This document shows, piece after piece, positions 1-64,000 of a stretch of DNA of 64,000 nt. The stretch is from Asaia bogorensis (GTDB lineage Bacteria > Pseudomonadota > Alphaproteobacteria > Acetobacterales > Acetobacteraceae). Positions within the stretch are counted from its first letter, which is position 1; every line of letters begins with the position of its first letter. A program made the translations under genes and the position numbers. The notes beneath the pieces are model-generated. The model was not told the DNA's origin, did no database searches, and saw only the letters and a list, made by a program, of their open reading frames with translations. The DNA is taken from assembly GCA_943333505.2 (NCBI GenBank), contig CALQTN020000004.1, forward strand, positions 1 to 64,000, read 5' to 3'.

Positions 1-55
1 GGCGGCGAAGATCAGGGCCAGTGAAGTCAGATCGAAGCGCGATTGCGCGGGCCAT
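1..55 (-). mobile_element. IS630-family transposase, N-terminal fragment cut by window edge
   Basis: The reverse-strand frame reads MARAIALRSDFTGPDLRR before the window ends. From memory this is the usual opening of IS630-family (Tc1/mariner-like, DDE) transposases, whose N-terminus forms a helix-turn-helix that binds the ends of the element. The ATG at 55 has a GGAGG seven bases upstream. Only 18 codons are visible, so it cannot be said whether the copy is intact. I could not place its terminal inverted repeat or a TA target duplication with confidence in the bases up to 247. Confidence 0.6.
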
Positions 56-247
56 GGGCGAGCCTCCAATGCTCGCCAGGTTGAATCACATCATCGCCGC
101 GTCGGGGAATCCCCACCGTGAGTCAGAAGCCAAAGGCGTTGGTATAACTTCTGGTTCGGGACACTAGCAGGATGGAGCGTCCGGCGGGTGCGTCGCGGAT
201 AAGTTAGTATTAATTGACAAATAGGCGGGTTTGCGTTAGTTTCAATT

Positions 248-754
248 ATGCTTACGTTCACCTCCATCCTCACCGAGCTGCAAGCGGCCATCGCGGTCGT
301 GGCTGCACGCGAGCGCGCCCTGACGGTGCTGCTGGTGACGGTGTGGGGGCGGATTGCGCGGATACGGGGTCGGCTCGAACGCTTGATTGCGCGCTGGCGG
401 GCCGGGATTGTGGTGCCGGCGCGCAAATCCCGCGCCGGGGAGGCGCGGATTTCGGTGCGCGCAGGGGCAGCGTTGCCAACCGCGCCGGGCTGGCTGCTGG
501 TGCAGGTTGGCGCGGCGGCGTCCTATCGCGGGCAGTTGGAGCATTTGCTGTCGCAGGCTGAGTACGCGGAATTTCTGGCGGCGGTGCCGCAAGCCAGCCG
601 AATCCTCCGCCCGCTGTGTCGATTGTTGGGCATAGGGGTGCCGGCCGCGAAGCCGCGCAAAACGCTGCCGGAGTGGGGACCGCCTGGACCCGCGCCGGTG
701 ATGGCGCGGGCAGGGCTGGTGATGGGGCCGGGCGGTCGATTTTTCTATGTCTGA
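248..754 (+). CDS. Hypothetical protein, 168 aa
   Basis: The frame encodes 168 residues. The first 55 or so are Ala/Leu/Arg-rich and helical, with a hydrophobic heptad pattern around VLLVTVWGRIARI that suggests an amphipathic or membrane-associated helix. The middle (about 85-135) contains GQLEHLLSQAEYAEFLAAV, and the tail is Pro/Gly-rich, ending GPGGRFFYV. It recalls, from memory, small unannotated proteins that occur in many copies in Acetobacteraceae, often near insertion sequences, which fits the IS630 fragment just upstream. There is no good Shine-Dalgarno before the ATG, so the start is uncertain. No function can be assigned. Confidence 0.5.
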   Translation: MLTFTSILTELQAAIAVVAARERALTVLLVTVWGRIARIRGRLERLIARWRAGIVVPARKSRAGEARISVRAGAALPTAPGWLLVQVGAAASYRGQLEHLLSQAEYAEFLAAVPQASRILRPLCRLLGIGVPAAKPRKTLPEWGPPGPAPVMARAGLVMGPGGRFFYV

Positions 755-783
755 GACGACGGGGAAATGCGCGATCTATTTGA

Positions 784-795
784 TACGATATCGTA
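784..795. repeat. 12-bp perfect palindrome TACGATATCGTA
   Basis: A 12-base perfect palindrome lies in the short gap between the end of the unknown gene at 754 and the end of the leftward phosphatase gene at 816. The genes are convergent, so a promoter operator is not expected here. It may be chance or a protein-binding site. Confidence 0.3.
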
Positions 796-815
796 ATAAA
801 TTAAGGCCCCATCAC

Positions 816-1568
816 TCAATCCAGCAGCAAAACCCTGAGACGATCGCGCTTTGCACCGGTGAGCCCGACCTTGTCTTCGAGATAGTCATCCATGGTGGGA
901 TAGGCGGCATCGATGGCCGCGAAGGCGGCATCGAGAAAGGACGGATGGGCGCTGAGCAGCATTTTCGCTGCCGCCGGCGGGAGATGGGACGCCAGATCGG
1001 CCGGTGGCTGCCAGATCCGATTGGTGGCGAGGTAGTCATGGCTGATGGTCGCGCGGTCCACCCCCAACGCCGACAGGATCAGGGTGGCCGCAAACCCTGT
1101 GCGGTCCTTGCCGGCGGTGCAATGAAACAGCAGTGGAATATCCTCGGCCAGGATCAGGTCGAACATCGCCTGATACTGATAGGCCCAGTCCAGCGCATAG
1201 GCGGCATAGGCCTGGCACAGCACGGCGATCACGTCATCGCCATTAGCCTCACTGTTTTTGGCGAGATCGGCGAGGGAGGCGCCAATTGTGGGTTGGATCC
1301 CAAGCTTGTGGAGCCGTACCCCGGATGGCAGACGGGAGGGGGCTTTGGCCTGTTCGGCTTCACCCCGGAAATCGCAGACTGTGCGCAGGCCGAGGCTTGC
1401 GAACGCCGCGAGATCGGTATCGGTCAGGCTGTGGAGGGCGGCACTGCGAAACAGCCGGCCGCGAGCGACAACGCGGCCATCGGTGGTGGCCCATCCGCCC
1501 ATGTCGCGCACGTTGCTGGCGCCCTGCATGGCGATCACCAAGGGCAGATCGGTGCTCACATCGTTCAT
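816..1568 (-). CDS. Tyrosine-protein phosphatase (Y_phosphatase3 / dual-specificity type)
   Basis: Cytoplasmic protein of 250 residues that should remove phosphate from phosphotyrosine or a related phosphoester. The P-loop HCTAGKDRTG starts at about residue 149, giving Cys150 as nucleophile and Arg156 as phosphate-binding arginine. The family's early NVRDMGG motif is at 19-25, and the CDFR segment with the likely general-acid region is at 65-68. There is no signal peptide or membrane segment. Its start codon overlaps the stop of the upstream metallo-hydrolase gene (ATGA), so the two are translationally coupled and are the last genes of a leftward operon that begins with a TPR protein. The substrate is not evident; lipid or sugar phosphates are known for some relatives. 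Confidence 0.88.
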   Translation of the reverse strand: MNDVSTDLPLVIAMQGASNVRDMGGWATTDGRVVARGRLFRSAALHSLTDTDLAAFASLGLRTVCDFRGEAEQAKAPSRLPSGVRLHKLGIQPTIGASLADLAKNSEANGDDVIAVLCQAYAAYALDWAYQYQAMFDLILAEDIPLLFHCTAGKDRTGFAATLILSALGVDRATISHDYLATNRIWQPPADLASHLPPAAAKMLLSAHPSFLDAAFAAIDAAYPTMDDYLEDKVGLTGAKRDRLRVLLLD

Positions 1569-2452
1569 TTCGGGCCCTCAAGAAACTCGAAACGAAACCC
1601 GTCGCCGTGTTGGCGGACGAAGCCGGTATGCGGTACGCCGAAATGAGCGGGGAAGACCTGGGCGTTGCGGGCGACGCAATTGGCCAGCATCTGGCGGCGC
1701 GACTGCTCGGCGAGGCGCGGATCGGCATCGAAGCCGGACGACCATTCCGGGCGATAGACCTGGATTGGGTGGTGCATGACGTCACCGACGAAGATGCCTT
1801 CGCGGCCGCCGGAAATCAGCCGCAGCATGACATGGCCGGGGGCGTGGCCGGGGGCGGGCTCGATCAACAGCCCGTCGCCGATCTGATCGGTCATTTCGAC
1901 CAGGACGGCCTGGCCCGACGCAATCACCGGGAGCACGCTGTCGGTAAAGATTTCGGCCTGGGCGGCGCGCAGGGTCTTGTTCAGGCTTGGGTCCCAATGA
2001 TCACGTTCGACCCGCGACATCACGTATTTCGCGTTTGGGAAGGTCGGCACCCAGCGGCCGTCGAGCAGCTTGGTGTTCCAGCCGACATGATCGACGTGAA
2101 GATGGGTGCACATCACGTAATCGACATCTTCGGGCTGCACCCCGGCGGCCGCGAGGCGGTCCAGATATGGGGTGTTGAGCATGTGGAAACGGTCTGAGCC
2201 CGGCCGGTTCTTGCCATTGCCGCAGCAGGTATCGACGAGGATGGTGTGGTGCGCGGTCTTGATCACCCAGGAATGGATCGAGGAGACGAATTTGCCGGTT
2301 TCGGTTTGATAGTAGTTCGGCGCCAGCCAATGGCCGTGTTCCTCAAGGATCGCCGGGTCCCAATCGGGCAGCAGATGATTGGCTGGGAAGCCGGGGCCCA
2401 TCTGTTCCATCACCCGGGTAATCGTGGTGTCGCCGAGGCGGTGCGTTGTCAT
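1565..2452 (-). CDS. MBL-fold metallo-hydrolase (lactonase-like)
   Basis: A metallo-beta-lactamase-fold hydrolase of 295 residues. The zinc-binding motif HLHVDH lies at about residues 117-122 and is preceded by VMCT, and the later GHAPGHV segment supplies a further metal-ligand histidine. The overall layout resembles the AHL-lactonase/AttM-like branch, but the substrate cannot be fixed. I chose the ATG at 2452 because GGAG sits six bases upstream; the frame stays open to 2485, but that would overlap the end of the preceding gene. The stop overlaps the start of the phosphatase gene by four bases, and only 19 bases separate it from the TPR gene upstream, so all three form one transcription unit. 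Confidence 0.85.
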   Translation of the reverse strand: MTTHRLGDTTITRVMEQMGPGFPANHLLPDWDPAILEEHGHWLAPNYYQTETGKFVSSIHSWVIKTAHHTILVDTCCGNGKNRPGSDRFHMLNTPYLDRLAAAGVQPEDVDYVMCTHLHVDHVGWNTKLLDGRWVPTFPNAKYVMSRVERDHWDPSLNKTLRAAQAEIFTDSVLPVIASGQAVLVEMTDQIGDGLLIEPAPGHAPGHVMLRLISGGREGIFVGDVMHHPIQVYRPEWSSGFDADPRLAEQSRRQMLANCVARNAQVFPAHFGVPHTGFVRQHGDGFRFEFLEGPK

Positions 2453-2471
2453 AATCATCTCCGATAAAGGG

Positions 2472-4280
2472 CTATTCAGCCTCATTCAACATGCGGTTGA
2501 GGTCGTTCAGGAAGAGCGGGTTGTTGGGCGATTGCTGCAAGGCACGGCGCATGTAGACGATTGCAGCGTTGCGTTGGCCGACCATTTCGAGCGCAATTGC
2601 TTTAGCGTGCAGCACGCCCGGGCTCGTGACGTTCCCGGCAATCAGGACTGTCATCATCTCGAGAGCCGGGACGGGTCTGCCAAGGGCGAGCTGTGACCAG
2701 CCGCGGATCATCATTGCTTGCCCGCTATTCGGGGTTTCCTTCAGGATTGTTTCGGCTTCGGCGAGGGCTTCCTCGGCGCGTCCGACACTCAGCAGCACAT
2801 TGGCACGCAGCGCCCGGCTGGAAAGACGTTGCGGATGGTTGGCGATTTCGATGTCGAGCTGCGCGAGGGCCGGGGCCAGAAGCTTCTTGCCCATGAGCGC
2901 GTTGGCCAAAACTTCGTGAACGCCGGGATGACTGGGGCGCAATGCCACCGCCTGGCGGGCGACGGCGATGCCTTCGTCGATACGGCCGAGCACGCTGTGC
3001 AACGCGCTCTCCTGGATCATGGCGTCGATGTCCTCGGGATCCACCCGCAGCGCCGAGCGCACTTCGCGGAACGCTTCGTTGAACCGGCCGGATGCGGTGA
3101 ACAGCCGCGCTGTGGCCTTACGGCCCCAGATCGAGCCGCCATCGACCTCGATCATTTTCTGGCCGGCTTCCAATGCGTCCTGCGGTTTGCCGAGCTGGAG
3201 CAAGGCCATCGCGCGAATATACCAGCCCGGGGCAAATCGCGGGGCGCGGGCGGTCAGGTTATCGGCGAAGGCCAAGGCATCCTCGGCGCGGCTGCCGTTG
3301 ATTAACAGGCGGGCAAGCAGGAAGCCGAGGGTGTTCAGGCTCGCCTGGTCGAGCCGTCCGGTGTTGCGGAGTTGCTCGAGGCGGCCTTGGACCAGCTCCT
3401 GCTGATAGATGTTCTGATAGACATACCAGGCATAAAGCCGGGGCTGGGCAATCTGCCAGACTTCCGGGGCGGCCGCGATCAACGCCTTGTCGAGCTCAGC
3501 TTCGGTATAGCCAGAGACATCCGCAATCTGGCCATATCCTGGCACGCGCAGGCGCAGCGACAGGGTGTTGTCGGGTGCGATGACCAGCTCCCCAGTTACC
3601 CGCGTGGTCCACAGGCCCAACAGATCGCGTATCCAAGCGGCGCTGCGGTGCCAGATACTTGTGCTCGCGGTCACTTCGACTTCGACCTGAGCACCCCCCA
3701 ACTCATTGGCGGGCCGCTCGGTCGGGTCGCCGAGCGTGAGCCGACGTACTGCCAGAATGTTGTCAGCCAGCCTGGTGCCGAGAATGGCGCGATCAATGCC
3801 GCGGGCAACCAGTTGCTCGGGGACGTCAATGCGGGCGATTTCGATGCCGATGCCGCGGACCTCCCGCACCATCAGCGTGACAGGGGTTGCAATGGCTGCG
3901 AGCGGCACGCCGATAATCACCAGCCAGCGCAGCAGGCGCAGCCCCGCCCGCAGGCTCCACCGGATCGCCCGTTCGATAACGATCACCGATTGATCGAGCG
4001 CACTGGATAGTTGCGGCCATATTGCTGCGGATTTGGCACGGCGGCTCGATCGTGTGCGCCTGGGATCAGGTGGCGGCATCAACGGCACCTCGCGGTCCCG
4101 GTTCCGGCCCACCAGAGGTGGCAATGGCGGGGTATTTGCCTTGGCGCTGGCACGCGACGAGTTGGCGCGCTGGTGGATGCTCGCCGTCAGCAGGTCGGTG
4201 CTTGCATCGCGACGGCGTGCCCGTGGCGATCGACGGCGCAATCCGAACAACGCGCGAATAAAGTCGCCGATCCCTGCCAT
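2472..4280 (-). CDS. Membrane-anchored tetratricopeptide-repeat protein
   Basis: A 602-residue protein. Residues 1-110 are Arg/Pro/Ser-rich and probably disordered in the cytoplasm. A single membrane helix runs from about 119 to 138 (LVIIGVPLAAIATPVTLMV). After it comes a mixed alpha/beta region (about 140-290), then tandem TPR-like helical repeats (about 320-600) such as FAPGWYIRAMALLQLGKPQDAL and SGQAMMIRGWSQLALGRPVPAL. The TPR part is therefore predicted to be periplasmic and to act as a protein-binding scaffold. It heads a leftward operon with the metallo-hydrolase and the tyrosine phosphatase and is divergent from the histidine kinase at 4552. No specific family was recognised beyond the repeats. 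Confidence 0.82.
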   Translation of the reverse strand: MAGIGDFIRALFGLRRRSPRARRRDASTDLLTASIHQRANSSRASAKANTPPLPPLVGRNRDREVPLMPPPDPRRTRSSRRAKSAAIWPQLSSALDQSVIVIERAIRWSLRAGLRLLRWLVIIGVPLAAIATPVTLMVREVRGIGIEIARIDVPEQLVARGIDRAILGTRLADNILAVRRLTLGDPTERPANELGGAQVEVEVTASTSIWHRSAAWIRDLLGLWTTRVTGELVIAPDNTLSLRLRVPGYGQIADVSGYTEAELDKALIAAAPEVWQIAQPRLYAWYVYQNIYQQELVQGRLEQLRNTGRLDQASLNTLGFLLARLLINGSRAEDALAFADNLTARAPRFAPGWYIRAMALLQLGKPQDALEAGQKMIEVDGGSIWGRKATARLFTASGRFNEAFREVRSALRVDPEDIDAMIQESALHSVLGRIDEGIAVARQAVALRPSHPGVHEVLANALMGKKLLAPALAQLDIEIANHPQRLSSRALRANVLLSVGRAEEALAEAETILKETPNSGQAMMIRGWSQLALGRPVPALEMMTVLIAGNVTSPGVLHAKAIALEMVGQRNAAIVYMRRALQQSPNNPLFLNDLNRMLNEAE

Positions 4281-4551
4281 GTGATCAGCTTGACGAGGAG
4301 TGCGGCACGGTACGACGCGCCGGGCGACAGAGGGAAGAAAACAACACGCTCATCAGATAAGTCCGTCCCTTCAAAGCGTCTGATTTCAATCACCGGAAGC
4401 CATTCTACACGGTGCATCGCGACCGAAGCCAGCGATATCACATTGGCATAGGTTCGGTATATTGGCCGGCACATTGGACGCCTGCGGGTGCGGCTCCTAT
4501 GGTGCCTTGATAGGTCGTCGTCGTGCAACAACCCCAAGGAACCTTGTGCTG

Positions 4552-6342
4552 ATGGTTGACGCTGTGGTGCGAGTTGGTTGGATGCACTGGCTCCGCCCGA
4601 TCGCGGCGTTTGGCAGGTTGTGGGCTGCTGCCGTGTTGTTACCAGTTATCGCGCTGGCGGCGGCGGGGGCGTGGACCTGGAATAATGTGATGGCGACAGC
4701 CCGCAGCGACATGGCACGCACAACAGACATGGTGCATGCGCAGGTGTTGCGCGGGCTTGAAACCCAGGAAGCGGTGCTGGCCGCGATTGATGCCTATCTT
4801 AGCCCGCTGGCCTGGGATCAGATCGATCGTTCGTCTGCAGCGCATGCATTTATGCGCCGGATTGCGGAGGCAACTCCCATGGTTGAAACGCTCGGCGCGG
4901 TTGACCCGGCCGGCTTCATCGCAGTTGGCAATGAAAGCGCGAACCTGCCACGTATCAACCTGAAGTTCCGAGACTATGTGAAAGCCTGGCCTGTTGGCAG
5001 CGCACCGGGCCGCACTTTTTTCAGTCCGGTGACGATTAGCCGAACCGATGGCCGGCGCCACGTCTATGCATCCCGACCCCATCTTGGTCCCGATGGACGA
5101 AGTGACGGGGGCATTCTGGTCGCGACGCTGACACCAAGTATTTTTGAGGCAAGTTTCGCCCAGGTTGTACAATCCGCCCAAACCGGCCTCAGCCTCGTAC
5201 TGAATGACGGATCGTTACTGGCGCGCTACCCCGCTCCGGTGGTGGGTGAGGGCGAGCGGATGGCTCCAGACGATTTGGCGATACCTGCATTGCGCGCTGA
5301 CCCCGGAACAGGTCTCAGTTTTGGGGCTCGTGGATGGTTGCTTGCCGGCGGCGAACTGATCGTTACCCGCCCGGTCGCGAACTACGACATGCACATCATT
5401 CATCGGCTCGACCCGGCTACGGTACAGGCGGAGTTATATCGTCAGATGTTGTCGCCAACCCTCGCCGCTGTGGCCGCCATGCTTCTTTTGTTGGCGTTGA
5501 CTGCGCGGACCCAAGCCCTGACCCTCGCGGAACAGCGGCACCTTCAGCAACGTATGTTGAGCGCGGAAGCGAATGCCCATGCGGCAACTGAACTTGCCAC
5601 GTTTGAGGCACGGATGCGTCAATCTGCGAGTATTGTGGCAATTGGACAGATGTCCGCAGGTATCGTCCATGATTTTAACAATTTGCTGCAAACAATACTC
5701 GTGCAGTCTGAGCAGGCGCGGGCGGCCAGGAGCCTTGATGTTGCCCATCGTGCCGTTTCGCTGATCCAGATAGCCAGCGAACGCGGGATTGGTCTGACCC
5801 GCCGATTGCTCGACATGACCCGGCGTGAATCTGGGCGTCCAGACACAGTGCCCCAGCGCCAACCCCAGATGGTCGAGCCGATCCTCAGCGATATCGCCGC
5901 GATTTTGTCAGCAGGTGCGTTGGGCGCCGGCATACATCTCGACATCGCGCCAGTGTCGGCCAATCTGCCCCAGGTAAAGATCGAGGCGGCTGAACTTGAA
6001 GCGGTGCTGATCAATCTGCTGGTAAACGCCCGCGATGCCATGCCCGCAGGCGGAAAAATTTTGATCTCCGCGATCGAAATTTATCGTCTTCCCGGCGCGT
6101 ATCCAGACCTTGCCCCCGGTTGCTATGTGCAGATTGAGGTGCACGATACCGGCGTCGGCATGAATTCGGAAACCCTTGCCCGCGCCGGGGAGGCTTTTTT
6201 TACAACCAAGCCGTCTGGTCGAGGCACCGGGCTGGGTTTGTCGATGGCGCGGGGGTTTGCACGAGATCATGGCGGCGGCCTGATCCTCGAAAGTGCCGAG
6301 GGCACGGGCACCATCGTCCGGATATTGCTGCCGGTTGCGTGA
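4552..6342 (+). CDS. Membrane sensor histidine kinase without receiver domain
   Basis: A 596-residue sensor kinase. There is a membrane helix at about 22-42, a periplasmic sensor region (about 43-297, PDC/Cache-like by layout), and a second membrane helix at about 300-320. The phosphoacceptor box GQMSAGIVHDFNNLL has His373. The ATPase domain has the N box INLLVNARDAM (about 487-497), DTGVGM (from 532) and GRGTGLGLSMARGF (about 558-571). The start at 4552 was chosen over an open frame from 4462 because AAGGA precedes it and the shorter protein begins just before the first membrane helix. No response regulator lies next to it, so it is an orphan kinase here; its neighbour across the divergent promoter is the TPR operon. 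Confidence 0.88.
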   Translation: MVDAVVRVGWMHWLRPIAAFGRLWAAAVLLPVIALAAAGAWTWNNVMATARSDMARTTDMVHAQVLRGLETQEAVLAAIDAYLSPLAWDQIDRSSAAHAFMRRIAEATPMVETLGAVDPAGFIAVGNESANLPRINLKFRDYVKAWPVGSAPGRTFFSPVTISRTDGRRHVYASRPHLGPDGRSDGGILVATLTPSIFEASFAQVVQSAQTGLSLVLNDGSLLARYPAPVVGEGERMAPDDLAIPALRADPGTGLSFGARGWLLAGGELIVTRPVANYDMHIIHRLDPATVQAELYRQMLSPTLAAVAAMLLLLALTARTQALTLAEQRHLQQRMLSAEANAHAATELATFEARMRQSASIVAIGQMSAGIVHDFNNLLQTILVQSEQARAARSLDVAHRAVSLIQIASERGIGLTRRLLDMTRRESGRPDTVPQRQPQMVEPILSDIAAILSAGALGAGIHLDIAPVSANLPQVKIEAAELEAVLINLLVNARDAMPAGGKILISAIEIYRLPGAYPDLAPGCYVQIEVHDTGVGMNSETLARAGEAFFTTKPSGRGTGLGLSMARGFARDHGGGLILESAEGTGTIVRILLPVA

Positions 6343-6351
6343 CGGGCCGCT

Positions 6352-7482
6352 TCACCCTGCAAATTCAGCACGGATCTGATTGTTATGTGATCCAATCGCT
6401 GGCACTCGGCCAAGGGCGCGTGGCCCGTCCGAAATAATAACCGGCGGCGCGACCAACGAGATCGGTCCCACCTCTGTATCCACAGAAATCCGCCGCAGCG
6501 CCGGATGGGTGGCGAGGTCGGCAACTTCGTTAACAAACCCGAACGCGGTATTAGCCGCTTTGAGCTTGGCGGCGGCCTCGTCCCGTGACATTCGAACAAA
6601 ATGCGCGGCGATATAGGGATCGACCACATCACGATTTGCCACCCGAACGGTGTTGCTTTCAAAACCTGGTCGTTTGGGCAATTCGGGTTCTTCGAGAAAC
6701 ACGCGGCAGAAGCTCGCCCATTCGCGTTCGTTCTGGATGCTGATCAACACTAACGCTCCGTCGACAAGCTTAAAGGCGCCGTAGGGGCAGATCGAAGGAT
6801 GGGCCAGACCCATACGGGGCGGGGCTTTGCCGAGGCCTTCGTAAAACCCGAGCGGCACGTTCATCCAGTCCGCCATTCCATCGAACAGGCTGACCTTGAT
6901 GCCTTTGCCCTGGCCGGTAATGCCGCGCGCGATCAATGCTTCCAGCACCCCGGCATGGGCCGCCATGCCGCAGGCAATGTCGCAGGCGGAAACGCCGACC
7001 CGGCCTGGCCCGATCGGATCGCCGGTGACGGCCGCGAGCCCAGATTCCGCCTGCACCAGCAGATCGTAAGCCTTCATCTCCGCATAGGGCCCTTCATCGC
7101 CATACCCCGAAATATCGACAGTAATCAGGCGTGGGTGCGCTATCCGCAGCGTGTCCGACCCGAAGCCCGCGCGCGCTGCTGCCCCCGGCGCCAGATTCTG
7201 GATGAACACATCCGCTTTCGCTAACAAACGATGGATTAGCGCCGCATCCGCTTTGTCCTTGATGTCAATCGTCAGGCTTTGTTTGCCGCGATTGAGCCAG
7301 ACAAAATAGCTCGACAGCCCGTTCGCCGCCTTGTCGTACGCGCGCGCAAAATCACCCTCCGGCCTTTCGAGCTTGATAATCCTGGCACCGGCATCGGCAA
7401 GGCGGGAACTGCAATAGGGCGCGGCAACAGCCTGTTCCAGGGAGACGACCAGGAGGCCTTCGAGGGGGCGAGCGGACGACAA
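6352..7482 (-). CDS. CaiB/BaiF-family CoA transferase
   Basis: A family III CoA transferase of 376 residues, slightly short for the family (about 400). It moves CoA between carboxylic acids through an enzyme-bound anhydride. The N-terminal Rossmann-like segment LEGLLVVSLEQAVAAPYCSS, the NRGKQSLTIDIK motif at about 64-75 and the catalytic aspartate in VSACDIACGM (Asp168) are all present. The gene starts with TTG at 7482, with AAGGA eight bases upstream and no better ATG nearby. It follows the acyl-CoA dehydrogenase gene on the same strand after 73 bases, so the pair probably activates and oxidises the same carboxylic acid. Which acid is not evident. Confidence 0.87.
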   Translation of the reverse strand: MSSARPLEGLLVVSLEQAVAAPYCSSRLADAGARIIKLERPEGDFARAYDKAANGLSSYFVWLNRGKQSLTIDIKDKADAALIHRLLAKADVFIQNLAPGAAARAGFGSDTLRIAHPRLITVDISGYGDEGPYAEMKAYDLLVQAESGLAAVTGDPIGPGRVGVSACDIACGMAAHAGVLEALIARGITGQGKGIKVSLFDGMADWMNVPLGFYEGLGKAPPRMGLAHPSICPYGAFKLVDGALVLISIQNEREWASFCRVFLEEPELPKRPGFESNTVRVANRDVVDPYIAAHFVRMSRDEAAAKLKAANTAFGFVNEVADLATHPALRRISVDTEVGPISLVAPPVIISDGPRALGRVPAIGSHNNQIRAEFAG

Positions 7483-7519
7483 GGTAATGATCCTTTCAAG
7501 AGAAGCCTAAGACAGGTCC

Positions 7520-7562
7520 TGCGTTTATTCACAAAGAAGAAGTGCGTCCTTTGCTTCAATAG
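7520..7562. repeat. Degenerate copy of the GTTC...GAAC palindromic repeat
   Basis: The stretch around TTCACAAAGAAGAAG between the CoA transferase and the acyl-CoA dehydrogenase genes resembles, on the reverse strand, the repeat found in full at 28137, 47182 and 62627. The left arm is eroded. It contains the stop codon of the dehydrogenase gene. Confidence 0.35.
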
Positions 7563-8704
7563 CTCCGAGGCATTCCCAGCACATGCTCCGCCACGTACGA
7601 CAATATCAGGTTGGTCGAAATCGGTGCCACTTGATACAGTCGCGCCTCGCGGAATTTGCGCTCAACATCGTATTCCTCGGCGAAGCCGAACCCGCCATGG
7701 GTCTGGATGCAGGCTTCGGCGGCCGCCCAGGCGCAGTCGGCGGCAAGCATTTTGGCGATGTTGGCTTCCTCGCCGCAATGCTCGCCGGCATCAAATTTGC
7801 GCAACCCTTCCTGCACCAGCAACTCGGCGGCACGCATCTGGGCGTAGGCTTTGGCGATCGGGAACTGCACGCCCTGATTTTGTCCGATCGGGCGGCCGAA
7901 CACCACGCGGCTATTGGCATAGGCGGTGGCTTTTTCGATGAACCATTTGGTGTCGCCGATCGATTCTGACGCAATCAGCAACCTTTCCGCGTTCATCCCG
8001 TCAAGAATATATTTGAATCCGCGGCCTTCCACCCCGATCAGATTTTCCGCAGGCACCTCCATATTGTCGAAAAATACCTCGGTGGAATTATGGTTCATCA
8101 TGCTGCGGATCGGCCGGATGGTGAGCCCTTTGCCGAGCGACGATTTCATATCGACGATGAAGGTCGATAGCCCTTCGGTGCGTTTGGCGGTCTGATCTTT
8201 CGGCGTCGTGCGGGCCAGTAGCAGCATCAGGTCGGAATGCTCGGCCCGACTGGTCCAGACTTTCTGCCCATTGACGATATATTTGTCGCCCTCTTTGCGG
8301 GCAAAGGTCCGCAGCGACGTGGTATCGGTGCCGCTGGTCGGTTCGGTCACACCGAACGCCTGCAGGCGCAGTTCCCCGGTCGCGATCTTGGGCAGATAAT
8401 GCTGTTTCTGGGCGTCCGAGCCATGCCGCAGGATTGTGCCCATAATATACATCTGCGCATGGCAGGCGGCGGCGTTGCTACCGGCATGATGGATGGTTTC
8501 GAGAATTGCCGACGCCGCCGAGAGCGGCAACCCGGCGCCGCCATATTCTTCGGGGATGAGGGCGCCGAGATAGCCGGCTGAGGTCAGCGCCTGAACGAAT
8601 TCGGTTGGATAGCCGCGCACGACGTCGAGCTTGCGCCAATATTCGCCGGGGAATTTGGCGCATAGCTTGGCGACCTCGTCGCGGATTTCGGTGTGGGCGG
8701 TCAT
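7556..8704 (-). CDS. Acyl-CoA dehydrogenase family protein
   Basis: An FAD-dependent acyl-CoA dehydrogenase of 382 residues in the usual order: N-terminal helices, a middle beta domain with VTEPTSGTDTTSLRT and VNGQKVWTSRAEHSDLM, and a C-terminal helical domain with the THGGFGFAEEYDVERKFREAR motif. It should insert an alpha-beta double bond into an acyl-CoA and pass electrons to ETF. At the usual catalytic-glutamate site (YEGT in MCAD-like enzymes) this protein reads YQVAPIST, so the base must lie elsewhere, as in isovaleryl-CoA dehydrogenase, or the activity differs. A strong CGGAGG precedes the ATG. It is followed by the CoA transferase in the same direction. Confidence 0.9.
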   Translation of the reverse strand: MTAHTEIRDEVAKLCAKFPGEYWRKLDVVRGYPTEFVQALTSAGYLGALIPEEYGGAGLPLSAASAILETIHHAGSNAAACHAQMYIMGTILRHGSDAQKQHYLPKIATGELRLQAFGVTEPTSGTDTTSLRTFARKEGDKYIVNGQKVWTSRAEHSDLMLLLARTTPKDQTAKRTEGLSTFIVDMKSSLGKGLTIRPIRSMMNHNSTEVFFDNMEVPAENLIGVEGRGFKYILDGMNAERLLIASESIGDTKWFIEKATAYANSRVVFGRPIGQNQGVQFPIAKAYAQMRAAELLVQEGLRKFDAGEHCGEEANIAKMLAADCAWAAAEACIQTHGGFGFAEEYDVERKFREARLYQVAPISTNLILSYVAEHVLGMPRSY

Positions 8705-8767
8705 CAGATCCTCCGTTTTCAGATGACGGGATTAAGGCGCAGAACCGTGGTGCGCAAGCGCTGCGGA

Positions 8768-9397
8768 TCAAGACCCGGCCAGGAAGTTCGCGCTGGTCGA
8801 TGCCCGCGCCACCAGCGCCTGCACCGACGGGTCATACTGGGCATTGGCGGCGGTCAGGGTTTCCATTGGCATGAAGTATTCATGGGGGTGCGGGATTTGG
8901 CTCTCGACGAAGCCTTTGTACTGACGTGCCTTGAGGGCATAGAGCACGCGTATATCGCGCACTGGAAGTACCAGCGGGGTAACCGGCTCAGCGCGCAAGG
9001 CGCCCGTAAGCTGCCAGCGCGGCGTAGGATCGTTCGCGACCGGCGGCGCCAACAGCCACGGCACAGGGCATACAGCCAGCAGCGAGTTGGTGCTGGGCGC
9101 GAAACGCGACCGCTTGTCGAGCATGTTTGCGAAGCTGCTGCATGCCTCCACTGCGAAGATATCGACATATGGCTCCAGCGATGTGCCGCCAAAATGTAGC
9201 CACAACCCGTCCGGCAAAGTGCGCAAACGGTCGCTGCCTGGAAATTTCAGGAACGGATGCGATGATGCCGACATATCTCCTGGCCTGCCGCGCAGCCAGC
9301 GCCCCTTGCCGCCAGGGTCCTTTATCCCGGGCGGCCGCTGTGGCCATTGTTGCAATCGTTCGCGAACCAACCCGTCGAGCCGGGTAAGAGCAAGCAT
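8768..9397 (-). CDS. Hypothetical protein, about 209 aa
   Basis: No family was recognised. The ATG at 9397 is preferred because GGGGGG lies seven bases upstream; an ATG at 9412 in the same frame has no ribosome binding site. The protein has no signal peptide or membrane helix. The conserved-looking core LHFGGTSLEPYVDIFAVEA, followed by ACSSFANMLDKRSRFAPS and a Pro-rich LLAVCPVPWLLAPP, suggests a folded domain. The first 45 residues are basic (RLDGLVRERLQQWPQRPP). The gene lies immediately downstream of the AT-rich island at 9430-9660 and upstream of the acyl-CoA dehydrogenase gene. It may have been acquired with that island. Confidence 0.5.
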   Translation of the reverse strand: MLALTRLDGLVRERLQQWPQRPPGIKDPGGKGRWLRGRPGDMSASSHPFLKFPGSDRLRTLPDGLWLHFGGTSLEPYVDIFAVEACSSFANMLDKRSRFAPSTNSLLAVCPVPWLLAPPVANDPTPRWQLTGALRAEPVTPLVLPVRDIRVLYALKARQYKGFVESQIPHPHEYFMPMETLTAANAQYDPSVQALVARASTSANFLAGS

Positions 9398-9888
9398 TCG
9401 GAAACCCCCCATGATCTTGCCAGGATGAAATCGTATCCCAAAAGAATTTAACGATAAATTTGATCAATAAGAAAGGCCTTTCACATTGGAAATTCAAGAT
9501 TTTATCGAATTTTCTTTGTAAAAATTCGATGGTTTTAAGGCATATATATTATAATATATTCGTTATATATTCAAAAAAATATGGACATTACGCTGCGTAG
9601 GAAAAATTAATTCTAATTGTAAATTTTTGTGTATTAATAATAATTTAGCCGATGTTTTGACCGAGAATATCAACAGCCTGTGGATGAAGTTATTCACAGT
9701 CGGAAGACGCTCAGTTGTCGCCTGTGGCAAAAACAGCAGCGCCGCAAGGCTGCCAAGCGTTCGCCAAAGCGTAAATTCAGCATGAGCGCGCGGCACAGTG
9801 CCGCCTTACCGCCGCGCAACCGTCACTATCCGCAGATGTGCCGAATTACGTATTGACTTTAAAAGACTTCGTTAAAAAACGGCATGCA
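9398..9888. other. Gene-free region with strongly AT-rich island
   Basis: About 490 bases without a credible gene. From about 9430 to 9660 the DNA is very AT-rich (GC around a quarter by eye, against roughly two thirds elsewhere), with runs such as ATATATTATAATATATTCG. It ends at a pair of inverted DnaA-box-like 9-mers (9679-9698). The rest, 9700-9888, returns to ordinary composition. The leftward gene at 9397 would be transcribed away from it. No promoter was fixed. Confidence 0.75.
9679..9698. promoter_or_regulatory. Inverted pair of DnaA-box-like 9-mers
   Basis: TTATTCACA at 9690-9698 fits the relaxed DnaA-box consensus TTWTNCACA. TGTGGATGA at 9679-9687 is, on the other strand, TCATCCACA, one base from the strict box. 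Together they form an imperfect inverted repeat at the edge of the AT-rich island. Whether DnaA binds is untested; two boxes are few for an origin. Confidence 0.35.
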
Positions 9889-10143
9889 CTAACCCCGTCC
9901 ACCGACAAACGCATTGAAGGTGACCAGCGTCATCGTGTCCTTCACGCCGGGCAGCGACTGGATGCGCTCGGTCACGAACAGCCCGGTATCCTGGTCAGGG
10001 TTGAGGTAGAATTTCCCCAGTAGGTCGTATTGCCCGGAGGTAGAATGAAGTTCCGACAGCTCCTCAATGCTGTCGGCCGCCTCCTGCGCGACGCGGTAGA
10101 CGCGGCCCATCTCGCATTTGATGAAGACAAAGATCGGTCGCAT
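9889..10143 (-). CDS. Stand-alone Lrp/AsnC-type ligand-binding (RAM) domain protein
   Basis: An 84-residue protein made only of the effector domain of Lrp/AsnC regulators: MRPIFVFIKCEMGRVYRVA starts the first beta strand, LHSTSGQYDLLGKFYL is the central strand region and IQSLPGVKDTMTLVTF the last helix and strand. There is no helix-turn-helix, so it cannot bind DNA by itself. Members of this class bind amino acids and may form mixed oligomers with full-length regulators. AAAGGAG sits eight bases before the ATG. It is divergent from the thiamine-diphosphate enzyme gene with 104 bases between the starts, which suggests that the two share a control region. Confidence 0.85.
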   Translation of the reverse strand: MRPIFVFIKCEMGRVYRVAQEAADSIEELSELHSTSGQYDLLGKFYLNPDQDTGLFVTERIQSLPGVKDTMTLVTFNAFVGGRG

Positions 10144-10247
10144 TGCGGCACTCCTTTTGGGTTGGGGCAGTTTGCCACCGCCATCGTGGTTGCGCAAAGG
10201 AGCGCGGCGGCTATCCTGAGGCAATCAGCGACCGAGAGGCCCAGCCC

Positions 10248-11990
10248 ATGCCCGTCACCAAAAAAAACCAACCCGCTTTGCGTAGTGGCGGCCGCGTGCT
10301 GGCCGACGCACTGGTGGCGCAAGGCATCGACCATGTCTTCGCGGTCCCCGGCGAAAGCTATCTCGATGTGCTGGACGGGCTTTACGCCGACAGCAAACTG
10401 GTCAAGCTGGTGACCTGCCGGTTCGAGGCGGGGGCGGTCAACATGGCCGAAGCCTATGGCAAGCTTACCGGCCGGCCGGCCGCAGCCTTCGTCACCCGTG
10501 GTCCCGGTGCCTGCCATGGCGCGATCGGGGTGCACATCGCATTTCAGGACTCGACCCCGCTGCTGCTGTTCGTCGGTCAGATCCCGTTCGGCGAAACCGA
10601 TCGCGAGAGCTTCCAGGAAGTTGATTATCGCAAGATGTTCGCCCCGCTCGCCAAATGGGTGACCCAGATCGACGATGCCGCCCGCATTCCCGAATTGATC
10701 GCGCACGCCGTCGATGTCGCGACATCGGGCCGGCCCGGTCCGGTGGTGATTGCGCTGTCGGAAGAAATGCAGCGCCATATGGTCGCGGTCGCTGATATCG
10801 GCCGTGCCGATGTCGCGGTGGCCTTCCCAGACCCCGCAGCCATCGCCAAGATGATGGCGCTGCTCGCCAGGTCGGAAAAGCCCCTGGCGATCCTGGGCGG
10901 CACGCGCTGGACCGAGCCGGGCAGGGCGGCGATTGCAACTTTCCTCAAAGCCCACGACATTCCTGTTGCCGTCGGCTTTCGCCGTCAGGCACTCTACGAT
11001 GGCACGTCAGAAAATTTCGTCGGCGATATCGGCGTTGGCAGCGATCCGGCTTTGGTTGCCAAGGCGCGCGAAGCCGATCTCATCCTCGCCATCGGCACCC
11101 GACTCGGCGAACCGGTGAGCCAGGGCTACACCCTGTTCGACAAAACCCCCATCGTGCATATCTACCCCGATGCCGGTGAAATTGGCCGGGTGTTTCGCCC
11201 CACTCTCGGCATCGTCAGTGAACTTAATGCCTTCGCCGCCGGGGTGGTAAAACTCAAGCCCGCCCGCAAAGGCGCCAACGCCCAGCCCTGGTCGGCCTGG
11301 ACCCAGGAATTGCGCGCCCTGCGGCAAAAAGGCCGGGAGGTACCGGGATATGCCGGCAACCTTAACTTGGCTGATGCGATGCGGTCGCTGGAAACCCTGA
11401 TGGCGCCCGATGCGATCATCACCTGCGATGCGGGCAATTTTGCCACCTGGGCGCCGCGCTTCATCAACTTCGCCGATGGCCAGCGCTTCATCGGCCCGAC
11501 CAATGGGGCCATGGGCTATGCGGTGCCGGCGGCCGTCGGTGCCAAGATCGCCTTCCCGGACCGGCAGGTGATCGGCCTGGTCGGCGATGGTGGCTTCCTG
11601 ATGACCGGCCAGGAAATCGCCACCGCCTTTCACCATGGCGTCGCCCCGATCATTTTGGTGTTCAACAACCAGATGTTCGGTACCATCCGTATGTATCAGG
11701 AAGGCCGCTATCCCGGCCGGGTGTCGGGCACTGCGCTGACCAATCCCGATTTTGCCAAATTCATCGAGGCCTTTGGCGGTCATGGCGAGGTGGTCGAGCA
11801 TACCGCAGACTTTGCCGCAGCATTTGCGCGGGCCGTGGCGTCGGGCAAGCCTGCGGTGATCGAACTGCGAATGAACCCGGAGCAAATCACGACCCGCGCC
11901 ACCATCGCCGATCTTCGCGCCGCTGCCGGCGGTACCAAGAAGCCGGCCAAGCGGGTGGCGGCCGCGCGCAAGGTCAAAGGGCGGAAATGA
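10248..11990 (+). CDS. Thiamine-diphosphate-dependent enzyme (acetolactate-synthase-like)
   Basis: A 580-residue member of the acetolactate synthase/benzoylformate decarboxylase superfamily. The N-terminal PYR domain carries the catalytic glutamate in VPGES (Glu36). The middle FAD/DHS-like domain has AILGGTRW, and the C-terminal PP domain has the ThDP motif GDGGFLMTGQEIATA (from 446) ending in VFNN. It probably decarboxylates or ligates a 2-oxo acid. No small regulatory subunit is adjacent, so it is not an obvious housekeeping ilvB. I start at the ATG at 10248, preceded by GAGAGG; the frame is open further upstream but would run into the divergent promoter. The last 20 residues are Lys/Arg/Ala-rich, which is unusual for the family. 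Confidence 0.85.
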   Translation: MPVTKKNQPALRSGGRVLADALVAQGIDHVFAVPGESYLDVLDGLYADSKLVKLVTCRFEAGAVNMAEAYGKLTGRPAAAFVTRGPGACHGAIGVHIAFQDSTPLLLFVGQIPFGETDRESFQEVDYRKMFAPLAKWVTQIDDAARIPELIAHAVDVATSGRPGPVVIALSEEMQRHMVAVADIGRADVAVAFPDPAAIAKMMALLARSEKPLAILGGTRWTEPGRAAIATFLKAHDIPVAVGFRRQALYDGTSENFVGDIGVGSDPALVAKAREADLILAIGTRLGEPVSQGYTLFDKTPIVHIYPDAGEIGRVFRPTLGIVSELNAFAAGVVKLKPARKGANAQPWSAWTQELRALRQKGREVPGYAGNLNLADAMRSLETLMAPDAIITCDAGNFATWAPRFINFADGQRFIGPTNGAMGYAVPAAVGAKIAFPDRQVIGLVGDGGFLMTGQEIATAFHHGVAPIILVFNNQMFGTIRMYQEGRYPGRVSGTALTNPDFAKFIEAFGGHGEVVEHTADFAAAFARAVASGKPAVIELRMNPEQITTRATIADLRAAAGGTKKPAKRVAAARKVKGRK

Positions 11991-12296
11991 TAGGTCGACC
12001 TTCTGATTTCTTGCCGTATACCAACGTATAAAACGCAGAAAGTCCCGGCCCCCCTCCCTCCCAGCAAGGCGCCCGCCAAGATACGCTGCGCGCTCGATCG
12101 ATCTCCGATTGCGTGGCGGGAACGTCAGTTATCCATGCCGATCTGTCAGGAAACTTTACAGTAGCCATTTCAGGTGAGATTTAGGCGCTTGATTTATATT
12201 AGTAAAATTTTTGGCATTAAAATTGCTTCCTCTGTTCCAGCGTCGGAAAGTTTTCCGCCAAATCATTTGCGGAGCCTTGTTCGTCCGGAGGGTGCT
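11991..12296. other. Gene-free leader of the PEP-CTERM cluster
   Basis: About 300 bases with no gene. It contains the inverted repeat TATAC-CAAC-GTATA at 12017-12030, which could be an activator site, and a sigma-54-type promoter at 12211-12228. The stretch 12180-12230 is clearly more AT-rich than its surroundings. No terminator was seen for the gene ending at 11990. Confidence 0.6.
12211..12228 (+). promoter_or_regulatory. Sigma-54 (RpoN) type -24/-12 promoter
   Basis: The sequence TTGGCATTAAAATTGCTT has the invariant GG and GC dinucleotides separated by exactly ten bases and matches the TGGCA-N-TTGC core. It lies about 70 bases before the first PEP-CTERM start codon and points toward it. 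PEP-CTERM/exosortase systems are known to be associated with the sigma-54 activator PrsR and kinase PrsK, so the match is functionally sensible. Confidence 0.65.
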
Positions 12297-12467
12297 ATGC
12301 GCATTTTCAATGTCGCGATCGTTGCGACGATCGCTGTTCTCGTGCTGACTGACCAGGCTTGTGCCGGACAGGCGATCGAGGTGCCAGAACCTGCCTCGTT
12401 TGCGCTGTTGGCCATTGGTGCCGGCGGGGTAGTGCTGGCGAGGCTGCGTCGCAAAAACAAGAAATAG
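12297..12467 (+). CDS. Minimal PEP-CTERM protein 1 (56 aa)
   Basis: A 56-residue protein consisting of a signal peptide and a PEP-CTERM sorting signal. The first 23 residues end in an Ala-Cys-Ala signal-peptidase site (VLVLTDQACA). Five residues (GQAIE) follow, then VPEPASFALLAIGAGGVVLA, which combines the VPEP motif and a short membrane helix, then a basic tail (RLRRKNKK). Exosortases cut such proteins at the PEP motif, so almost nothing would remain as a mature chain. GGAGGG precedes the ATG. It is the first gene after the sigma-54-type promoter and is followed by two paralogues. No exosortase gene is in this window. Confidence 0.85.
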   Translation: MRIFNVAIVATIAVLVLTDQACAGQAIEVPEPASFALLAIGAGGVVLARLRRKNKK

Positions 12468-12478
12468 TCATGCCACCC

Positions 12479-12496
12479 GGCCTGGGGCCCAAGGCC
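12479..12496 (+). other. GC-rich hairpin between mini PEP-CTERM genes 1 and 2
   Basis: GGCCTGGGGCCCAAGGCC can fold into a stem with one mismatch. It has no T run after it, so it is unlikely to be a complete terminator. It could stabilise the upstream mRNA segment. Confidence 0.3.
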
Positions 12497-12543
12497 AGTC
12501 GACCGCAATAAGCTCGTTTCGGTTTTCAAAATAGGGAAGTACC

Positions 12544-12708
12544 ATGCGCCTTATTAATCTCATCACCAGCGCGGCTCTCGCCCTCGTCGCAACGACCGGA
12601 TTGGCGTTTGCCAATCAACCCATCAACGTTCCGGAACCAGCCTCGCTGGCGCTGCTCGCAATCGGCGCCGGCGGGGTAATCCTCGCGAAGCTGCGATCCA
12701 GAAAATAG
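12544..12708 (+). CDS. Minimal PEP-CTERM protein 2 (54 aa)
   Basis: Second of three tandem paralogues. The 54 residues have the same build: a 23-residue signal peptide ending GLAFA, a five-residue linker (NQPIN), VPEPASLALLAIGAGG as sorting motif and start of the helix, and a basic end (KLRSRK). GGGAAG sits just upstream of the ATG. It lies 76 bases after gene 1 and 41 before gene 3, with no promoter of its own that I can see, so it is probably read from the sigma-54-type promoter. It is missed by length cut-offs common in gene finding. Confidence 0.82.
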   Translation: MRLINLITSAALALVATTGLAFANQPINVPEPASLALLAIGAGGVILAKLRSRK

Positions 12709-12749
12709 GCACACCGCCGCTCATTTTGTGTCTGATACGGAGGTCTATG

Positions 12750-12914
12750 ATGCGTTTAGTCGATCTTGTCGCGAGCGCTGCCCTTGCCGTTGTTGCAATG
12801 ACAGGTGCCGCCTACGCTGATACGTCGCAGGCGGTGCCAGAACCCGCGTCGCTGGCGCTGCTCGCCATTGGCGCGGGCGGGGTGATCCTCGCGAAGCTCC
12901 GCCGGCGGAAATAA
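12750..12914 (+). CDS. Minimal PEP-CTERM protein 3 (54 aa)
   Basis: Third paralogue, 54 residues: a 23-residue signal peptide ending GAAYA, a linker DTSQA, then VPEPASLALLAIGAGG and the basic tail KLRRRK. Two adjacent ATG codons (12747 and 12750) follow GGAGG. I take the second because it gives the better spacing (six bases) and the same length as paralogue 2. The sorting-signal half is almost identical to paralogue 2, while the five linker residues differ completely, so selection seems to act on the targeting parts. The gene ends 25 bases before the convergent serine hydrolase gene. Confidence 0.82.
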   Translation: MRLVDLVASAALAVVAMTGAAYADTSQAVPEPASLALLAIGAGGVILAKLRRRK

Positions 12915-12938
12915 TCTGCCTGACGGTGGGTGGCGTTT

Positions 12939-14108
12939 TTAATCCACCGCCGCGTAGACCGCCCGTTCGAAATCCCACAGCACGCCCAACACTTTTGGAT
13001 CGGCAAATGGCAGGCTCTGGGTCAGCAGCACCCCGGCCACGCGACGCACTGGGTCGATCCAGTAATAGGTGTTCCCCAATCCCGCCCAGCATAATCCGCC
13101 CGGACTGCGGCCGGCGGCACTGCGCTCGGTATTGATCAGAAACCCCAGACCCCATTTCTGCACCATGCCGGGAAAGAAATCCGCATCCGCCGAACTCGAC
13201 GGTGCCCCGCTCCGCATCGTTTTGCCATTGACCGTGCCGATCTGATTGCGCCCCATCTCGGCCACTGTGTCCGGCCGCAAAATGGTGACCCCGTCGAGGC
13301 TGCCGCCGTTCAGCATCATCCGCAGAAACCGCATATAGTCGCGCCCGGTGCCATGCAGGCCGCCGCCGCCACGGGCGGGCGAGCCTGGCGCCCCGGTCAC
13401 GAAGTCGGTCGGGGTCAGGCTGCCCTCGGGCTGGCGCGCATGCATCCGCGCTTTGCGCGCGGCCTGGTCCGGTTCCATCACAAACGCACAATCGATCATC
13501 CCCAGCGGGCCGAGGATATGAGTGGCGAGGTAATCGGCGAGGTCCATGCCGCTTGCCGCCGCCACTGCCTGGCCGACCAGGTCGGTGGCAATCGAATAAT
13601 TCCATTGTGTACCTGGATCGAACAGCAATGGGATGCGGGCATGCTGTTCCGCGGTTTCGGGCACGCGCGGCAACCCGAGCGCCTTGAAGACCGGACTGAT
13701 CTCCTCATTCCAGATGTCGTAGCCGAAGCCGGCAGTATGGGTCAGCAACTGACGCAGGCTAATCGGCCCGTGCGCCGGGCGCAGCTTGGGGGTGCCGTTG
13801 GCTTCGGTCCCGATCATTACCTGCGGATTGGCCAGCCCCGGCAGGATTTCGGCAATCGGGCCGTCGAGGGATAATCTGCCCCGCTCGACCAACTGCATCG
13901 CGGCAACCGAGGTGATGATCTTGGTCATCGAGGCGAACCAGACAACGCTGTCCGGGTCCATCATCGCCGTGCTGGCCAGATCGCGGCGGCCGAAACCGGC
14001 TTCATACCGCGTGCCACCGGCATCGCCTGCCAGCGCCACTACCCCTGCAACCGCGCCACGCGCGACGGCGTCCTGCAACACCGCGTCTATCCGACTGAAT
14101 TTCGTCAT
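12939..14108 (-). CDS. Serine hydrolase of the class C beta-lactamase fold
   Basis: A 389-residue penicillin-binding-protein-like hydrolase (esterase or D-aminopeptidase group). The active-site SxxK motif is SMTK with Ser60 and Lys63. A second motif, WNYSIATDLVGQ, provides the Tyr-x-Ser/Asn element in the middle. The C-terminal part has GLCWAGLGNTYYWIDP, in the place of the third KTG-like motif. There is no signal peptide, so it probably acts in the cytoplasm on small esters, like EstB-type enzymes. It is transcribed leftward and converges on the mini PEP-CTERM genes. The substrate is unknown. Confidence 0.85.
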   Translation of the reverse strand: MTKFSRIDAVLQDAVARGAVAGVVALAGDAGGTRYEAGFGRRDLASTAMMDPDSVVWFASMTKIITSVAAMQLVERGRLSLDGPIAEILPGLANPQVMIGTEANGTPKLRPAHGPISLRQLLTHTAGFGYDIWNEEISPVFKALGLPRVPETAEQHARIPLLFDPGTQWNYSIATDLVGQAVAAASGMDLADYLATHILGPLGMIDCAFVMEPDQAARKARMHARQPEGSLTPTDFVTGAPGSPARGGGGLHGTGRDYMRFLRMMLNGGSLDGVTILRPDTVAEMGRNQIGTVNGKTMRSGAPSSSADADFFPGMVQKWGLGFLINTERSAAGRSPGGLCWAGLGNTYYWIDPVRRVAGVLLTQSLPFADPKVLGVLWDFERAVYAAVD

Positions 14109-14129
14109 GGCACCGGCCCCAATTTTGCG

Positions 14130-14738
14130 TCAGTCAACGGGCAGCAGCGGAAAATGGCAAGCGACGAAATGCCCGGCTCCTGCGGTGCGCCACGCCGGGA
14201 CTTCGGCGGCACAGCGATCCGCCGCGCGCGGGCATCTGGTGCGGAAGCGGCAGCTGCTTGGCGGGTCCATCGGCGACGGCATATCGCCCACCAGCAGGCG
14301 GGCCAGGACCTCACCGATTTGCGTGCCGATTTTCTTGACCGGATTGAGCGACGACATCGGGTCCTGGAACACCATGGCCATCTCGCGCCCACGCATGTCG
14401 CGCTCCGGCAGGGTCAGCAGATCCCGCCCTTCAAAATGCACCACCCAGCTATTGGCGACCGAGCCATCGCGGGCCAGGATGCCGGTGATGCTGCGCGACA
14501 GCACTGATTTGCCTGATCCCGACTCGCCGACAATGCCCATTGTCTGCCCGCGTTCGAGGCTGAACAACTTGGCGCGCGCCACCCGCATAAAGGCCGTGAT
14601 GGTCAACACGCCGAGCAGCACGATCAGGATGGTGGTGCTGGCGCCGGTATAGGCGATGACGGCAAACACCACCAGAATGCCGGGGAAGGCGACAATGGCG
14701 TCCATGGCCGAGGTGATCAGCGCTTCCGTCCGCAACAA
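14130..14738 (-). pseudogene. Collapsed peptide ABC transporter remnant (permease-ATPase fusion)
   Basis: One open frame joins pieces of three different genes. The first 53 or so residues ([20 protein letters not shown] and what follows) are the middle of a DppC-like permease. They run directly into a DppD-like ATPase start with Walker [10 protein letters not shown] and the Q-loop segment [14 protein letters not shown]. After QIGEVL the frame jumps to the C-terminal oligopeptide-ATPase tail ([20 protein letters not shown] ... GHFVACHFP). The LSGG signature, Walker B and H-loop are missing, so the product cannot be a working ATPase. The remnant looks like two in-frame deletions in a dppC-dppD-dppF array. 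It begins with TTG or further upstream, and a full peptide transporter lies at 22717-28129. Confidence 0.8.
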
Positions 14739-14763
14739 GGCGATGCGGCGCGGTGATCTGCGA

Positions 14764-15180
14764 TCAGGGCTCGAAGCTTGAGCGCAGCTGCGCTGCCCAG
14801 CGTCCGTCGATCAGCGCCATCACCCAAAGCGCGCGAAACCGCAGATAGGGCTGGTCGTCGGCGTTGAACCGGGTCCATTGCACGTCAAGATGCACCTTGT
14901 CGGCGGACGCCGCGAGCGGGCGGGAAAAATTGCACACGCTGCGATGCCAAAGCGGTCCGATACGAACCTTGGCACTGCTGAGGTAGTCGGCCGCATCGCG
15001 CCACACCGTCACCGCGCCGCCTTTCAGACGATAATGCGGGTAGTGCATGGTTTTCGAAATGGCGACCTCATCGAAGGCGTTGAACGCGGTGATGAAGTGC
15101 TGGAACGCGGCAACGGCTGCGGCGGCGGCCTCGGGGTATTCATCGACGGTGTAGGCGGTGGTCAGGGCGGTATCGGACAT
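14764..15180 (-). CDS. NTF2-like / SnoaL-like protein
   Basis: A 138-residue single-domain protein with the cone-shaped NTF2-like pattern: an N-terminal helix ([20 protein letters not shown]), then [18 protein letters not shown], and a C-terminal sheet with [10 protein letters not shown] and [16 protein letters not shown]. Members include isomerases, dehydratases and non-catalytic binding proteins, so no reaction is proposed. It is intracellular. AGGA in the leader lies right at the boundary of the 107-bp repeat element (15190-15296), which therefore forms part of its ribosome binding site. The ABC pseudogene lies directly downstream. Confidence 0.7.
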
Positions 15181-15189
15181 CGTGATTTC

Positions 15190-15296
15190 CTAGATCATCA
15201 TCGTTCAATCGGCTTCGATTGGACGGATAAATATTATTTTAAAATCAAATCTCTAGATCGCGTCTTATGAACCAACTGCAACGGATCACGCGCTAG
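15190..15296. repeat. CTAG-ended 107-bp repeat, copy A
   Basis: Begins and ends with CTAG. It shares GTTCAATCGGCTTCGATTGG and the CGGATAAA segment with copy B (57449-57556), and on the other strand with copy C (33333-33440). The terminal CTAG gives the TAG stop of the leftward lipoprotein gene. The right arm of its second hairpin is eroded (TATTATT instead of GATGATC). Confidence 0.85.
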
Positions 15297-15658
15297 CTGC
15301 ACGCGTTGCCGCGGAACGAATATCCGAACACCTTGCCGGCAACGATCTCAAACGTCGTCTCGCAACTGCGCTCGATCGCCTGGGGTGGCAGGCCGGGCCC
15401 ATAGCCGAAGCCATAGCGATAGGGGCTGAACGGCGTGTAGCCTGGCACGAAATCGACCCGGCGTTCGATATAGGCGAGGAAGCGCCGGCCATCGCTTTCG
15501 AACTGACGGCTCGGCACCCCGAACGCGCGCACCAGATCGGCCTCGGCTTGGCCGATGAAACTCCCCAATTGGGCTTCGCGCTCGGCACGCAGATCGGCAA
15601 GGCTTACACACGCCGCAAGCAGCGGCAGTGCCATCAGCAGGATCCAGAAACGACGCAT
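15293..15658 (-). CDS. Small outer-membrane-type lipoprotein
   Basis: A 121-residue predicted lipoprotein. The N-terminus MRRFWILLMALPLLAACVS has a lipobox LAAC with Cys17, so the mature protein should be lipid-anchored, probably in the outer membrane. The body has QAEADLVRAFGVPSRQFESD followed by a region rich in Tyr, Gly and Pro (FSPYRYGFGYGPGLPP), and ends with a conserved-looking FEIVAGKVFGYSFRGNAC. The start at 15658 is preferred because GGAG lies six bases upstream. Its stop codon comes from repeat copy A. It follows epmA after 22 bases, probably in the same operon. The function is unknown. Confidence 0.75.
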   Translation of the reverse strand: MRRFWILLMALPLLAACVSLADLRAEREAQLGSFIGQAEADLVRAFGVPSRQFESDGRRFLAYIERRVDFVPGYTPFSPYRYGFGYGPGLPPQAIERSCETTFEIVAGKVFGYSFRGNACS

Positions 15659-15680
15659 CTTGCTCTCCATCGTGGCGGCA

Positions 15681-16673
15681 TCACGGTAACCATAGCACAT
15701 CGTCGATCCGGTCCACCCCGGCGGCCAGCATCGCCAGCCTGTCGAACCCAAGCGCAATTCCAGCGCATGGCGGTAAGCCCAGGGTGAGGGCGGCCAGAAA
15801 ATCCTCATCCATGTCCCAATCCGGCCCACCATACAGCGCGTGGCGGCGGGCGCGGTCGATCGCGAAGCGGGCGCGCTGTTCCACCGGATCGGTGAGTTCG
15901 ACGAAGGCGTTGGCGAGTTCCATCCCGCCCGCGAATAATTCGAAGCGTTCGGCGACCCGTGGATCGGCTGGATCGCGGCGGGCGAGGGCAGCTTGTGCTG
16001 CTGGCCAATGGGTTAGGAAGGTCGGGTGGCGCTGTCCGATCGCCGGTTCGACCCGATCGAGCAGCAGGCGGAAAAACAAATCCTCCCAATCCTCGCCATC
16101 ACGCAGCCGCACCCCGGCCTCACGCGCCAGGGCCGCCGCATCGTCGGCGGTTCCCAACACATCGGCGCCAACGTACCGGGTGAAGGCATCGGCCACCGTC
16201 AACCGTTCGAACCGGCTGAGATCGATCGCCATACCCCGGCAGACCAGATGTTGCGGCAGCACCGCGCGCAGCAGCGCTTCGGTCTCATCCATCAGATCAA
16301 TAAGCGTCCCATCCGGGCGATACCATTCCAGCAGGGTGAATTCGGCGGAATGGGTGTCGGATGCCTCGTTGTTGCGCCACACCCGGGCGAGCTGGAAAAT
16401 TCGCCCGGCGCCGGCGGCGAGCAGTTTCTTCATCGCGAATTCGGGCGAGGTATGCAGCCAAAGGTCCCGCCCGCCACCTTGCGGATAAGTCTGGTGGGTG
16501 CGGAAGGTGGCGATGTGGACGTCCTCGCCCGGTGCTGCCACCGCGTAAGGCGTTTCAACCTCGAGATAGTCGCGATCGGCGAAAAACCGCCGCGTGTCGG
16601 CCGCCAGCCGAGCCCGTGCCCGCAAGGCAGGCAGCCGGGCGGACAGGCTGTCGGGGTGCCAGGGCGGGATCAT
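15681..16673 (-). CDS. epmA: EF-P--(R)-beta-lysine ligase (EpmA/PoxA/GenX)
   Basis: A 330-residue class II lysyl-tRNA-synthetase-like enzyme that attaches beta-lysine to elongation factor P, in line with the 325 residues of the E. coli enzyme. It lacks the tRNA anticodon-binding domain. Motif 2 is visible as FQLARVWRNNEASDTHSAEF, and motif 3 as GIALGFDRLAML near the C-terminus, with the substrate-pocket segment FAGGMELANAFVEL before it. The ATG at 16673 overlaps the stop of the upstream PhzF-like gene (ATGA). No efp or epmB (the beta-lysine-forming aminomutase) lies in this window. The assignment from motifs and length is strong. Confidence 0.9.
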   Translation of the reverse strand: MIPPWHPDSLSARLPALRARARLAADTRRFFADRDYLEVETPYAVAAPGEDVHIATFRTHQTYPQGGGRDLWLHTSPEFAMKKLLAAGAGRIFQLARVWRNNEASDTHSAEFTLLEWYRPDGTLIDLMDETEALLRAVLPQHLVCRGMAIDLSRFERLTVADAFTRYVGADVLGTADDAAALAREAGVRLRDGEDWEDLFFRLLLDRVEPAIGQRHPTFLTHWPAAQAALARRDPADPRVAERFELFAGGMELANAFVELTDPVEQRARFAIDRARRHALYGGPDWDMDEDFLAALTLGLPPCAGIALGFDRLAMLAAGVDRIDDVLWLP

Positions 16674-17533
16674 GGCAGCGTGGTGAAGCGGCCTTCGCCA
16701 ACCACGACCGCGCCACCGCTGATCGAGATTTGGCTGACCGTGCCGCCAACCCGGGTGGCGGTTGCACCTATGGTGCTCGGTCGGCCGATTTCGACGCCCT
16801 GGGTGATGGTGGCGCGCAATACACCATCGGCGGGACCGGGCAGGCTGCCGACCAGACCAGCGGCGGCGGACCCGGTTGCCGGGTCCTCCCCCACGCCCAA
16901 ACCGGGCGCGAACAGGCGGGCATGGATGGCAAGGTGGTCCACCGTGGCTGCGGTGACCGCATAAAGATAGATCGCGTGCCCCCAAACGCGGGCGGCCATG
17001 TTGCGCCACAAGTCCAGCCGCAATTCGGCGCGTGCCACCGCGTCGCGATCCACCAGCGGCACATAGATGAAGGCTGCCCCATAGCCGGCCTGGAAGGCTG
17101 GGGCGGCCAACCGGTCAACCCCCAGCACGGCGGCAAATTCGGCGTCGGTGACCGAGAGCGCCGGGCTTTCCGGTGGACCGTCGCGATAAAATGTCGCGTT
17201 CGCGCCATCAAGCACCACCCGCACCGGCCCAACCCCAAGCTCCAGCACCGCTTCGCCCGCCGCGCGCCCAAGTGATGCCAGCACCAAAGCCGTGCCAATG
17301 GTTGGGTGCCCGGCAAAGGCCATTTCGTTGCCCGGGGTGAAAATCCGTACCGCGAACCTGCCGGGCGCGCTGCCTTGCGTCACGAAGGTGGTTTCCGACA
17401 AATTCAGTTCCTTGGTCAGGACCTGCATTTGCGCGGTGGTCAGGCCAGCAGCGTCAGGGAACACCGCCAGCGGATTGCCGCCGAAGGGCCGGTCGGTGAA
17501 GACGTCGGTGATGATGTAGCGATAGTCCGGCAT
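16670..17533 (-). CDS. PhzF-family protein
   Basis: A 287-residue two-domain protein of the PhzF/diaminopimelate-epimerase-like fold. The start YIITDVFTDRPFGGNPLAVF is diagnostic, and the catalytic glutamate is in ELNLSETTF (Glu47). The second half has GVGEDPATGSAAAGL, the matching loop of the second domain. PhzF isomerises trans-2,3-dihydro-3-hydroxyanthranilate in phenazine makers, but most family members have unknown substrates and there are no other phenazine genes here. The stop overlaps the start of epmA. A divergent Ldh-family gene lies 181 bases away. Confidence 0.87.
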   Translation of the reverse strand: MPDYRYIITDVFTDRPFGGNPLAVFPDAAGLTTAQMQVLTKELNLSETTFVTQGSAPGRFAVRIFTPGNEMAFAGHPTIGTALVLASLGRAAGEAVLELGVGPVRVVLDGANATFYRDGPPESPALSVTDAEFAAVLGVDRLAAPAFQAGYGAAFIYVPLVDRDAVARAELRLDLWRNMAARVWGHAIYLYAVTAATVDHLAIHARLFAPGLGVGEDPATGSAAAGLVGSLPGPADGVLRATITQGVEIGRPSTIGATATRVGGTVSQISISGGAVVVGEGRFTTLP

Positions 17534-17714
17534 CCGGCGATCCGTTCACGTTATCTTCGGACCAGTCTAACGATCTTTGAAGCCACGACCAACTGCCGGC
17601 CGCTTTGTCGTCAAACCCCGATTTTGCTGGCTATGACTGTGCTGTTACTGGTGTGCCTGTCGTATCTCGCCTGCGTGGGAGGTTCGACCAGATCGTCCGG
17701 AAAGGAAACCTGAA

Positions 17715-18764
17715 ATGCCGAAAATCCAAGCCGCCCGCCTCAGCGAAATCGGCGAGGCCCTGCTGATTGCCGCCGGCGCCCCGCCAGCCGAAGCCGAAAT
17801 CGTCATGCGTCATTGCACCAACGCCAACCTCGCCGGCCATGACAGCCACGGCATCATCGCCATCCCGACTTATATCGACAGGGTCCGCGCCGGGCACATC
17901 GTTCCGGGGGCGCCATGGGAAATCAAGCAGGAGTCGGCGACCACCACGGTGATTGACGGCCATTGGGGTTTCGGTTTTGTTGCCAATGAACGGGCGATGA
18001 AGCTCACCATCGAAAAGGCGCGAAAATCCAACGTCGCCGCCGCCACGGTGTTCCGCCAGGGCCATATCGGGCGACTGGCCAATTATCCTTTGATGGCGGC
18101 GAAAGAGGGCATGATCGGGATGATCACCGCCGATAGCGGCCGTTCGCCCAAGCACGTCGCCCCGTTTGGCGGGCGGGAGGCACGGCTCGGCACCAACCCG
18201 ATTTCATTCGCCATTCCGTCTAATCTCGACGGGCCGCTGGTGCTCGACATGGCAACATCCGCCGTGGCCGCTGGCAAGGTGTCGCTGTCGGCGGCGCGCG
18301 GCAAGTCGATGCCGCTTGGCTGGGTGGTCGACAAGGACGGCAACCCCACCACCGATCCTGGCGCGCTCAAGGCCGGCGGTGCGCTGCTGCCGCTGGGCGG
18401 GACCGAGGGCTACAAGGGCACCGGGTTGGCGGTGATCGTCGAAATCCTGTGCGGCTTGCTCACCGGATTGGGCTTCGGGGTTGAGCCGACCGGGCGGCAC
18501 AATGACGGCTGCTTTATGGCGGTGTTCAATGTTGAAGCGTTCCGCCCGCTGGAGCGCTTCAAGGAAGAAGTCGGCGAATTCGCCGCCTACCTCAAATCCA
18601 CCCCGCCCAGCGCCGGCAGCCCGGGCGTGTTCTATCCCGGAGAGATCGAATACCTCACCGAGCAGGATCGCCGGGCCAATGGGGTCGATGTCGAGGATGC
18701 GACCTGGAAAAAACTCGCCGAACTGGCCGCTGGTTACGGTCTGTCGGAGCGCTTGGGCCTCTGA
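17715..18764 (+). CDS. Ldh-family oxidoreductase (malate/L-lactate/ureidoglycolate dehydrogenase type)
   Basis: A 349-residue NAD(P)-dependent 2-hydroxy-acid dehydrogenase of the MDH2/YlbC/AllD family, which has its own fold unrelated to ordinary malate dehydrogenases. The family motif NANLAGHDSHGIIAIPTYIDRV is present in two parts, with GHDSHG at 41-46. The cofactor-binding part is visible as GTNPISFAIP and MATSAVAAGKV. GGAAAGGAAA lies before the ATG. The substrate may be a malate-, lactate- or sulfolactate-like acid; the sequence alone does not decide. It is followed by two hairpins that may end transcription. Confidence 0.87.
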   Translation: MPKIQAARLSEIGEALLIAAGAPPAEAEIVMRHCTNANLAGHDSHGIIAIPTYIDRVRAGHIVPGAPWEIKQESATTTVIDGHWGFGFVANERAMKLTIEKARKSNVAAATVFRQGHIGRLANYPLMAAKEGMIGMITADSGRSPKHVAPFGGREARLGTNPISFAIPSNLDGPLVLDMATSAVAAGKVSLSAARGKSMPLGWVVDKDGNPTTDPGALKAGGALLPLGGTEGYKGTGLAVIVEILCGLLTGLGFGVEPTGRHNDGCFMAVFNVEAFRPLERFKEEVGEFAAYLKSTPPSAGSPGVFYPGEIEYLTEQDRRANGVDVEDATWKKLAELAAGYGLSERLGL

Positions 18765-18789
18765 TCGGTCACGCCGCACGGAGATAAAG

Positions 18790-18895
18790 CGATCGCGCCG
18801 GTCACGGTTCGTGTGACCGGACGATCGCGATCGCCGGTAGCCTGGGAGGACTTCGCCCGCGTAGCCGCCAGTCCCTTGGACAGGCGGCTACGCGG
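18790..18895. terminator. Two consecutive strong hairpins after the Ldh gene
   Basis: The first hairpin (18790-18827) pairs CGATCG and CCGGTCAC with their complements around a small internal loop. The second (18857-18895) pairs CCGCGTAGCCGCC with GGCGGCTACGCGG, and its loop pairs again (GTCC with GGAC), giving about 17 base pairs with one A-A mismatch. No long T run follows, so this may be a repeat or a processing signal instead of a classic terminator. Confidence 0.5.
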
Positions 18896-19003
18896 ATCAC
18901 GCCGTGGGGTACAAAGCTCGCCCAGATGGGTAAAACCGGGCCAGTTGGATCAATCCAATGAGTGCCTGGATCTTAGAATTTGAAACCAAGGAGATACTCC
19001 GCC

Positions 19004-19255
19004 TCACCGGAAGCAACTCTTGAAGCTGCCTTGCGGACGGACATTGCCCCGGCGCGCGCTTGTGATGGCCGCGGCATGATCACGGAACTGGGCGTTCAAC
19101 ATGCTGCGGCGCTGTGCGATCCGCTTGCCGTCGCGCAGCATGTCAACCAGGCCGGCGCTCATCACGAACGCGATTCCAAGGCAAAGGATCGGACGTGCCG
19201 CTGGTGGGGCTACCAGGAACAGGCAAGCCAGTGTGGCCAACAAGAACACGCGCAT
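19004..19255 (-). CDS. Small hypothetical membrane protein
   Basis: An 83-residue frame starting MRVFLLATLACLFLVAPPAA, with GGAG six bases before the ATG at 19255. The first 40 residues form either a signal peptide plus a membrane segment or two membrane helices (ARPILCLGIAFVMSAGLVDML). The remaining half is basic and polar (KRIAQRRSMLNAQFRDHAAAI). There are no homologues I recognise. It is divergent from the acyltransferase gene at 19415. The start and even the reality of the gene are uncertain, but the hydrophobic pattern and ribosome binding site support it. Confidence 0.45.
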   Translation of the reverse strand: MRVFLLATLACLFLVAPPAARPILCLGIAFVMSAGLVDMLRDGKRIAQRRSMLNAQFRDHAAAITSARRGNVRPQGSFKSCFR

Positions 19256-19414
19256 GAAAATCTCCATTCGGCTATAATGCTCTTTGTGGAAGCAACCTCC
19301 GTGCCACTGTAGAGAGGGCGAAATACGCCGGTATGCGCGGCTGAAGCCCCGCATTTTGCATTTTGCAACGCAACAAACAGCGAAGGCCCGCGAAATGCAA
19401 AGGATGACAGACAG

Positions 19415-20329
19415 ATGAACTGGACCCGCGCGGAACTGCGTGACTACGCGATTTACCTCGGCCTGCGCGCCTTGCCGATCGATGCTTGCTCGGCCCTCGG
19501 CGCGGTTCTGGGACGCGGCAAGCTCGGCCGGCTTATGCGCCCGGAGGCCGAAGCGCGGGGCAAGGCGGCGATGGCGTTACTGCGCCCCGACCTCGCAGCA
19601 CCAGACCGGATCGAGGCCAGCACCGCGCGTCTGTGGGGCAATCTTGGCCGCATCTTCTGCGAATTCGCGGTGTTGCCAAAGATCCTGGCAGCCGGGCGGG
19701 CGGTGGTGTCCGACCCCGATCTGCTCGATCGGATTTATGCCGATCAGCGGCCGAGCATTTTTTGTTTCGTGCATACCGGCAACTGGGAGGTCATCGGCGC
19801 CCAGATGGCCACCCATCCGCGGATTTATCCCGGTCGGCCGCTCGCGGGGATTGTGATGCCGCCTGGCAGCCGCGCCCATGCCAGGATTGCCGCCAATCAG
19901 CGTGCCCATATGGCGGTCGATCTGATCCCGATGGATGGCAAGGTCTGGCATCGCCTTGCGGAAACCCTGCGCCAGCCGGGCGGAGTGGTCTGGCTCGCCG
20001 CTGATGAGATTGTCGATGGCGTGGTGATGGCGCCACATTTCGGCCGGCGGCTCAAACCCAACGGCAACATGGCCAAGATCGTTCGCCTGGCCGCCGCCAC
20101 CGGGGCGCGCGTCGTGCCGATTTACAGTGAGCGGCGGAAAGGGGCGAACTTCATCTCCCACGTCCTGCCGCCGCTTGATATTCACCCTGGTCGGCTCGGG
20201 CCCGACGGCGTGCTGGCGCAGGTTGCCCGGCTTGATGCGATATTTGGCCCGATCGTGCGCGCCCATCTCGACCAATGGTTCTGGACGGTGGACCTGGCGT
20301 CGGCCCCGGATGATCCGATTACCGGGTGA
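19415..20329 (+). CDS. Lipid A-type acyltransferase (LpxL/HtrB family)
   Basis: A 304-residue lysophospholipid/lipid A acyltransferase. The catalytic H-x4-E motif is HTGNWE with His120 and Glu125. Further family landmarks are PPGSRAHARIAANQRAH and AADEIVDGVVMAPHFGRR, the latter close to the DQ...G.APFFG region of LpxL proteins. It would transfer a fatty acyl group to lipid A or a similar lipid at the inner membrane. It lacks a clear N-terminal membrane helix, although residues 10-34 are moderately hydrophobic. Cytoplasmic-face peripheral attachment is likely. It is followed after 171 bases by the beta-roll protein gene. Confidence 0.82.
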   Translation: MNWTRAELRDYAIYLGLRALPIDACSALGAVLGRGKLGRLMRPEAEARGKAAMALLRPDLAAPDRIEASTARLWGNLGRIFCEFAVLPKILAAGRAVVSDPDLLDRIYADQRPSIFCFVHTGNWEVIGAQMATHPRIYPGRPLAGIVMPPGSRAHARIAANQRAHMAVDLIPMDGKVWHRLAETLRQPGGVVWLAADEIVDGVVMAPHFGRRLKPNGNMAKIVRLAAATGARVVPIYSERRKGANFISHVLPPLDIHPGRLGPDGVLAQVARLDAIFGPIVRAHLDQWFWTVDLASAPDDPITG

Positions 20330-20500
20330 CCCAAGGCGGCCCGCGGTCAAATCGGCGTGTGCGGGGGCTTTGTCAGCGGGATGTCAGGAATAGCCGCTAG
20401 AAGAGGAGCGTCAGGATGAGTTCGGCGGGGGCGCAAATCGCCAAGCGCGGCGTCTTCGGTTCGCAACCAGGCCATGACCGGCAGGTAAGGATTTTTTAAG

Positions 20501-22471
20501 ATGGCCAGTTCCGACGTCACCGCGCTCCAGGCGATCGCCAATTTTCGCGCCAACAGGCGGGGGCCGGTGCAAGGCGTGGCCGATACCGCCGATCAGGTTT
20601 CGCGCAATCTCGACGCCCTCAAAGACCTCGCCGAAAATGGTGGCCTTGCCAGTATCACCCTATGGACCACAGGCCCGATGAGCGTGAGTTGGGGGCAATA
20701 CACCGATAACAAAGCAGTGTTTGACCGTATGCGCGGCGGGTTTTCGCTGAGCGTGGCGCTGGTGCCGGCATCGGCGGCCGCCAGCGTGCAGGCCGATCGT
20801 CTGGTGACAAGTTTCACCGTGCGTGACCAGGCCGCCGAAATCAGCGCGCGCTTTGATACGCTGAACAGCGCCAGCAAGCTGACCCAGATCTTCACCAGCG
20901 ACAGCCGGCCGCTCGCCGTCACCCGGGAACAGACCACCGCCGGCCCGGTCGCATTGGGCAAACTCACCGCCGGTTACGCGATCGCTGCAACCGGCGGCTC
21001 GCTCAATTTAAGGGTCCACAGCGTTGATGTTGATAGCCCGGACGGGGTCAAGTCCGCCGAAGATCTGCTGAAATCGATCAACGATGATGTCGCCGGGTCG
21101 ATCCCCGGTGCAACCGTCGCCGCCTCGGTCAGCGGCGTGCTGGAGGTCCGCGATGGTGGCCGGTTCGAAATGGGGGACAGCTACCACGACCTGGTGGCTG
21201 CCGTGTCGGTGCCGGTGACCGTGTTCGGCGGCAGCCGGGACGGTCAGCGCGTGCTCGCCGGCACGGGTGGACTGGCCTACAACGCCGGCGCCGGTGCCGG
21301 CACTGTGGTCGCGGGCGGTGGGAACAACCTCATCAGTATGTACGCCGGCGCTGGCCGCCAGGAGGTGCGGACCGGCGGTGGCGACGATGTGATCGTCGCC
21401 ATGACCGGCGCCAACACCATCAACGCTGGCAGCGGTAGCAACCAGATTCTGTCGAATGGCGATAATGTGATAAATTTGTCCGGCAATGACCTGATCCAGG
21501 TGCTCGCCGGGCGCAGCACCATCAACGGTGGTGCTAGCCGCGCGACAGTCTATCTCGGCCGCGACGCGAGCGAGTTCAATGGCGGCGACGGTCATGCGGT
21601 GGTGGTGGTCGGCGCGGGCGCGGCGCGCTTGAACGCTATGCGCGGCGGGCAGCTTTGGATGGAAGACGGCGGTGGCGTTGTCGACAGCCGCGGCGCCAAC
21701 ACAATTATCGGTGGGGCAGGGGCTGCCACGGTGAACGCGGTCGGCGGCGATGATTTTGTCTTTGCCGGCAATGGCGCGCTGGAATTCAACGCCGGCGCCG
21801 GTATCTCGACCATTCTTGGGGCGGCGGGTGGGCGCAGCACGATCAGGGGCGGCGCGGGGTCGGTGATCGATATTTCGTACGGCGAAACCCATTATGTCGG
21901 GGGCACCGGCGCCGATACCATCGCCGCCTTCGGCGGAAGCGTCACCATTGCCGGGGGGGCGGGCACTGGGGTGTTTCTCGGCGGCACGCGCGGGCACAAC
22001 CTTATCGCAGGCGGCAGCGGTCGGGCGACAATTTTTGGTGGCGGCGATGGCGATATTTTGCGCGCAGGCGGGGGCGCGGGCGATGTGCTGGTTGCGGGCG
22101 GCGGGGCTGAAACCCTAAGCGCGGTGGGCACCAACGGGGATCAGAAATTCTACGGCGGATCTGGCGATGATCTTATCCTGCTTGGCGCCGGAACCGCGCA
22201 GGTGCTGGCAGGCACCGGGACCGCAACCATCGTCGCGGGGAGCGGCACGGATCTGATTGCCGTGCTCAATGGCAACCGGTCCAACGTGGTGGTGCAAAAC
22301 TTCACGTCGGGGCATGACTTCGTCTCGGTTCTGAATTACGGATCCGGCGAGGTCGCCCGGGCGCTATCCTCCGCCACAACGGCATCCGGCTCCGAACGGC
22401 TCATCCTGAGCGATGGAACCTCCCTCGTATTCCAAAATGTCACTGGCCTGGCGCTGAAAGACTTTCTCTAA
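20501..22471 (+). CDS. Secreted beta-roll / RTX-like repeat protein (type I secretion likely)
   Basis: A 656-residue Gly/Ala-rich protein. Residues about 22-70 (VADTADQVSRNLDALKDLAE) match the short alpha-helical module common in large proteins exported by type I secretion. From about 250 to 590 there are many repeats of 9-20 residues of the GGxGxxxI kind, for example GGGDDVIVAM and GGSGDDLILLGAGTAQVLAG. Only a few carry the Asp residues of calcium-binding RTX nonapeptides; most are reduced to GGAGxATI. There is no N-terminal signal peptide. The C-terminus ends LSDGTSLVFQNVTGLALKDF, like uncleaved type I secretion signals. No secretion genes lie next to it. Confidence 0.75.
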   Translation: MASSDVTALQAIANFRANRRGPVQGVADTADQVSRNLDALKDLAENGGLASITLWTTGPMSVSWGQYTDNKAVFDRMRGGFSLSVALVPASAAASVQADRLVTSFTVRDQAAEISARFDTLNSASKLTQIFTSDSRPLAVTREQTTAGPVALGKLTAGYAIAATGGSLNLRVHSVDVDSPDGVKSAEDLLKSINDDVAGSIPGATVAASVSGVLEVRDGGRFEMGDSYHDLVAAVSVPVTVFGGSRDGQRVLAGTGGLAYNAGAGAGTVVAGGGNNLISMYAGAGRQEVRTGGGDDVIVAMTGANTINAGSGSNQILSNGDNVINLSGNDLIQVLAGRSTINGGASRATVYLGRDASEFNGGDGHAVVVVGAGAARLNAMRGGQLWMEDGGGVVDSRGANTIIGGAGAATVNAVGGDDFVFAGNGALEFNAGAGISTILGAAGGRSTIRGGAGSVIDISYGETHYVGGTGADTIAAFGGSVTIAGGAGTGVFLGGTRGHNLIAGGSGRATIFGGGDGDILRAGGGAGDVLVAGGGAETLSAVGTNGDQKFYGGSGDDLILLGAGTAQVLAGTGTATIVAGSGTDLIAVLNGNRSNVVVQNFTSGHDFVSVLNYGSGEVARALSSATTASGSERLILSDGTSLVFQNVTGLALKDFL

Positions 22472-22716
22472 TCAGCGATCTGGCTTGCGGTCAGGCTGGT
22501 CCGGGCTTGAATGTCGATCCGCCCCGACTTGGCATCCGGTGTTGCGCGTCGGGTTGGCCCGGAGCGGCGCGGCAAACAAAGATTTATCGCGACCCGTGTT
22601 GCCCCATCCTTCATGGGTCAACGCTGAAACGGGTTGGTATTAGGCCGAATCCCGCCTAGAGTTGGCGCCCGTTCGCCAGTGATCGGCGATCAACCCTTCA
22701 GGGAGTGCCCCCGGCT

Positions 22717-24318
22717 ATGTCGATATCCATGCTCAGAAAGACGGCGCTGCTTGCGGCCGTCGCGCTGACCGCCTCGCTCGGCGTTGCCCAGGCGCAGAAC
22801 AAGACCTTGGTCTATTGTTCGGAAGGCTCGCCGGAAAACTTCAACCCGATGATCAACACCACCGGCACCTCGCTTAATGCCAGCCGGCCGATCTATAACG
22901 GGCTGACCACCTTCATGAATGGCACCACCGCTGTTGGTCCGGCGCTCGCGGAAAAATGGGAAGTCTCGGCCGATGGCCTGACCTATACGTTCCATCTGCG
23001 CCGCAACGCCAAGTGGCATTCCAACAAGAATTTCAAACCGACCCGTGGCTTCAATGCCGATGACGTGGTGTTCAGCTTCGATCGCCAGGGCAACCCCGCC
23101 AATCCGTACCACAAAGTCACCGGCGGTGGGTATGATTATTGGGCCGATATGAACATGCCCAAGCTGCTGAAATCGGTCACCAAGGTGGACGATTACACGG
23201 TGAAGTTTGTCCTGAATGTGCCGCAGGCGCCGTTCATCGCCAATATTGCGATGCCGTTCGCCTCGGTTCAGTCCAAGGAATACGCCGACGTTCTGCTCAA
23301 GATGGGCAAGCCCGAGCTGATCGATCAGGACCCGATCGGCACTGGACCGTTTGAGTTCGTGCAGTACGTCAAGGATGCCACGATCCGCTACAAGCGTTTC
23401 GATGGCTATTATGGCAACAAGGCCAAGGTCACGAATCTGGTTTTCTCGATCAATAAGGACGCGGCCGTTCGTCTGGCCAAATTGCGCGCCAATGAATGCC
23501 AGATTTCGCCCTTCCCGTCGCCGGCCGATCTGCCGTCGATCCGCGCGGACAAGAACCTGCAATTGCTGTCTCAGCCCGGCCTGAACATTGGCTATCTCGC
23601 TTTCAACACCCTGAAGAAGCCGTTTGACGACGTGCGCGTACGCATGGCGATCAACATGGCGGTCGACAAGAAGGCCATTCTCACCGCCGTCTATCAGGGC
23701 GCTGGGCAAACCGCCAAGAACCTGATCCCGCCGACGATGTGGAGCTACAACGACAAGGTTGAAGACTTCAAATACGATCCGGCCGCGGCCAAGAAGCTGC
23801 TCGCCGAAGCCGGCTTCCCGGACGGGTTCGAAACCGATTTGTGGGCAATGCCGGTGCAGCGTCCCTATAACCCGGACGCAAAACGTATCGGTGAACTGAT
23901 GCAGGCCGATCTGGCGAAAATTGGCGTCAAGGCCAAGATCGTCAGCTACGAGTGGGGCGAATATCGCAAGCGCGCCCAAGCCGGCGATCACATGATGGCC
24001 CAGCTTGGCTGGTCCGGCGATAATGGGGATCCGGATAATTTCTTCGCGGTGCTGGCAAGCTGTGCCGCCGCCAAGGCTGGCTCGATCACCAAATGGTGCA
24101 ACCAGGAATATGATGCCCTGATCACCAAGGCCGCCACCATCAGCAATATCGGCGAGCGCACCAAGCTCTACGAACAGGCCCAGGTGATCATGCATAGGGA
24201 TGCGCCGTATCTGTTCATCGCCCATTCCGTGGTCTTCCAGCCGCTGCGTGCCAACGTGACCGGCTACAAGATCGCGGCTGTCGGCGGGAATGATTTCTCC
24301 GAAATCGACCTGAAGTAG
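22717..24318 (+). CDS. Peptide ABC transporter, periplasmic substrate-binding protein
   Basis: A 533-residue family 5 solute-binding protein (DppA-like). It has a signal peptide (LRKTALLAAVALTASLGVAQ) with likely cleavage after AQA at residue 26. Family features include the YCSEGSPENFNPMIN opening, LAEKWEVSADGLTYTFHLR, and RMAINMAVDKKAILTAVYQG in the middle. It should capture dipeptides or related molecules in the periplasm and hand them to the permease pair encoded next. I chose the ATG at 22717, 12 bases after GGGAG; GTG at 22705 and ATG at 22729 are alternatives. It is the first of five genes of one operon. Confidence 0.9.
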   Translation: MSISMLRKTALLAAVALTASLGVAQAQNKTLVYCSEGSPENFNPMINTTGTSLNASRPIYNGLTTFMNGTTAVGPALAEKWEVSADGLTYTFHLRRNAKWHSNKNFKPTRGFNADDVVFSFDRQGNPANPYHKVTGGGYDYWADMNMPKLLKSVTKVDDYTVKFVLNVPQAPFIANIAMPFASVQSKEYADVLLKMGKPELIDQDPIGTGPFEFVQYVKDATIRYKRFDGYYGNKAKVTNLVFSINKDAAVRLAKLRANECQISPFPSPADLPSIRADKNLQLLSQPGLNIGYLAFNTLKKPFDDVRVRMAINMAVDKKAILTAVYQGAGQTAKNLIPPTMWSYNDKVEDFKYDPAAAKKLLAEAGFPDGFETDLWAMPVQRPYNPDAKRIGELMQADLAKIGVKAKIVSYEWGEYRKRAQAGDHMMAQLGWSGDNGDPDNFFAVLASCAAAKAGSITKWCNQEYDALITKAATISNIGERTKLYEQAQVIMHRDAPYLFIAHSVVFQPLRANVTGYKIAAVGGNDFSEIDLK

Positions 24319-24328
24319 TCTTGTCATA

Positions 24329-25333
24329 ATGCTGCGCTATCTGCTGCGGCGGGTCCTGCTCGTCGTGCCGACTTTCCTCGGCGTGATCCTGCTCAGCTTC
24401 ACGCTCATCCATCTCGTGCCCGGTGACCCCATCGAGGCACGGGTGGGTGAGCGTGGCATTGCACCGGAACGGCTGGCCGCGTTGCGCCATGAATTTGGCT
24501 ACGACCTGCCGATCTGGCGACAATTCCTCGACTATCTCTGGCAGGTCCTGCATGGCGATCTTGGGGTGTCCCTGGTGACCCATCGCACGGTCTGGTCGGA
24601 GTTCCTGACCCTGTTCCCGGCAACCATTGAACTGGCGATCTGCGCAATCAGCTTCGCGGTTCTGCTCGGCGTGCCGCTCGGTATGATCGCCGGGTTGCGC
24701 CGGGGCACTGCCTTCGATTTCGGCCTGATCGGGGTGTCGGTGACCGGCGCCTCGATGCCGATTTTTTGGTGGGGGCTGATGATGATCCTGATCTTCTCGG
24801 TCGGGCTGGGGTGGACCCCGGTTTCCGGACGTATCAGCGATTTGTTTTTTATCGAGCCGTGGACCGGCTTCATGACCATCGACTGCTGGTGGGCCGAGGA
24901 TGACGGCGCCTGCCGGTCAACCTGGTCGCATCTCATTCTGCCAACCATTGTGCTCGGCACCATTCCGCTGGCCAATTTTGCCCGCATGACACGCTCGGCC
25001 ATGCTCGAAGTCCTCGGTGAGGATTATATCCGCACCGCGCGCGCCAAGGGCCTTGGCAGTTTGCGGATCAACGTCGTCCACGCGCTGCGCAATGCGCTGA
25101 TCCCGGTGGTGACCGTGATCGGGCTGTCGATCGGTGGGTTGCTGGGCGGGGCGATCCTGACGGAAACCATTTTTGCCTGGCCCGGCATCGGCCACTGGAT
25201 CATCGAGAGCATTCAGGGGCGCGATTATCCGGTGCTGCAAGGCGGCACATTGCTGATCGCGGTGATCGTGATCAGCGTCAATCTCGGGGTGGACATGTTG
25301 TATTCGGTGCTCAATCCGCGGATCAGGCGCTGA
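24329..25333 (+). CDS. Peptide ABC transporter permease (DppB-type)
   Basis: A 334-residue inner-membrane permease with the DppB-type N-terminus (MLRYLLRRVLLVVPTFLGV, then LIHLVPGDPIEARVGERG) and about six membrane helices. The cytoplasmic EAA loop that contacts the ATPases is seen as LGEDYIRTARAKGLGSLRI near residues 227-246. It forms the channel together with the next gene's product. The gene begins ten bases after the binding-protein gene and ends TGATG, so its stop overlaps the start of the next permease gene. Confidence 0.92.
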   Translation: MLRYLLRRVLLVVPTFLGVILLSFTLIHLVPGDPIEARVGERGIAPERLAALRHEFGYDLPIWRQFLDYLWQVLHGDLGVSLVTHRTVWSEFLTLFPATIELAICAISFAVLLGVPLGMIAGLRRGTAFDFGLIGVSVTGASMPIFWWGLMMILIFSVGLGWTPVSGRISDLFFIEPWTGFMTIDCWWAEDDGACRSTWSHLILPTIVLGTIPLANFARMTRSAMLEVLGEDYIRTARAKGLGSLRINVVHALRNALIPVVTVIGLSIGGLLGGAILTETIFAWPGIGHWIIESIQGRDYPVLQGGTLLIAVIVISVNLGVDMLYSVLNPRIRR

Positions 25334-26211
25334 TGTCTTCCGCCCAAGCCATGCCGTCGCAATGGGTGATTTTTTGGCGCAGCTTCGCCGAAAACCGCGG
25401 GGCGGTATTCGGCCTTGGCCTGATGCTAACGCTGATCCTGGTCGCGGTATCAGCCGATCTCATGTCGCTGCACGGCCCGATTGAGCAATATCGCGAGAAC
25501 TTCCTCACCCCACCGGCCTGGGAGGAAGGCGGTACCTGGCGCTTCCCGCTCGGCACCGACGATGTCGGCCGTGACATGTTGTCCCGCCTGATCCACGGCG
25601 CGCGGCTGAGCTTGATGATCGGCTTTACCTTGGTCGCGGTGGCGCTGGTGGTCGGTACCACATTGGGGCTAACAGCGGCCTTTGTCGGCGGCACCGTCGA
25701 TGTGCTGATCATGCGGATGGTCGATGTGATCCTGGTATTCCCCAGCCTGCTGCTGGCGATTGTTGTGGTGGCGATCATCGGGCCTGGCCTGTTCAACGCC
25801 ATGATTGCGGTCGCGGTCGTGACCTTGCCGGGCTATGTCCGCCTTGCGCGCGCCTCGGCCCTGGTTGAACTGAACCGCGATTACGTGACAGCGACGCGCG
25901 CGATGGGTGCCTCGATGCCGCGCCTGATGTTCGATACCGTGCTGCCGAACTGCCTGGCGCCGTTGATCGTGCATGCGACGCTGGGGTTTTCAACCGCGGT
26001 GCTCGATGCGGCGGCCCTCGGCTTTCTCGGCCTCGGTGCCCAGCCGCCGACCCCGGAATGGGGCACCATGCTCTCGAGTTCCTTGCAATATTACCAGCGC
26101 GCCTGGTGGGTGCTGGCCTTCCCCGGCTTTGCCATTCTGGTGACGGTGCTGGCCTTCAACCTGTTTGGCGATGGGCTGCGCGACGCGCTCGATCCGAAGT
26201 TGAAACGCTGA
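25333..26211 (+). CDS. Peptide ABC transporter permease (DppC-type)
   Basis: A 292-residue inner-membrane permease, the DppC-type partner. It has an N-terminal helix, the [20 protein letters not shown] motif typical of this subunit, and the EAA loop [19 protein letters not shown]. It carries about six membrane helices and ends [14 protein letters not shown], a standard DppC ending. Both ends overlap their neighbours by one base (TGATG), which shows tight translational coupling with the DppB-type gene before it and the DppD-type gene after it. Confidence 0.92.
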
Positions 26212-27160
26212 TGGCGCTCCTTGAAATCCGTAATCTGACGGTCGAATTCGGCACCGCACGCGGACGTTTCCGCGCAGTCGATGGCGTTGACCTGACCGTT
26301 GATGCCGGCGAAGTGCTCGGCGTGGTCGGCGAGTCCGGATCGGGCAAATCGGTTTCAATGCTCGCGGCCATGGGGTTGATCACCTGGCCCGGCAAGGTCA
26401 CCGCCGATGTGCTGCGCTTTGACGGCACCGATCTGCTGACCCTGTCGGCCCGCGACCGCCGCAAGCTGGTCGGCAAAGACATGGCGATGATTTTTCAGGA
26501 GCCGATGACCTCGCTCAACCCGTGCTATCCGGTGGGCTGGCAGATCGCGGAATCGCTGCGCACCCATCGCATGGTACCGAACAACAAAGTCCGCGACCGC
26601 GTGGTCGAACTGCTCGATCAGGTTGGCATCCCCGATGCCGGCCGCCGCGCCGGGGCCTTCCCACACCAGATGTCGGGCGGGATGAACCAGCGGGTGATGA
26701 TCGCCATGGCCATCGCCTGCAATCCGCGCCTGTTGATCGCGGATGAACCGACGACGGCGCTGGACGTCACCATCCAGAAGCAGATCCTCGATTTGCTGAT
26801 TGACTTGCAAACTCAGCACGGCATGGCGCTGGTGCTGATCACCCACGACATGGGCGTGGTCGCCGAAACCGCCCAGCGGGTGCAGGTGATGTATGCTGGC
26901 CAGATGGTGGAGCAGCAAACCACCGAGGCGCTGTTCGCCACCCCGCGCCATCCTTATACCGCAGCCCTGCTCGACGCGCTGCCCGAACGTGCCATCGGCC
27001 GTGCGCGGCTGCCGACCATCCCTGGCACGGTGCCCGGTATTGATGACCGGCCGGCGGGCTGCCTGTTTGGGCCGCGCTGCAAGCTCTACGCTGATCGCTG
27101 CGGTGCAGAACAACCGCTGCCGATCAACGGCGTGCGCTGCCATACCCCGCTGGTGGCGGC

Positions 27161-27164
<4 letters not shown>
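26211..27164 (+). CDS. Peptide ABC transporter ATPase (DppD-type)
   Basis: A 317-residue ATP-binding subunit. It has Walker A GESGSGKS (about 40-47), Q-loop [16 protein letters not shown], signature MSGGMNQRV and Walker [13 protein letters not shown], followed by the oligopeptide-transporter C-terminal domain with [14 protein letters not shown]. All catalytic motifs are intact, unlike the remnant at 14130-14738. It powers peptide uptake together with the DppF-type ATPase. The real start is the ATG at 26211; an open frame further upstream lies inside the permease gene. Confidence 0.92.
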
Positions 27165-28129
<965 letters not shown>

Positions 28130-28136
28130 GGAAGAT

Positions 28137-28184
28137 GTTCTTTTTGTGAACAAAAAGAACCAAAAAAACTTTTTATTACTTTGC
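28137..28184. repeat. 24-nt GTTC...GAAC palindrome plus poly-A/T run, copy 1
   Basis: A palindrome with arms GTTCTTTTTGT and ACAAAAAGAAC (28137-28160) is followed by CAAAAAAACTTTTTATTAC. As RNA it forms a hairpin followed by T-rich sequence, so it can serve as terminator of the peptide transporter operon. The same unit occurs at 47182 and 62627 in the opposite orientation. Confidence 0.8.
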
Positions 28185-28228
28185 ACCGTCGTTGCTCTGG
28201 CTGGGTGCATTAACGGGAGACTGACACA

Positions 28229-28984
28229 ATGAATCCTTTCGATCTCACAGGAAAAGTCGCGATTGTTACCGGCGGCAATGGCGGAATCGGCCTTGGCATG
28301 GCCGCCGGTCTGGCTGATGCGGGTGCCACGATCGTACTCGCCGGGCGCAACCCGGACAAAGGCTTTTCCGCCGCCGCCAGCCTGCCGGGCAAGGCGTCCT
28401 TCATCGTGACCGACGTTACCAAGAAAGCCGAGTGCGAACGCCTGATTAACGAAACCGTGGCCCTGCATGGGCGGCTCGACATCCTGGTCAACAATGCCGG
28501 CATGGCGATCCGCCATAACCCGCAGGACTTCACCGAGGAAGAATGGCACACGGTGATGAACACCAACATGACCTCGGCCTTTCTGTGCTGCCAGGCCGCC
28601 TACCCGGAAATGGTCAAATCCGGCGGCGGCAAGATCATCAATATTGGCAGCGTAATGAGCCAGATGGGCGCGCCGCACGCCGCCCCCTACGCGGCATCGA
28701 AAGGGGCCATCGTGCAATATACCCGCGTCATCGCCACCGCCTGGGCCAAGGATAACATTCAGGCCAATTCGATTCTGCCGGGCTGGATCGACACCGATCT
28801 GACCGCCGCCGCCCGCACCCAGGTGCCGGGATTGAATGAAACCGTGCTGTCCCGCACCCCCGCCGGGCGCTGGGGCCGCCCGTCCGACCTCGCCGGCATC
28901 GCGGTTTTCCTCGCAAGCGCTGGCAGCGACTTTGTCACCGGGGCGGCCATCCCCTGCGATGGCGGCTTCCTGATCCGTTCCTGA
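28229..28984 (+). CDS. Short-chain dehydrogenase/reductase
   Basis: A 251-residue classical SDR. The nucleotide-binding motif is VTGGNGGIGLG (about 14-23), NNAG is at 88-91, and the catalytic set is Ser141, Tyr154 and Lys158 (YAASK). It probably interconverts a hydroxyl and a keto group with NAD(P)H. It opens an operon of five genes with overlapping or nearly touching ends that handles CoA thioesters, so a 3-hydroxyacyl or hydroxy-acid substrate is a reasonable guess. The SDR could equally work on a sugar-like substrate; the gluconate-type 5-dehydrogenases look similar. Confidence 0.88.
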   Translation: MNPFDLTGKVAIVTGGNGGIGLGMAAGLADAGATIVLAGRNPDKGFSAAASLPGKASFIVTDVTKKAECERLINETVALHGRLDILVNNAGMAIRHNPQDFTEEEWHTVMNTNMTSAFLCCQAAYPEMVKSGGGKIINIGSVMSQMGAPHAAPYAASKGAIVQYTRVIATAWAKDNIQANSILPGWIDTDLTAAARTQVPGLNETVLSRTPAGRWGRPSDLAGIAVFLASAGSDFVTGAAIPCDGGFLIRS

Positions 28985-28986
28985 CC

Positions 28987-30177
28987 ATGGGCGCGGGCCC
29001 ACTCGCCGGCATCAAAGTGCTCGACCTCACCTCTGTGGTGGTCGGGCCGAGCTGCACCTTGCTGCTCGCCCAGCAGGGCGCCGAAGTCATTAAGCTTGAG
29101 CCCCCCGAGGGCGATTTGCTGCGCAAGCTCGGCGGCAAAAGCCGCACGCCGGGGATGGCGCCGAAATTCCTCCATTTCAACCGTGGCAAACAGTCGATCT
29201 GCATCGACTTGAAGACCGCAGGCGGGCGCGATGTGGTACGCCGGCTGGTGGCAGGTGTGGATGTGTTCGTCTCCAACATCCGGGCCAAGGCGCTGGCCCG
29301 GCTGGGTCTGGACTGGGAGACACTCGGCGCCGCCAATCCGCGCCTGGTCTACTGTACTATCGCCGGCTTCGGTTCGGGCGGGCGCTATCGCGACAAGCCG
29401 GCTTACGACACCATCGTGCAGGGTGTCTCCGGCATGGCCGACAGCATGGGCCGCGTCTTCGGCGCGCCGCGCTACATGCCCTTCGTAATCGCCGACCACA
29501 TGACCGGCTTCCTCGCCGCCCAGGCGATCTGCGCGGCCCTGGTCGGCCGTGCCAGCAGCGGGCGTGGTCAGGCGATTGAGGTGCCGATGTTCGAGAACAT
29601 GGCGAGCTTCGTGCTGCGCGAACACATGGCCCAGCGCAGCTATGGGCCGGATGGCACGATCGGCGATGCCCGCATGTTCGACCCCAACGGCCGCCCAGCC
29701 GCCACCAAAGACGGCCATATCTGTGTCTCGCCCAACACCGACGCCCAGGCCTTCGCGTTTTTTGTCGCCGCCGGCCGGTCGGAACTCCGCGACGATCCGC
29801 GCTTTGCCTCGGTGCACGCCAGGGTCGCCAATACCGACGCCTATTTCGCCATGCGCGCCGCCTTGCTGGCTGAGCGAACCACAGCCGAGTGGATCGCGTT
29901 GCTCGATGCAGCGGGCGTGCCGGCCATGCAGGTCAATTCAATAGAGGATTTGTTCCATGACCCCCATCTTGCCGATGTCGGCCTGATCGAAATGCAGGAT
30001 CACGCAACTGAAGGCCGCGTCCACGCGCTGCGCCCGGCCAACCGCTTCTCCGACGGCTTGCCGGCGATGCGCGACGCCCCCAAACAAGGCGCCGACGGAC
30101 CGGGTATCCTGGCCGGCCTTGGTTACACCCCGGCCGAGATCGCCAATCTGGTCGGCTCAGCGGTGCTGGTATCATGA
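28987..30177 (+). CDS. CaiB/BaiF-family CoA transferase (mesaconyl-CoA transferase candidate)
   Basis: A 396-residue family III CoA transferase. It has the N-terminal LAGIKVLDLTSVVVGPSCT, the NRGKQSICIDLKT motif (65-77) and the catalytic Asp170 in FVIADHMTGF. It starts two bases after the SDR stop and overlaps the CoA-lyase gene by ATGA. In the 3-hydroxypropionate bicycle and in mesaconate and itaconate degradation, an enzyme of this family works with a MaoC-like hydratase and a citramalyl-CoA lyase, and both such genes follow here. The specific substrate is inferred from this context only. Confidence 0.88.
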   Translation: MGAGPLAGIKVLDLTSVVVGPSCTLLLAQQGAEVIKLEPPEGDLLRKLGGKSRTPGMAPKFLHFNRGKQSICIDLKTAGGRDVVRRLVAGVDVFVSNIRAKALARLGLDWETLGAANPRLVYCTIAGFGSGGRYRDKPAYDTIVQGVSGMADSMGRVFGAPRYMPFVIADHMTGFLAAQAICAALVGRASSGRGQAIEVPMFENMASFVLREHMAQRSYGPDGTIGDARMFDPNGRPAATKDGHICVSPNTDAQAFAFFVAAGRSELRDDPRFASVHARVANTDAYFAMRAALLAERTTAEWIALLDAAGVPAMQVNSIEDLFHDPHLADVGLIEMQDHATEGRVHALRPANRFSDGLPAMRDAPKQGADGPGILAGLGYTPAEIANLVGSAVLVS

Positions 30178-31067
30178 GGGCCCGTCCGGTCTGGCGGTCA
30201 TTGCTGTTCGTGCCGGCCCATGTCGATCGCTTCGTCGATCGCGCCCATACCCGCGGCGCCGACGCGCTTATTCTCGACCTCGAAGACAGTGTCCCGCCCG
30301 GCGAAAAGGCTAAGGCGCGGGCAGGGCTGGTGGCAGCGGCGGCCAAGCTGCGACGTGGGCCGAACGACGTGCTGGTGCGGATCAACGCGCCGTTGTCGCT
30401 GGCGGTGCCGGATATCGAGGCGGCGGTTTTCCCCGGCATTGACGGGCTGATGATCACCAAAGCGCGCGGGCCTGACCACATTGCGCTGCTCGACGAACTG
30501 GTGTCCGAACGCGAAGCCATCATGGGCCTGCCGCATGGCCATATCTGGTTTGTCATCCTGGTCGAGGATCCGGCCGCACTTGAACACGCCAGCGCCATCG
30601 CCCGCGCATCGCCGCGATGCGTTGGGATGAGCCTGGGGGCCGAGGATTTCGCCAGCGCCATCGGCGCCGAGCCAACCGAGGAAGCGCTCGCCACCGCCAA
30701 GTCGCAGGTCCTGCATGCCGCACGGGCCGCCGGCGTGATGCCGATGGGCCTGACCGGCACCCTGGCGGGCTTTGGCGACATGGACGCCTTTACCGCGATG
30801 GCGCGGCGGTCGCGCCAGGTCGGCTTCGATTGCGCCACCTGCATCAACCCAGTCCAGGTGCCGGCGCTGAACGCGGCCTTCGCCCCTAGCGAGGCGGAAA
30901 TCGCTTACGCTACCAAGGTTATCGCAACCGATGCCGAGGCACGGTCCAAGGGCCTCGGCGCGGTGGCGCTCGACGGCAAGATGATCGATGTCCCGGTTGT
31001 CAGGCGCGCCGAACGGGTGCTGGCGCGGGCCGACGCGATTGCGGAACGGTTGGGCCGCCATGGATGA
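30174..31067 (+). CDS. CoA ester lyase (HpcH/HpaI, citrate-lyase beta type)
   Basis: A 297-residue TIM-barrel lyase that cleaves malyl-, citramalyl- or related CoA esters with Mg2+. The start RSLLFVPAHVDRFVDRA, the motif LILDLEDSVPPGEKAKAR (about 33-50), and the metal-binding VEDPAAL and SLGAEDFASAIG segments are typical. The linked CoA transferase and hydratase make citramalyl-CoA (to pyruvate plus acetyl-CoA) or malyl-CoA likely substrates. The gene overlaps both neighbours. Confidence 0.87.
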   Translation: MRARPVWRSLLFVPAHVDRFVDRAHTRGADALILDLEDSVPPGEKAKARAGLVAAAAKLRRGPNDVLVRINAPLSLAVPDIEAAVFPGIDGLMITKARGPDHIALLDELVSEREAIMGLPHGHIWFVILVEDPAALEHASAIARASPRCVGMSLGAEDFASAIGAEPTEEALATAKSQVLHAARAAGVMPMGLTGTLAGFGDMDAFTAMARRSRQVGFDCATCINPVQVPALNAAFAPSEAEIAYATKVIATDAEARSKGLGAVALDGKMIDVPVVRRAERVLARADAIAERLGRHG

Positions 31068-31887
31068 TCTCGCCGGCTGGATCGGGCGCAGCCAAACCCA
31101 GCAAGACGAGATCACCTGGCCCGCCTTGCGCCGGATCGCCGCGTTGCTCGATCGCGATGATCCTGGTTTCGCGCCGGGCACGCCGATCCCGCCGCATTGG
31201 TATGCGATGTTCTTCCCTGAAATCGCCCGACAATCCCAGCTTGGCGCCGACGGCCACCCCCGACGCGGCGATTTCCTGCCGCCAGTGCCGTTGCCGCGCC
31301 GGATGTTCGCGGGTCGCCGGGTGCGCTTCGTGGGCGGGTTGCGGGTTGGCGATGTCGCCACCAAGGTGTCGGAAATCCTCTCCGTTACCCCGAAGCTTGG
31401 CCGCAGCGGGGCGATGGTTTTTGTCACCATCCGCCACACGATTTCGGTCGGCGCCGACATCGCCCTGATCGAGGAGCAGGACGTCGTCTACCGCGAAGCC
31501 GCCGTGCCGGGTGGCGTCGCGCCGTTACCCGTGCAGGCGCCCCAAGCCCTGTGGTCGGAGATCGTGACCCCGGACCCGACCTTGCTGTTCCGCTATTCGG
31601 CGGTGACCTGGAACACCCATCGCATCCATTACGACGCCGATTACGTGCGCAACGTCGAAAACTATCCCGATCTTGTGATGAATGGCGGCTTGACCGCTTT
31701 GCTGTTGATCGAGGCCGCGACAAAGCGCCTCGGCCCGCCCACCGGCCTGGAAATCCGCAATCTCAGCCCGCTTTTTGTCAACCGCCCCATCACATTGGCC
31801 GGCGCCGCGCCCGATGGCCACGCCGCCGCGATCTGGGCCGCCAATCCCGATGGCGGCTTGGCCGTGCAGGTGAAATTCATCCTATGA
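31060..31887 (+). CDS. MaoC/FAS1-type dehydratase (mesaconyl-C4-CoA hydratase-like)
   Basis: A 275-residue double hot-dog protein of the FAS1-type dehydratase/HTD2 group. The N-terminal half has PPHWYAMFFPE and FAGRRVRFVGGLRVGD. The C-terminal half carries the catalytic Asp/His region in TWNTHRIHYDADYV, with NGGLTALLLIEA. Relatives hydrate mesaconyl-C4-CoA to citramalyl-CoA. The start at 31060 overlaps the stop of the CoA-lyase gene, and its own stop overlaps the AMP nucleosidase start (ATGA). Alternatively it could act in another hydration of an enoyl-CoA. Confidence 0.82.
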   Translation: MDDLAGWIGRSQTQQDEITWPALRRIAALLDRDDPGFAPGTPIPPHWYAMFFPEIARQSQLGADGHPRRGDFLPPVPLPRRMFAGRRVRFVGGLRVGDVATKVSEILSVTPKLGRSGAMVFVTIRHTISVGADIALIEEQDVVYREAAVPGGVAPLPVQAPQALWSEIVTPDPTLLFRYSAVTWNTHRIHYDADYVRNVENYPDLVMNGGLTALLLIEAATKRLGPPTGLEIRNLSPLFVNRPITLAGAAPDGHAAAIWAANPDGGLAVQVKFIL

Positions 31888-33329
31888 CCCTATCCCCCGA
31901 ACAGGCGCTCGACCAGCTCGCGCGCTTGCACGATGCGGCTGTCAGGGCGCAACGCGAAGCGCTGGCACGCTTTGTTGGCGGCGGCGCCCCGCCACGTGCG
32001 GCTGAACGCCAGACCTTCCGCTACCCGGAATTATTGCTGTCCTGGCACCCGGACGGCCCGACGCCGCCGACCTGGCGTGCCTGGGCGATTTTGCAGGCGC
32101 CCGGCGAATACGCAGTCACCATCACCCAGCCCGACCATTTCCGCCCGTATCTGCTCGAACAATTGCGCCCGCTGGTGGCCGAATACGGTGCGCTGCTCGA
32201 TGTCCGGGTAAGCGCACAGGAAATGCCCTATCCCTATGTGCTCGACGGTGGCGATGAACTGGCGGTGGGCGATGTCTCCCCGGCTGATCTCGCCCGGCAT
32301 TTCCCCACCCCCTTGCTGTCGGCGGTGGGTGACGAGGTCGCCGACGGGCTGTGGATGGTGGCCGCGGGTGAGCCAATGCCGCTTGGACTGTTCGATGCTG
32401 TCCGCGTCGATTTTTCCCTGCGCCGGCTGATGCATTACACCGGCACTTCGTGGCGCGACATCCAGCCGTGGATTCTGCTGACCAACTACCAGCGCTATGT
32501 CGATCAGTTCGTGCGCTGGGGGCTGGATCAACTCGCCGATCCGGCATCGCCGTATGACCGGCTGATCGCGCCGGGTGGCGTTGAAATTGGCCGCGCTACC
32601 GCCGATGCCGCAGCCCGCGTGGCGGCCGCCCCGTGGCAGCGCTTCCAGATGCCGGCCTATCATCTGGCGCGGGCGGACGGGCAGGGCGGTATCACCATCG
32701 TCAACATCGGCGTCGGCCCGTCCAACGCCAAGAACATCACCGACCATCTCGCGGTGCTGCGCCCGCATTGCTGGCTGATGGTCGGGCATTGCGGCGGCCT
32801 GCGCCAGCAACAGGCGATCGGCGACTATGTGCTGGCCCATGGCTATCTGCGGCGTGACAAGATCCTTGACGATCTGCTGCCACCGGAAGTGCCGGTTCCG
32901 GCGCTCGCTGAAGTGCAACTGGCTTTGCAGGAAGCCGCAGCCCTGGTTACCGGCGAACACGGCGACGCGTTGAAGCAGCGTCTACGCACCGGCACCGTTG
33001 TTTCATACGATGACCGCAACTGGGAATTGCGCTGGTCGCAGGAACGCCGCCGGATCAATTTGTCGCGCGCCATCGCGGTTGACATGGAAAGCGGCACCAT
33101 CGCCGCCCAGGGCTTCCGCCTGCGGGTGCCATACGGCACGTTGCTTTGCGTGTCGGACAAACCCCTGCATGGCGAAATCAAGCTGCCCGGCTCGGCCAGT
33201 GCCTTCTATCAGCGCGCGGTGGGCGAGCATCTCGCGATCGGGATTGCCGCGCTCGACCTGCTGCGCGGCAATCTTGGCGGGCTGCATTCCCGCAAGCTGC
33301 GAAGTTTTGACGAGCCGCCGTTCCGGTGA
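31884..33329 (+). CDS. amn: AMP nucleosidase
   Basis: A 481-residue enzyme, close to the 484 residues of E. coli Amn, which splits AMP into adenine and ribose 5-phosphate. The N-terminal AMP-sensing half includes RAWAILQAPGEYAVTITQP. The catalytic half has VNIGVGPSNAKNITDHLAVL, MVGHCGGLRQQQAIGDYV, and the base- and ribose-binding segment AVDMESGTIAAQGFRL with LLCVSDKPLHGE. It is translationally coupled to the hydratase gene, which is odd for a nucleotide-salvage enzyme. It ends just before repeat copy C, whose hairpin probably terminates the operon. Confidence 0.92.
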   Translation: MTLSPEQALDQLARLHDAAVRAQREALARFVGGGAPPRAAERQTFRYPELLLSWHPDGPTPPTWRAWAILQAPGEYAVTITQPDHFRPYLLEQLRPLVAEYGALLDVRVSAQEMPYPYVLDGGDELAVGDVSPADLARHFPTPLLSAVGDEVADGLWMVAAGEPMPLGLFDAVRVDFSLRRLMHYTGTSWRDIQPWILLTNYQRYVDQFVRWGLDQLADPASPYDRLIAPGGVEIGRATADAAARVAAAPWQRFQMPAYHLARADGQGGITIVNIGVGPSNAKNITDHLAVLRPHCWLMVGHCGGLRQQQAIGDYVLAHGYLRRDKILDDLLPPEVPVPALAEVQLALQEAAALVTGEHGDALKQRLRTGTVVSYDDRNWELRWSQERRRINLSRAIAVDMESGTIAAQGFRLRVPYGTLLCVSDKPLHGEIKLPGSASAFYQRAVGEHLAIGIAALDLLRGNLGGLHSRKLRSFDEPPFR

Positions 33330-33332
33330 CGG

Positions 33333-33440
33333 CGAGAGTGTGATGACCGCTGATACGGGCGGTCGTCACGCTCTCGGGTCTTGTGTTTACGATCACCTTT
33401 ATCCGTCCAATCGAAGCCGATTGAACGAATGATGATTTAG
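33333..33440. repeat. CTAG-ended 108-bp repeat, copy C (chimeric)
   Basis: The left half folds as GAGAGTGTGATGACCGC with GCGGTCGTCACGCTCTC (two G-U pairs) and resembles copies D and E. The right half is the reverse complement of the GTTCAATCGGCTTCGATTGG module of copies A and B. Its right end supplies the TAA stop of the leftward gene at 33437. It fills the gap between two convergent genes. Confidence 0.85.
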
Positions 33441-34360
33441 CCGAAGGCGGGCACCGCGCATGCCTCGACAATTGCCACCACCCGGGCGGTTTCCGCGGCA
33501 TTGAGGCTCCGCTGCGGTCGCGCCATGGTGTTGGTGCCGATAATCCCGAGATGGCGCATCGCAGTCTTGAACCCGCCAACCCCGGAAGCCCCGGCGCTGG
33601 TCCGCGGCGTGCCCTGCCAGACGATTTCGAACAGGTGGCATAACCGGGTCTGCTCGGCCTTTGCCGCCGCCCAGTCGCCACGTTGCGCCGCGTCCCACAG
33701 GCGCACGTAGCCGGCCGGATCAACATTGCCGAGCCCCGGCACCACACCATGCGCTCCCATTGCCAGCATGCTGTCGACGACAATCTCAGACCCGGTCATC
33801 AACGGGATATCAGGCCGATCCGCCAGATCGTTCAGCACGAAGCGGAACCCGCCATCATCGCCGCTGCTATCTTTCAGCCCGTCGATGATGCCCTCGCGCG
33901 CCAGATCGACCACGGTTGCGCGATCGAGTTTGGTGTGGACGCAGACCGGGATGTCGTAGGCGATCACCGGCATTTGCGCCGCATCTTTGACATAGCGGAA
34001 ATGATCGACGATCTCGGGCATCGAGGTGCGGGTGTAGAACGGCGCGGTGACCACCACGGCATCGGCGCCGGCATCTTTCGCCGCGCGCGCATGCCCGATC
34101 ATCCGGTCGGTGGCCGGATCGATGACGCCTGCCAGCACCGGCAACCGGCCTGCGGAGATCTTGACCGAGTGTTCGACGATACGCCGCCTGGTCGCCTCGT
34201 CATGGAAAACCACTTCCGATGTCGAGCCGAGCACGAACAGTCCGTGCACACCGCCTGCGATGAGATGTTCGAGCACCCGGGTGTAGCTCGTCCAATCCAC
34301 CGCGAAGTCGTTGGTCAGCGGCACGACGACGGGCGGGATGACCCCATGAAATTGCGGCAT
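33437..34360 (-). CDS. Dihydrodipicolinate synthase/N-acetylneuraminate lyase family protein
   Basis: A 307-residue TIM-barrel class I aldolase. The substrate-carboxylate loop is GSTSEVVFH (the GTTGE position of DapA), the catalytic tyrosine region is PVIAYDIPV, and the Schiff-base lysine is in GLKDSSGDDGG. The changed loop suggests that it is not the housekeeping DapA but an aldolase or dehydratase on another 2-oxo acid. AGGA lies ten bases before the ATG at 34360. Its stop codon lies inside repeat copy C. It is divergent from the Gld-type ABC operon. Confidence 0.85.
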   Translation of the reverse strand: MPQFHGVIPPVVVPLTNDFAVDWTSYTRVLEHLIAGGVHGLFVLGSTSEVVFHDEATRRRIVEHSVKISAGRLPVLAGVIDPATDRMIGHARAAKDAGADAVVVTAPFYTRTSMPEIVDHFRYVKDAAQMPVIAYDIPVCVHTKLDRATVVDLAREGIIDGLKDSSGDDGGFRFVLNDLADRPDIPLMTGSEIVVDSMLAMGAHGVVPGLGNVDPAGYVRLWDAAQRGDWAAAKAEQTRLCHLFEIVWQGTPRTSAGASGVGGFKTAMRHLGIIGTNTMARPQRSLNAAETARVVAIVEACAVPAFG

Positions 34361-34505
34361 ATGTTTCGCGTCCTTGGAAATTCCTGTCGCACCCTTGCAC
34401 TGAACGGGGGGTTTTTCCAGCTTGCCTGGAATTAATTTGCCGGGAGTTGCAATCAGCCCTGATTGTTCTATTTCCTGTCACGGCGAATAGCAGGGGAACG
34501 CGGCG

Positions 34506-35237
34506 ATGGCAGCCTTGATCGAAATCGAGGGTCTCACCAAACGGTTCGGCGCGTTTGTCGCGGTGGATAATATTTCTTTCAGCGTCGAGCGCGGTGAGGT
34601 GTTGGGCTTTCTCGGCCCCAACGGTGCCGGCAAATCCACCACCATGCGCATGTTGGCTGGCTTTATGACGCCGTCATCGGGCACCGCGCGGATTTGTGGC
34701 CACGATGTGCGCTCCCACTCCCTCGCCGCCCGCAAAAGCCTCGGCTTCCTGCCCGAAGGTGCGCCAACCTACCCGGAAATGACGGTGTTGGCCTTTCTGC
34801 AATTCTGTGGCCGTATCCGGGGGTTTTCCGGCGCCGAACTTGGCCGTCGGGTCGATCGCGCGGTCGCGATGACCACCTTGGCCGGGGTGCGACTGCAACC
34901 GGTGGAAACCCTGTCAAAAGGCTTCAAGCGTCGGGTCGGGCTGGCGCAAGCCTTGCTGCATGATCCCGAAGTGCTGATTTTGGATGAGCCGACCGATGGG
35001 CTCGATCCCAACCAGAAGCACGAAGTCCGCAAGCTGATCGCTGAGATGCGGGCGGAAAAGGCGATCGTGATCTCCACCCATATCCTCGAGGAAGTCGATG
35101 CGGTGTGCACCCGTGCCATCATCATCGCCAATGGCCGCATCGTCGCGGATGCCACCCCGCTTGATCTGCAATTGCGCGCTGCATCGGGCAAGCTCGATGA
35201 CGTGTTCCGTGACCTCACTTTGCCGAAGGCCGCCTGA
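34506..35237 (+). CDS. ABC transporter ATPase (GldA/NosF-type)
   Basis: A 243-residue ATP-binding protein. It has Walker A GPNGAGKST (about 38-46), a signature written LSKGFKRRVGLAQAL (LSKG in place of LSGG, as in several ABC-2 exporters), Walker B VLILDEPTDGLD, and the H-loop ISTHILEEVD. It should energise the permease encoded next. AGGGGA is eight bases upstream of the ATG. The four following genes are arranged as gldA-gldF-gldG-like plus DUF4340 and run without a break, so it is the first gene of an operon. Confidence 0.9.
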   Translation: MAALIEIEGLTKRFGAFVAVDNISFSVERGEVLGFLGPNGAGKSTTMRMLAGFMTPSSGTARICGHDVRSHSLAARKSLGFLPEGAPTYPEMTVLAFLQFCGRIRGFSGAELGRRVDRAVAMTTLAGVRLQPVETLSKGFKRRVGLAQALLHDPEVLILDEPTDGLDPNQKHEVRKLIAEMRAEKAIVISTHILEEVDAVCTRAIIIANGRIVADATPLDLQLRAASGKLDDVFRDLTLPKAA

Positions 35238-35968
35238 TGCGCAACACATTGATTGTCGCCCGCCGTGAATTGGGCGGGTATTTTGCGACCCCGGTTGCTG
35301 CGGTATTCATCGTCATATTCCTCGCGCTGCAAGGCGCGCTGACCTTCAATCTCGGCAATTTCTTCGACCGTAACCAGGCCGATCTGGCGCCGTTCTTCAA
35401 CTTTATCCCCTGGGTGTTTTTGCTGCTGGTGCCCGCGATCACCATGCGGCTCTGGGCGGAAGAACGCCGGCTTGGCACCATCGAATTGCTGCTGACCCTG
35501 CCGATTACCCAAGGCCAGGCGGTTGTCGGAAAATTCCTCGCCGCCTGGGGGTTTTGCGCCATCGCGCTCGCGTTGACCTTTCCGTTCGTGCTGACCGTGA
35601 ACTATCTCGGCGCGCCGGATAACGGGGTGATCGCCAGCGGCTATCTCGGCGCCTTGCTGGTGGCCGGCGCCTTCCTGTCGGTGGGCTCGGCGTTGTCGGC
35701 GGCCACCAAGAACCAGGTGATCGCCTTCGTGCTGGCGCTCGCGGTGTGCTTTGTGTTTGCCGTCGCGTCTTATCCGGTGGTCACCGAGTTCCTGTCGCGC
35801 AACACCCCGGTGCTGGCCGAACTCGCCCGCCGTGTGTCGGTGGCCGAGCGCTTTGCCAGCTTCACGCGCGGCATCATCGCGTTGCGCGATCTGGTTTATT
35901 TCGCGTCTTTCATCGGGTTCTGGCTTTTCCTGAACACCGTCATCGTCGAACATCGCAAGGCGGATTGA
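35237..35968 (+). CDS. ABC-2 type permease (GldF-like)
   Basis: A 243-residue membrane protein with about six helices, for example FATPVAAVFIVIFLALQGAL, WVFLLLVPAITMRLW and VIAFVLALAVCFVFAVASY. The motif MRLWAEERRLGTIELLLTLP after the second helix is diagnostic of this family. It starts on the last base of the ATPase stop (TGATG). It forms the membrane pore of an exporter or extrusion-type ABC system of unknown substrate. Confidence 0.88.
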   Translation: MRNTLIVARRELGGYFATPVAAVFIVIFLALQGALTFNLGNFFDRNQADLAPFFNFIPWVFLLLVPAITMRLWAEERRLGTIELLLTLPITQGQAVVGKFLAAWGFCAIALALTFPFVLTVNYLGAPDNGVIASGYLGALLVAGAFLSVGSALSAATKNQVIAFVLALAVCFVFAVASYPVVTEFLSRNTPVLAELARRVSVAERFASFTRGIIALRDLVYFASFIGFWLFLNTVIVEHRKAD

Positions 35969-35974
35969 TCGAAC

Positions 35975-37873
35975 ATGCGCCGCATCTGGTCGTCATTCAT
36001 CGGGGTCGTGGCGGTTGCCGCGTTCCTTGTTGGTATCAACATCTTCGCTGAAACCCGGCTCGCCCATGTGCGTGTCGATGTGACCCAGCAGAAGCTCTAT
36101 ACGCTGGCAGCGGGCACGCGAAGGATCATCGCCGATCTCAAGGACCCGATCACGGTGCGGATGTATTATTCGCGCGCGCTCGGCGCCCGCATCCCGCTTT
36201 ATGGCGCCTATGCCGACCGGGTCAGCGAAATGCTGCGCGAATACGCCGCCAATTCGGCCGGTAAGATCCGGCTCGAATTCTACGACCCGGAACCGTTCAG
36301 CGATATCGAGGATCGTGCGGTGGCCTATGGCCTGCAGGGTGTGCCGATCGACCAGTCCGGCGAGCAGGTCTATTTTGGCCTGGCCGCCTCCAACCTGCTC
36401 GATGACGAACGCACCATCGGCTTCTTCCAGCCGGAACGTGAACGCTTCCTCGAATTCGATCTCTCGAAGCTCGTGTTCGAATTGTCCAGCCCCAAGCGCC
36501 CGGTGATCGGCACAATGTCGTCACTGCCGCTCGACGGTGATCCGCGCGCGATGATGATGGCGATGCGCGGTCAGGGCGGCGGCGGTGGCCAGCCATGGGT
36601 TGCCGCGATGCAATTGCGTGAAGCGTTTACCGTGAAGCCGGTGCCGACTGACGTCCAGGTGATCGACCCTGAGATCCAGGTGTTGCTGGTGGCCCAGGCG
36701 CAGAACCTGTCGGATGCGACGCTGTACGCCATTGACCAGTTCGTGATGCGCGGTGGGCGGTTGATGGCGATGGTCGATCCCCATTCGGACGCCATGGCGC
36801 AAACCCCGAGCCAGACCGGCCAGCCGCCGGAAAACACCAGTTCCAATCTGGCGAAACTGTTCGACGCCTGGGGCATCGTGTTCGACCCCACCCAGGTGGT
36901 CGCCGACCTCACCGGTGCGTGGCGGGTCCGGGCAAGCCCGCAGGACCGGGTTCAGTCGGTCGACTTCATCGCCTGGTACAATATCAGAAACGGGCTGAAC
37001 AAAGACGATCCGGCGACCGCCGACCTCACCCAGGTGACCGTCGCGTCGGCTGGAATGGTCAGCAAGAAAGAAGGCGCCGAGATCAGCTTCACGCCCTTGC
37101 TGGCATCCAGCCCGCAATCGGGGATGTTGCCGGTTGAGAAAGTGAAGACCTACCCCGAGCCGGCCAAGATCCTCGCCGGTTTCAAGCCCGAGGGTGGCCC
37201 GCGGGTGATTGCGGCGCGGGTGCGCGGGGTGCTGAAATCCGCTTTCACCGGCCCGCCCGAGCCCGCGAAAGACGGCGTGACCTTGCCCGCCTTTAAGGCG
37301 CAGACCGATGGTGCTGCCAACATGGTGGTGGTCGCCGATAGCGACATCCTTGCCGACCGCTTCTGGGTGAGGATCGCCGATTTCTATGGCCAGCAGCAGG
37401 CGACCCCGTTCAGCGATAACGGCGCTTTTGTTTCCAACCTGATCGGCACGCTGGCCGGCGGTGATGCACTGATCGGCTTGCGCAGCCGCAATGCGTCGTT
37501 ACGCCCGTTCGCGCGGGTCGAAGCCATGCAGCAGGAGGCCGAGGCCCGCTTCCGCAAATCCGAGCAGGATTTGCAGGCCCATCTTGATGCAACCCAGAAG
37601 AAGCTTACTGAACTGCGCACCGGACGTGGCACCGATAAGGCGGCCGCGGTGATTTCCGAGGAACAGCGCGCCACCATCGATGCCTTACGCCGCGATGTCG
37701 CCGACACCCGCAAGCAATTGCGCAATGTGCAACTGGAACTGCGTCGCGACATCGCAGCCCTCGAAACACGGCTGCGCCTGGCTGACATCGTTCTGGTGCC
37801 GGCGGTGCTGGCGGTGCTGGCGATCGGGATGGGGCTGGCGCGGCGACGGATGCGGGCGAGGGCCCGGGCATGA
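35975..37873 (+). CDS. GldG-family ABC transporter auxiliary protein
   Basis: A 632-residue protein with one N-terminal membrane helix (SSFIGVVAVAAFLVGINIF), a large periplasmic part (about 30-590) of the ABC_transp_aux/GldG type with YTLAAGTRRIIADLKDPITV and FYDPEPFSDIEDRAVAYGLQG, a predicted coiled coil (about 515-595) and a C-terminal helix (ADIVLVPAVLAVLAIGMGLA). Relatives in Bacteroidetes are part of the gliding apparatus, but alphaproteobacteria with this gene do not glide in the same way. It starts six bases after the permease gene and overlaps the next gene by four bases. Confidence 0.88.
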   Translation: MRRIWSSFIGVVAVAAFLVGINIFAETRLAHVRVDVTQQKLYTLAAGTRRIIADLKDPITVRMYYSRALGARIPLYGAYADRVSEMLREYAANSAGKIRLEFYDPEPFSDIEDRAVAYGLQGVPIDQSGEQVYFGLAASNLLDDERTIGFFQPERERFLEFDLSKLVFELSSPKRPVIGTMSSLPLDGDPRAMMMAMRGQGGGGGQPWVAAMQLREAFTVKPVPTDVQVIDPEIQVLLVAQAQNLSDATLYAIDQFVMRGGRLMAMVDPHSDAMAQTPSQTGQPPENTSSNLAKLFDAWGIVFDPTQVVADLTGAWRVRASPQDRVQSVDFIAWYNIRNGLNKDDPATADLTQVTVASAGMVSKKEGAEISFTPLLASSPQSGMLPVEKVKTYPEPAKILAGFKPEGGPRVIAARVRGVLKSAFTGPPEPAKDGVTLPAFKAQTDGAANMVVVADSDILADRFWVRIADFYGQQQATPFSDNGAFVSNLIGTLAGGDALIGLRSRNASLRPFARVEAMQQEAEARFRKSEQDLQAHLDATQKKLTELRTGRGTDKAAAVISEEQRATIDALRRDVADTRKQLRNVQLELRRDIAALETRLRLADIVLVPAVLAVLAIGMGLARRRMRARARA

Positions 37874-38895
37874 GGGCGCTTCTGCTCGCCGCGATCGGGG
37901 CCATCGTGCTGGCCGGCGGATGGTATTTCGGTCCTGGCGCCAATCAGAACAGCCGCGTCGTGGTCGCCGCGGGGGCACTGGTGTTCCCCGAACTCGCCGG
38001 CAAACTGCAAACTGCGGCCACCATCGAAATCACCAACAAGGGCAAAACCCTGCGCATTATGCGTGGGCCGGAGTTCTGGGGCTTGGCAGATCGCAATGGC
38101 TACAAGGTCCAGCAGGACAAATTGCGGGAGATGCTGACCGGCCTCACCGAGTTGCGCATCAGCGAACTGCGCACCTCCGATCCTACCCAATACGACCGCC
38201 TCGGGGTCGGCGATCCGGCCGATGCCAATTCGACGGCCAATCTGCTGCGCGTGCTCGATGCCAGCGGCAAGCCGATCGCAACCCTGATCACAGGCCACCG
38301 CAGGGTCCGCACCGCCGGCAATCTGCCGGAGACCCTCTATATTCGTCGCCCAGGCGAGGCGCAGTCCTGGCTCGCTGAAGGTCGGGTCCAGGTCGATGCC
38401 GATCCGCAGCTGTGGTTCGAACGCGATATCGTCAACATTCCGCTCGATCGGGTGGCGAGCGTTGTGTCCCGCCGCGGCGAGGCGGTGCTGAACTTCGCGA
38501 AAATCGATGGCAAGCCGGCACTGACCCAAATGATCGAGCATCCCCCGCTCGATGATTACCGCATGGAAGACGTGTTTCGTGCGCTCGGCCAATTGACCCT
38601 CACCGATGTGAGCGAAGCGGCCAAGGCGCCGGGGGAGAAAGTCGGCGAGGCAGTCTACACCTTGACCGATGGGGTGCGGATCACCGTCAGTGTTGCGCGG
38701 GCTGATAAGGATGTCTGGGTGCAGCTTGCGGCCGCTGGTGACGGCGACGCCGCCAAGCCGGCCGCCGCCTTGCAGGCGGGTTTCGTCGGCTGGGCGTTCC
38801 AGCTTGGGGCCTGGAAGGAGAAAGCCTTCCTGCCGGTGATGGATGATCTCAAAGCCGACGAGCCAGCCAAACCGGCGGCCAAACCAACCGAATGA
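37870..38895 (+). CDS. DUF4340 domain protein
   Basis: A 341-residue protein with an N-terminal signal anchor (MRALLLAAIGAIVLAGGWYF) and a periplasmic beta-rich part: ELAGKLQTAATIEITNKGKT, then LRIMRGPEFWGLADRNGYKV, and WFERDIVNIPLDRVASV. DUF4340 proteins regularly follow GldG-like genes and probably form part of the same complex. The C-terminal tail is Lys/Ala/Pro-rich and may be flexible. Start and stop both overlap neighbours (ATGA), which ties it to the ABC system and to the Nudix gene. Confidence 0.83.
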   Translation: MRALLLAAIGAIVLAGGWYFGPGANQNSRVVVAAGALVFPELAGKLQTAATIEITNKGKTLRIMRGPEFWGLADRNGYKVQQDKLREMLTGLTELRISELRTSDPTQYDRLGVGDPADANSTANLLRVLDASGKPIATLITGHRRVRTAGNLPETLYIRRPGEAQSWLAEGRVQVDADPQLWFERDIVNIPLDRVASVVSRRGEAVLNFAKIDGKPALTQMIEHPPLDDYRMEDVFRALGQLTLTDVSEAAKAPGEKVGEAVYTLTDGVRITVSVARADKDVWVQLAAAGDGDAAKPAAALQAGFVGWAFQLGAWKEKAFLPVMDDLKADEPAKPAAKPTE

Positions 38896-39332
38896 GCCGC
38901 GAATATCCTGCCCGGCCGATTGTTGGCGTAGGCATTGTGGTCTTGCGGCCAGGACCCGATGTGCTGCTGGTCAGGCGCGGTAAAGCGCCTGATATCGGGC
39001 GTTGGGCGTTACCCGGCGGCGCGCAGGATGTCGGCGAGACCGCTGAGGCTGGGGCGAGGCGGGAATTATTCGAAGAATGCGGCTTGGTGGTGGAGCGTTT
39101 ACAGCTCGTGACCAATGTCGATAGCATTCGCTACGATGCCGATGGCCGGGTGCAGTACCACTACACGATCCTGGATTTCGCCGGGCTGTGGCAAGGCGAC
39201 GCGGCACGCCATGGCGATGATGTCGATGCGGTGGAATGGGCGCCGGTCGCAGATTTGGCGCCCTATGGGCTCTGGCAGGAAGCCCATAGGGTTATAGCAT
39301 TAGCGGTCCGGCAGTTGGGTTTGGATATTTAG
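38892..39332 (+). CDS. Nudix hydrolase
   Basis: A 146-residue Nudix protein. The box runs from Gly43 to Leu65 with the pattern G-x5-E-x7-RE-x2-EE-x-GL (Glu49, Arg57, Glu58, Glu61, Glu62), so metal and diphosphate binding should be intact. It hydrolyses a nucleoside diphosphate linked to another group, and is of the ADP-ribose/NADH or 8-oxo-dGTP general type. It is the last gene of the Gld-type operon, with which it overlaps. Its TAG stop (39330-39332) is the first part of repeat copy D, whose hairpin probably ends transcription. Confidence 0.88.
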   Translation: MSREYPARPIVGVGIVVLRPGPDVLLVRRGKAPDIGRWALPGGAQDVGETAEAGARRELFEECGLVVERLQLVTNVDSIRYDADGRVQYHYTILDFAGLWQGDAARHGDDVDAVEWAPVADLAPYGLWQEAHRVIALAVRQLGLDI

Positions 39333-39434
39333 AGCGTGATGACCGCAGACAGGCGCGGTCATCACGCTCTAACTCTTTGTTTGGTCGCGTGGCCAGACCT
39401 TCGTGTGATTCCGCCTACGGTCATCACGCTCTAG
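39329..39434. repeat. CTAG-ended 106-bp repeat, copy D
   Basis: Its internal hairpin is perfect: AGAGCGTGATGACCGC (39331-39346) pairs with GCGGTCATCACGCTCT (39355-39370) around an eight-base loop. A third copy of the right arm ends the element at CTAG (39431-39434). It lies between the convergent Nudix and SDR genes and supplies the Nudix stop codon. Confidence 0.88.
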
Positions 39435-39437
39435 CGG

Positions 39438-40136
39438 TCAGCCCGTCCCCCCCGAAACATCCAACGTCGTGCCGGTGATGTAACTCGCGTCGTCACTGAC
39501 CAGAAAATTCACCACCGAGGCGATTTCCTCGGGCTGGCCGACGCGGCGAAGCGAGCTCGCCGACTCGACAGCTTTGCGCACGCCAGGATGCGCCTGGGCG
39601 CCCATCGCGGTTTCGATCAGGCCCGGCGCGATCGCATTGACCCGAATATTGTAGCGACCCAGGGAGCGCGCCAGCGACTTGGTCATGTTGATCACAGCAG
39701 CCTTCGATGCGGCATAGTCGATCTGCATGCTGCCGAGCACGCCGGCCATTGATGCGGTGTTGACGATCGCTCCGCTTTCACCTGCTGCGATCAGGCGCTT
39801 GGCGACAAATTGGGCGGCGAAAAACGGCGCGCGGATATTCACGTCCATTGTCGTGTCGAAGAGTTCGGGCGTGTGCTCAAGGAAGGCTCGGTCGGTGTGG
39901 TAGATCCCGGCATTGTTATGCAGCACCCGGATCAGGCCGTGATCGGCCTCGATGCGCGCCAGCGTGTCGCGCAACGCATCAACATCGATCAGATCGCACT
40001 GATAATAGGCCCAGTTGCCGATCCCTGTTGGACCGCGATCAATGCCAACCACAGTATAGCCCGATTGCGCCAGGCGCTGGCAGGTGGCTTCCCCGATGCG
40101 CCCATTGGCCCCGGTGACGACGGCGACTTTGGCCAT
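39438..40136 (-). CDS. Short-chain dehydrogenase/reductase
   Basis: A 232-residue classical SDR, rather short. It has the cofactor motif VTGANGRIGEA (7-17), NNAG at 74-77, and Ser129, Tyr141 and Lys145 (YAASK). The C-terminal QPEEIASVVNFLVSDDASYITG is typical. The TGG arginine-fingerprint after the second strand (GIDRGP) suggests NAD preference. The substrate is unknown. GGAG is present in the leader. The phosphoesterase gene lies upstream in the same direction after 28 bases, so the pair may be co-transcribed. Confidence 0.87.
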   Translation of the reverse strand: MAKVAVVTGANGRIGEATCQRLAQSGYTVVGIDRGPTGIGNWAYYQCDLIDVDALRDTLARIEADHGLIRVLHNNAGIYHTDRAFLEHTPELFDTTMDVNIRAPFFAAQFVAKRLIAAGESGAIVNTASMAGVLGSMQIDYAASKAAVINMTKSLARSLGRYNIRVNAIAPGLIETAMGAQAHPGVRKAVESASSLRRVGQPEEIASVVNFLVSDDASYITGTTLDVSGGTG

Positions 40137-40164
40137 TATTTCTCTCCCGTTTTTTTGGTGGCAC

Positions 40165-40881
40165 TCAGATCGTATGAATGGTCACGCTCGGCGGCGTGCC
40201 CTTCACCAGATCGGCAATAATATAGCTCGCGCCGCGCCCGAGCCGATCAGTTGGCGACCCGCTAAACGCGGCAAACGCGCGTGGCGTGGTGATTTCGAGT
40301 GCGGCGTGATGATGCCCCAATGCGATGTAGTCGCAGTCACTGGCGGCTATTTCATGATAGTGGATCGGCGACGACCGGTCGGTGGTTTCGCCTTCCGGCA
40401 CATACATGCCGTGCCCCATGCCAAAGAACCAGCGTCGCCCGACCGGCCGAAGCGGCAGACCGCCGAGCGGGCGGAAGCTCGCATTATGTTCCAGCATGCC
40501 TCGGCCCCAAACGGTGACATCGAGCATCGGCAGATCGACGATCTCGCCCTCGGGGGCCGCCAGGATCGTCACATTATCGATCTCGTTGAAATCATGGCGG
40601 CGGAAAATACCATCCGGGTCGAGGCAATCATGGTTGCCCGGGATCATCACGATCGGGAAAGGCTGGGCCGCGAGTTGCGCCTTGGCGAAGGCAATCGTTT
40701 CAGCCCGTGCCCGGTTATGGTCGAACAAATCGCCCGCATACAACAGCAGATCGGGTTGATGGGCGCGGATGGCGGCAAGCACGGCGACAAACCCGTCGCG
40801 TGCAGCGTCAGCGCCGCCTTTGGCATAGCTGTGGCCATCAAGATGGATATCGGAGCAATGGGCGAGGCGTATTGCGTGCAT
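40165..40881 (-). CDS. Calcineurin-like metallophosphoesterase
   Basis: A 238-residue phosphoesterase with the full set of two-metal motifs: SDIHLDGH (Asp11, His13), LLLYAGDLFDHNR, IPGNHDCLD and, near the end, ALGHHHAALE. There is no signal peptide, so it is cytoplasmic. The fold includes nucleases such as SbcD and cyclic-nucleotide phosphodiesterases; nothing in the sequence decides the substrate. An SbcC-like partner is not present. It is divergent from the RraA-like gene. Confidence 0.87.
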   Translation of the reverse strand: MHAIRLAHCSDIHLDGHSYAKGGADAARDGFVAVLAAIRAHQPDLLLYAGDLFDHNRARAETIAFAKAQLAAQPFPIVMIPGNHDCLDPDGIFRRHDFNEIDNVTILAAPEGEIVDLPMLDVTVWGRGMLEHNASFRPLGGLPLRPVGRRWFFGMGHGMYVPEGETTDRSSPIHYHEIAASDCDYIALGHHHAALEITTPRAFAAFSGSPTDRLGRGASYIIADLVKGTPPSVTIHTI

Positions 40882-40967
40882 TGCCTGACCTTGCCGCTGC
40901 CCGCTTGGTCTTGCAACCCACCACAGTTCAGCCGAAGCTTGTCGATCATCAGGGGAGACGTGAGATC

Positions 40968-41711
40968 ATGGCCAAGACCGAACAAGAAAAGTTATTCGCA
41001 GCCTTGCGGAAGATCGATACGCCGACCATCACCAACGTGGTGGCGACCTATCCGAAAAACCCGCTCTGCCTGGGGCTTTACAATCCCTGGACCGAGAATT
41101 GGTACACCGATACCTCGATCCGCTGCATCTACCCCGAACTCGGCGCCACAATCGGCTATGCGGTGACCTGCGTTTATGGCCTGCCTGACCCGAATTTTTC
41201 TGGCCGGTTGAGCTTCATGGATGTGATCGACGCGCTCGACGCCATGCCCAAACCGACGATCCTGGTGATCCAGCAGAAATGGCCGTCTGAACTGATGGCC
41301 AAGGCCGGCCTGGCGGGTGAAATCATGACGACATCGATGCAGGCGGTTGGCTGCGTCGGCCTGCTGTCGAACGGACCGTCCCGCGATGTCGATACCATCC
41401 GCAAGCTGAAATTCCAGATGCTGCTCGGTGGCGTCAGCCCCGGCCACGGCGAAATGGCGGTGCAGTCGGTCAACGTGCCTGTGTCGGTTGGCGGGATGGA
41501 TATCGCACCGGGCGATCTGATCCATATGGACGAGAACGGCGCGGTGAAGTTCCCCGCCGACAAGGCTGAAATCGTGCTCGCCAATGCGGAAAAAATGCTC
41601 GAATCCGAGTATGTCCATCTGGCCGCGTTGCGTAAGGCCAAGACCGCTGCCGAGGTCCGTGCGGCATCGTCCGGCGGCGCCTACACGCCGCCGCCGCCGA
41701 AACGGAAGTGA
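40968..41711 (+). CDS. RraA-like / HMG aldolase family protein
   Basis: A 247-residue member of the RraA/4-hydroxy-4-methyl-2-oxoglutarate aldolase family. The signature is AVGCVGLLSNGPSRDVDTI, which keeps the Arg-Asp pair used for metal and substrate binding, followed by GDLIHMDENGAVKFPAD. These enzymes cleave 4-carboxy-4-hydroxy-2-oxoadipate or decarboxylate oxaloacetate; RNase E inhibitors are a sister group. The ATG at 40968 is preceded by GGGGAG. Its stop overlaps the GTG start of the transporter gene, so it may process what that transporter imports. Confidence 0.83.
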   Translation: MAKTEQEKLFAALRKIDTPTITNVVATYPKNPLCLGLYNPWTENWYTDTSIRCIYPELGATIGYAVTCVYGLPDPNFSGRLSFMDVIDALDAMPKPTILVIQQKWPSELMAKAGLAGEIMTTSMQAVGCVGLLSNGPSRDVDTIRKLKFQMLLGGVSPGHGEMAVQSVNVPVSVGGMDIAPGDLIHMDENGAVKFPADKAEIVLANAEKMLESEYVHLAALRKAKTAAEVRAASSGGAYTPPPPKRK

Positions 41712-42997
41712 TCAACCGCCTCGCGCGCGCCCTGCCGTTTTACTACGGCTGGGTGATCGTCGCGGTCGTGTTTCTGACCATGGCGATCGGGGTGAATGCG
41801 CGCACCGCATTTTCCCTGGTGCTGCCGCAACTGATCGACGAATTCGGCTGGGACCGTGGGGTTACGGCGGGCGCGTTCTCCGCCGGCTTCATGGTGTCCG
41901 CCGTGCTGACCCCGCTGATGGGCCGGATGATGGACCGTCGCGGCCCGGTGCTGGTGATGGAGTTTGGCGTGCTGGCGACGGCGGCCGGGTTGCTGCTTGC
42001 GCCGCTTGCGACCGCGCCATGGCATATCTACGCGACCTTGGGGGTGCTGGTGGGCGCGGGGTCGGTTTGTCACGGCTATACCGGGCAATCTCTGTTCCTA
42101 CCGGGGTGGTTTGCCCGGCGGCGTGGCTTTGCCACCAGCGTGGCGTTTTCAGGCGTCGGCATTGGGTCCATCCTTTTGCTGCCGGCGATGCAGATCGGGA
42201 TCGAGGCGGTGGGCTGGCGCCAAGCCTGCGTGATGCTCGCCGTGGCAATGGTGGTGATCTGTGCTCCGATCAACCTGCTGCTACGCCGCCGGCCGCAGGA
42301 TCTCGGGATGCTGCCAGATGGCGATCTGCAACCGGCGGCCGGGGTGGTGCCATTGCGTCAGATCCGGATTGTCGATCCGGCCTGGGCTGCGGTGACCTGG
42401 ACCTTGGGGCGGGCGATCCGGACCGCGCGCTTTTGGCTGCTGGCAATCGGGTTTTTCGGTGCGCTTTACACCTGGTATGCCGTGCAGGTGCACCAGACCC
42501 AATATTTGGTGGATATCGGGTTTGGCGCGCGTGAAGCAGCCTGGGCATTGGGCGCGGTAAGCCTGGCCGGCATCCCAGGCCAGATCGCGCTCGGCGTGCT
42601 GTCCGACCGCATCGGGCGAGAAGCCGTCTGGGTGATCGGCTGCATGGGCTTTGTGCTGACCTATCTTGCCTTGCTGGCGCTGCCGCTTTGGCCAACGCCG
42701 CTGCTGTTCTGGGCCATGGTGCTGGTGCAGGGTGGGCTCGGCTATGGGATTACCTCGGTACTCGGTTCGGTGGTGGTGGAGATTTTCGAAGGACCGCATT
42801 TCGGGGCAATTTTTGGCGCAATCATGCTCGCCGGCCTGCTGGGCGGCGCAGCAGGTCCGTATATCACCGGATTTTTGCATGACCTCACTGGATCGTATGT
42901 GCTCGGGTTTTGGCTTGGCATTGCGGCCGCGCTGCTGGCGGCTTGGACCATTTGTCTCGCGGCCCCGCGCAAAATTCGATCGGTTGTTACCAGCTGA
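41708..42997 (+). CDS. Major facilitator superfamily transporter (carboxylate type)
   Basis: A 429-residue transporter with about twelve membrane helices. The N-terminus FYYGWVIVAVVFLTMAIGVN and the loop GRMMDRRGPVLVMEFGV are typical of the oxalate/formate antiporter-like and monocarboxylate-transporter-like branches. The start is GTG inside the preceding stop (GTGA). Pairing with an RraA-like aldolase suggests import of an aromatic-derived or hydroxy dicarboxylic acid, but this is inference. Its last 11 bases overlap the end of the convergent gene at 42987. Confidence 0.88.
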   Translation: MINRLARALPFYYGWVIVAVVFLTMAIGVNARTAFSLVLPQLIDEFGWDRGVTAGAFSAGFMVSAVLTPLMGRMMDRRGPVLVMEFGVLATAAGLLLAPLATAPWHIYATLGVLVGAGSVCHGYTGQSLFLPGWFARRRGFATSVAFSGVGIGSILLLPAMQIGIEAVGWRQACVMLAVAMVVICAPINLLLRRRPQDLGMLPDGDLQPAAGVVPLRQIRIVDPAWAAVTWTLGRAIRTARFWLLAIGFFGALYTWYAVQVHQTQYLVDIGFGAREAAWALGAVSLAGIPGQIALGVLSDRIGREAVWVIGCMGFVLTYLALLALPLWPTPLLFWAMVLVQGGLGYGITSVLGSVVVEIFEGPHFGAIFGAIMLAGLLGGAAGPYITGFLHDLTGSYVLGFWLGIAAALLAAWTICLAAPRKIRSVVTS

Positions 42998-44687
42998 TAT
43001 GGGTTGCCTGGCTGGCAACAAAATACCACGTCACCATACCGCCCGCGATCAATCCCCCGACTAACGCATTGCCCGTGCGTCGCCAGGTAAAAGTGCCGAT
43101 CACCGCGACCGCCACCATCACCGGCAGCAGTTGCACCGCGAGCGAGATGTTGGCCGGCTGGGTCCAGGTCAGCAACTGGCCCGTGCTCAACAGCGTGCCA
43201 TATTGGACCGCCAGGAAGATCACCAAGCCCCCGGCAAGGGCGCCGATATTGCTGATATAATGGGCCACCGCATGATCGCGTTGGATCGACAAGCCGGTAT
43301 TCAGCCGATGGAGAATGATCGCGAAGGCGAGGGTGAAGCCAGGCAGATACACCAGAAACAGGCCAAATCGGGGAAGGTTGAGCGGTTTGAGCGCCACCAC
43401 CCATAGGCGAAAATCGACGGTGAAGCCGTGTGCGACCAGGATTGCCACTGTCATGCATAGTGCTACGCTAGCAAACGCAGAAATGAAGGCGAGACCGCTT
43501 CTCCCGCCGGTCGTTGCGTGATCGCTGCCAAGAAGGCGGCCCACGCCAAGCCCGATTGCCGCGTTAAGCAGCATCCACACCTGGATTTGGTTAGTAATAC
43601 CCTGGTGGAAAATCGGTCCCGCCGGCACCCAGGCGGCACCCAGCCCGAGAAAGGCGAAAAATGTCATCACCGGGACCCAACTGGTCAGGATCGCATCAAG
43701 AAACCAGCGCCAGTCACGTCTTGTCAGCCCGCTATCGGGTGAGACCGCAAACGCGGCCAATGCTGGCATAAGCAAAAGCAATTCGAAGCTGCCGAGCAGC
43801 AACACCATCAGCCCGATGAGGGAGGCGGCGCTCCCGGCAGCATGCCACAGCCATACCTGATTGTCCGGATTGCTGACCACGCCCGGCTGCAAGACCCGAT
43901 CAAACCACCCCACGGCGTTCGCAATCGCCTGCGGAGAAATCGGTGCCGCTGCGTTGAGGATTGCGGGGCTGAAAAGCACCCGCGCCAGCCCTGTTGTCGG
44001 GTCGCCATAAACCTGTCCGATGGCCGCGCCTTTGTGCAGGCCAAACAGTTTCGCCAATTTCTCGCTTCGCCCGATATCGGTGGCATACTCAATCCCCCAG
44101 AGCGGGCGGGAGAAGGTATCGTACCGGCTGTAGATCAACGCCAGATTGCGCGGGAAAGTCGGGGTCCCCTCGGGGGTACCGGCGGCACCTGGGGCGGATC
44201 CGTCCAACACCATCGCCTGATACTGATCTGGCCAGGCATCGGCGGCCCAGAGCACTGCCGCCCCTCCCAGCCCGTTGCCCGCGAGTCCAATCCGCGCCGG
44301 ATCCACCATTGCCAGCGATCGCAGGAACCGCAGCCCATCCGGTCCGCCAAGCCCGATTGTGACCGCCGGCGGGTCCGAATAGCCATGCCCCGGCTGATCA
44401 ATTGCCAGCACCACATAGCCACGGCGGGCAAGTTCGATGGAAAGCCCGGACTGGGCCTCCCGGCTCGCCAGATAGGTATGTACCAGGAGCACCGCTGGCG
44501 CGCGCCGTTCTGGCGTTGCCGGTGGTGGCAGATAAAGCAGCGCGCCAAGGGTGCGGCCGTCACTCGCGGCAAAGCGCAGATCCTGCACCGCGATCCCGCC
44601 AGCGGTTTGCACCCGCCAGGCAAGTGTCGCCCCCCCCAGGACCAGCGCCAGACCGATCAAAAATAGCCGCGCACGCCGCCAGTTCAC
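42987..44687 (-). CDS. Alpha/beta-hydrolase-like domain fused to multi-helix membrane domain
   Basis: A 566-residue protein. A signal-anchor helix (LFLIGLALVLGGATLAW) is followed by an alpha/beta-hydrolase-like domain (about 35-280) with VLLVHTYLASREA and AIDQPGHGYSDPP. The nucleophile elbow reads GNGLGG (137-142), so the canonical serine is a glycine and ordinary esterase activity is unlikely. From about 285 to the end there are about eight membrane helices. The combination suggests a membrane protein with a periplasmic binding domain derived from a hydrolase. It is convergent with the MFS gene. No family name is known to me. Confidence 0.75.
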   Translation of the reverse strand: MNWRRARLFLIGLALVLGGATLAWRVQTAGGIAVQDLRFAASDGRTLGALLYLPPPATPERRAPAVLLVHTYLASREAQSGLSIELARRGYVVLAIDQPGHGYSDPPAVTIGLGGPDGLRFLRSLAMVDPARIGLAGNGLGGAAVLWAADAWPDQYQAMVLDGSAPGAAGTPEGTPTFPRNLALIYSRYDTFSRPLWGIEYATDIGRSEKLAKLFGLHKGAAIGQVYGDPTTGLARVLFSPAILNAAAPISPQAIANAVGWFDRVLQPGVVSNPDNQVWLWHAAGSAASLIGLMVLLLGSFELLLLMPALAAFAVSPDSGLTRRDWRWFLDAILTSWVPVMTFFAFLGLGAAWVPAGPIFHQGITNQIQVWMLLNAAIGLGVGRLLGSDHATTGGRSGLAFISAFASVALCMTVAILVAHGFTVDFRLWVVALKPLNLPRFGLFLVYLPGFTLAFAIILHRLNTGLSIQRDHAVAHYISNIGALAGGLVIFLAVQYGTLLSTGQLLTWTQPANISLAVQLLPVMVAVAVIGTFTWRRTGNALVGGLIAGGMVTWYFVASQATHISW

Positions 44688-44737
44688 GCCTGCACCTCCC
44701 CGGAGACACCCATTATCCTCAGGGGATTAGCGCAAAA

Positions 44738-45205
44738 TCAGTCGCGTTGCACCCGACACAGCATGCAGCCTGGCTTGGCGGTATGAATGTTCACAAATGC
44801 GGTGCGGGGGTCGCTGATGGCGCGGGCCAGGAACGGATCGACATCGATCCCGTCAACGGCCTGTCCGAGGTCGTAAAGACACATCTGATCAGCATCATAA
44901 GCCCGCACCGAAACCAGCCGGACGCGGACGGTTTCCGGCACATGATCCGCCTGATCATAGGCAACGCAGGGCTCGGCATGCACGAAGATCGGGCTCGGGG
45001 TCCAATAGATGCCGGTCGGGCCGGGCATCCGGTACGAGCCCAGCAGCATCGGTTCGCCTGGCTTGGCTTCTCGCAGGCAATGGCGGCACGGCGCCGCGCC
45101 GTCGCTGGCCAGGCGGACCAGGGTGTTGCCGAAATCATCGACGCCGGTCATCCGCCAACGGTCTCCGGTTTCGGTCGGGATTGGCAGGCAGCGAAAATGG
45201 GACAT
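44738..45205 (-). CDS. DUF1203 family protein
   Basis: A 155-residue protein matching the DUF1203 pattern: LASDGAAPCRHCLREAKPGE (two cysteines in CRHC), GPTGIYWTPSPIFVHAEPCV in the middle, and a C-terminal half with TAFVNIHTAKPGCMLCRV. The conserved cysteines may bind a metal or take part in redox chemistry, but no function is established. AAGGAG lies six bases before the ATG at 45205; a GTG one codon earlier is less well spaced. It is transcribed leftward, 66 bases after the next NTF2-like gene. Confidence 0.8.
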   Translation of the reverse strand: MSHFRCLPIPTETGDRWRMTGVDDFGNTLVRLASDGAAPCRHCLREAKPGEPMLLGSYRMPGPTGIYWTPSPIFVHAEPCVAYDQADHVPETVRVRLVSVRAYDADQMCLYDLGQAVDGIDVDPFLARAISDPRTAFVNIHTAKPGCMLCRVQRD

Positions 45206-45271
45206 CACGAACTCCTTGGTTACCGGTCCGTCCTAAATGATGCTGTCGCTGCCGCCCTTCCGGATGTTGCG

Positions 45272-45730
45272 CTAACTGCCCTTGACCGGACGTGACCCGA
45301 AGCTCGCCTGCGGCACCCCACGGTTCAGCGACATGTGCGAATGAACGCACAACCAGTTGCCGTCCACGCGATGAAACACCAAAGTCGCGCGGCCCGGACG
45401 ATCGAATTTGCTGCCGTCCTCGTGAAACCCGATGCTGTTCCAAGGTGCGATCACGGTCGCCATCCGCCCGTCATCAGCGACCAGCACCCGGGTCTGGTCC
45501 AGATCGAAGCGGAACCCATCAGTGCGCGGCCACACATTGTCCCATTGTGCCGCCATCCATTGGTCGACACCGCCGATGACGTCGCGATGGGTGCCGAACG
45601 CCAGCACATCCGGATGGAATAGCGGCCGTGCTGACACATAATCGACATCGCGAACAAAAGCGGAAAATCGATCGAGCCAGGTGACGAATTCGGCATGCAC
45701 GCTGGCACTGGCGAGGGGAAGGGGGGTCAT
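45272..45730 (-). CDS. NTF2-like (ketosteroid-isomerase fold) protein
   Basis: A 152-residue single-domain protein with the nuclear-transport-factor-2-like pattern: a helical start (FVTWLDRFSAFVRDVDYVSA), LFHPDVLAFGTHRDVIGG, the strand WNSIGFHEDGSKFDRPGRATL, and VDGNWLCVHSHMSLNRG. It may be an isomerase or a small-molecule-binding protein. No signal peptide. It lies upstream of the DUF1203 gene on the same strand and is divergent from the aminotransferase gene. Confidence 0.75.
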   Translation of the reverse strand: MTPLPLASASVHAEFVTWLDRFSAFVRDVDYVSARPLFHPDVLAFGTHRDVIGGVDQWMAAQWDNVWPRTDGFRFDLDQTRVLVADDGRMATVIAPWNSIGFHEDGSKFDRPGRATLVFHRVDGNWLCVHSHMSLNRGVPQASFGSRPVKGS

Positions 45731-45855
45731 AGCGGATGCTCCAGCTTGGGAGCGGCCATCTTCCCCCCGTCACCCGATGCCGGCAAGCGCAACCTGGCGC
45801 TTGCCGAATGCCGATTGCGCGCTACTCTGCGCCAAATTCTTGCCGGGAGGCCCCA

Positions 45856-47082
45856 ATGGACGTCGCAGCTTTCGCCTATGCCAATAATTTCACCAAATCT
45901 TCCCCCGCCGCGGCGCCACGCTTTACCGGCTTGCCGATGTATAACTTCATCGGCGGCCATAACGATCCGCATGAAATTCCCACCGAGGCGCTCGCCGAGG
46001 CGGCAGCTGCGGTGATCCGTCGCGAAGGTGCCTCACTCGCGCTCTATAATCTTGGCACTGGCCCGCAAGGCTATCGGGGCCTGCGTGATTTCGTCGCCGA
46101 CAAGCTTGCCCGCCATCGTGGCATCAAGACCGACCGTGACGGCGTGCTCATCACCACCGGGTCCGGTCAGGGCATCGACATGATCAGCGCGCTGCTGGTG
46201 GAGCCGGGGGAGACCGTCCTGCTCGAAGAATATTGCTACCAGGGCGCGATCAACCGGTTCCGTAAGCTTGGCGCCACGGTGCTGCCGATGGCCGTCGATG
46301 ATGACGGGATCAGGATCGACGCGCTGACCGCCCAGCTGGCAGCTCTCAAGGCCGCCGGCACGTTGCCCAAAATGATTTACACCATCCCGACCATTCAGAA
46401 TCCGACCGGATCGATCCTGCCGCTCGACCGTCGCCACGCCCTGCTCGACCTTGCCCGCCAATACGGCATCGTGATCTTCGAGGATGAATGCTATGCCGAT
46501 CTGATCTGGTCCGGCAGCGCCCCACCATCGCTCTACGCGCTCGACCCGAGCCAGGTCGTCCATATCGGATCATTCTCCAAATCCCTCGCGCCGGCCTTGC
46601 GGGTTGGCTACGCGGTCGCGGACTGGTCGGTGCTGTCGCGGATGATCGCGATGAAAACCGATGGAGGCACCGGCGCGCTCGACCAGATGATCATCGCCGA
46701 ATATTTTGGACATCATTTCGATGCCCATGCGGCCCATCTGTCTGCGGTCCTACAGGACAAACTCGCCACCATGATTGAGGCGTGTGAGCGCGAATTCGGC
46801 ACATCATTGCAGTTGTTCAAACCCCAGGGCGGCATTTTCATGTGGATGAAGCTGCCTGACAGCGTCGATGTTCGCGCACTGATCGCGCCATCCGCCAAAG
46901 CCGGTCTGGTGTTCAACCCGGGCCCGGATTGGGCGGTTGATAGCGAGGCGGCGAAATCCTATTTCCGGCTGTGCTTCGGCCTCGCCAGCAAGCAGGAAAT
47001 CATCGATGGCGTGGCGTTGCTGGCCAAGATCTGCCACGCCGAAACCGGGGTGCCAGTGCATAGTTCCAATGTGAAGAACTGA
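45856..47082 (+). CDS. PLP-dependent aminotransferase, class I/II (MocR/2-aminoadipate type)
   Basis: A 408-residue fold-type I aminotransferase. The PLP lysine is Lys242 in HIGSFSKSLAPALRVGY, and the cofactor-binding aspartate lies in IVIFEDECYADLIW. LYNLGTGPQGYRGLRDFVAD and ITTGSGQGIDMISALLVEPG are typical of the 2-aminoadipate/kynurenine and MocR-like branch. There is no N-terminal DNA-binding domain, so it is an enzyme. GGGAGG sits five bases before the ATG at 45856. The amino-acid substrate is not evident. Confidence 0.88.
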   Translation: MDVAAFAYANNFTKSSPAAAPRFTGLPMYNFIGGHNDPHEIPTEALAEAAAAVIRREGASLALYNLGTGPQGYRGLRDFVADKLARHRGIKTDRDGVLITTGSGQGIDMISALLVEPGETVLLEEYCYQGAINRFRKLGATVLPMAVDDDGIRIDALTAQLAALKAAGTLPKMIYTIPTIQNPTGSILPLDRRHALLDLARQYGIVIFEDECYADLIWSGSAPPSLYALDPSQVVHIGSFSKSLAPALRVGYAVADWSVLSRMIAMKTDGGTGALDQMIIAEYFGHHFDAHAAHLSAVLQDKLATMIEACEREFGTSLQLFKPQGGIFMWMKLPDSVDVRALIAPSAKAGLVFNPGPDWAVDSEAAKSYFRLCFGLASKQEIIDGVALLAKICHAETGVPVHSSNVKN

Positions 47083-47157
47083 CCGAGGCCGGTTTGATGG
47101 TTTAGCTAAAATTTGTGGCCTTCGGCGCGCTCCACGGAAGGAGAAAAGCCGAAGGCC

Positions 47158-47208
47158 ACAAAGTATCAAAAAGTTTTTTTGGTTCTTTTTATTGACAAAA
47201 AGAACGCC
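47158..47208. repeat. 24-nt GTTC...GAAC palindrome plus poly-A/T run, copy 2
   Basis: AAAAAGTTTTTTTGGTTC leads into the palindrome at 47182-47205 (outer nine pairs intact). It lies between the convergent aminotransferase and esterase genes and can act as a terminator for either. Confidence 0.8.
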
Positions 47209-47221
47209 TTGCCGTCGGCCT

Positions 47222-48181
47222 CTACGCTCCTGAAACAGCAGCCTTCCGCAACCACTTTCCAGCCTCGGCGATGGCCTGCCTGCTTTTCCCCACCACCTCG
47301 GAAAACCGCAGAAACCCATGCACCATCCCGGCGAAGGATTCGAGTGTCACCTTCACCCCCGCCACCACCATCTTCGCTGCCAGTCTTTCGCCTTCGGACC
47401 GCAATACGTCGATTTCGGCGAGCAGCACCATCGTCGGTGGCAGGCCTTTCAGGCTGTCGCGCATCGGAGCGGCCAGCGGGTTGAGCCGGTCGACCGGGTC
47501 GCGCAGATACAAATCCCAGTACGTCATCATCGCTGTCCGGGTCAGCCCATAGCCATCGGCGAATTCGCGATAGGTCGGGCTGTCGAAATCGGTGTCGGTG
47601 ACGGGATATGCGGCCAGGATGCCTGCGAGTTTTGGCCCACCGCCATCGCGCAGCATGATCGCGGTGGCGAGGGCGAGATTGCCGCCCGCGCTGTCACCGC
47701 CAATGATGATACGGGCAGGGTCGATGCCCCAGGATGCCGCGTCGGCGGCGATTTTGCGGATAACTTCGGCGCATTCCACCACGGCCTGCGGGAAGCGGGC
47801 TTCGGGTGAAAGCGAATAATCGACGCTGATTGTTGCCACCCCGCCCGCCTGCGCGAGTTCGCGGACCAGTCGATCATGGGTGTCGATCGACGCCCATACC
47901 CAACCCCCGCCATGCAGCCACACCAGCACTGGCTGGTTGTCGCCGTTATGCGTCTTATGGAGCCGACACATGACCCGACGGCCATTGGCAGACACGAAGC
48001 GATCTTCGGACACTGCCATCGCCGGTCCGCCGGCCCCGAACAGCATAGACAGATGGTCATTGACCACCCGTTGCGGGTCGATCGGCATTTTCGGCACGAC
48101 AGGCGGGAATTTGGCGGCCTTCGCCTCGACTCGGAGCCGGGCTGCCTGCATTTCGGGATCAATCCGCGACAAATCGGCCAT
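47222..48181 (-). CDS. Alpha/beta hydrolase of the hormone-sensitive-lipase family
   Basis: A 319-residue esterase. The oxyanion-hole motif HGGGW starts at His90 and the nucleophile motif is GDSAGG with Ser164. The catalytic aspartate is in LAEIDVLRSEGE and the histidine in FAGMVHGFL. It should hydrolyse short acyl esters in the cytoplasm. I start at the ATG at 48181, preceded by GGAGG; the frame is open for 37 more codons but those overlap the divergent promoter. It ends just after the palindromic repeat copy 2. Confidence 0.88.
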   Translation of the reverse strand: MADLSRIDPEMQAARLRVEAKAAKFPPVVPKMPIDPQRVVNDHLSMLFGAGGPAMAVSEDRFVSANGRRVMCRLHKTHNGDNQPVLVWLHGGGWVWASIDTHDRLVRELAQAGGVATISVDYSLSPEARFPQAVVECAEVIRKIAADAASWGIDPARIIIGGDSAGGNLALATAIMLRDGGGPKLAGILAAYPVTDTDFDSPTYREFADGYGLTRTAMMTYWDLYLRDPVDRLNPLAAPMRDSLKGLPPTMVLLAEIDVLRSEGERLAAKMVVAGVKVTLESFAGMVHGFLRFSEVVGKSRQAIAEAGKWLRKAAVSGA

Positions 48182-48263
48182 TTCAAGCACCCTCCATTTT
48201 GGTGGCGCCATTCTGCGCCTTCTGGGCCGGCCGGCAAGCCGGGGGGTGTAATTTGGCTGCGGT

Positions 48264-48866
48264 ATGCCCATGTTGCAGTGCACCATGGCCACATTAATGC
48301 CCGTCCCGCTGCCGGACCGTCTGACCCGGACTTCGCCCGCCCAAAGCCCTGGGGTTTACCCGGCAGCGCTGGAAGGCGCGTTCAAGTTCGACGGTGAGAC
48401 GATCAAAATTCGTCCGATCCGCCCAAGCGATGAGGCAGCGGAGGCAGCATTCTTCTCCCATCTGACCCCCGAGGATATTCGTTTCCGGTTCTTCTCAGCA
48501 CTCAAGCAATTGCCGCCCAAGCTGCTGTTTCGGCTCACCCATATCGATTATGTGGGGGAAATGGCGTTCATCGCGGAACGGGCGAACGGTGATATTCTCG
48601 GTGTCGCGCGGCTGGTGCGCGACCCGAATGCGACCACCGGCGAATATGCCGTTGCCGTCCGGCCGGATATGAAGGGGCACGGCCTCGCGAACCATCTGAT
48701 GGAGCGGGTTCTTGACTGGGGCCGCACCCAGGGCATGACCCACGCCCACGCGCTGATCCTGGCGGATAACGGCCCGATGATGGCTTTTGCCCGCAAGCTT
48801 GGCGGGCGCCTCAAGCGCGACCCGCACGACAGCAGCGTCGTGCGGGCGGAGATGGCGCTGAGCTGA
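48264..48866 (+). CDS. GNAT-family acetyltransferase
   Basis: A 200-residue protein with a GNAT domain (about 40-200) of the type found at the end of large acyl-CoA-synthetase-like protein acetyltransferases: IKIRPIRPSDEAAEAAFFSH, then FFSALKQLPPKLLFRLTHID, and the acetyl-CoA loop AVRPDMKGHGLANHLMERVL. It may acetylate lysines of enzymes, as Pat does. Several ATG codons lie within the first 12 codons and none has a good ribosome binding site, so the start (48264, 48270, 48285 or 48297) is open. It ends two bases before the convergent dienelactone-hydrolase stop. Confidence 0.82.
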   Translation: MPMLQCTMATLMPVPLPDRLTRTSPAQSPGVYPAALEGAFKFDGETIKIRPIRPSDEAAEAAFFSHLTPEDIRFRFFSALKQLPPKLLFRLTHIDYVGEMAFIAERANGDILGVARLVRDPNATTGEYAVAVRPDMKGHGLANHLMERVLDWGRTQGMTHAHALILADNGPMMAFARKLGGRLKRDPHDSSVVRAEMALS

Positions 48867-49718
48867 TCAGACCCCGTGTGCCTTGAGCCAGGCCAGGCAA
48901 CGCTTGAAGCCATCGGCGGCGGCCTCGGCATTATAGCTCGGCCGGTAATCGGCGTGGAACGCGTGGCCGGCTTCGGGGTAGACCACGATTTCCACCATCG
49001 CCCCACCGGCCTTTGCCTTGGCTGCGGCTGCGTTCACGTCATCGACCTTGATCCCACCATCCTTGGCACCGTAAAGCCCGAGCAACGGCACTTTCAGTGA
49101 ACCCGCGAGATCCATGACCGATTTTGGCTGGATGTCGCTCGCCGGTGTCATGATATGGCCATACCAGGCGACTGCCGCCTTCACTTTTGGGTTGTGGATG
49201 GCATAGAGCCAAGTCGTGCGCCCACCACGGCAGAAGCCGGTCACACCCACGCGATTGGCATCCCCCTTATTCGCGCCAGCCCAGGCCAGCAGCGCATCAG
49301 TATCGGCCATCAGCGTCGCATCGGGGGACTTCAGCACGAACTCACGAAAGATCGTCGCTCCATCGGTGAGCTTCGAAATATCGCCGAGACGGGCATAAAC
49401 CTCGACAACCACCGCCATGTAGCCAACTTTGGCAAAGCGCCGGCAGGTGTCTTTGAGGTATTCATGGACGCCGAAAATTTCTTCGTTCACGATCACGATC
49501 GGGAACGGTCCCGGTCCGGCTGGGCGCGCGTAATAGCCTGGAAGGCTGCCACCGGTGACCGGTAGCATGAATTCACCAGTTTCCAGCCCCGTGGCATCGG
49601 TTTGGATCGCCTGTGCTTCGACCCTGGTGGTCGCAAGCGTCAACCCCGAGATAAGTGATGTCATGAAAAACCCGCGCCGGGCGAGCGGGAAATGGGTCAG
49701 GCCTTGCATGTCGTCCAT
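48867..49718 (-). CDS. Dienelactone hydrolase family protein, exported
   Basis: A 283-residue alpha/beta hydrolase with a cysteine nucleophile. The N-terminus LARRGFFMTSLISGLTLATT is a twin-arginine-like or Sec signal peptide ending near VEAQA. The catalytic set appears as NEEIFG (Glu80), GFCRGG (Cys163), a late aspartate in GAKDGGI and the histidine in AGHAFH. It may open lactone rings in the periplasm. I start at the ATG at 49718, after GGGGA. The reading frame stays open upstream to 49925, including an oddly protein-like stretch, but it contains a strong hairpin and is not annotated as coding. Confidence 0.85.
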   Translation of the reverse strand: MDDMQGLTHFPLARRGFFMTSLISGLTLATTRVEAQAIQTDATGLETGEFMLPVTGGSLPGYYARPAGPGPFPIVIVNEEIFGVHEYLKDTCRRFAKVGYMAVVVEVYARLGDISKLTDGATIFREFVLKSPDATLMADTDALLAWAGANKGDANRVGVTGFCRGGRTTWLYAIHNPKVKAAVAWYGHIMTPASDIQPKSVMDLAGSLKVPLLGLYGAKDGGIKVDDVNAAAAKAKAGGAMVEIVVYPEAGHAFHADYRPSYNAEAAADGFKRCLAWLKAHGV

Positions 49719-49776
49719 CTGGTCGGGTTCCCCAGGTCGAGCTTTCCCCGAAATAGGGTGCCCGTAATAAGACGCA

Positions 49777-49816
49777 AGCGCCGACGGAACTATTCCCGTC
49801 GGCGCTTTCTTTATTT
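49777..49816 (+). terminator. Rho-independent terminator-like hairpin without an upstream gene
   Basis: AGCGCCGACGG (49777-49787) pairs perfectly with CCGTCGGCGCT (49796-49806) and is followed on the plus strand by TTCTTTATTT. No plus-strand gene ends nearby: the region lies between the divergent starts at 49718 and 50003. It might end a small RNA or attenuate the gene at 50003. Confidence 0.6.
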
Positions 49817-50002
49817 TCAGTCCAACCTCGGCGATCAGTTTATGCCATCGCCTTCTTGAGATTGTGGCGATCGAGTTGGTGCTGGTGGTGCGACCCTTCT
49901 GATGCTCGCGGAAATGCCTTGTCACGGTGCCGTGTTTGGATCGCTGGCGTTTGTCACTGCATGCCGGCTATCCTGTGGCCTGGAAAGGAGACAAGGGGCA
50001 GG

Positions 50003-51316
50003 GTGGCGGATTGGGAATGGCTGTTGACCGGACCGCTGCCAGTGGGACCAGGGCTGCTGGGCGCGCTGGTGCTTGGCGGTCTGATACTTGCGTGCTTGGC
50101 GTTGCGCTGGCTGCGCGCCGATGACGCGGGGCGTTTTGCCGCTGAACGTGCCGCCCTCGAACTCGCCTTGCGCCAGACCGGCGATGCGCGTGCGTTACTT
50201 CACCAGCAGATCAGCGCACAGGAGGCGCTGCTGGCCGCCATCCCAGCCGGAATGGCTGTCTTCGATGCCCATGATGCATTGGTATCCTGGAACCCGGAAT
50301 TTGCTCTTCTGGCCGATATCACCGCGGATCGCATGCGGGTCGGTAGCGCGTTCTCCGATTTGCTTTGTCGGGCCGACGACAGGCTTGCATCTGCCGGCCA
50401 GGTTGAATTGCGTCGGGCGGGTTTTGCCGACGGTCGGACCGTCATCCTGCTGGTCCCGCTCAGCCCGCGCCTCGCCGCCCGGCCACAGCCGGCAAGCGAC
50501 ATCCTGCCCGTCCCGGCTTTGGCCGAGCCCATCGTGCGGGTGTTGGGCCCGGAGCATCGCCGCGCACGCCGCATGATCGTGCTGCTGGTCGAGGATATTG
50601 CTGTTAACCAAATGGTGACTGCCACCGCACTCCGCCGCGATGGCCATCGCGTCGATGTCGCGTCATCTGGCGCTGAGGCACTGCAGATGGTGGCCCATAT
50701 CCCTTATGAACTGGTGCTGATGGACCTGATGATGCCAGGCATGTCTGGCTACGAGGCGGCGCGGGTGATCCGGGCAATTTCGGGGCTCGCAGCTTCAGTG
50801 CCGATCGTTGCCCTGACCGCAACCGCGTCTGACCAGGACCGGATCAGCTGCCAGGCGGCCGGGATGCAAGGTATGCTGACCAAGCCGGTAGCGCCGGCAG
50901 CCCTTGCCGATCTGCTCGCAGAATGCCTGCAACCGCTCAGTCGAACCCGCCGGCCTGCCGCTCCGGCGCGTGATGCAAGGCTTCTCGATGTGGTGCGACT
51001 GGCCGATTTGCAGCGTGGCCTTCCCGACGGCCTGTTCACCGAACTGGTGGACGAAGCGCTGGGCGAAATGGGTGAACGTCTGGGCCGGCTGCATCGGGCG
51101 TTGCAGGTGGACTTGATGACTGAGGCCATGGTTGAGTCGCATGCATTGGCCGGGATTGCCGGCAGCTACGGTTTGGTGGAGTTAGAACAGCAGATGCGCC
51201 GCGTGATGCTCGCCATCCGCGACAGCAACATGGCGGCGGCGGTGATGGCGACTGACGGTATGGCGGCCAATCTTGATCGGAGCGCCTCGGCATTGCGGGC
51301 GATGCTGCGGACGTGA
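50003..51316 (+). CDS. Membrane PAS-receiver-Hpt phosphorelay protein lacking a kinase domain
   Basis: A 437-residue protein. A membrane helix (LGALVLGGLILACLALRWL) lies near the N-terminus, then a coiled segment, then a PAS-like domain (about 68-150, IPAGMAVFDAHDALVSWNPE). A receiver domain (about 190-310) has its phosphoacceptor Asp241 in LVLMDLMMPGMSGYEA and the LTKPV lysine. The C-terminal Hpt domain has His380 in ESHALAGIAGSYG. There is no HisKA or HATPase region, so it must be phosphorylated by another kinase. I chose the GTG at 50003 after AAGGGG; an ATG at 49961 is possible. Confidence 0.8.
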   Translation: MADWEWLLTGPLPVGPGLLGALVLGGLILACLALRWLRADDAGRFAAERAALELALRQTGDARALLHQQISAQEALLAAIPAGMAVFDAHDALVSWNPEFALLADITADRMRVGSAFSDLLCRADDRLASAGQVELRRAGFADGRTVILLVPLSPRLAARPQPASDILPVPALAEPIVRVLGPEHRRARRMIVLLVEDIAVNQMVTATALRRDGHRVDVASSGAEALQMVAHIPYELVLMDLMMPGMSGYEAARVIRAISGLAASVPIVALTATASDQDRISCQAAGMQGMLTKPVAPAALADLLAECLQPLSRTRRPAAPARDARLLDVVRLADLQRGLPDGLFTELVDEALGEMGERLGRLHRALQVDLMTEAMVESHALAGIAGSYGLVELEQQMRRVMLAIRDSNMAAAVMATDGMAANLDRSASALRAMLRT

Positions 51317-51368
51317 TCGCCGATGCGGTGCCGTCTATGCAGTGCCACTTTCTCGTGAAGGTCTGACC

Positions 51369-51935
51369 ATGCGCGTATACCTTGCCGGCCCCGACGTATT
51401 CCTTCCGGATCCGGTGGCTCGCGGGGCCACGCTCAAGCAGATTTGCGCCAGGTTCGGGTTGCGTGGCGTGTTTCCGCTCGATGACCTCGATGGCGGCGAT
51501 CCGCCGGAACTCGCAGCACTCGATCTTGCTTTTCGGATTGCGCGTCGCAACGAACGCCACATCGCCGCCTGCGATGCGCTGATCGCCAATCTGACGCCGT
51601 TTCGCGGCCCCAGCGCCGATGTTGGGACAGTCTATGAGCTCGGGTTCATGCGCGGGCTTGCCCGTCCGGTGTTTGGCTGGTCGAACGTCACCACGCAATT
51701 TGCTGCCCGCACCCGCGTCTTTGTCGGCGCTGATGGCTTAACCGACCAGGCGGGCATGCTGATCGAGGATTTCGGGATTGCCGATAATCTGATGATTGAA
51801 GGTGGCATTGCTGCGTCTGGTGGGGCATTTTTCGCCGGCGATGTTTCGCCCGTTTCGGTTTGGCAGGACCTGAGTGTGTTCGAAGCTGCAGTGGCCGCCA
51901 CGGCGCGGCTATTGGCACAAAAATCGCTTATTTAG
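51369..51935 (+). CDS. Nucleoside 2-deoxyribosyltransferase
   Basis: A 188-residue enzyme that moves 2-deoxyribose between bases. The start MRVYLAGPDVFLPDP holds the ribose-phosphate-binding loop, and NLTPFRGPSADVGTVYELGF carries the catalytic glutamate and substrate-binding aspartate. It is a cytoplasmic nucleotide-salvage or nucleotide-pool protein. GAAGG is seven bases before the ATG. Its TAG stop (51933-51935) is part of repeat copy E. Confidence 0.87.
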   Translation: MRVYLAGPDVFLPDPVARGATLKQICARFGLRGVFPLDDLDGGDPPELAALDLAFRIARRNERHIAACDALIANLTPFRGPSADVGTVYELGFMRGLARPVFGWSNVTTQFAARTRVFVGADGLTDQAGMLIEDFGIADNLMIEGGIAASGGAFFAGDVSPVSVWQDLSVFEAAVAATARLLAQKSLI

Positions 51936-52037
51936 AATATGATGACCGCTGATAGGCGCGGTCCTCATATTCTAACTGTTTGTTTGGTCGTGTGGTCAGA
52001 CCTTCGTGTGATCTCACCTGCGGTCGTCACGCTCTAA
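51932..52037. repeat. CTAG-like-ended 106-bp repeat, copy E
   Basis: It supplies the stop codons of both flanking convergent genes (51933-51935 and 52034-52036). The hairpin AGAATATGATGACCGC with GCGGTCCTCATATTCT (51934-51949, 51958-51973) has three base pairs changed on both sides relative to copy D and one mismatch. The rest is close to copy D. Confidence 0.88.
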
Positions 52038-53341
52038 TGGGGCAAGCTGACCCCTTCAACTGGAATGCCAACCGGGCCCGCCCGCCGGTCCCGCAGCATA
52101 CGGCTGACATCGTCGAGCCGGCCGCTCATCACATAGGCTTTGAGCAGGGTGAAGTCGACCAGATCGCGCTGCGCCCGGCTGCCGCCAATACGTTCATGGT
52201 CGGCGAAGACCGGCTCGATCGCGGCGATCGCGCCATCATAGTCCTGACGGTTGAAGGCTGCGAAACCCTTCGCGAGCGCCGGCACCAGCGGGCCGGACGG
52301 CAGGCGGCCGTTGCTTTCGAGCTCCGCCATATCGCGCAGCCGTGCCTCGAGCGCCGCACCATCGCCGGTCACTGCGTCGGCAAGCGCAATATGGGTATCG
52401 GCATAGGCAATCGCGGCGCGCGGGAACATCTTATGGGCGAAATCATGCAACGCCTGCCAGCGCGCCGGATCGCGCGGTGCGCCGGCGAGTTCGGCCCGCC
52501 ACAGGAAGGACACCGCGTCCACCATCGGGATCAACGGGAAACCACCCTTGGCGACCGGGGGCGCAAAGGCGGTCTGATAGAGCCTGAAGGCTTCGTCCGC
52601 GTTGCCGGCTTCAAGCTCGGTTAGCGCCAGATGCCAGCTGAGATGGCCGTGAAGGGGGCCATCAGGCGAATAGGTCTTGAGCCATTCAGACAAATAGGCC
52701 CGCGCGGCGTCAGGTTCGCCGTCCTCGTAATGGACATGGGCGCGGATATGGGTGGCGTTGGCGTTGCGCGGGTTCTGTTCAACGGCGCGTTCGATCTTGG
52801 CGCGGGCGGCATCACGCTGCCCGGTCTCCACCAGCGCGAAGGCGTGCTGGGCGTTGAACCACCAGTCATCGCCAAAGGCATCGGCGAGGCTGTCGAGCAG
52901 CGCAACCTGTTCAACCTCGCGCCCCGGCCGGCCGGAAAACCCGATCAGGCCAAACACCGAGGAACACGGGCTCAGCACGATCGCGTCACGCGGCCAGTCA
53001 CGCAGATGCGCCTTCGCAGCCGCGGTTGCCGCATCCGGCGGACCTGACAGCAACAGGCCGTGGAACGCCATATGGCTCGCCTCACGCCCGGAAATCCCGC
53101 CCGCCACAGCCTGCCCGGCCGCGAAGGTCGCCCGCGCGCCGACCGGATCGCTGCCGACCTGCTGTACCCGCGCCTTGCCTGCATAGGCAAGCGCAAAGCC
53201 CGGATCGGCGGCAATCGCCAAATCAAACGCCGCGCCTGGGCCGGGGTTGGCCGACAGCACCAGATCGCAGGCCTCGACATAGGCGTCACGGGCGGTGGCC
53301 GATTGGGTGGACAGGTCGAGACCATAGCGATCGGTGAGCAT
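52034..53341 (-). CDS. TPR protein of the TTC38-like family
   Basis: A 435-residue soluble protein made of TPR-like helices: AAFDLAIAADPGFALAYAGKA and the later AQHAFALVETGQRDAARAKI are typical repeats, followed by ATHIRAHVHYEDGEPDAARA and WHLALTELEAGNADEAFRLY. The arrangement matches bacterial homologues of tetratricopeptide repeat protein 38. No enzymatic function is known. The ATG at 53341 has AAGGAG eleven bases upstream; the frame continues upstream but overlaps the divergent MOSC promoter. Its TAG stop is supplied by repeat copy E. Confidence 0.83.
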   Translation of the reverse strand: MLTDRYGLDLSTQSATARDAYVEACDLVLSANPGPGAAFDLAIAADPGFALAYAGKARVQQVGSDPVGARATFAAGQAVAGGISGREASHMAFHGLLLSGPPDAATAAAKAHLRDWPRDAIVLSPCSSVFGLIGFSGRPGREVEQVALLDSLADAFGDDWWFNAQHAFALVETGQRDAARAKIERAVEQNPRNANATHIRAHVHYEDGEPDAARAYLSEWLKTYSPDGPLHGHLSWHLALTELEAGNADEAFRLYQTAFAPPVAKGGFPLIPMVDAVSFLWRAELAGAPRDPARWQALHDFAHKMFPRAAIAYADTHIALADAVTGDGAALEARLRDMAELESNGRLPSGPLVPALAKGFAAFNRQDYDGAIAAIEPVFADHERIGGSRAQRDLVDFTLLKAYVMSGRLDDVSRMLRDRRAGPVGIPVEGVSLPH

Positions 53342-53429
53342 GGTAGCGGTTTCTCCTTTGTGGGCCCAAGGTCGCGACGCGATTGAAGCCGTGCGAGGCT
53401 CGGGGTAGCGTGCGGGCGCGCAGGGGGAT

Positions 53430-54299
53430 ATGAATATGAGTGTCATCGGCATGCAAGGTGAAAAACCGCAGCCCGATAGAGTGCAGGCGATCTGGCGCTA
53501 CCCGGTGAAGTCGATGGGTGGCGAGAAGCTGGCGGAAACCGAAATCACCGAACGCGGCGTGCATGGCGACCGTGCCCTCGCGCTGGTCGAACCTGCCACC
53601 AATCGTGCGGCGGTGGTGCGAAGCTGGGCGGCGCGACTATTCGACCACCACGCCCGGTACGCATCGGAGCCGGGGTTGGAAACTGCGCTGCCAGTTGTTC
53701 GCATTACCACGCCCGATGGTGCTGTCCTGAGCAGCGATCAGGCTGATATCGATCAGGTTTTCTCAGCCGCGTTCCAACGTCATCTGCGCCTGCTGTCATC
53801 GGCACCGCCGGGGTTGCTGGTCGCGTTTCCGCCGGGCACGCTGGCGGGCAAGTTGGCCGAACTCACCGAAGCGCCGCTTGCCGGCAGCGCACCGCCCGGC
53901 ACGTTTTTCGATGCGGCCTGCATCCATCTGATCGCCTCGGCCACGCTCGCGCATTTGCAGACTGCTTTCCCCGAGACCAGCTTTGACGTCCGTCGTTTCC
54001 GGCCCAACATCGTGGTTGAAACCCATGGCGCGCCGTATGTCGAGAATGACTGGGTCGGGCGGTTGCTTGGGATTGGCGATCAGGTCGTGCTGAGGGTAAC
54101 CAGGCCGTGCCCGCGCTGTGTCAACGCATCGCTCGCACAGGGCGATTTACCTCGGGCGCCCGGGATCTTACGGGCGATCGCCCAGCATAATATGCGCGAT
54201 CTCGGGGTTGCCGGGGAATTACCCTGTGTGGGTGTTTATGCCGATGTGGTGCAGTCTGGCCGCGTCAGGTCGGGCGACCATCTGCGGTTGCTGGACTAG
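53430..54299 (+). CDS. MOSC domain protein (molybdenum cofactor sulfurase C-terminal type)
   Basis: A 289-residue protein with an N-terminal MOSC beta-barrel region (IWRYPVKSMGGEKLAE and ERGVHGDRALAL) and a C-terminal MOSC domain with RRFRPNIVVETHGAPYVEND and the conserved cysteines in RPCPRCVN. It resembles YcbX and mARC-type proteins, which bind the molybdenum cofactor through a cysteine and reduce N-hydroxylated compounds. Two ATG codons (53430, 53436) follow GGGGG; the second is better spaced. It is divergent from the TPR38-like gene and converges on purK. Confidence 0.83.
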   Translation: MNMSVIGMQGEKPQPDRVQAIWRYPVKSMGGEKLAETEITERGVHGDRALALVEPATNRAAVVRSWAARLFDHHARYASEPGLETALPVVRITTPDGAVLSSDQADIDQVFSAAFQRHLRLLSSAPPGLLVAFPPGTLAGKLAELTEAPLAGSAPPGTFFDAACIHLIASATLAHLQTAFPETSFDVRRFRPNIVVETHGAPYVENDWVGRLLGIGDQVVLRVTRPCPRCVNASLAQGDLPRAPGILRAIAQHNMRDLGVAGELPCVGVYADVVQSGRVRSGDHLRLLD

Positions 54300-54305
54300 G
54301 GACTA

Positions 54306-55481
54306 TTACCTTGGTCCATCAACCCCGGGAGCCAAGGCGTCATCAACCCGGCGGATATCCAGGATCCCCAACGCATCGGCAATGCCGAAATCGCCCGGCA
54401 AGGCACCATGCGGAAATAGCCGCGTGACGTGGCCCATTTTGCGGCCGGGCCGGGCTTCGGTCTTGCCGTAAAGATGCGGGATAAGCCCCGGGGTTGCCAG
54501 GATTTCTGGCCACAGCGCGACCTCCTCCGGCCCGACCAGGTTTTTCATCACCGCGTCGGAATGGCGAATGGCGGGCAGTAATGGCAAGCCGGCGACAGCG
54601 CGGATATGCAGTTCGAACTGGCTCATCGGACAGGCATCGATGGTCCAATGGCCGGAATTATGCGGGCGGGGTGCGATTTCGTTGACCAGCACTTTTCCGT
54701 CGCTGTCGACGAACATCTCGACGGCCAATAATCCCACCAGATCAAGCGCTGCAGCGACCTTGCGTGCCAAAATCTGGGCGGCGACGGCGATCGCGTCCGA
54801 GATTGGCGCGGGTGCGAGGGTGAGGTCGAGGATATGGTCGCGATGGCGGTTTTGCACCGTATCGAACGCGGCCATGCTGCCATCTGCACCGCGCGCCACG
54901 ATCACACTGATCTCGCAGGAAAAATTTACAAAACCTTCTAAAACCAGTGGTTTCGGTGATAATTCCTCAAACGCGGCAACGAGGTCGTCGGTGCTGCGCA
55001 GCAAGCGTTGTCCCTTACCATCATATCCCAGGCGGGCAGTTTTGAGGATGGCCGGCAGACCAAGTTCGTCGGCGGCCTTTTGCAGTTCGTCCAGTGATCG
55101 TACCGCGCGCCACGGCGCGGTGGGTGCCCCTGCGGCGTGCAGGAATGTCTTTTCGGCGATGCGGTTCTGACTGATCCGGAGAATTTCAGGCGCCGGCCGC
55201 ACGGGCCGTAAAGATGCCAGCAAATCAAGACCTTCGGCGCTGACATTCTCAAATTCAAAAGTCACCACGTCGACGGATGCGGCAAAGCGGCGCAAGGTTG
55301 CGCTGTCTTCGTAGTTACCCAGGGTAATGCCATGGGCGACCTGTACTGCCGGGTCGTCTTTATCCTGGGTCAGGATATGGCAGCGATAGCCAAGACGCGC
55401 TGCCGCCATCGCGCTCATCCGGCCGAGCTGGCCGCCGCCGACGATGCCGATGGTGGCGTTGGGCGGCAAGGGAAAGCTCAT
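54306..55481 (-). CDS. purK: 5-(carboxyamino)imidazole ribonucleotide synthase
   Basis: A 391-residue ATP-grasp enzyme of purine synthesis that carboxylates AIR with bicarbonate and ATP. It has the start [20 protein letters not shown], the ATP-grasp segment [20 protein letters not shown], and [20 protein letters not shown] with the metal ligands, followed by NSGHWTIDA. The start at 55481 overlaps the purE stop (ATGA). The product of PurK is used directly by PurE. Confidence 0.95.
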
Positions 55482-55972
55482 GGGGTTGGTTGATCCACCG
55501 GGATTTCGGCGACCGAGGCTGTGAGTGCGGCGCGGTGATCCATCAGCCGCTGCGCAAGTGCCGGGTCTGCGGTTGCCAGGATGCTTGCCGCCAGCAATCC
55601 GGCATTGATCGCCCCGGGCTTGCCGATCGCCAAGGTCGCCACCGGAATGCCACCGGGCATTTGGACGATGGAGAGCAGCGAATCCATCCCTTTGAGCGCG
55701 GCCGATTCGACCGGCACCCCGAGCACTGGCAGGATCGTCCACGCCGCCGCCATGCCGGGTAGATGGGCTGCCCCGCCCGCACCGGCGATAATCACCTTCA
55801 AGCCCCGGTTAACTGCGGTTTTTGCATACTCCGCCAACCGGTCCGGGGTGCGATGCGCCGACACAATCCGTGCCTCATAGGCCACACCAAGCTTGTCCAG
55901 CATCTCCGCCGCATGGCGCATCGTCGGCCAATCCGACTGGCTGCCCATGATGATCCCTACCACAGCGCCCAT
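55478..55972 (-). CDS. purE: N5-carboxyaminoimidazole ribonucleotide mutase
   Basis: A 164-residue class I PurE that converts N5-CAIR to CAIR. It has the opening [20 protein letters not shown], the catalytic-histidine motif [11 protein letters not shown] and [16 protein letters not shown]. It overlaps purK downstream by four bases and its start shares a base with the stop of the small YdcH-like gene upstream (TGATG), so these three genes are one operon. Confidence 0.95.
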
Positions 55973-56175
55973 CAGGCGATGCTATCGGGGATGAGGTGGG
56001 ACTCAAGCCAGGCGATCTCGTCCTTCAGCAGCAGTTTGCGCTTCTTGAGGCGTTGTGAATGCAACTGGTCGAGCGAACCTGTCTCGACCAGCCGCGCAAT
56101 CACGGTGTCAAGGTCGCGATGCTCGCTGCGCAATTCGTGCAGCTTGCGCAGGATAGACTCACGATCAGTCAGCAT
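55972..56175 (-). CDS. YdcH-like (DUF465) small coiled-coil protein
   Basis: A 67-residue all-helical protein with the DUF465 pattern: [20 protein letters not shown] followed by [20 protein letters not shown]. It resembles a short coiled coil of the SlyX/YdcH sort. Function unknown; such genes are frequent beside purE in alphaproteobacteria as far as I recall. It is the first gene of the purEK operon and is coupled to purE by overlap. A second DUF465 gene lies on the opposite strand 184 bases away. Confidence 0.85.
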
Positions 56176-56359
56176 GGACGGTGCCTAGCATAACAGGTGT
56201 CCCGAAAGCATATGCGAACTCGGGTGCGCTCAGGACGTTTTTTGCCAGCTTTGTCACGATTTCTCCACCACTTTGGAGTAGTAATTGTACTCTTGCGCTT
56301 GCTAGGCTCAACGTGGTGGCCCTGGCCATCATGCAATCTGCGACAGCACAGGAGATCCC

Positions 56360-56533
56360 ATGAACATTGGACCCCGCCTCAGCAGCCTTAAGCGCCAACA
56401 TGTTGATCTGGAGGCGAAAATTGCGGACGAAGACAGCCGCCCCCGCCCGGATTCCGATGCCTTGAGCCGACTGAAGTTGGAAAAACTGCGCCTGAAACAG
56501 GAAATGGAGCGATTGCAAGCTCAGGCGCACTGA
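56360..56533 (+). CDS. YdcH-like (DUF465) small coiled-coil protein
   Basis: A 57-residue helical protein: PRLSSLKRQHVDLEAKIADE, then LSRLKLEKLRLKQEMERLQA. It matches DUF465. GGAG lies five bases before the ATG at 56360, and the stop is at 56531-56533. It is divergent from the other DUF465 gene and so may share a control region with the purEK operon. It ends three bases before the convergent TrcR gene. Because of its length it is easily missed. Confidence 0.85.
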   Translation: MNIGPRLSSLKRQHVDLEAKIADEDSRPRPDSDALSRLKLEKLRLKQEMERLQAQAH

Positions 56534-56536
56534 ATT

Positions 56537-57112
56537 TCAGGCCGCTTCTTCCGCTTCCGGCATTGGCAGCGGCGGCACCGCCAGACCTTCTCGGGTCAGA
56601 CGCTCATTACCGGCCTGGATCGCATGGTGCAGGTCTGTCTGCGTGCAAAGCCCGAGAATAACCGGATCGCGCGGTTTGATGTTGGCCGAATTCCAATGCG
56701 AGCGGTCACGCACCTTCTGGATGGTTTCCTTGGTGGTGCCCATCAGTTTGGCGACCTGGATTTCGGTGAGCTGCGGATAGTTGCGCAGCAGAAAGGCGAT
56801 GCCATCCGGGCGGTCGTTGCGCTTGGCAACCGGGGTGTAGCGCGCGCCCTTCTGCTTCTTGGCAGGCTGCACTGGCGGCAGCAGCGCCATGCGCAGCGCC
56901 TCGTTGGCCTCGCAGCGATGGATTTCCGCCAACGTCACCTGGCTATTGGCAACCGGGTCATACCCGATAATCCCCTGTGCCACTTCGCCATCGGCGATCG
57001 CCTGGATCTCCAGCGGATGCATGCCGCAGAAATCGGCGATCTGCGTGAAGGTGAGGGCAGTTTTCTCAATCAGCCACACCGCGGTGGCTTTGGGCATCAG
57101 CGGCAGGGTCAT
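56537..57112 (-). CDS. trcR: Cell-cycle transcriptional regulator TrcR (DUF1013)
   Basis: A 191-residue protein of the DUF1013 family, named TrcR from Caulobacter work. It has TALTFTQIADFCGMHPLEIQ, a helix-turn-helix-like segment, then GIIGYDPVANSQVTLAEIHR, and a second such segment NYPQLTEIQVAKLMGTTKET. The family is nearly restricted to alphaproteobacteria. The acidic tail (MPEAEEAA) is usual. It lies among small conserved alphaproteobacterial genes (DUF465 and DUF1192), which supports the placement. Confidence 0.9.
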   Translation of the reverse strand: MTLPLMPKATAVWLIEKTALTFTQIADFCGMHPLEIQAIADGEVAQGIIGYDPVANSQVTLAEIHRCEANEALRMALLPPVQPAKKQKGARYTPVAKRNDRPDGIAFLLRNYPQLTEIQVAKLMGTTKETIQKVRDRSHWNSANIKPRDPVILGLCTQTDLHHAIQAGNERLTREGLAVPPLPMPEAEEAA

Positions 57113-57260
57113 GGCATGTTACCTTCAGGCCTCGGGCCGACAATGGTAGCGAGGCGGCACGGGAAAGTCGGGCATATGGACCGGGGCGGGTAAGCCGGTC
57201 AAGCGATTGCACTGCTTGCCTGCCGCAAGCGTTGGGTATGGCTGGGACCGGAGGAAAACA

Positions 57261-57452
57261 ATGCTGAACGACGATGACCTGCCAATCATACAGCCGAAGC
57301 GGATGCAGCCGCCCGTGCTCGACCTGCTCGGCGTGGACGAACTGCGCGAGTACATCGCCGAGTTGCAGGCCGAGATCGGGCGTGTGGAGGCGGATATCGT
57401 GAAAAAACAGGCCCATCGCAGCGCTGCTGACGCATTTTTCAGAAAGCCCTAG
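57261..57452 (+). CDS. DUF1192 family protein
   Basis: A 63-residue protein: a short N-terminal strand-like LPIIQPKR, then LDLLGVDELREYIAELQAEI, a helix ending in a coiled-coil-like segment with VKKQAHRSAADAFF. This is the DUF1192 pattern, a small alphaproteobacterial family of unknown role. GGAGG precedes the ATG at 57261, which is better than an earlier ATG at 57207. It is divergent from TrcR. Its TAG stop (57450-57452) comes from repeat copy B. Confidence 0.85.
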   Translation: MLNDDDLPIIQPKRMQPPVLDLLGVDELREYIAELQAEIGRVEADIVKKQAHRSAADAFFRKP

Positions 57453-57556
57453 ATCATCATTCGTTCAATCGGCTTCGATTGGACGGATAAAGATGATCAT
57501 AAAAACAAGACTCTAGAACGTGTCAGCTGATTCAACTTCAACGGATCAAGCTCTAG
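57449..57556. repeat. CTAG-ended 108-bp repeat, copy B
   Basis: CTAG at both ends gives TAG stops to both convergent neighbours (57450-57452 and 57553-57555). It contains the small hairpin GTTCAATCG/CGATTGGAC inside outer arms GATCATC and GATGATC. It is the best preserved member of the A/B type. Confidence 0.88.
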
Positions 57557-58866
57557 AGTGTAGCGACCCAATGTGCCGCGGCGATCGCCAGGCTGGCTAA
57601 AACCAATGCCAGCGCGGTGAAATCCCGGTTCCAGACGGTGGTGACAGTGATCGGGTCGCTCTCCGACCAGCGTGCGGTGGCAATCGCGCTGGCCGACATC
57701 GGCGTCATCCCGACGCCTACCCCCCAGCCCAGCATACAGGCAAACGCCAACACCGATGGCGCTACCCCGAGCGCCTGCGGATCAGGCACGGCGGCCCCGA
57801 TCACCGCCACGATCGCAATCGGGTTCAACCCGACCAATCCGGTCGCCAGCAGCAGCACCGGCACCAGCAGCGGGATAGCCAGTGGCGGCAGCATCGTGAG
57901 CCAGGGCGCCATGCCGCCTGCCGGTAAAGCCATACCCAGCGCGACGCCGAGAAAGCCGCCCGCTGCCAACACGCCGGCCTCACCGCGAAACCCCGGCAGG
58001 CCGGCATGGAATTCCACCAGGCGCGACCAAACCCTGAAGCGGGTCTGCACCATGGCCCAGACCAGTGCCACCGCCGGCACTGATGCCGTGACCCCGGTTG
58101 ACAGCCCAACGCCGAAGATGTTCCCGACACCCCAGGACAATGCGCTCACCAACGCCACCAGCCCGACCGCCGCGACATGGATTGTCCAGCGTTCCCGGCT
58201 CGGCCGCGCGGTTTCGTCAACCACCGGCAAGCGCCCGTCGAGCCAGACGCCCATGGCCAGCATCAGCATGGCGACTGCAAACCCGGCCGGCAGCAGCGGC
58301 AGCAGGTTCGCACCGGGCACCGCCGCCGACACCACCGCGGTCATGATATTCAGCGGCGACCAGCAATTCATCGTGCCAAAGCCGCGATAGGCCGCCAGCA
58401 TCATCCGCCCGCGCGCCTTGGCATGGGCATCGCGCAGCATCGACCCGAGCAGATCGATCGCGCCATAGGACAGGATGATGCTGAACAGATGTCCACCCGC
58501 GCTCATCGCCAGATAGCGCCGGCCCGGCGGTTGACCGAGCAATTGCGCCCCGCAGCGCCTGATCACCACGCTATGCTGGGCGCATAGCCGGAGCGCGCCC
58601 AATGCCAGGAAGAACGCCGCATAGGCAGCCGCTCTGCGCCACGCCGCAACCCAGGCGGCCAGGGGATCGGGCGCGCAGGCCACGGCTATCGCCCCGCCGC
58701 ACAGCAGGACAATCAGCACCGCTTTGACCATCTGTCGCTGGCGCCCAAATTCCAGCGCCAGAAACAGAATGATCGCCATCCCTGCGGCTTCGCTTGCGCC
58801 GGGCAGATGGAACAATAAATCGCCCAGGCTGCCAGCCCAGGCGATCAAATAGACAAAACCGCTCAT
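57553..58866 (-). CDS. Uncharacterised multi-helix membrane protein
   Basis: A 437-residue inner-membrane protein with about ten to twelve helices. Conserved-looking loops are SAGGHLFSIILSYGAIDLLG, then AYRGFGTMNCWSPLNIMTAV, and near the end GWGVGVGMTPMSASAIATAR, where Gly/Ser/Asn-rich breaks inside helices resemble substrate sites of ion-transporter-superfamily proteins. I recognise no exact family; a transporter for an anion or organic acid is plausible. The stop codon is given by repeat copy B. It is divergent from the flavin reductase gene. Confidence 0.75.
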   Translation of the reverse strand: MSGFVYLIAWAGSLGDLLFHLPGASEAAGMAIILFLALEFGRQRQMVKAVLIVLLCGGAIAVACAPDPLAAWVAAWRRAAAYAAFFLALGALRLCAQHSVVIRRCGAQLLGQPPGRRYLAMSAGGHLFSIILSYGAIDLLGSMLRDAHAKARGRMMLAAYRGFGTMNCWSPLNIMTAVVSAAVPGANLLPLLPAGFAVAMLMLAMGVWLDGRLPVVDETARPSRERWTIHVAAVGLVALVSALSWGVGNIFGVGLSTGVTASVPAVALVWAMVQTRFRVWSRLVEFHAGLPGFRGEAGVLAAGGFLGVALGMALPAGGMAPWLTMLPPLAIPLLVPVLLLATGLVGLNPIAIVAVIGAAVPDPQALGVAPSVLAFACMLGWGVGVGMTPMSASAIATARWSESDPITVTTVWNRDFTALALVLASLAIAAAHWVATL

Positions 58867-58903
58867 TGCGCCACCATGCCCGTGCAGGCCTGATATGGAC
58901 AGC

Positions 58904-58931
58904 TACCCCCAGGCCGGGCAAACCGGGGGTA
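58904..58931. promoter_or_regulatory. Inverted repeat TACCCCC-N14-GGGGGTA in divergent promoter region
   Basis: Seven-base arms lie between the start of the membrane-protein gene (58866) and the flavin reductase start (58951). It could be an operator controlling both genes or an mRNA hairpin 20 bases before the reductase start codon. Confidence 0.35.
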
Positions 58932-58950
58932 ACCAGTTCGGGAGGCAACA

Positions 58951-59583
58951 ATGCTATTTGATTTCGATAAGATTTCTGCCCAGGATCGCTACAAGCTGCT
59001 GACATCCACCGTGGTGCCGCGCCCGATCGCCTGGGTGGTCTCACACGACGAAGCCGGCGTCCTCAACGCCGCCCCGTTCAGCTTTTTCAATGTGTTCTCC
59101 GCCGATCCTCCGATCATGGTGATCGGCATTGGTGGCCGCAAGCCGGGGGACGCCAAGGACACCGGCGCCAATATCCGCGCCACCGGCGAATTTGTTATCA
59201 ATCTCGTGAGCCATGAACTTGCCGAGGCGATGAATATCACCGCGATCGATTTCCCGCCCGAGATCGACGAGATCAAAACCGCCGGCCTTACCACTTTGCC
59301 CTCGACACGGATCAAAGTGCCGCGCATCGCTGAAAGCCCGGTGGCATATGAATGCGTGCGCTTTCAGACCATCGACATTGCCAATGAACGCACCTTGGTG
59401 ATGGCTCGGATTGTCGCCATTCACGTCGCCGACCCGTTCGTGATGAACGAGGAGCGCTGCTATATCGACACCCGCAAGCTCGATCTGATTGGCCGCATGC
59501 ATGGCGGTGGCGGTTACACGACGACGCGGGACTTCTTCGACATGCCGCGCATCTCGGTCGAGGAATGGAACGCGAAAACCTAA
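58951..59583 (+). CDS. Flavin reductase family protein
   Basis: A 210-residue FMN-binding split-barrel protein (flavin reductase/DIM6-NTAB type). It has STVVPRPIAWVVSHDEAGVL, which holds the FMN-phosphate contacts, then NAAPFSFFNVFSADPPIMVI and GEFVINLVSHELAEAMN. Such proteins supply reduced flavin to monooxygenases or act alone as flavoproteins. GGGAGG precedes the ATG. It overlaps the end of the convergent GNAT gene by four bases. Confidence 0.85.
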   Translation: MLFDFDKISAQDRYKLLTSTVVPRPIAWVVSHDEAGVLNAAPFSFFNVFSADPPIMVIGIGGRKPGDAKDTGANIRATGEFVINLVSHELAEAMNITAIDFPPEIDEIKTAGLTTLPSTRIKVPRIAESPVAYECVRFQTIDIANERTLVMARIVAIHVADPFVMNEERCYIDTRKLDLIGRMHGGGGYTTTRDFFDMPRISVEEWNAKT

Positions 59584-60053
59584 AGCGCCATCACCCGCGC
59601 ATCGGCCCCGTAGCTTACCGGCGCGGGGCCGACGGCCCGAAAACCCTGGCGCTGCCAAAACCCTGATGAGTTGTTCACCGCAACCAGCGTCATGCGCGCC
59701 AGACCGGCTTGGGCCGCCACCGCGATTAGCTGCACAACCGCCTTATGTGCCGCTCCTGTGCCACGTGCGGCCGGCAGCAATGCCAGGTCGTGCACATAAT
59801 AGTGGGTCGGTATCTCCGGCAACGCGCCGAGCAGGGTGTCGAGCGCGGGCGGCTTGCCGGCGTGCCACGGATGGCTCACCGCATAGCCAAGCGCCTCGCC
59901 GTTACGATCCAGGACGAGGCAGCCGGCCGGATACAGTCGCAGCCGTTCAGCCGGGATCTCCGCCGCCTCCGGAAAATCCGGATGCACCAGATCAGCAATC
60001 CGGTTGACCGCGGCCAGATCAGCTTCCTGCATGGCGCGCCAGATTGCGGGCAT
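59580..60053 (-). CDS. GNAT-family N-acetyltransferase
   Basis: A 157-residue acetyltransferase with the standard fold: IWRAMQEADLAAVNRIADLV at the N-terminus, THYYVHDLALLPAARGTGAA as strand 4 and the acetyl-CoA loop, and VNNSSGFWQRQGFRAVG at the end. The substrate is unknown. The start at 60053 lies seven bases after the sulfatase stop, so it is probably co-transcribed with that gene. No strong ribosome binding site is visible. Confidence 0.82.
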   Translation of the reverse strand: MPAIWRAMQEADLAAVNRIADLVHPDFPEAAEIPAERLRLYPAGCLVLDRNGEALGYAVSHPWHAGKPPALDTLLGALPEIPTHYYVHDLALLPAARGTGAAHKAVVQLIAVAAQAGLARMTLVAVNNSSGFWQRQGFRAVGPAPVSYGADARVMAL

Positions 60054-60060
60054 CGTGTTG

Positions 60061-61671
60061 CTACAGCCCTGCGGCCGCTCGCAATGCCGCCAACTCTGCG
60101 GCATCCCAAACCCCGATCACAATCCCCTGGCGCAATTGCTGCCCATTGGCATACGCCGCAATCCTGGCGTCGGGTTGGGTGATCCGGTTGTGATCGCGCA
60201 GCGCCCAGTCCATCAGCGCGCGCTCGAGCTGGGCGATGGTGTCGCCATGGGCGGGGTCGGGGCCAAGATCGGTGAACTCGTTCGGATCGGTCGCCAGATC
60301 ATACAGCATCGGTGCGAACCCGACCGCATGGATCAGTTTGAAGCGACCATCAAAAACCATGAACAGGCGGCAATCCTCGATCTTCTGGCCCAGGGTCAAC
60401 CGGGCTTCCTGCATGGAGTAATCGTATTCGCTGAACACGTGGCGACGCCATTCCGGGGATTGTCCGTCGAGCCAGGGCAGTAGCGACCGGCCCTCCATGA
60501 TGTTGTGGGCGACGGTGCCGCCAAAGAACTCCAGGAAGGTCGGCGCGAGATCGATCGCCTCGACCAGCGCGTCGCAGACCGTGCCATGGGTGCCCGGCCG
60601 GGTCGGGTCAGCCACAATCATCGGGACTTTCGCCGAGCAGTCGTGGAACAAATCCTTCTCGCCCAGCCAGTGATCGCCAAGATAGTCGCCATGGTCGGAG
60701 GTGAACACGATCATCGTGTTGTCGGTCAGGCCCTGTTCGTCGAGGAACTTCATCAGCACGCCGATCTGGTCGTCGATCTGTTTGATCAGCCCCATGTAAG
60801 CGGGGATGACCCGGGCCCGGACCTCATCACGGGAAAAGTTACGGCCGACCACGTGGTTCATGAAGGCGGCATAGACCGGGTTGGGTGTGCCGCGCTCGGC
60901 ATCTGAGCGCACCACCGGCAGGACCGCGTTGGCACCATACATAGCGTGGTAGGGCGCCGGCACGATATAGGGCCAGTGCGGCTTGATGTAGGACAGATGC
61001 AGGCACCACGGCCGGGGATCGGATTGCGCTTCACGGATGAAATCCATGGCGCGGCGGGTCATATAAGGGGTCTCGGAGTGCTCTTCGGCGATGCGCGCCG
61101 GCTTGTCGGCGTGTTCCAGGAGCCAGCCATTTTGCAACGATCCGTCTTCGGCCGCGCCAGAATTGGCCCAATGTTCCCAAGGGTTGTCGGCCTCGTACCC
61201 CAGATCGCGTAAGTAACGATCATAGGCCGGGCGTGGGGCAGGGTCGGGGTGGAGGCCATCATCGCGTTCGTACGGTTCAAAGCCGCATTGGCTGACATGA
61301 ACCCCAATCCGGCTGTCGGGGTCTATCCCGAGCCGCGCAATGCCGTCCGTATCGGCGCCCATATGGGTTTTACCGACCAGGACGTTGCGCACGCCAATCG
61401 CATTGAGCGCATCGCCCAAGGTTGGTTCGCCTATCCGCAGCGGAAACCGGTTCCAGTTCGATCCGTGGCTGCGCATGTAGCGGCCGGTATAAAAGCTCAT
61501 CCGTGACGGGCCGCAGACCGGGGATTGCACATAGGCGCGGGTGAAACGCACGCCGCGGGCGGCAATCGCGTCAATATTCGGGGTAGCAAGGCTCGGGTGG
61601 CCGGCGCAGCTCAGATAGTCCCAGCGCAACTGGTCGCACATGATGAACAGGACATTCTTTTTCTTACCCAT
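60061..61671 (-). CDS. Sulfatase / phosphonate monoester hydrolase-like enzyme
   Basis: A 536-residue alkaline-phosphatase-superfamily hydrolase. The type I sulfatase motif VCGPSRMSFYTGRYM starts at about residue 52, so Cys53 should be oxidised to formylglycine. Metal ligands appear in FIMCDQLRWD and IVFTSDHGDYLGDH. The long middle with APYHAMYGANAVLP and the ending recall the phosphonate monoester hydrolases of Rhizobium and Burkholderia more than classic arylsulfatases. There is no signal peptide, so it is cytoplasmic. The start at 61671 lies one base after the radC stop. A maturase (FGE or anSME) is not in this window. Confidence 0.87.
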   Translation of the reverse strand: MGKKKNVLFIMCDQLRWDYLSCAGHPSLATPNIDAIAARGVRFTRAYVQSPVCGPSRMSFYTGRYMRSHGSNWNRFPLRIGEPTLGDALNAIGVRNVLVGKTHMGADTDGIARLGIDPDSRIGVHVSQCGFEPYERDDGLHPDPAPRPAYDRYLRDLGYEADNPWEHWANSGAAEDGSLQNGWLLEHADKPARIAEEHSETPYMTRRAMDFIREAQSDPRPWCLHLSYIKPHWPYIVPAPYHAMYGANAVLPVVRSDAERGTPNPVYAAFMNHVVGRNFSRDEVRARVIPAYMGLIKQIDDQIGVLMKFLDEQGLTDNTMIVFTSDHGDYLGDHWLGEKDLFHDCSAKVPMIVADPTRPGTHGTVCDALVEAIDLAPTFLEFFGGTVAHNIMEGRSLLPWLDGQSPEWRRHVFSEYDYSMQEARLTLGQKIEDCRLFMVFDGRFKLIHAVGFAPMLYDLATDPNEFTDLGPDPAHGDTIAQLERALMDWALRDHNRITQPDARIAAYANGQQLRQGIVIGVWDAAELAALRAAAGL

Positions 61672-61672
61672 G

Positions 61673-62407
61673 TCACAGCAGACCTTCTTTCCGGAAACTG
61701 AGCCACCGCCCGTTTCCGATAATGACATGATCATGCAAGACAATCGACAGCGCGGATGCGGCGGCCTGAACCTCGCGCGTCATGACAATGTCGTCCTGGG
61801 ACGGGGTTGGGTCCCCGCTCGGGTGGTTATGGGCCAGAACAATCGCGGTGGCGTGGAGTTCCAACGCACGTTTGACTACTTCGCGCGGATAGACCGGGGT
61901 GTGATTGACGGTGCCGCGCGCCTGCGCTTCGTCGCCGAGCAGGCGGTTGCGGGTATCAAGGAACAGCACCCGGAACTGCTCAACGGTTTCGCGCGCCATC
62001 ACGGTGGTCAGGTAGTCGATCACTTTGTCCCAGTTATTGAGCAAAGGTCGGTTCATCACCTCGGATTTCGCTAGGCGCAAAGCCGCGGCCTGCACCGTCT
62101 TCAGCGCGGCAACCGCCGCTTCGCCGAACCCATCCAGCGCCAGCAACGCGTTGGGGGGGGCGCTGATGGTGTTGGCAAAGCTGCCGAACTGGGCCAGCAG
62201 GGCGCGGGCCAGCGGCTTGGTATCGCGGCGGGGCAAAGCGAGGAACAGGACCATTTCGAGCAATTCATGGTCGAGAATGGCCGCCGGGCCGGCATCGAGC
62301 AGCTTCTGCCGCATTCGGGCGCGATGGCCTTCGGCGCCGTGGTCGATGACCTCGTCCAGCAAACCGAGGCCAAGTTGTTCGGAGAATCCTTTGCGCCTGC
62401 GGGCCAT
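61673..62407 (-). CDS. radC: RadC-family JAB/MPN domain protein
   Basis: A 244-residue RadC. It has an N-terminal helix-hairpin-helix-like part (ILDHELLEMVLFLALPRRDT ... GFGEAAVAALKTVQ) and a C-terminal JAMM metalloprotease-like domain with the full zinc set AHNHPSGDPTPSQDD. Its cellular role is unclear despite the name. The start at 62407 is preferred; an in-frame ATG at 62437 lacks a ribosome binding site. It is transcribed leftward into the sulfatase gene. Confidence 0.9.
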   Translation of the reverse strand: MARRRKGFSEQLGLGLLDEVIDHGAEGHRARMRQKLLDAGPAAILDHELLEMVLFLALPRRDTKPLARALLAQFGSFANTISAPPNALLALDGFGEAAVAALKTVQAAALRLAKSEVMNRPLLNNWDKVIDYLTTVMARETVEQFRVLFLDTRNRLLGDEAQARGTVNHTPVYPREVVKRALELHATAIVLAHNHPSGDPTPSQDDIVMTREVQAAASALSIVLHDHVIIGNGRWLSFRKEGLL

Positions 62408-62908
62408 GGTCAGACCCTGGTGTGGGTGCGCCGGCATGGATAGCGTTAATCGTGTGGATGCGGACGGATTGACGGGGGAGTAGCGTATTTTTTTAAAAAG
62501 TAAGGGCAAGGCAAATTTTTTCCAAACAGAAAGGCGCAACAAGGACGTCCGACCGCATTGCCGCTCGCTCCCGACCCTCCGCAACCTCAGCCCCCCCCTG
62601 GCAACAGAGTAGAAGAAAGTTTTTTGGTTCTTTTTGTTCACGCAAAGAACATGCTGGCTTGCCCCGACTGATAAAAAATACGGAAGACGTCCAATCCTGC
62701 CGCAAGTCACCCGAATGCTGCGCCGTGCTGTTCAGCTCGCCGGCGCACTTGCCGGACGTTGATTGCAGGCTTCAAATGCCCGGCAGCCTGGCATTGCGGG
62801 AAGATCCTCAAATCTGATTTGCGGGCGCCGTTCTGGGCGGGTGTGAAAAGGCAGGTGAACTAAGCGCGGTCTTCTTTGTCGGAAAGCACAGAGGATCGGG
62901 CCTTCCCG
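62408..62908. other. Intergenic region with palindromic repeat
   Basis: About 500 bases between the radC start and the unknown leftward gene, with no credible gene on either strand. It contains the third full copy of the 24-nt palindrome (62627-62650), an AT-rich part just upstream of radC (62485-62525) and otherwise ordinary GC-rich DNA. Confidence 0.7.
62609..62650. repeat. 24-nt GTTC...GAAC palindrome plus poly-A/T run, copy 3
   Basis: GAAAGTTTTTTGGTTC leads into the palindrome at 62627-62650, with one mismatched pair. Same orientation as copy 2. It lies upstream of radC, not at a gene end. Confidence 0.8.
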
Positions 62909-63616
62909 TCAATCAGGCTTGCTCTTGATCGCCAAAGCCTGGTTCGCCTTAACCTGATCCAACGCGGTTTCGGGTTTCTTGTTTTCGCCGGCTTTACGGG
63001 TTTCCTTGGCCGCACTGCGCGCAGCCATGGTCCGCAAGATCGCGTCTTCCTTCGACAAGGCCGCGTGCAGCCCGGAATTATCCGGTCGCGATGGGGGCGG
63101 GCGCCCGCCGGTTGCCGCCATTTGCTGCTTGCGCGACCATTCCGCTACAGGCGGCGCGGTTGGGCTCGCGGTAGGGGTTTGCCCGACACGGCGCAACTGA
63201 CGCGCTTCCTGTTCGACGTTTACCCGTGCGAGCGGTACCGTATCCTGGGCCTTTGCGCCGGGTTTACGTGCCCCGACGGGCTCCTCGATCGATTTCAGGA
63301 CGTTGGCCAGCACCGCGGGCGCCGCCGTCGGTTGGCCTGGTGTCCGTCGGCGGATCTGATTGGCTGCTTCGTGGGCCATCACGGTGGCAAGGGGCGTCGG
63401 CGGCGGCGGCCCGCGTTTGGTTGGCTGCTTCACCGGCTTGGGCGACTTGGCGTTAACCACATGGGCCAAGATATGGGTTGGCTTGCGGATCGGTGTCTTG
63501 GCCAGGATCTGGCGGGTTTTTTCCTCGTCATTGCTGCGCGCGAGGTTGAGAAGTGATGCCGATTGTTTCGGCGTCATCGGCATTTTCGCGAAAAGCTGTC
63601 GCAGCCATTTCAGCAC
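62909..63616 (-). CDS. Basic, Pro/Ala-rich hypothetical protein
   Basis: A 235-residue protein beginning at GTG (63616), with GGAGG eight bases upstream. The first 20 residues (LKWLRQLFAKMPMTPKQ) form an amphipathic helix. The rest is rich in Lys, Pro, Ala, Gln and Thr (for example SPKPVKQPTKRGPPPPTPLA) and probably largely disordered, with a short helical part near ALHAALSKEDAILRTMAARS. It could be a nucleic-acid-binding or scaffold protein; no family was recognised. Codon composition fits a real gene better than the overlapping plus-strand frame. Confidence 0.5.
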   Translation of the reverse strand: MLKWLRQLFAKMPMTPKQSASLLNLARSNDEEKTRQILAKTPIRKPTHILAHVVNAKSPKPVKQPTKRGPPPPTPLATVMAHEAANQIRRRTPGQPTAAPAVLANVLKSIEEPVGARKPGAKAQDTVPLARVNVEQEARQLRRVGQTPTASPTAPPVAEWSRKQQMAATGGRPPPSRPDNSGLHAALSKEDAILRTMAARSAAKETRKAGENKKPETALDQVKANQALAIKSKPD

Positions 63617-63927
63617 CGAACCCACCTCCGCAGATATGGCCGCACCAGCGGTGCGGACCGGGCACAAGCTAGCGGAATGACGGCGGTTGGAAAAGCGGGA
63701 ATTGCTTTCTATCCGGTGATGGTGACCGTACGGCAGCGTTTGGCGCATCCGCCGCCGCTGCATGGCGCTCCACGCTTGCGACCGTTACGCAGATAAACGA
63801 CGAGCCGAATATTATTTCGGATACTTTGACCGAATAGCTTGCGCCGACCCGTAACTTGCCGGCAGACTGGCGAAAGCTGCCAGAGAGCAGCCGCTGGAAG
63901 AAACAACTATCCGGGAAACAAACGACC
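63617..63927. other. Divergent intergenic region
   Basis: About 310 bases between two divergent starts. It holds a small hairpin, CCGCACC-AGC-GGTGCGG, near 63645 and an AT-richer stretch around 63805-63830 that may carry a promoter. Nothing more definite was seen. Confidence 0.5.
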
Positions 63928-64000
63928 ATGAGTGACACAACATTGGACGTGGCCGGCGCCGACCCTGGGGGTTTTCCCATGGGTCCGCTGGAGGAACTGC
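63928..64000 (+). CDS. Start of a gene cut by the window edge
   Basis: An ATG at 63928, preceded by GGGAAA eleven bases upstream, opens a frame that reads MSDTTLDVAGADPGGFPMGP and continues without a stop to the end of the window. Too little is visible to name the product. Confidence 0.4.
   Translation, partial: MSDTTLDVAGADPGGFPMGPLEEL

Follow-up and report, generated by a model that had tools for sequence, protein, structure and literature searches.

We describe an operon of three minimal PEP-CTERM genes, whose products carry an apparent signal peptide, a five-residue linker and an exosortase sorting signal, and which in our assessment probably represents a PrsK/PrsR- and RpoN-type-controlled set of three minimal substrates of the exosortase XrtA. 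The exosortase A/PrsR system is known, and the 57-residue targets of XrtJ represent a partial precedent. The operon is located in the window (the whole stretch of DNA analysed, 64,000 nucleotides) and comprises, together with its neighbours, the following features:

10143-11990, forward strand: upstream neighbour, thiamine-diphosphate-dependent (acetolactate-synthase-like) enzyme; bounds of the open reading frame, the true start may be internal
12144-12160, forward strand: predicted PrsR-type enhancer site (motif 1), TGTCAGGAAACTTTACA, 17 nt ending in TTTACA, conserved in the sister species G001 and G003
12211-12228, forward strand: -24/-12 sigma-54-type promoter (motif 2), TTGGCATTAAAATTGCTT, GG-N10-GC
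12287-12292, forward strand: ribosome-binding site of copy 1, GGAGGG, assigned by sequence, conserved in G001 and G003
12297-12467, forward strand: minimal PEP-CTERM gene copy 1, 56 aa, linker GQAIE; PF07589 26.9 bits, TIGR02595 25.2 bits
12544-12708, forward strand: minimal PEP-CTERM gene copy 2, 54 aa, linker NQPIN; PF07589 26.2 bits, TIGR02595 26.8 bits
12747-12914, forward strand: minimal PEP-CTERM gene copy 3, 54/55 aa, linker DTSQA; PF07589 27.2 bits, TIGR02595 27.4 bits
12939-14108, reverse strand: convergent downstream neighbour, serine hydrolase (beta-lactamase-like); each of the five genomes compared within the genus has an orthologue

In each product the first 23 residues, which end in ACA, AFA and AYA in copies 1, 2 and 3, respectively, are followed by the linker and then by VPEP, a helix and a basic tail (MRIFNVAIVATIAVLVLTDQACA-GQAIE-VPEP, MRLINLITSAALALVATTGLAFA-NQPIN-VPEP and MRLVDLVASAALAVVAMTGAAYA-DTSQA-VPEP). 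The signal-peptidase sites of the three copies were placed by eye using the -3/-1 Ala rule, and n-, h- and c-regions as well as the AxA site are, likewise by eye, visible and conserved in the minimal proteins. All three copies exceed the family cut-offs of PF07589 (26.2-27.2 bits vs 20.7) and TIGR02595 (25.2-27.4 bits vs 16), with the domain match stopping 0-4 residues from the C-terminus. The architecture proposed in the preliminary description (three tandem reading frames, each with an apparent 23-residue signal peptide ending in AxA, a five-residue linker and a PEP-CTERM signal) holds for every copy. Each frame possesses its own ribosome-binding site, AGGGAAG and GGAGG preceding copies 2 and 3; two adjacent ATGs in copy 3 give a product of 55 aa (first) or 54 aa (second). 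Genome-wide, 18 PEP-CTERM matches lie above the Pfam cut-off. The other PEP-CTERM frames span about 200-1100 codons; exceptions are L007, a broken fragment of 39 codons, and L004, whose frame is truncated where its contig ends. The three minimal genes are thus clear size outliers.

The genome (4.52 Mb, 151 contigs) contains one exosortase that could be found, and it is of the XrtA type. The preliminary description had suggested looking for an exosortase along with PrsK/PrsR, and XrtA (TIGR03109, 261 bits vs a cut-off of 208), PrsK (510 vs 300), PrsR (607 vs 502.6) and PrsT (549 vs 312) are all present above the curated cut-offs. These four genes reside on contig 26, which additionally carries TIGR03087, the XrtA-system deacetylase and chain-length and export genes, nearly all above their cut-offs. 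Several sigma-54 activators are encoded in the genome as well, and an exosortase is present in five of five genomes of the genus.

Motif 1 and motif 2 are separated by a spacer of 50 nt, and motif 2 precedes the first ATG by 69 nt. In the published description of PEP-CTERM genes from proteobacteria (Haft et al. 2006, PMC1569441), a 17-nt motif with TTTACA at its end is followed by a spacer of 32-92 nt (63 on average) and by a 17-nt sigma-54 element, which lies on average 71 nt before the start codon. The promoter layout of the operon, with the 17-nt element at 12211-12227, falls inside these ranges and matches that of the PrsR/sigma-54 regulon. A composite search pattern, GTCNNNAAANTTTACN{42,72}GGCNNNNNNNNTGCT, run over the 4.5 Mb of the genome, yielded four matches, every one of them before a PEP-CTERM gene, although the pattern was derived from these very sites, so that the count speaks for specificity and does not constitute an independent discovery. 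Apart from that of the operon, the matches are found before long PEP-CTERM genes at L005, L010 and L014, and a reversed control pattern gave zero matches genome-wide. In a footprint comparison with the sister species, motif 1, motif 2 (block GGGCATGAAAATTGCTT in G001 and G003) and the ribosome-binding site stand out as conserved blocks in otherwise diverged intergenic DNA. The ten-base distance between GG and GC given in the preliminary description is exact. Judged by this conservation and by the paired PrsR-type enhancer site, the sigma-54-type promoter recognised there is real; for a PEP-CTERM gene of another species, RpoN dependence has been demonstrated (PMC9850573).

Five genomes of the genus were compared. 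A single minimal orthologue occupies the corresponding slot, flanked by the thiamine-diphosphate enzyme and the serine hydrolase, in G001 (55 aa) and in G003 (54 aa); in G004 this slot is without a gene. In G002 it is taken by a PEP-CTERM gene of 192 aa (L059:1616-2194, reverse strand) that is unrelated, runs in the opposite direction and lacks a PrsR site. Since the dS between the paralogues (about 0.8-1.6) exceeds the dS between species in the flanking genes (0.5-0.6), the three copies, as far as these divergences can tell, probably predate the species split; every one of them has nevertheless been kept intact. Estimates of dN/dS, which are noisy given short genes with about 45 synonymous sites, amount to 0.14-0.42 in every comparison but the very close G001/G003 pair (0.70, from only 13 differences). 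The least nonsynonymous change is seen in the PEP-CTERM part, while the linker shows a high level, near saturation: the linkers of orthologues differ already between close species (AVDPIS vs AVTVS), and no linker residue is conserved across the genus. The orthologues in two sister species, the dN/dS values below 1 and the conserved promoter blocks together place the three-gene feature beyond chance.

These data bear directly on the possibility that the genes are remains of longer PEP-CTERM genes whose middle part was lost. Long PEP-CTERM genes turn over rapidly (PMC1569441), and a fragment of this kind exists in the genome (the 39 open codons of L007). Three species, however, keep the short form with intact start, ribosome-binding site and promoter, and dN/dS stays well below 1 across paralogue distances greater than those between the species. 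We therefore regard the remnant reading as refuted by the short orthologues and the dN/dS values, and as highly improbable; the debris of disrupted longer genes envisaged as a refutation in the preliminary description is not what is found. As for the fragment itself (L007:1450-1960, G000 contig 119), it lacks a start, lies directly before an FA_hydroxylase gene and has a sequence of about 60 bp in tandem repeat upstream.

The thiamine-diphosphate enzyme, whose acetolactate-synthase-like name stems from sequence reading and not from a family search, neighbours the slot in G001, G003, G004 and G002 too, and the named matches of the downstream gene read 'serine hydrolase domain-containing protein'. 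For a flanking gene, the best named plasmid matches are from Skermanella and Acidibrevibacterium (about 50% identity) and have an alphaproteobacterial look. A plasmid origin was rejected, as there was no match in the plasmid collection, and so was a viral origin, as the IMG/VR matches are long PEP-CTERM proteins only. One contig classed as viral (L139, IMGVR_UViG_3300031132_000323) includes a long PEP-CTERM gene; a composite site of PrsR box and -24/-12 element lies at a different place on its opposite strand. A search for related loci in genome contigs returned a single match, a long planctomycete protein. A hairpin follows copy 3, but its T-run lies in the loop (z = -2.0) and it was not counted as an intrinsic terminator.

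To survey the family, 397 of its genomes were searched with alignments of the minimal proteins, and the DNA was then read. Minimal PEP-CTERM genes occur outside the genus in G209 (four), G163 (a tandem pair), G162, G206, G152, G153 and G172; their linkers measure about 3-13 residues. This brings the total including this genus to at least ten genomes and at least seven genera. Further loci of the same design with equally short linkers, for which the preliminary description had suggested looking in relatives, hence do exist in other genera of the family. Among 11 minimal proteins from five genera, the Ala residues at -3 and -1 are nearly invariant, which suggests, at the level of sequence, that cleavage of the signal peptide matters. 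Where checked, neither the PrsR site nor the -24/-12 element precedes the minimal genes of other genera, and this mode of regulation thus appears particular to the present genus. In G163, locus L098 holds a second tandem pair of minimal genes, the first of them cut by the contig end; in G209, L095 and L144 carry closely similar minimal paralogues (MRIS[LI]LTSI..., ending in ACIRRRR) on separate contigs. A sample of 398 genomes from across the phylum yielded, at a threshold of 1e-5, just one further near-full-length match in a short frame, a protein of G558, from another family of the class. This gene (L120:1489-1680) encodes 62 residues: a signal peptide, then a short linker, then a tail that resembles PEP-CTERM but reads VPEGSS where PEP would stand. 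It adjoins hisA-like and thioesterase-like genes (named by sequence reading). Subscription papers aside, minimal PEP-CTERM proteins are not discussed in the literature searched.

Outside the genus, six minimal loci from five genera (L096, L097, L098, L099, L143, L146; two of them in G209, the others in G163, G162, G152 and G172) are followed after 16-53 nt by an FA_hydroxylase (PF04116) gene on the same strand, a post hoc association. The six enzymes are mutually only 30-43% identical. With a profile built from them, the only additional match among 150 collected loci, mostly around long PEP-CTERM genes and partly redundant, adjoins the broken fragment L007. No paper linking PEP-CTERM proteins and sterol desaturases was found in the literature searched, again aside from subscription papers. 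The adjacency of minimal loci to a fatty-acid-hydroxylase-family gene is thus apparently unreported so far, and a minimal PEP-CTERM gene together with an FA_hydroxylase of the sterol-desaturase superfamily is possibly an unreported two-gene unit. Such a placement would be expected of a small subunit, and the minimal proteins might accordingly be unprocessed helical hairpins, two helices with a short periplasmic loop, which serve as small partners of a membrane enzyme. This we consider quite unlikely: both the conserved AxA site and the PEP motif would then be needless, and no gene of an FA_hydroxylase-type enzyme lies beside the operon in the window.

The DNA itself shows the three genes and how they are conserved, the promoter with its enhancer site, and that XrtA, PrsK, PrsR and PrsT are encoded; from this we infer expression, both cuts, transfer and role as follows. 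Once PrsR is activated, sigma-54 RNA polymerase would start at the -24/-12 promoter and transcribe all three genes. Every product would enter the Sec pathway and be cut after AxA by signal peptidase I, while the C-terminal helix would keep it in the membrane. XrtA would then recognise the PEP signal and cut near it, the periplasmic part of the substrate comprising only about eight residues, and would transfer the remaining stub, about 5-8 residues long, to the acceptor that it normally uses. The effect would consist in engaging XrtA or occupying its acceptor, the sequence of the peptide being immaterial; since conservation is confined to the two processing signals, with a linker under hardly any constraint, such engagement is probably what counts.

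The almost free variation of the linkers weakens the notion of a peptide precursor, if a specific signal is meant by it, but is compatible with roles that would not depend on sequence, such as competition, acceptor capping or loading of the exosortase. Specific short peptides (a signal, a toxin-like molecule or a surface tag) that have the linker as active core and are set free or conjugated once both cuts are made would explain why both processing signals and nothing else are conserved. The linkers of the paralogues differ from each other, as the cores of peptide precursors often do, and a Gly-rich linker with one Cys is common to L097 of G209 and L146 of G172, which belong to different genera. 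Against this stand the divergent linkers of close orthologues and the lack of conservation across the genus; moreover, no dedicated exporter, immunity or receptor gene is evident beside the operon. We hence judge specific peptides unlikely, and a role for which the peptide sequence does not matter (competing for XrtA, capping or loading the acceptor) appears, from the pattern of conservation, more likely than a specific peptide message. A related scenario, which we hold to be possible though not favoured, dispenses with an intended product altogether: the proteins would merely occupy XrtA, or signal peptidase and then XrtA, and thereby throttle the sorting of long PEP-CTERM proteins switched on at the same time. 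The enhancer/promoter pattern common to three long PEP-CTERM genes would ensure such co-expression, and the presence of three copies and the almost free linker sequence also fit a decoy. A conserved AxA site would, however, be needless if binding to XrtA alone sufficed, and one copy suffices in the sister species. A set of minimal XrtA substrates, probably processed at both signals and transferred, remains our preferred reading.

Compared to the PEP-CTERM/XrtA (EpsH) system with PrsK, PrsR and PrsT (PMC1569441), the operon shares the sorting signal, the exosortase, the regulators, the TTTACA box and the spacing of the sigma-54 element, but the members described there mostly form single-gene operons, whereas here three tandem genes encode almost nothing beyond two signals. 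The targets of XrtJ (TIGR04200, PExPT-CTERM) resemble the minimal proteins in total length and in a signal peptide directly followed by the exosortase signal, yet their motif is PExPT instead of PEP, and XrtA is the sole exosortase here, no exosortase J having been found in the genome. Membership in TIGR04200 was rejected, the match over positions 6-53 being weak (18.7 and 11.7 bits vs a cut-off of 40). PepA, an RpoN-dependent floc protein of Aquincola tertiaricarbonis (PMC9850573), is likewise encoded by a PEP-CTERM gene with a (mapped) -24/-12 promoter and a predicted enhancer; its gene adjoins prsT, whereas the minimal genes lie away from the XrtA cluster. In the ArtA substrates of Haloferax, a C-terminal helix signal is removed by a related enzyme and a lipid is attached at the new C-terminus (PMC7157517). 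By analogy, this lipid attachment could serve as a model for a possible XrtA acceptor, although the ArtA substrates are archaeal, carry another signal and are large S-layer proteins, unlike the minimal proteins described here.

With low confidence, we extend this picture to the alphaproteobacterial family: minimal PEP-CTERM proteins might be recurrent exosortase substrates whose peptides, about 3-13 residues long, become attached to a carrier, either a membrane lipid or exopolysaccharide. One branch would be PrsR-switched with the PEP-CTERM regulon, as in this operon, and another closely coupled to a fatty-acid-hydroxylase-family enzyme that perhaps acts on the lipid part. To our knowledge, neither the cut site nor the acceptor, including that of XrtA, nor the purpose of bacterial exosortases has been established. 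A natural substrate cut down to two processing signals and about five residues comes close to the smallest possible exosortase reporter. Its product, if detected by mass spectrometry together with the partner to which it is joined, could identify the acceptor directly, and the tie of the other minimal genes to a lipid-hydroxylase-family enzyme provides an independent genetic hint of lipid involvement.

Follow-up and report, generated by a model that had tools for sequence, protein, structure and literature searches.

The repeat at 57449–57556 of the window (the whole 64,000-nt stretch that was analysed) and its relatives are very probably non-autonomous IS630/Tc1-mariner-type MITEs that insert into TA within YTAR, including stop codons that were already in place, and leave the encoded proteins unchanged. 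We observed empty sites in related genomes, a TA target within YTAR, unchanged protein lengths and an excess of gene stops lying exactly at the element ends. In the course of events that we propose, the element would insert into a TA, preferably within YTAR (CTAG, TTAG, CTAA or TTAA), and the TA would be duplicated. In this GC-rich and tightly packed genome, the YTAR sites at convergent gene ends would mostly be stop codons, and for that reason harmless landings would fall in stops. Through the G beside the TA at both ends, each TAA or TAG would become TAG, and both proteins would keep their length. An IS630-family transposase would mobilise the copies, and selection rather than targeting would lie behind their convergent bias.

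The dispersed repeat, here called family I, is about 104 bases long and has about 110 copies in the genome; a 28-nt core pattern gave 108 matches with up to 3 mismatches in the 4.52-Mb draft genome, against 0 for a control pattern. As is expected of a MITE, it is short and non-coding, with many near-identical dispersed copies. Its consensus, TA-GATCATCATTCGTTCAATCGGCTTCGATTGGACGGATAAAGATGATCGTGAAAACAAGACTC-TA-GAGCGTGTCTGCTGATTCAACTTCAACGGATCACGCTC-TA, consists of two modules, A (62-nt core) and B (38-nt core), with TA at the boundaries of each. The copy under study and its neighbours comprise the following features.

57449–57556, plus strand: family I element, A+B composite (C-TA, 102-nt core, TA-G; 108 nt including the flanking bases; net insertion 104 nt)
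57452–57513, plus strand: module A core, 62 nt, with a long hairpin GATCATCATTCGTTCAATCG-GCTT-CGATTGGACGGATAAAGATGATC plus a GTGAAAACAAGACTC-like tail
57516–57553, plus strand: module B core, 38 nt, of the type TA-GAGCGTG..CACGCTC-TA, with GAACGTG..CAAGCTC in this copy
57450–57451, no strand: left TA of the duplicated pair, which with the following element G forms the TAG stop of the plus-strand gene 57261–57452
57554–57555, no strand: right TA of the duplicated pair, which with element base C57553 forms the TAG stop of the minus-strand gene 57553–58866
57261–57452, plus strand: gene with its stop at the left TA(G), encoding a 63-aa DUF1192 protein
57553–58866, minus strand: gene for a 437-aa protein with no Pfam hit, ending at the right TA(G)

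For the 437-aa protein, the closest named relatives come from metagenome assemblies labelled Acetobacteraceae. Module A is also found by itself and as tandem arrays (period 64) whose units have a CTAG in common, as at G000:C33:49000-49186 (units at 49000, 49064 and 49128), C18:16063-16218 and C65:11714-11885; such common CTAG junctions are what repeated insertion into a terminal TA would produce. Outside the host genus, family I matches are scattered within the host's taxonomic family and mostly consist of module A alone.

An earlier sequence-only reading had treated five elements of the window as one repeat. Three of them (15190, 33336 and 57449) do belong to family I, and the other two (39326 and 51929) form a distinct second family, family II. 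The four further elements are listed below.

15190–15296, plus strand: family I copy between tandem genes; its right TA lies within the stop of the minus-strand gene 15293–15700, whose G001 orthologue has the same last residue and TAA
33336–33440, minus strand: family I copy in which a GAGCGTGA.GACCG palindrome takes the place of the B part; the minus-strand gene 33437–34324 stops there with TAA, G004 orthologue 295/295 aa
39326–39433, no strand: family II element, TA-GAGCGTGATGACCG..CGGTCATCACGCTC-TA; stop of the plus-strand gene 38892–39332, G001 orthologue of equal length with TAG
51929–52036, no strand: family II element; both convergent genes, 51414–51935 (plus) and 52034–53341 (minus), have their stops at its ends

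The right part of the 33336 copy is family II palindrome sequence. Family II ends of the form TA-GAGCGTGATGACCG gave 306 matches in the genome, and their stop pattern is weaker (20/58 exact, 8 reading in). For the 51929 copy, the gene ending at 52034 has a G001 orthologue of 435/435 aa that ends CATTAA; the end of the partner gene is variable among relatives, and a clean empty site with a double stop was not found for this copy. In G001 (C43:18883-20174), the orthologues of this convergent pair stand about 1.3 kb apart, which suggests an extra insert there. A transposon beside family II on contig C41 was rejected as the family II parent, being a different IS630 nested in a family II copy: at L172 1313-2610 (G000:C41), an IS630 with the terminal inverted repeat ATACCAACCG sits in the internal TA. 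This is a second case of IS630 insertion at the TA of a repeat. Elsewhere in the window, three coding stretches of VPEPASLALLAIGAGG type (12381–12448, 12628–12695 and 12834–12901) resemble PEP-CTERM sorting signals.

A small codon-pair model, applied to the 1.26 Mb of sequence surrounding the copies, served for independent gene calling and yielded 1203 genes at 89% coding density. The stops at 15293, 39332, 51935, 52034, 57452 and 57553 all coincided with called gene ends, and so did the TAA that the 33336 copy had been said to provide at 33437. The called genes also agreed that four of the five window elements lie between convergent genes, from whose ends they are separated by −7 to +6 nt, the 15190 copy being the tandem exception. 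Genome-wide, the predicted excess of repeat ends at gene stops was borne out: among 96 gene 3' ends facing recognisable family I copy ends, 58 stopped exactly at the TA(G), 37 stopped before it and 1 read into the element. Exact stops thus made up 58/59 of the ends touching the element, compared with 1/3 under random frames (p = 8e-27). Three genomes of the same genus gave a similar distribution for 38 gene ends (20 exact, 17 before, 1 into the element). The description of the repeat as portable also holds; the copies are dispersed and are concentrated between convergent genes, a context found for 44/88 scored copies and for only 170/1135 gene pairs overall (15%; p = 3e-16).

A repeat end that coincides with a gene stop is no evidence for a supplied stop or an edited C-terminus; that requires the empty site. 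At the empty site of 57449–57556 in G004 (L131), the flanking orthologues are convergent and overlap by 4 nt at one common TTAA, and their proteins of 63 and 437 aa are identical in length to those of the window. Four further double-sided empty sites, L042:16190 (G003, TTAA), L084:5784 (G004, CTAG), L033:9887 (G001, CTAA) and L081:9887 (G001 and G003, TTAA), likewise carry convergent stops overlapping by 4 nt, with protein lengths unchanged. In the reciprocal case, the copy is in G003, flanked by alaS and a nucleotidyltransferase gene; G001 has the empty site, a CTAG at which these genes overlap. In all, six copies have empty sites that consist of a single YTAR common to a convergent pair. Since these sites already carry overlapping stops with the same protein lengths, the stops are older than the element. 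For one-sided copies, 18/20 orthologues ended at the same last residue, against 9/10 for control genes far from copies. At L089:3265 the relatives stop with TGA at the same residue, so that the TAG there is no simple rebuilt TAR stop. The repeats neither trim nor extend proteins. The proposal that they change or shorten C-termini is therefore ruled out by orthologues that end at the same residue without a repeat, and the element is not the source of the translation stop either: the stop pre-existed, and only its third base was replaced by G.

The target, written as outer base, TA and outer base, was CTAG in 19, TTAG in 11, CTAA in 9, TTAA in 9 and another sequence in 7 of 55 clean-ended copies. 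YTAR thus accounts for 48/55, and the seven copies with non-YTAR outer bases may reflect mutation, assembly or a looser target. Within a copy, the outer base on one side varies independently of that on the other while TA is constant, so TA alone is duplicated and CTAG is no fixed end. The notion of fixed CTAG ends was accordingly rejected: the TAG stops read from those ends are real, the ends themselves being YTAG, and among the window elements there are TTTAG ends at 39326 and 51929 and a CTAA at the right of 51929. With TA at both ends and six single-YTAR empty sites, the TA target and TA duplication of IS630/Tc1-mariner-type MITEs are both present. YTAR is at the same time the motif at which two convergent genes ending in TAA or TAG have a 4-nt overlap. 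Each end of the element has a G directly next to the TA, so that a target TAA or TAG is rebuilt as TAG on either side, and it is this rebuilding that makes the ends resemble supplied stops.

Whether the copies prefer stops or convergent gene ends was addressed by counting free YTAR sites in the regions fetched around copies, a scope that makes the ratios between site classes informative and the absolute occupancies too high. In convergent gaps, single-stop YTAR sites (25 insertions, 43 free) were used no more than non-stop YTAR sites lying no more than 40 nt past a convergent stop (9 insertions, 15 free; p = 1.0). Stop-codon targeting as such was rejected on this equality; the excess is located at convergent 3' ends, not at stops over neighbouring YTAR. 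Tandem stop YTAR sites held 14 insertions with 157 free, so convergent stop sites were favoured per free site with an odds ratio of 6.5 (p = 3.6e-7), and double-stop sites (9 insertions, 5 free) showed a further excess (odds ratio 3.1, p = 0.08). The simplest reading of the convergent bias is target availability together with the removal of copies that harm promoters or operons.

These site ratios, together with the strong folding of the element, could also be explained by ordinary YTAR insertion followed by positive selection, in which a copy separates overlapping convergent genes and serves as a bidirectional transcription insulator. We regard this as unlikely. Purifying selection against insertion into operons or promoters gives the same bias, and tandem stops near the next gene were used less (3/73 versus 6/47), a trend in the direction of purifying selection that is not significant. 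Moreover, no canonical terminator was found, and pneumococcal repeats and IS elements with the same enrichment between convergent genes have been read as tolerated there (in the relevant passages of PMC3049150). Still less do we favour the stronger proposal of an element adapted to convergent stops that overlap, with a preference for YTAR, the double-stop motif, G ends that are protein-neutral, hairpins that insulate and a benefit to the host that retains the copies.

The sequence-only reading had proposed a portable double-ended terminator that lands close to the ends of genes, shortens their proteins and creates both stops and hairpin terminators. Exact stops at the element ends speak for it, as do strong hairpins on both strands (folding z-scores of −5.4 and −3.8 on the two strands of the 57449–57556 copy, and −7.1 for the consensus) and a module A stem that is preserved through paired changes between subfamilies. 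However, stem conservation would be equally expected if the hairpin serves mobility, and the sequences have a common ancestry. The translational part is refuted by the orthologues that share the end residue without a copy. In addition, almost no gene reads into an element, although two of three frames would do so after insertion into a coding end, and a stem followed by a U-tract, as in an intrinsic Rho-independent terminator, occurred 0 times in 57300–57700 on either strand. Taken as a whole, the proposal is very improbable. The element may terminate transcription. Membership in a known RNA family was rejected, Rfam giving two sub-threshold matches that are both far below the gathering scores. 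A third repeat, GTTCTTTTTGTGAACAAAAAGAAC...CTTTTT, lies at 28132–28183, 47159–47210 and 62613–62652 of the window, where it forms a hairpin with a T-run. It stands just past gene stops (28129, and 47222 on the minus strand), follows stops in relatives as well (L112, L229) and has more of the appearance of a genuine terminator repeat than family I.

Regarding the mobiliser, IS630-family genes are present in the genome, and the copy on contig C117 was assigned to IS630 by NCBIfam/Pfam. It has two overlapping ORFs and TA-flanked terminal inverted repeats with the ends TAGAGCATCATCGATCC.. and TAGAGCATTTTCCGATC.., and it adjoins a module A at a common CTAG. The ORF overlap of this transposase (L096/L171 211-1183, G000:C117) lies near an A8 run, typical of programmed frameshifting. 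Family I itself carries no transposase, and by sequence comparison its resemblance to IS630 would be limited to its ends. The left end of A and the right end of B match the C117 IS630 ends partially, at 14–15/22 positions beyond the TA (shuffle p <= 0.0005), and each other at 13/22 (p <= 0.001, a figure joint with the IS-end matches); the inner ends of the composite show no resemblance. The left end in the relatives, TAGAGCATCATCCGATC, is nearer still to the C117 element. In the relatives with the repeats no such IS630 copy was found, which makes the end matches evidence for the kind of mobiliser and no proof of its identity; the C117 IS630 may be a cousin rather than the mobiliser.

The YTAR target would also suit an IS5-type element with a 4-bp YTAR duplication, which we hold to be highly improbable because the outer bases differ within many copies (e.g., CTAG left, CTAA right), leaving only TA duplicated, and because the resident IS with similar ends is an IS630. 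REP/BIME-type palindromes moved by a RAYT (Y1) transposase have the high copy number, hairpins and modular tandem arrays in common with family I, but this reading was rejected as having next to no probability, given the clear TA duplication and empty sites and the result that PF01797 had no match in the 96% complete host genome G000 while the same search was positive in 5/14 control genomes.

Family I is a new repeat family of the known IS630-type MITE kind, close in kind to RUP of Streptococcus pneumoniae. According to the relevant passages of PMC2229807, RUP is a 107-bp intergenic repeat of about 108–110 copies with TA targets and ends like those of IS630-Spn1, and those of PMC3049150 report its overrepresentation between convergent genes. 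Compared by description, the likeness extends to size, copy number, TA target, the proposed IS630 type of mobiliser and convergent bias, whereas the host of family I belongs to another phylum and family I consists of two TA-bounded modules in a GC-rich genome. ISY100 inserts into TA with TA duplication in vitro (PMC2170065), and IS630 does likewise, preferring the TA in CTAG (as PMC2170065 cites from Tenzen and Ohtsubo 1991); family I has the same insertion pattern and, unlike them, no transposase. Correia/NEMIS elements of Neisseria, as described in the review PMC2229807, are also short MITEs, of which many have hairpins and end in TA; their host is not a GC-rich alphaproteobacterium like the one studied here. 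REP/BIME systems with RAYT are comparable as many short intergenic palindromes in modular arrays; family I differs from them in its TA duplication and in a host genome in which the Y1 transposase was not found.

Overlapping YTAR stops as landing sites go unmentioned in the RUP passages of PMC2229807 and PMC3049150, and in the open-licence literature searched we did not find YTAR described as an overlapping double stop with a G that makes insertion protein-neutral on both strands. One fixed G and a simple rule for the target (TA in YTAR) are enough for insertion into a stop codon to leave the proteins of both strands unchanged, which gives a concrete reason for the build-up of IS630-type repeats at convergent gene ends without harm to proteins. 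Landing in overlapping stops can be predicted, and tested, for other IS630-type MITEs too, RUP among them.
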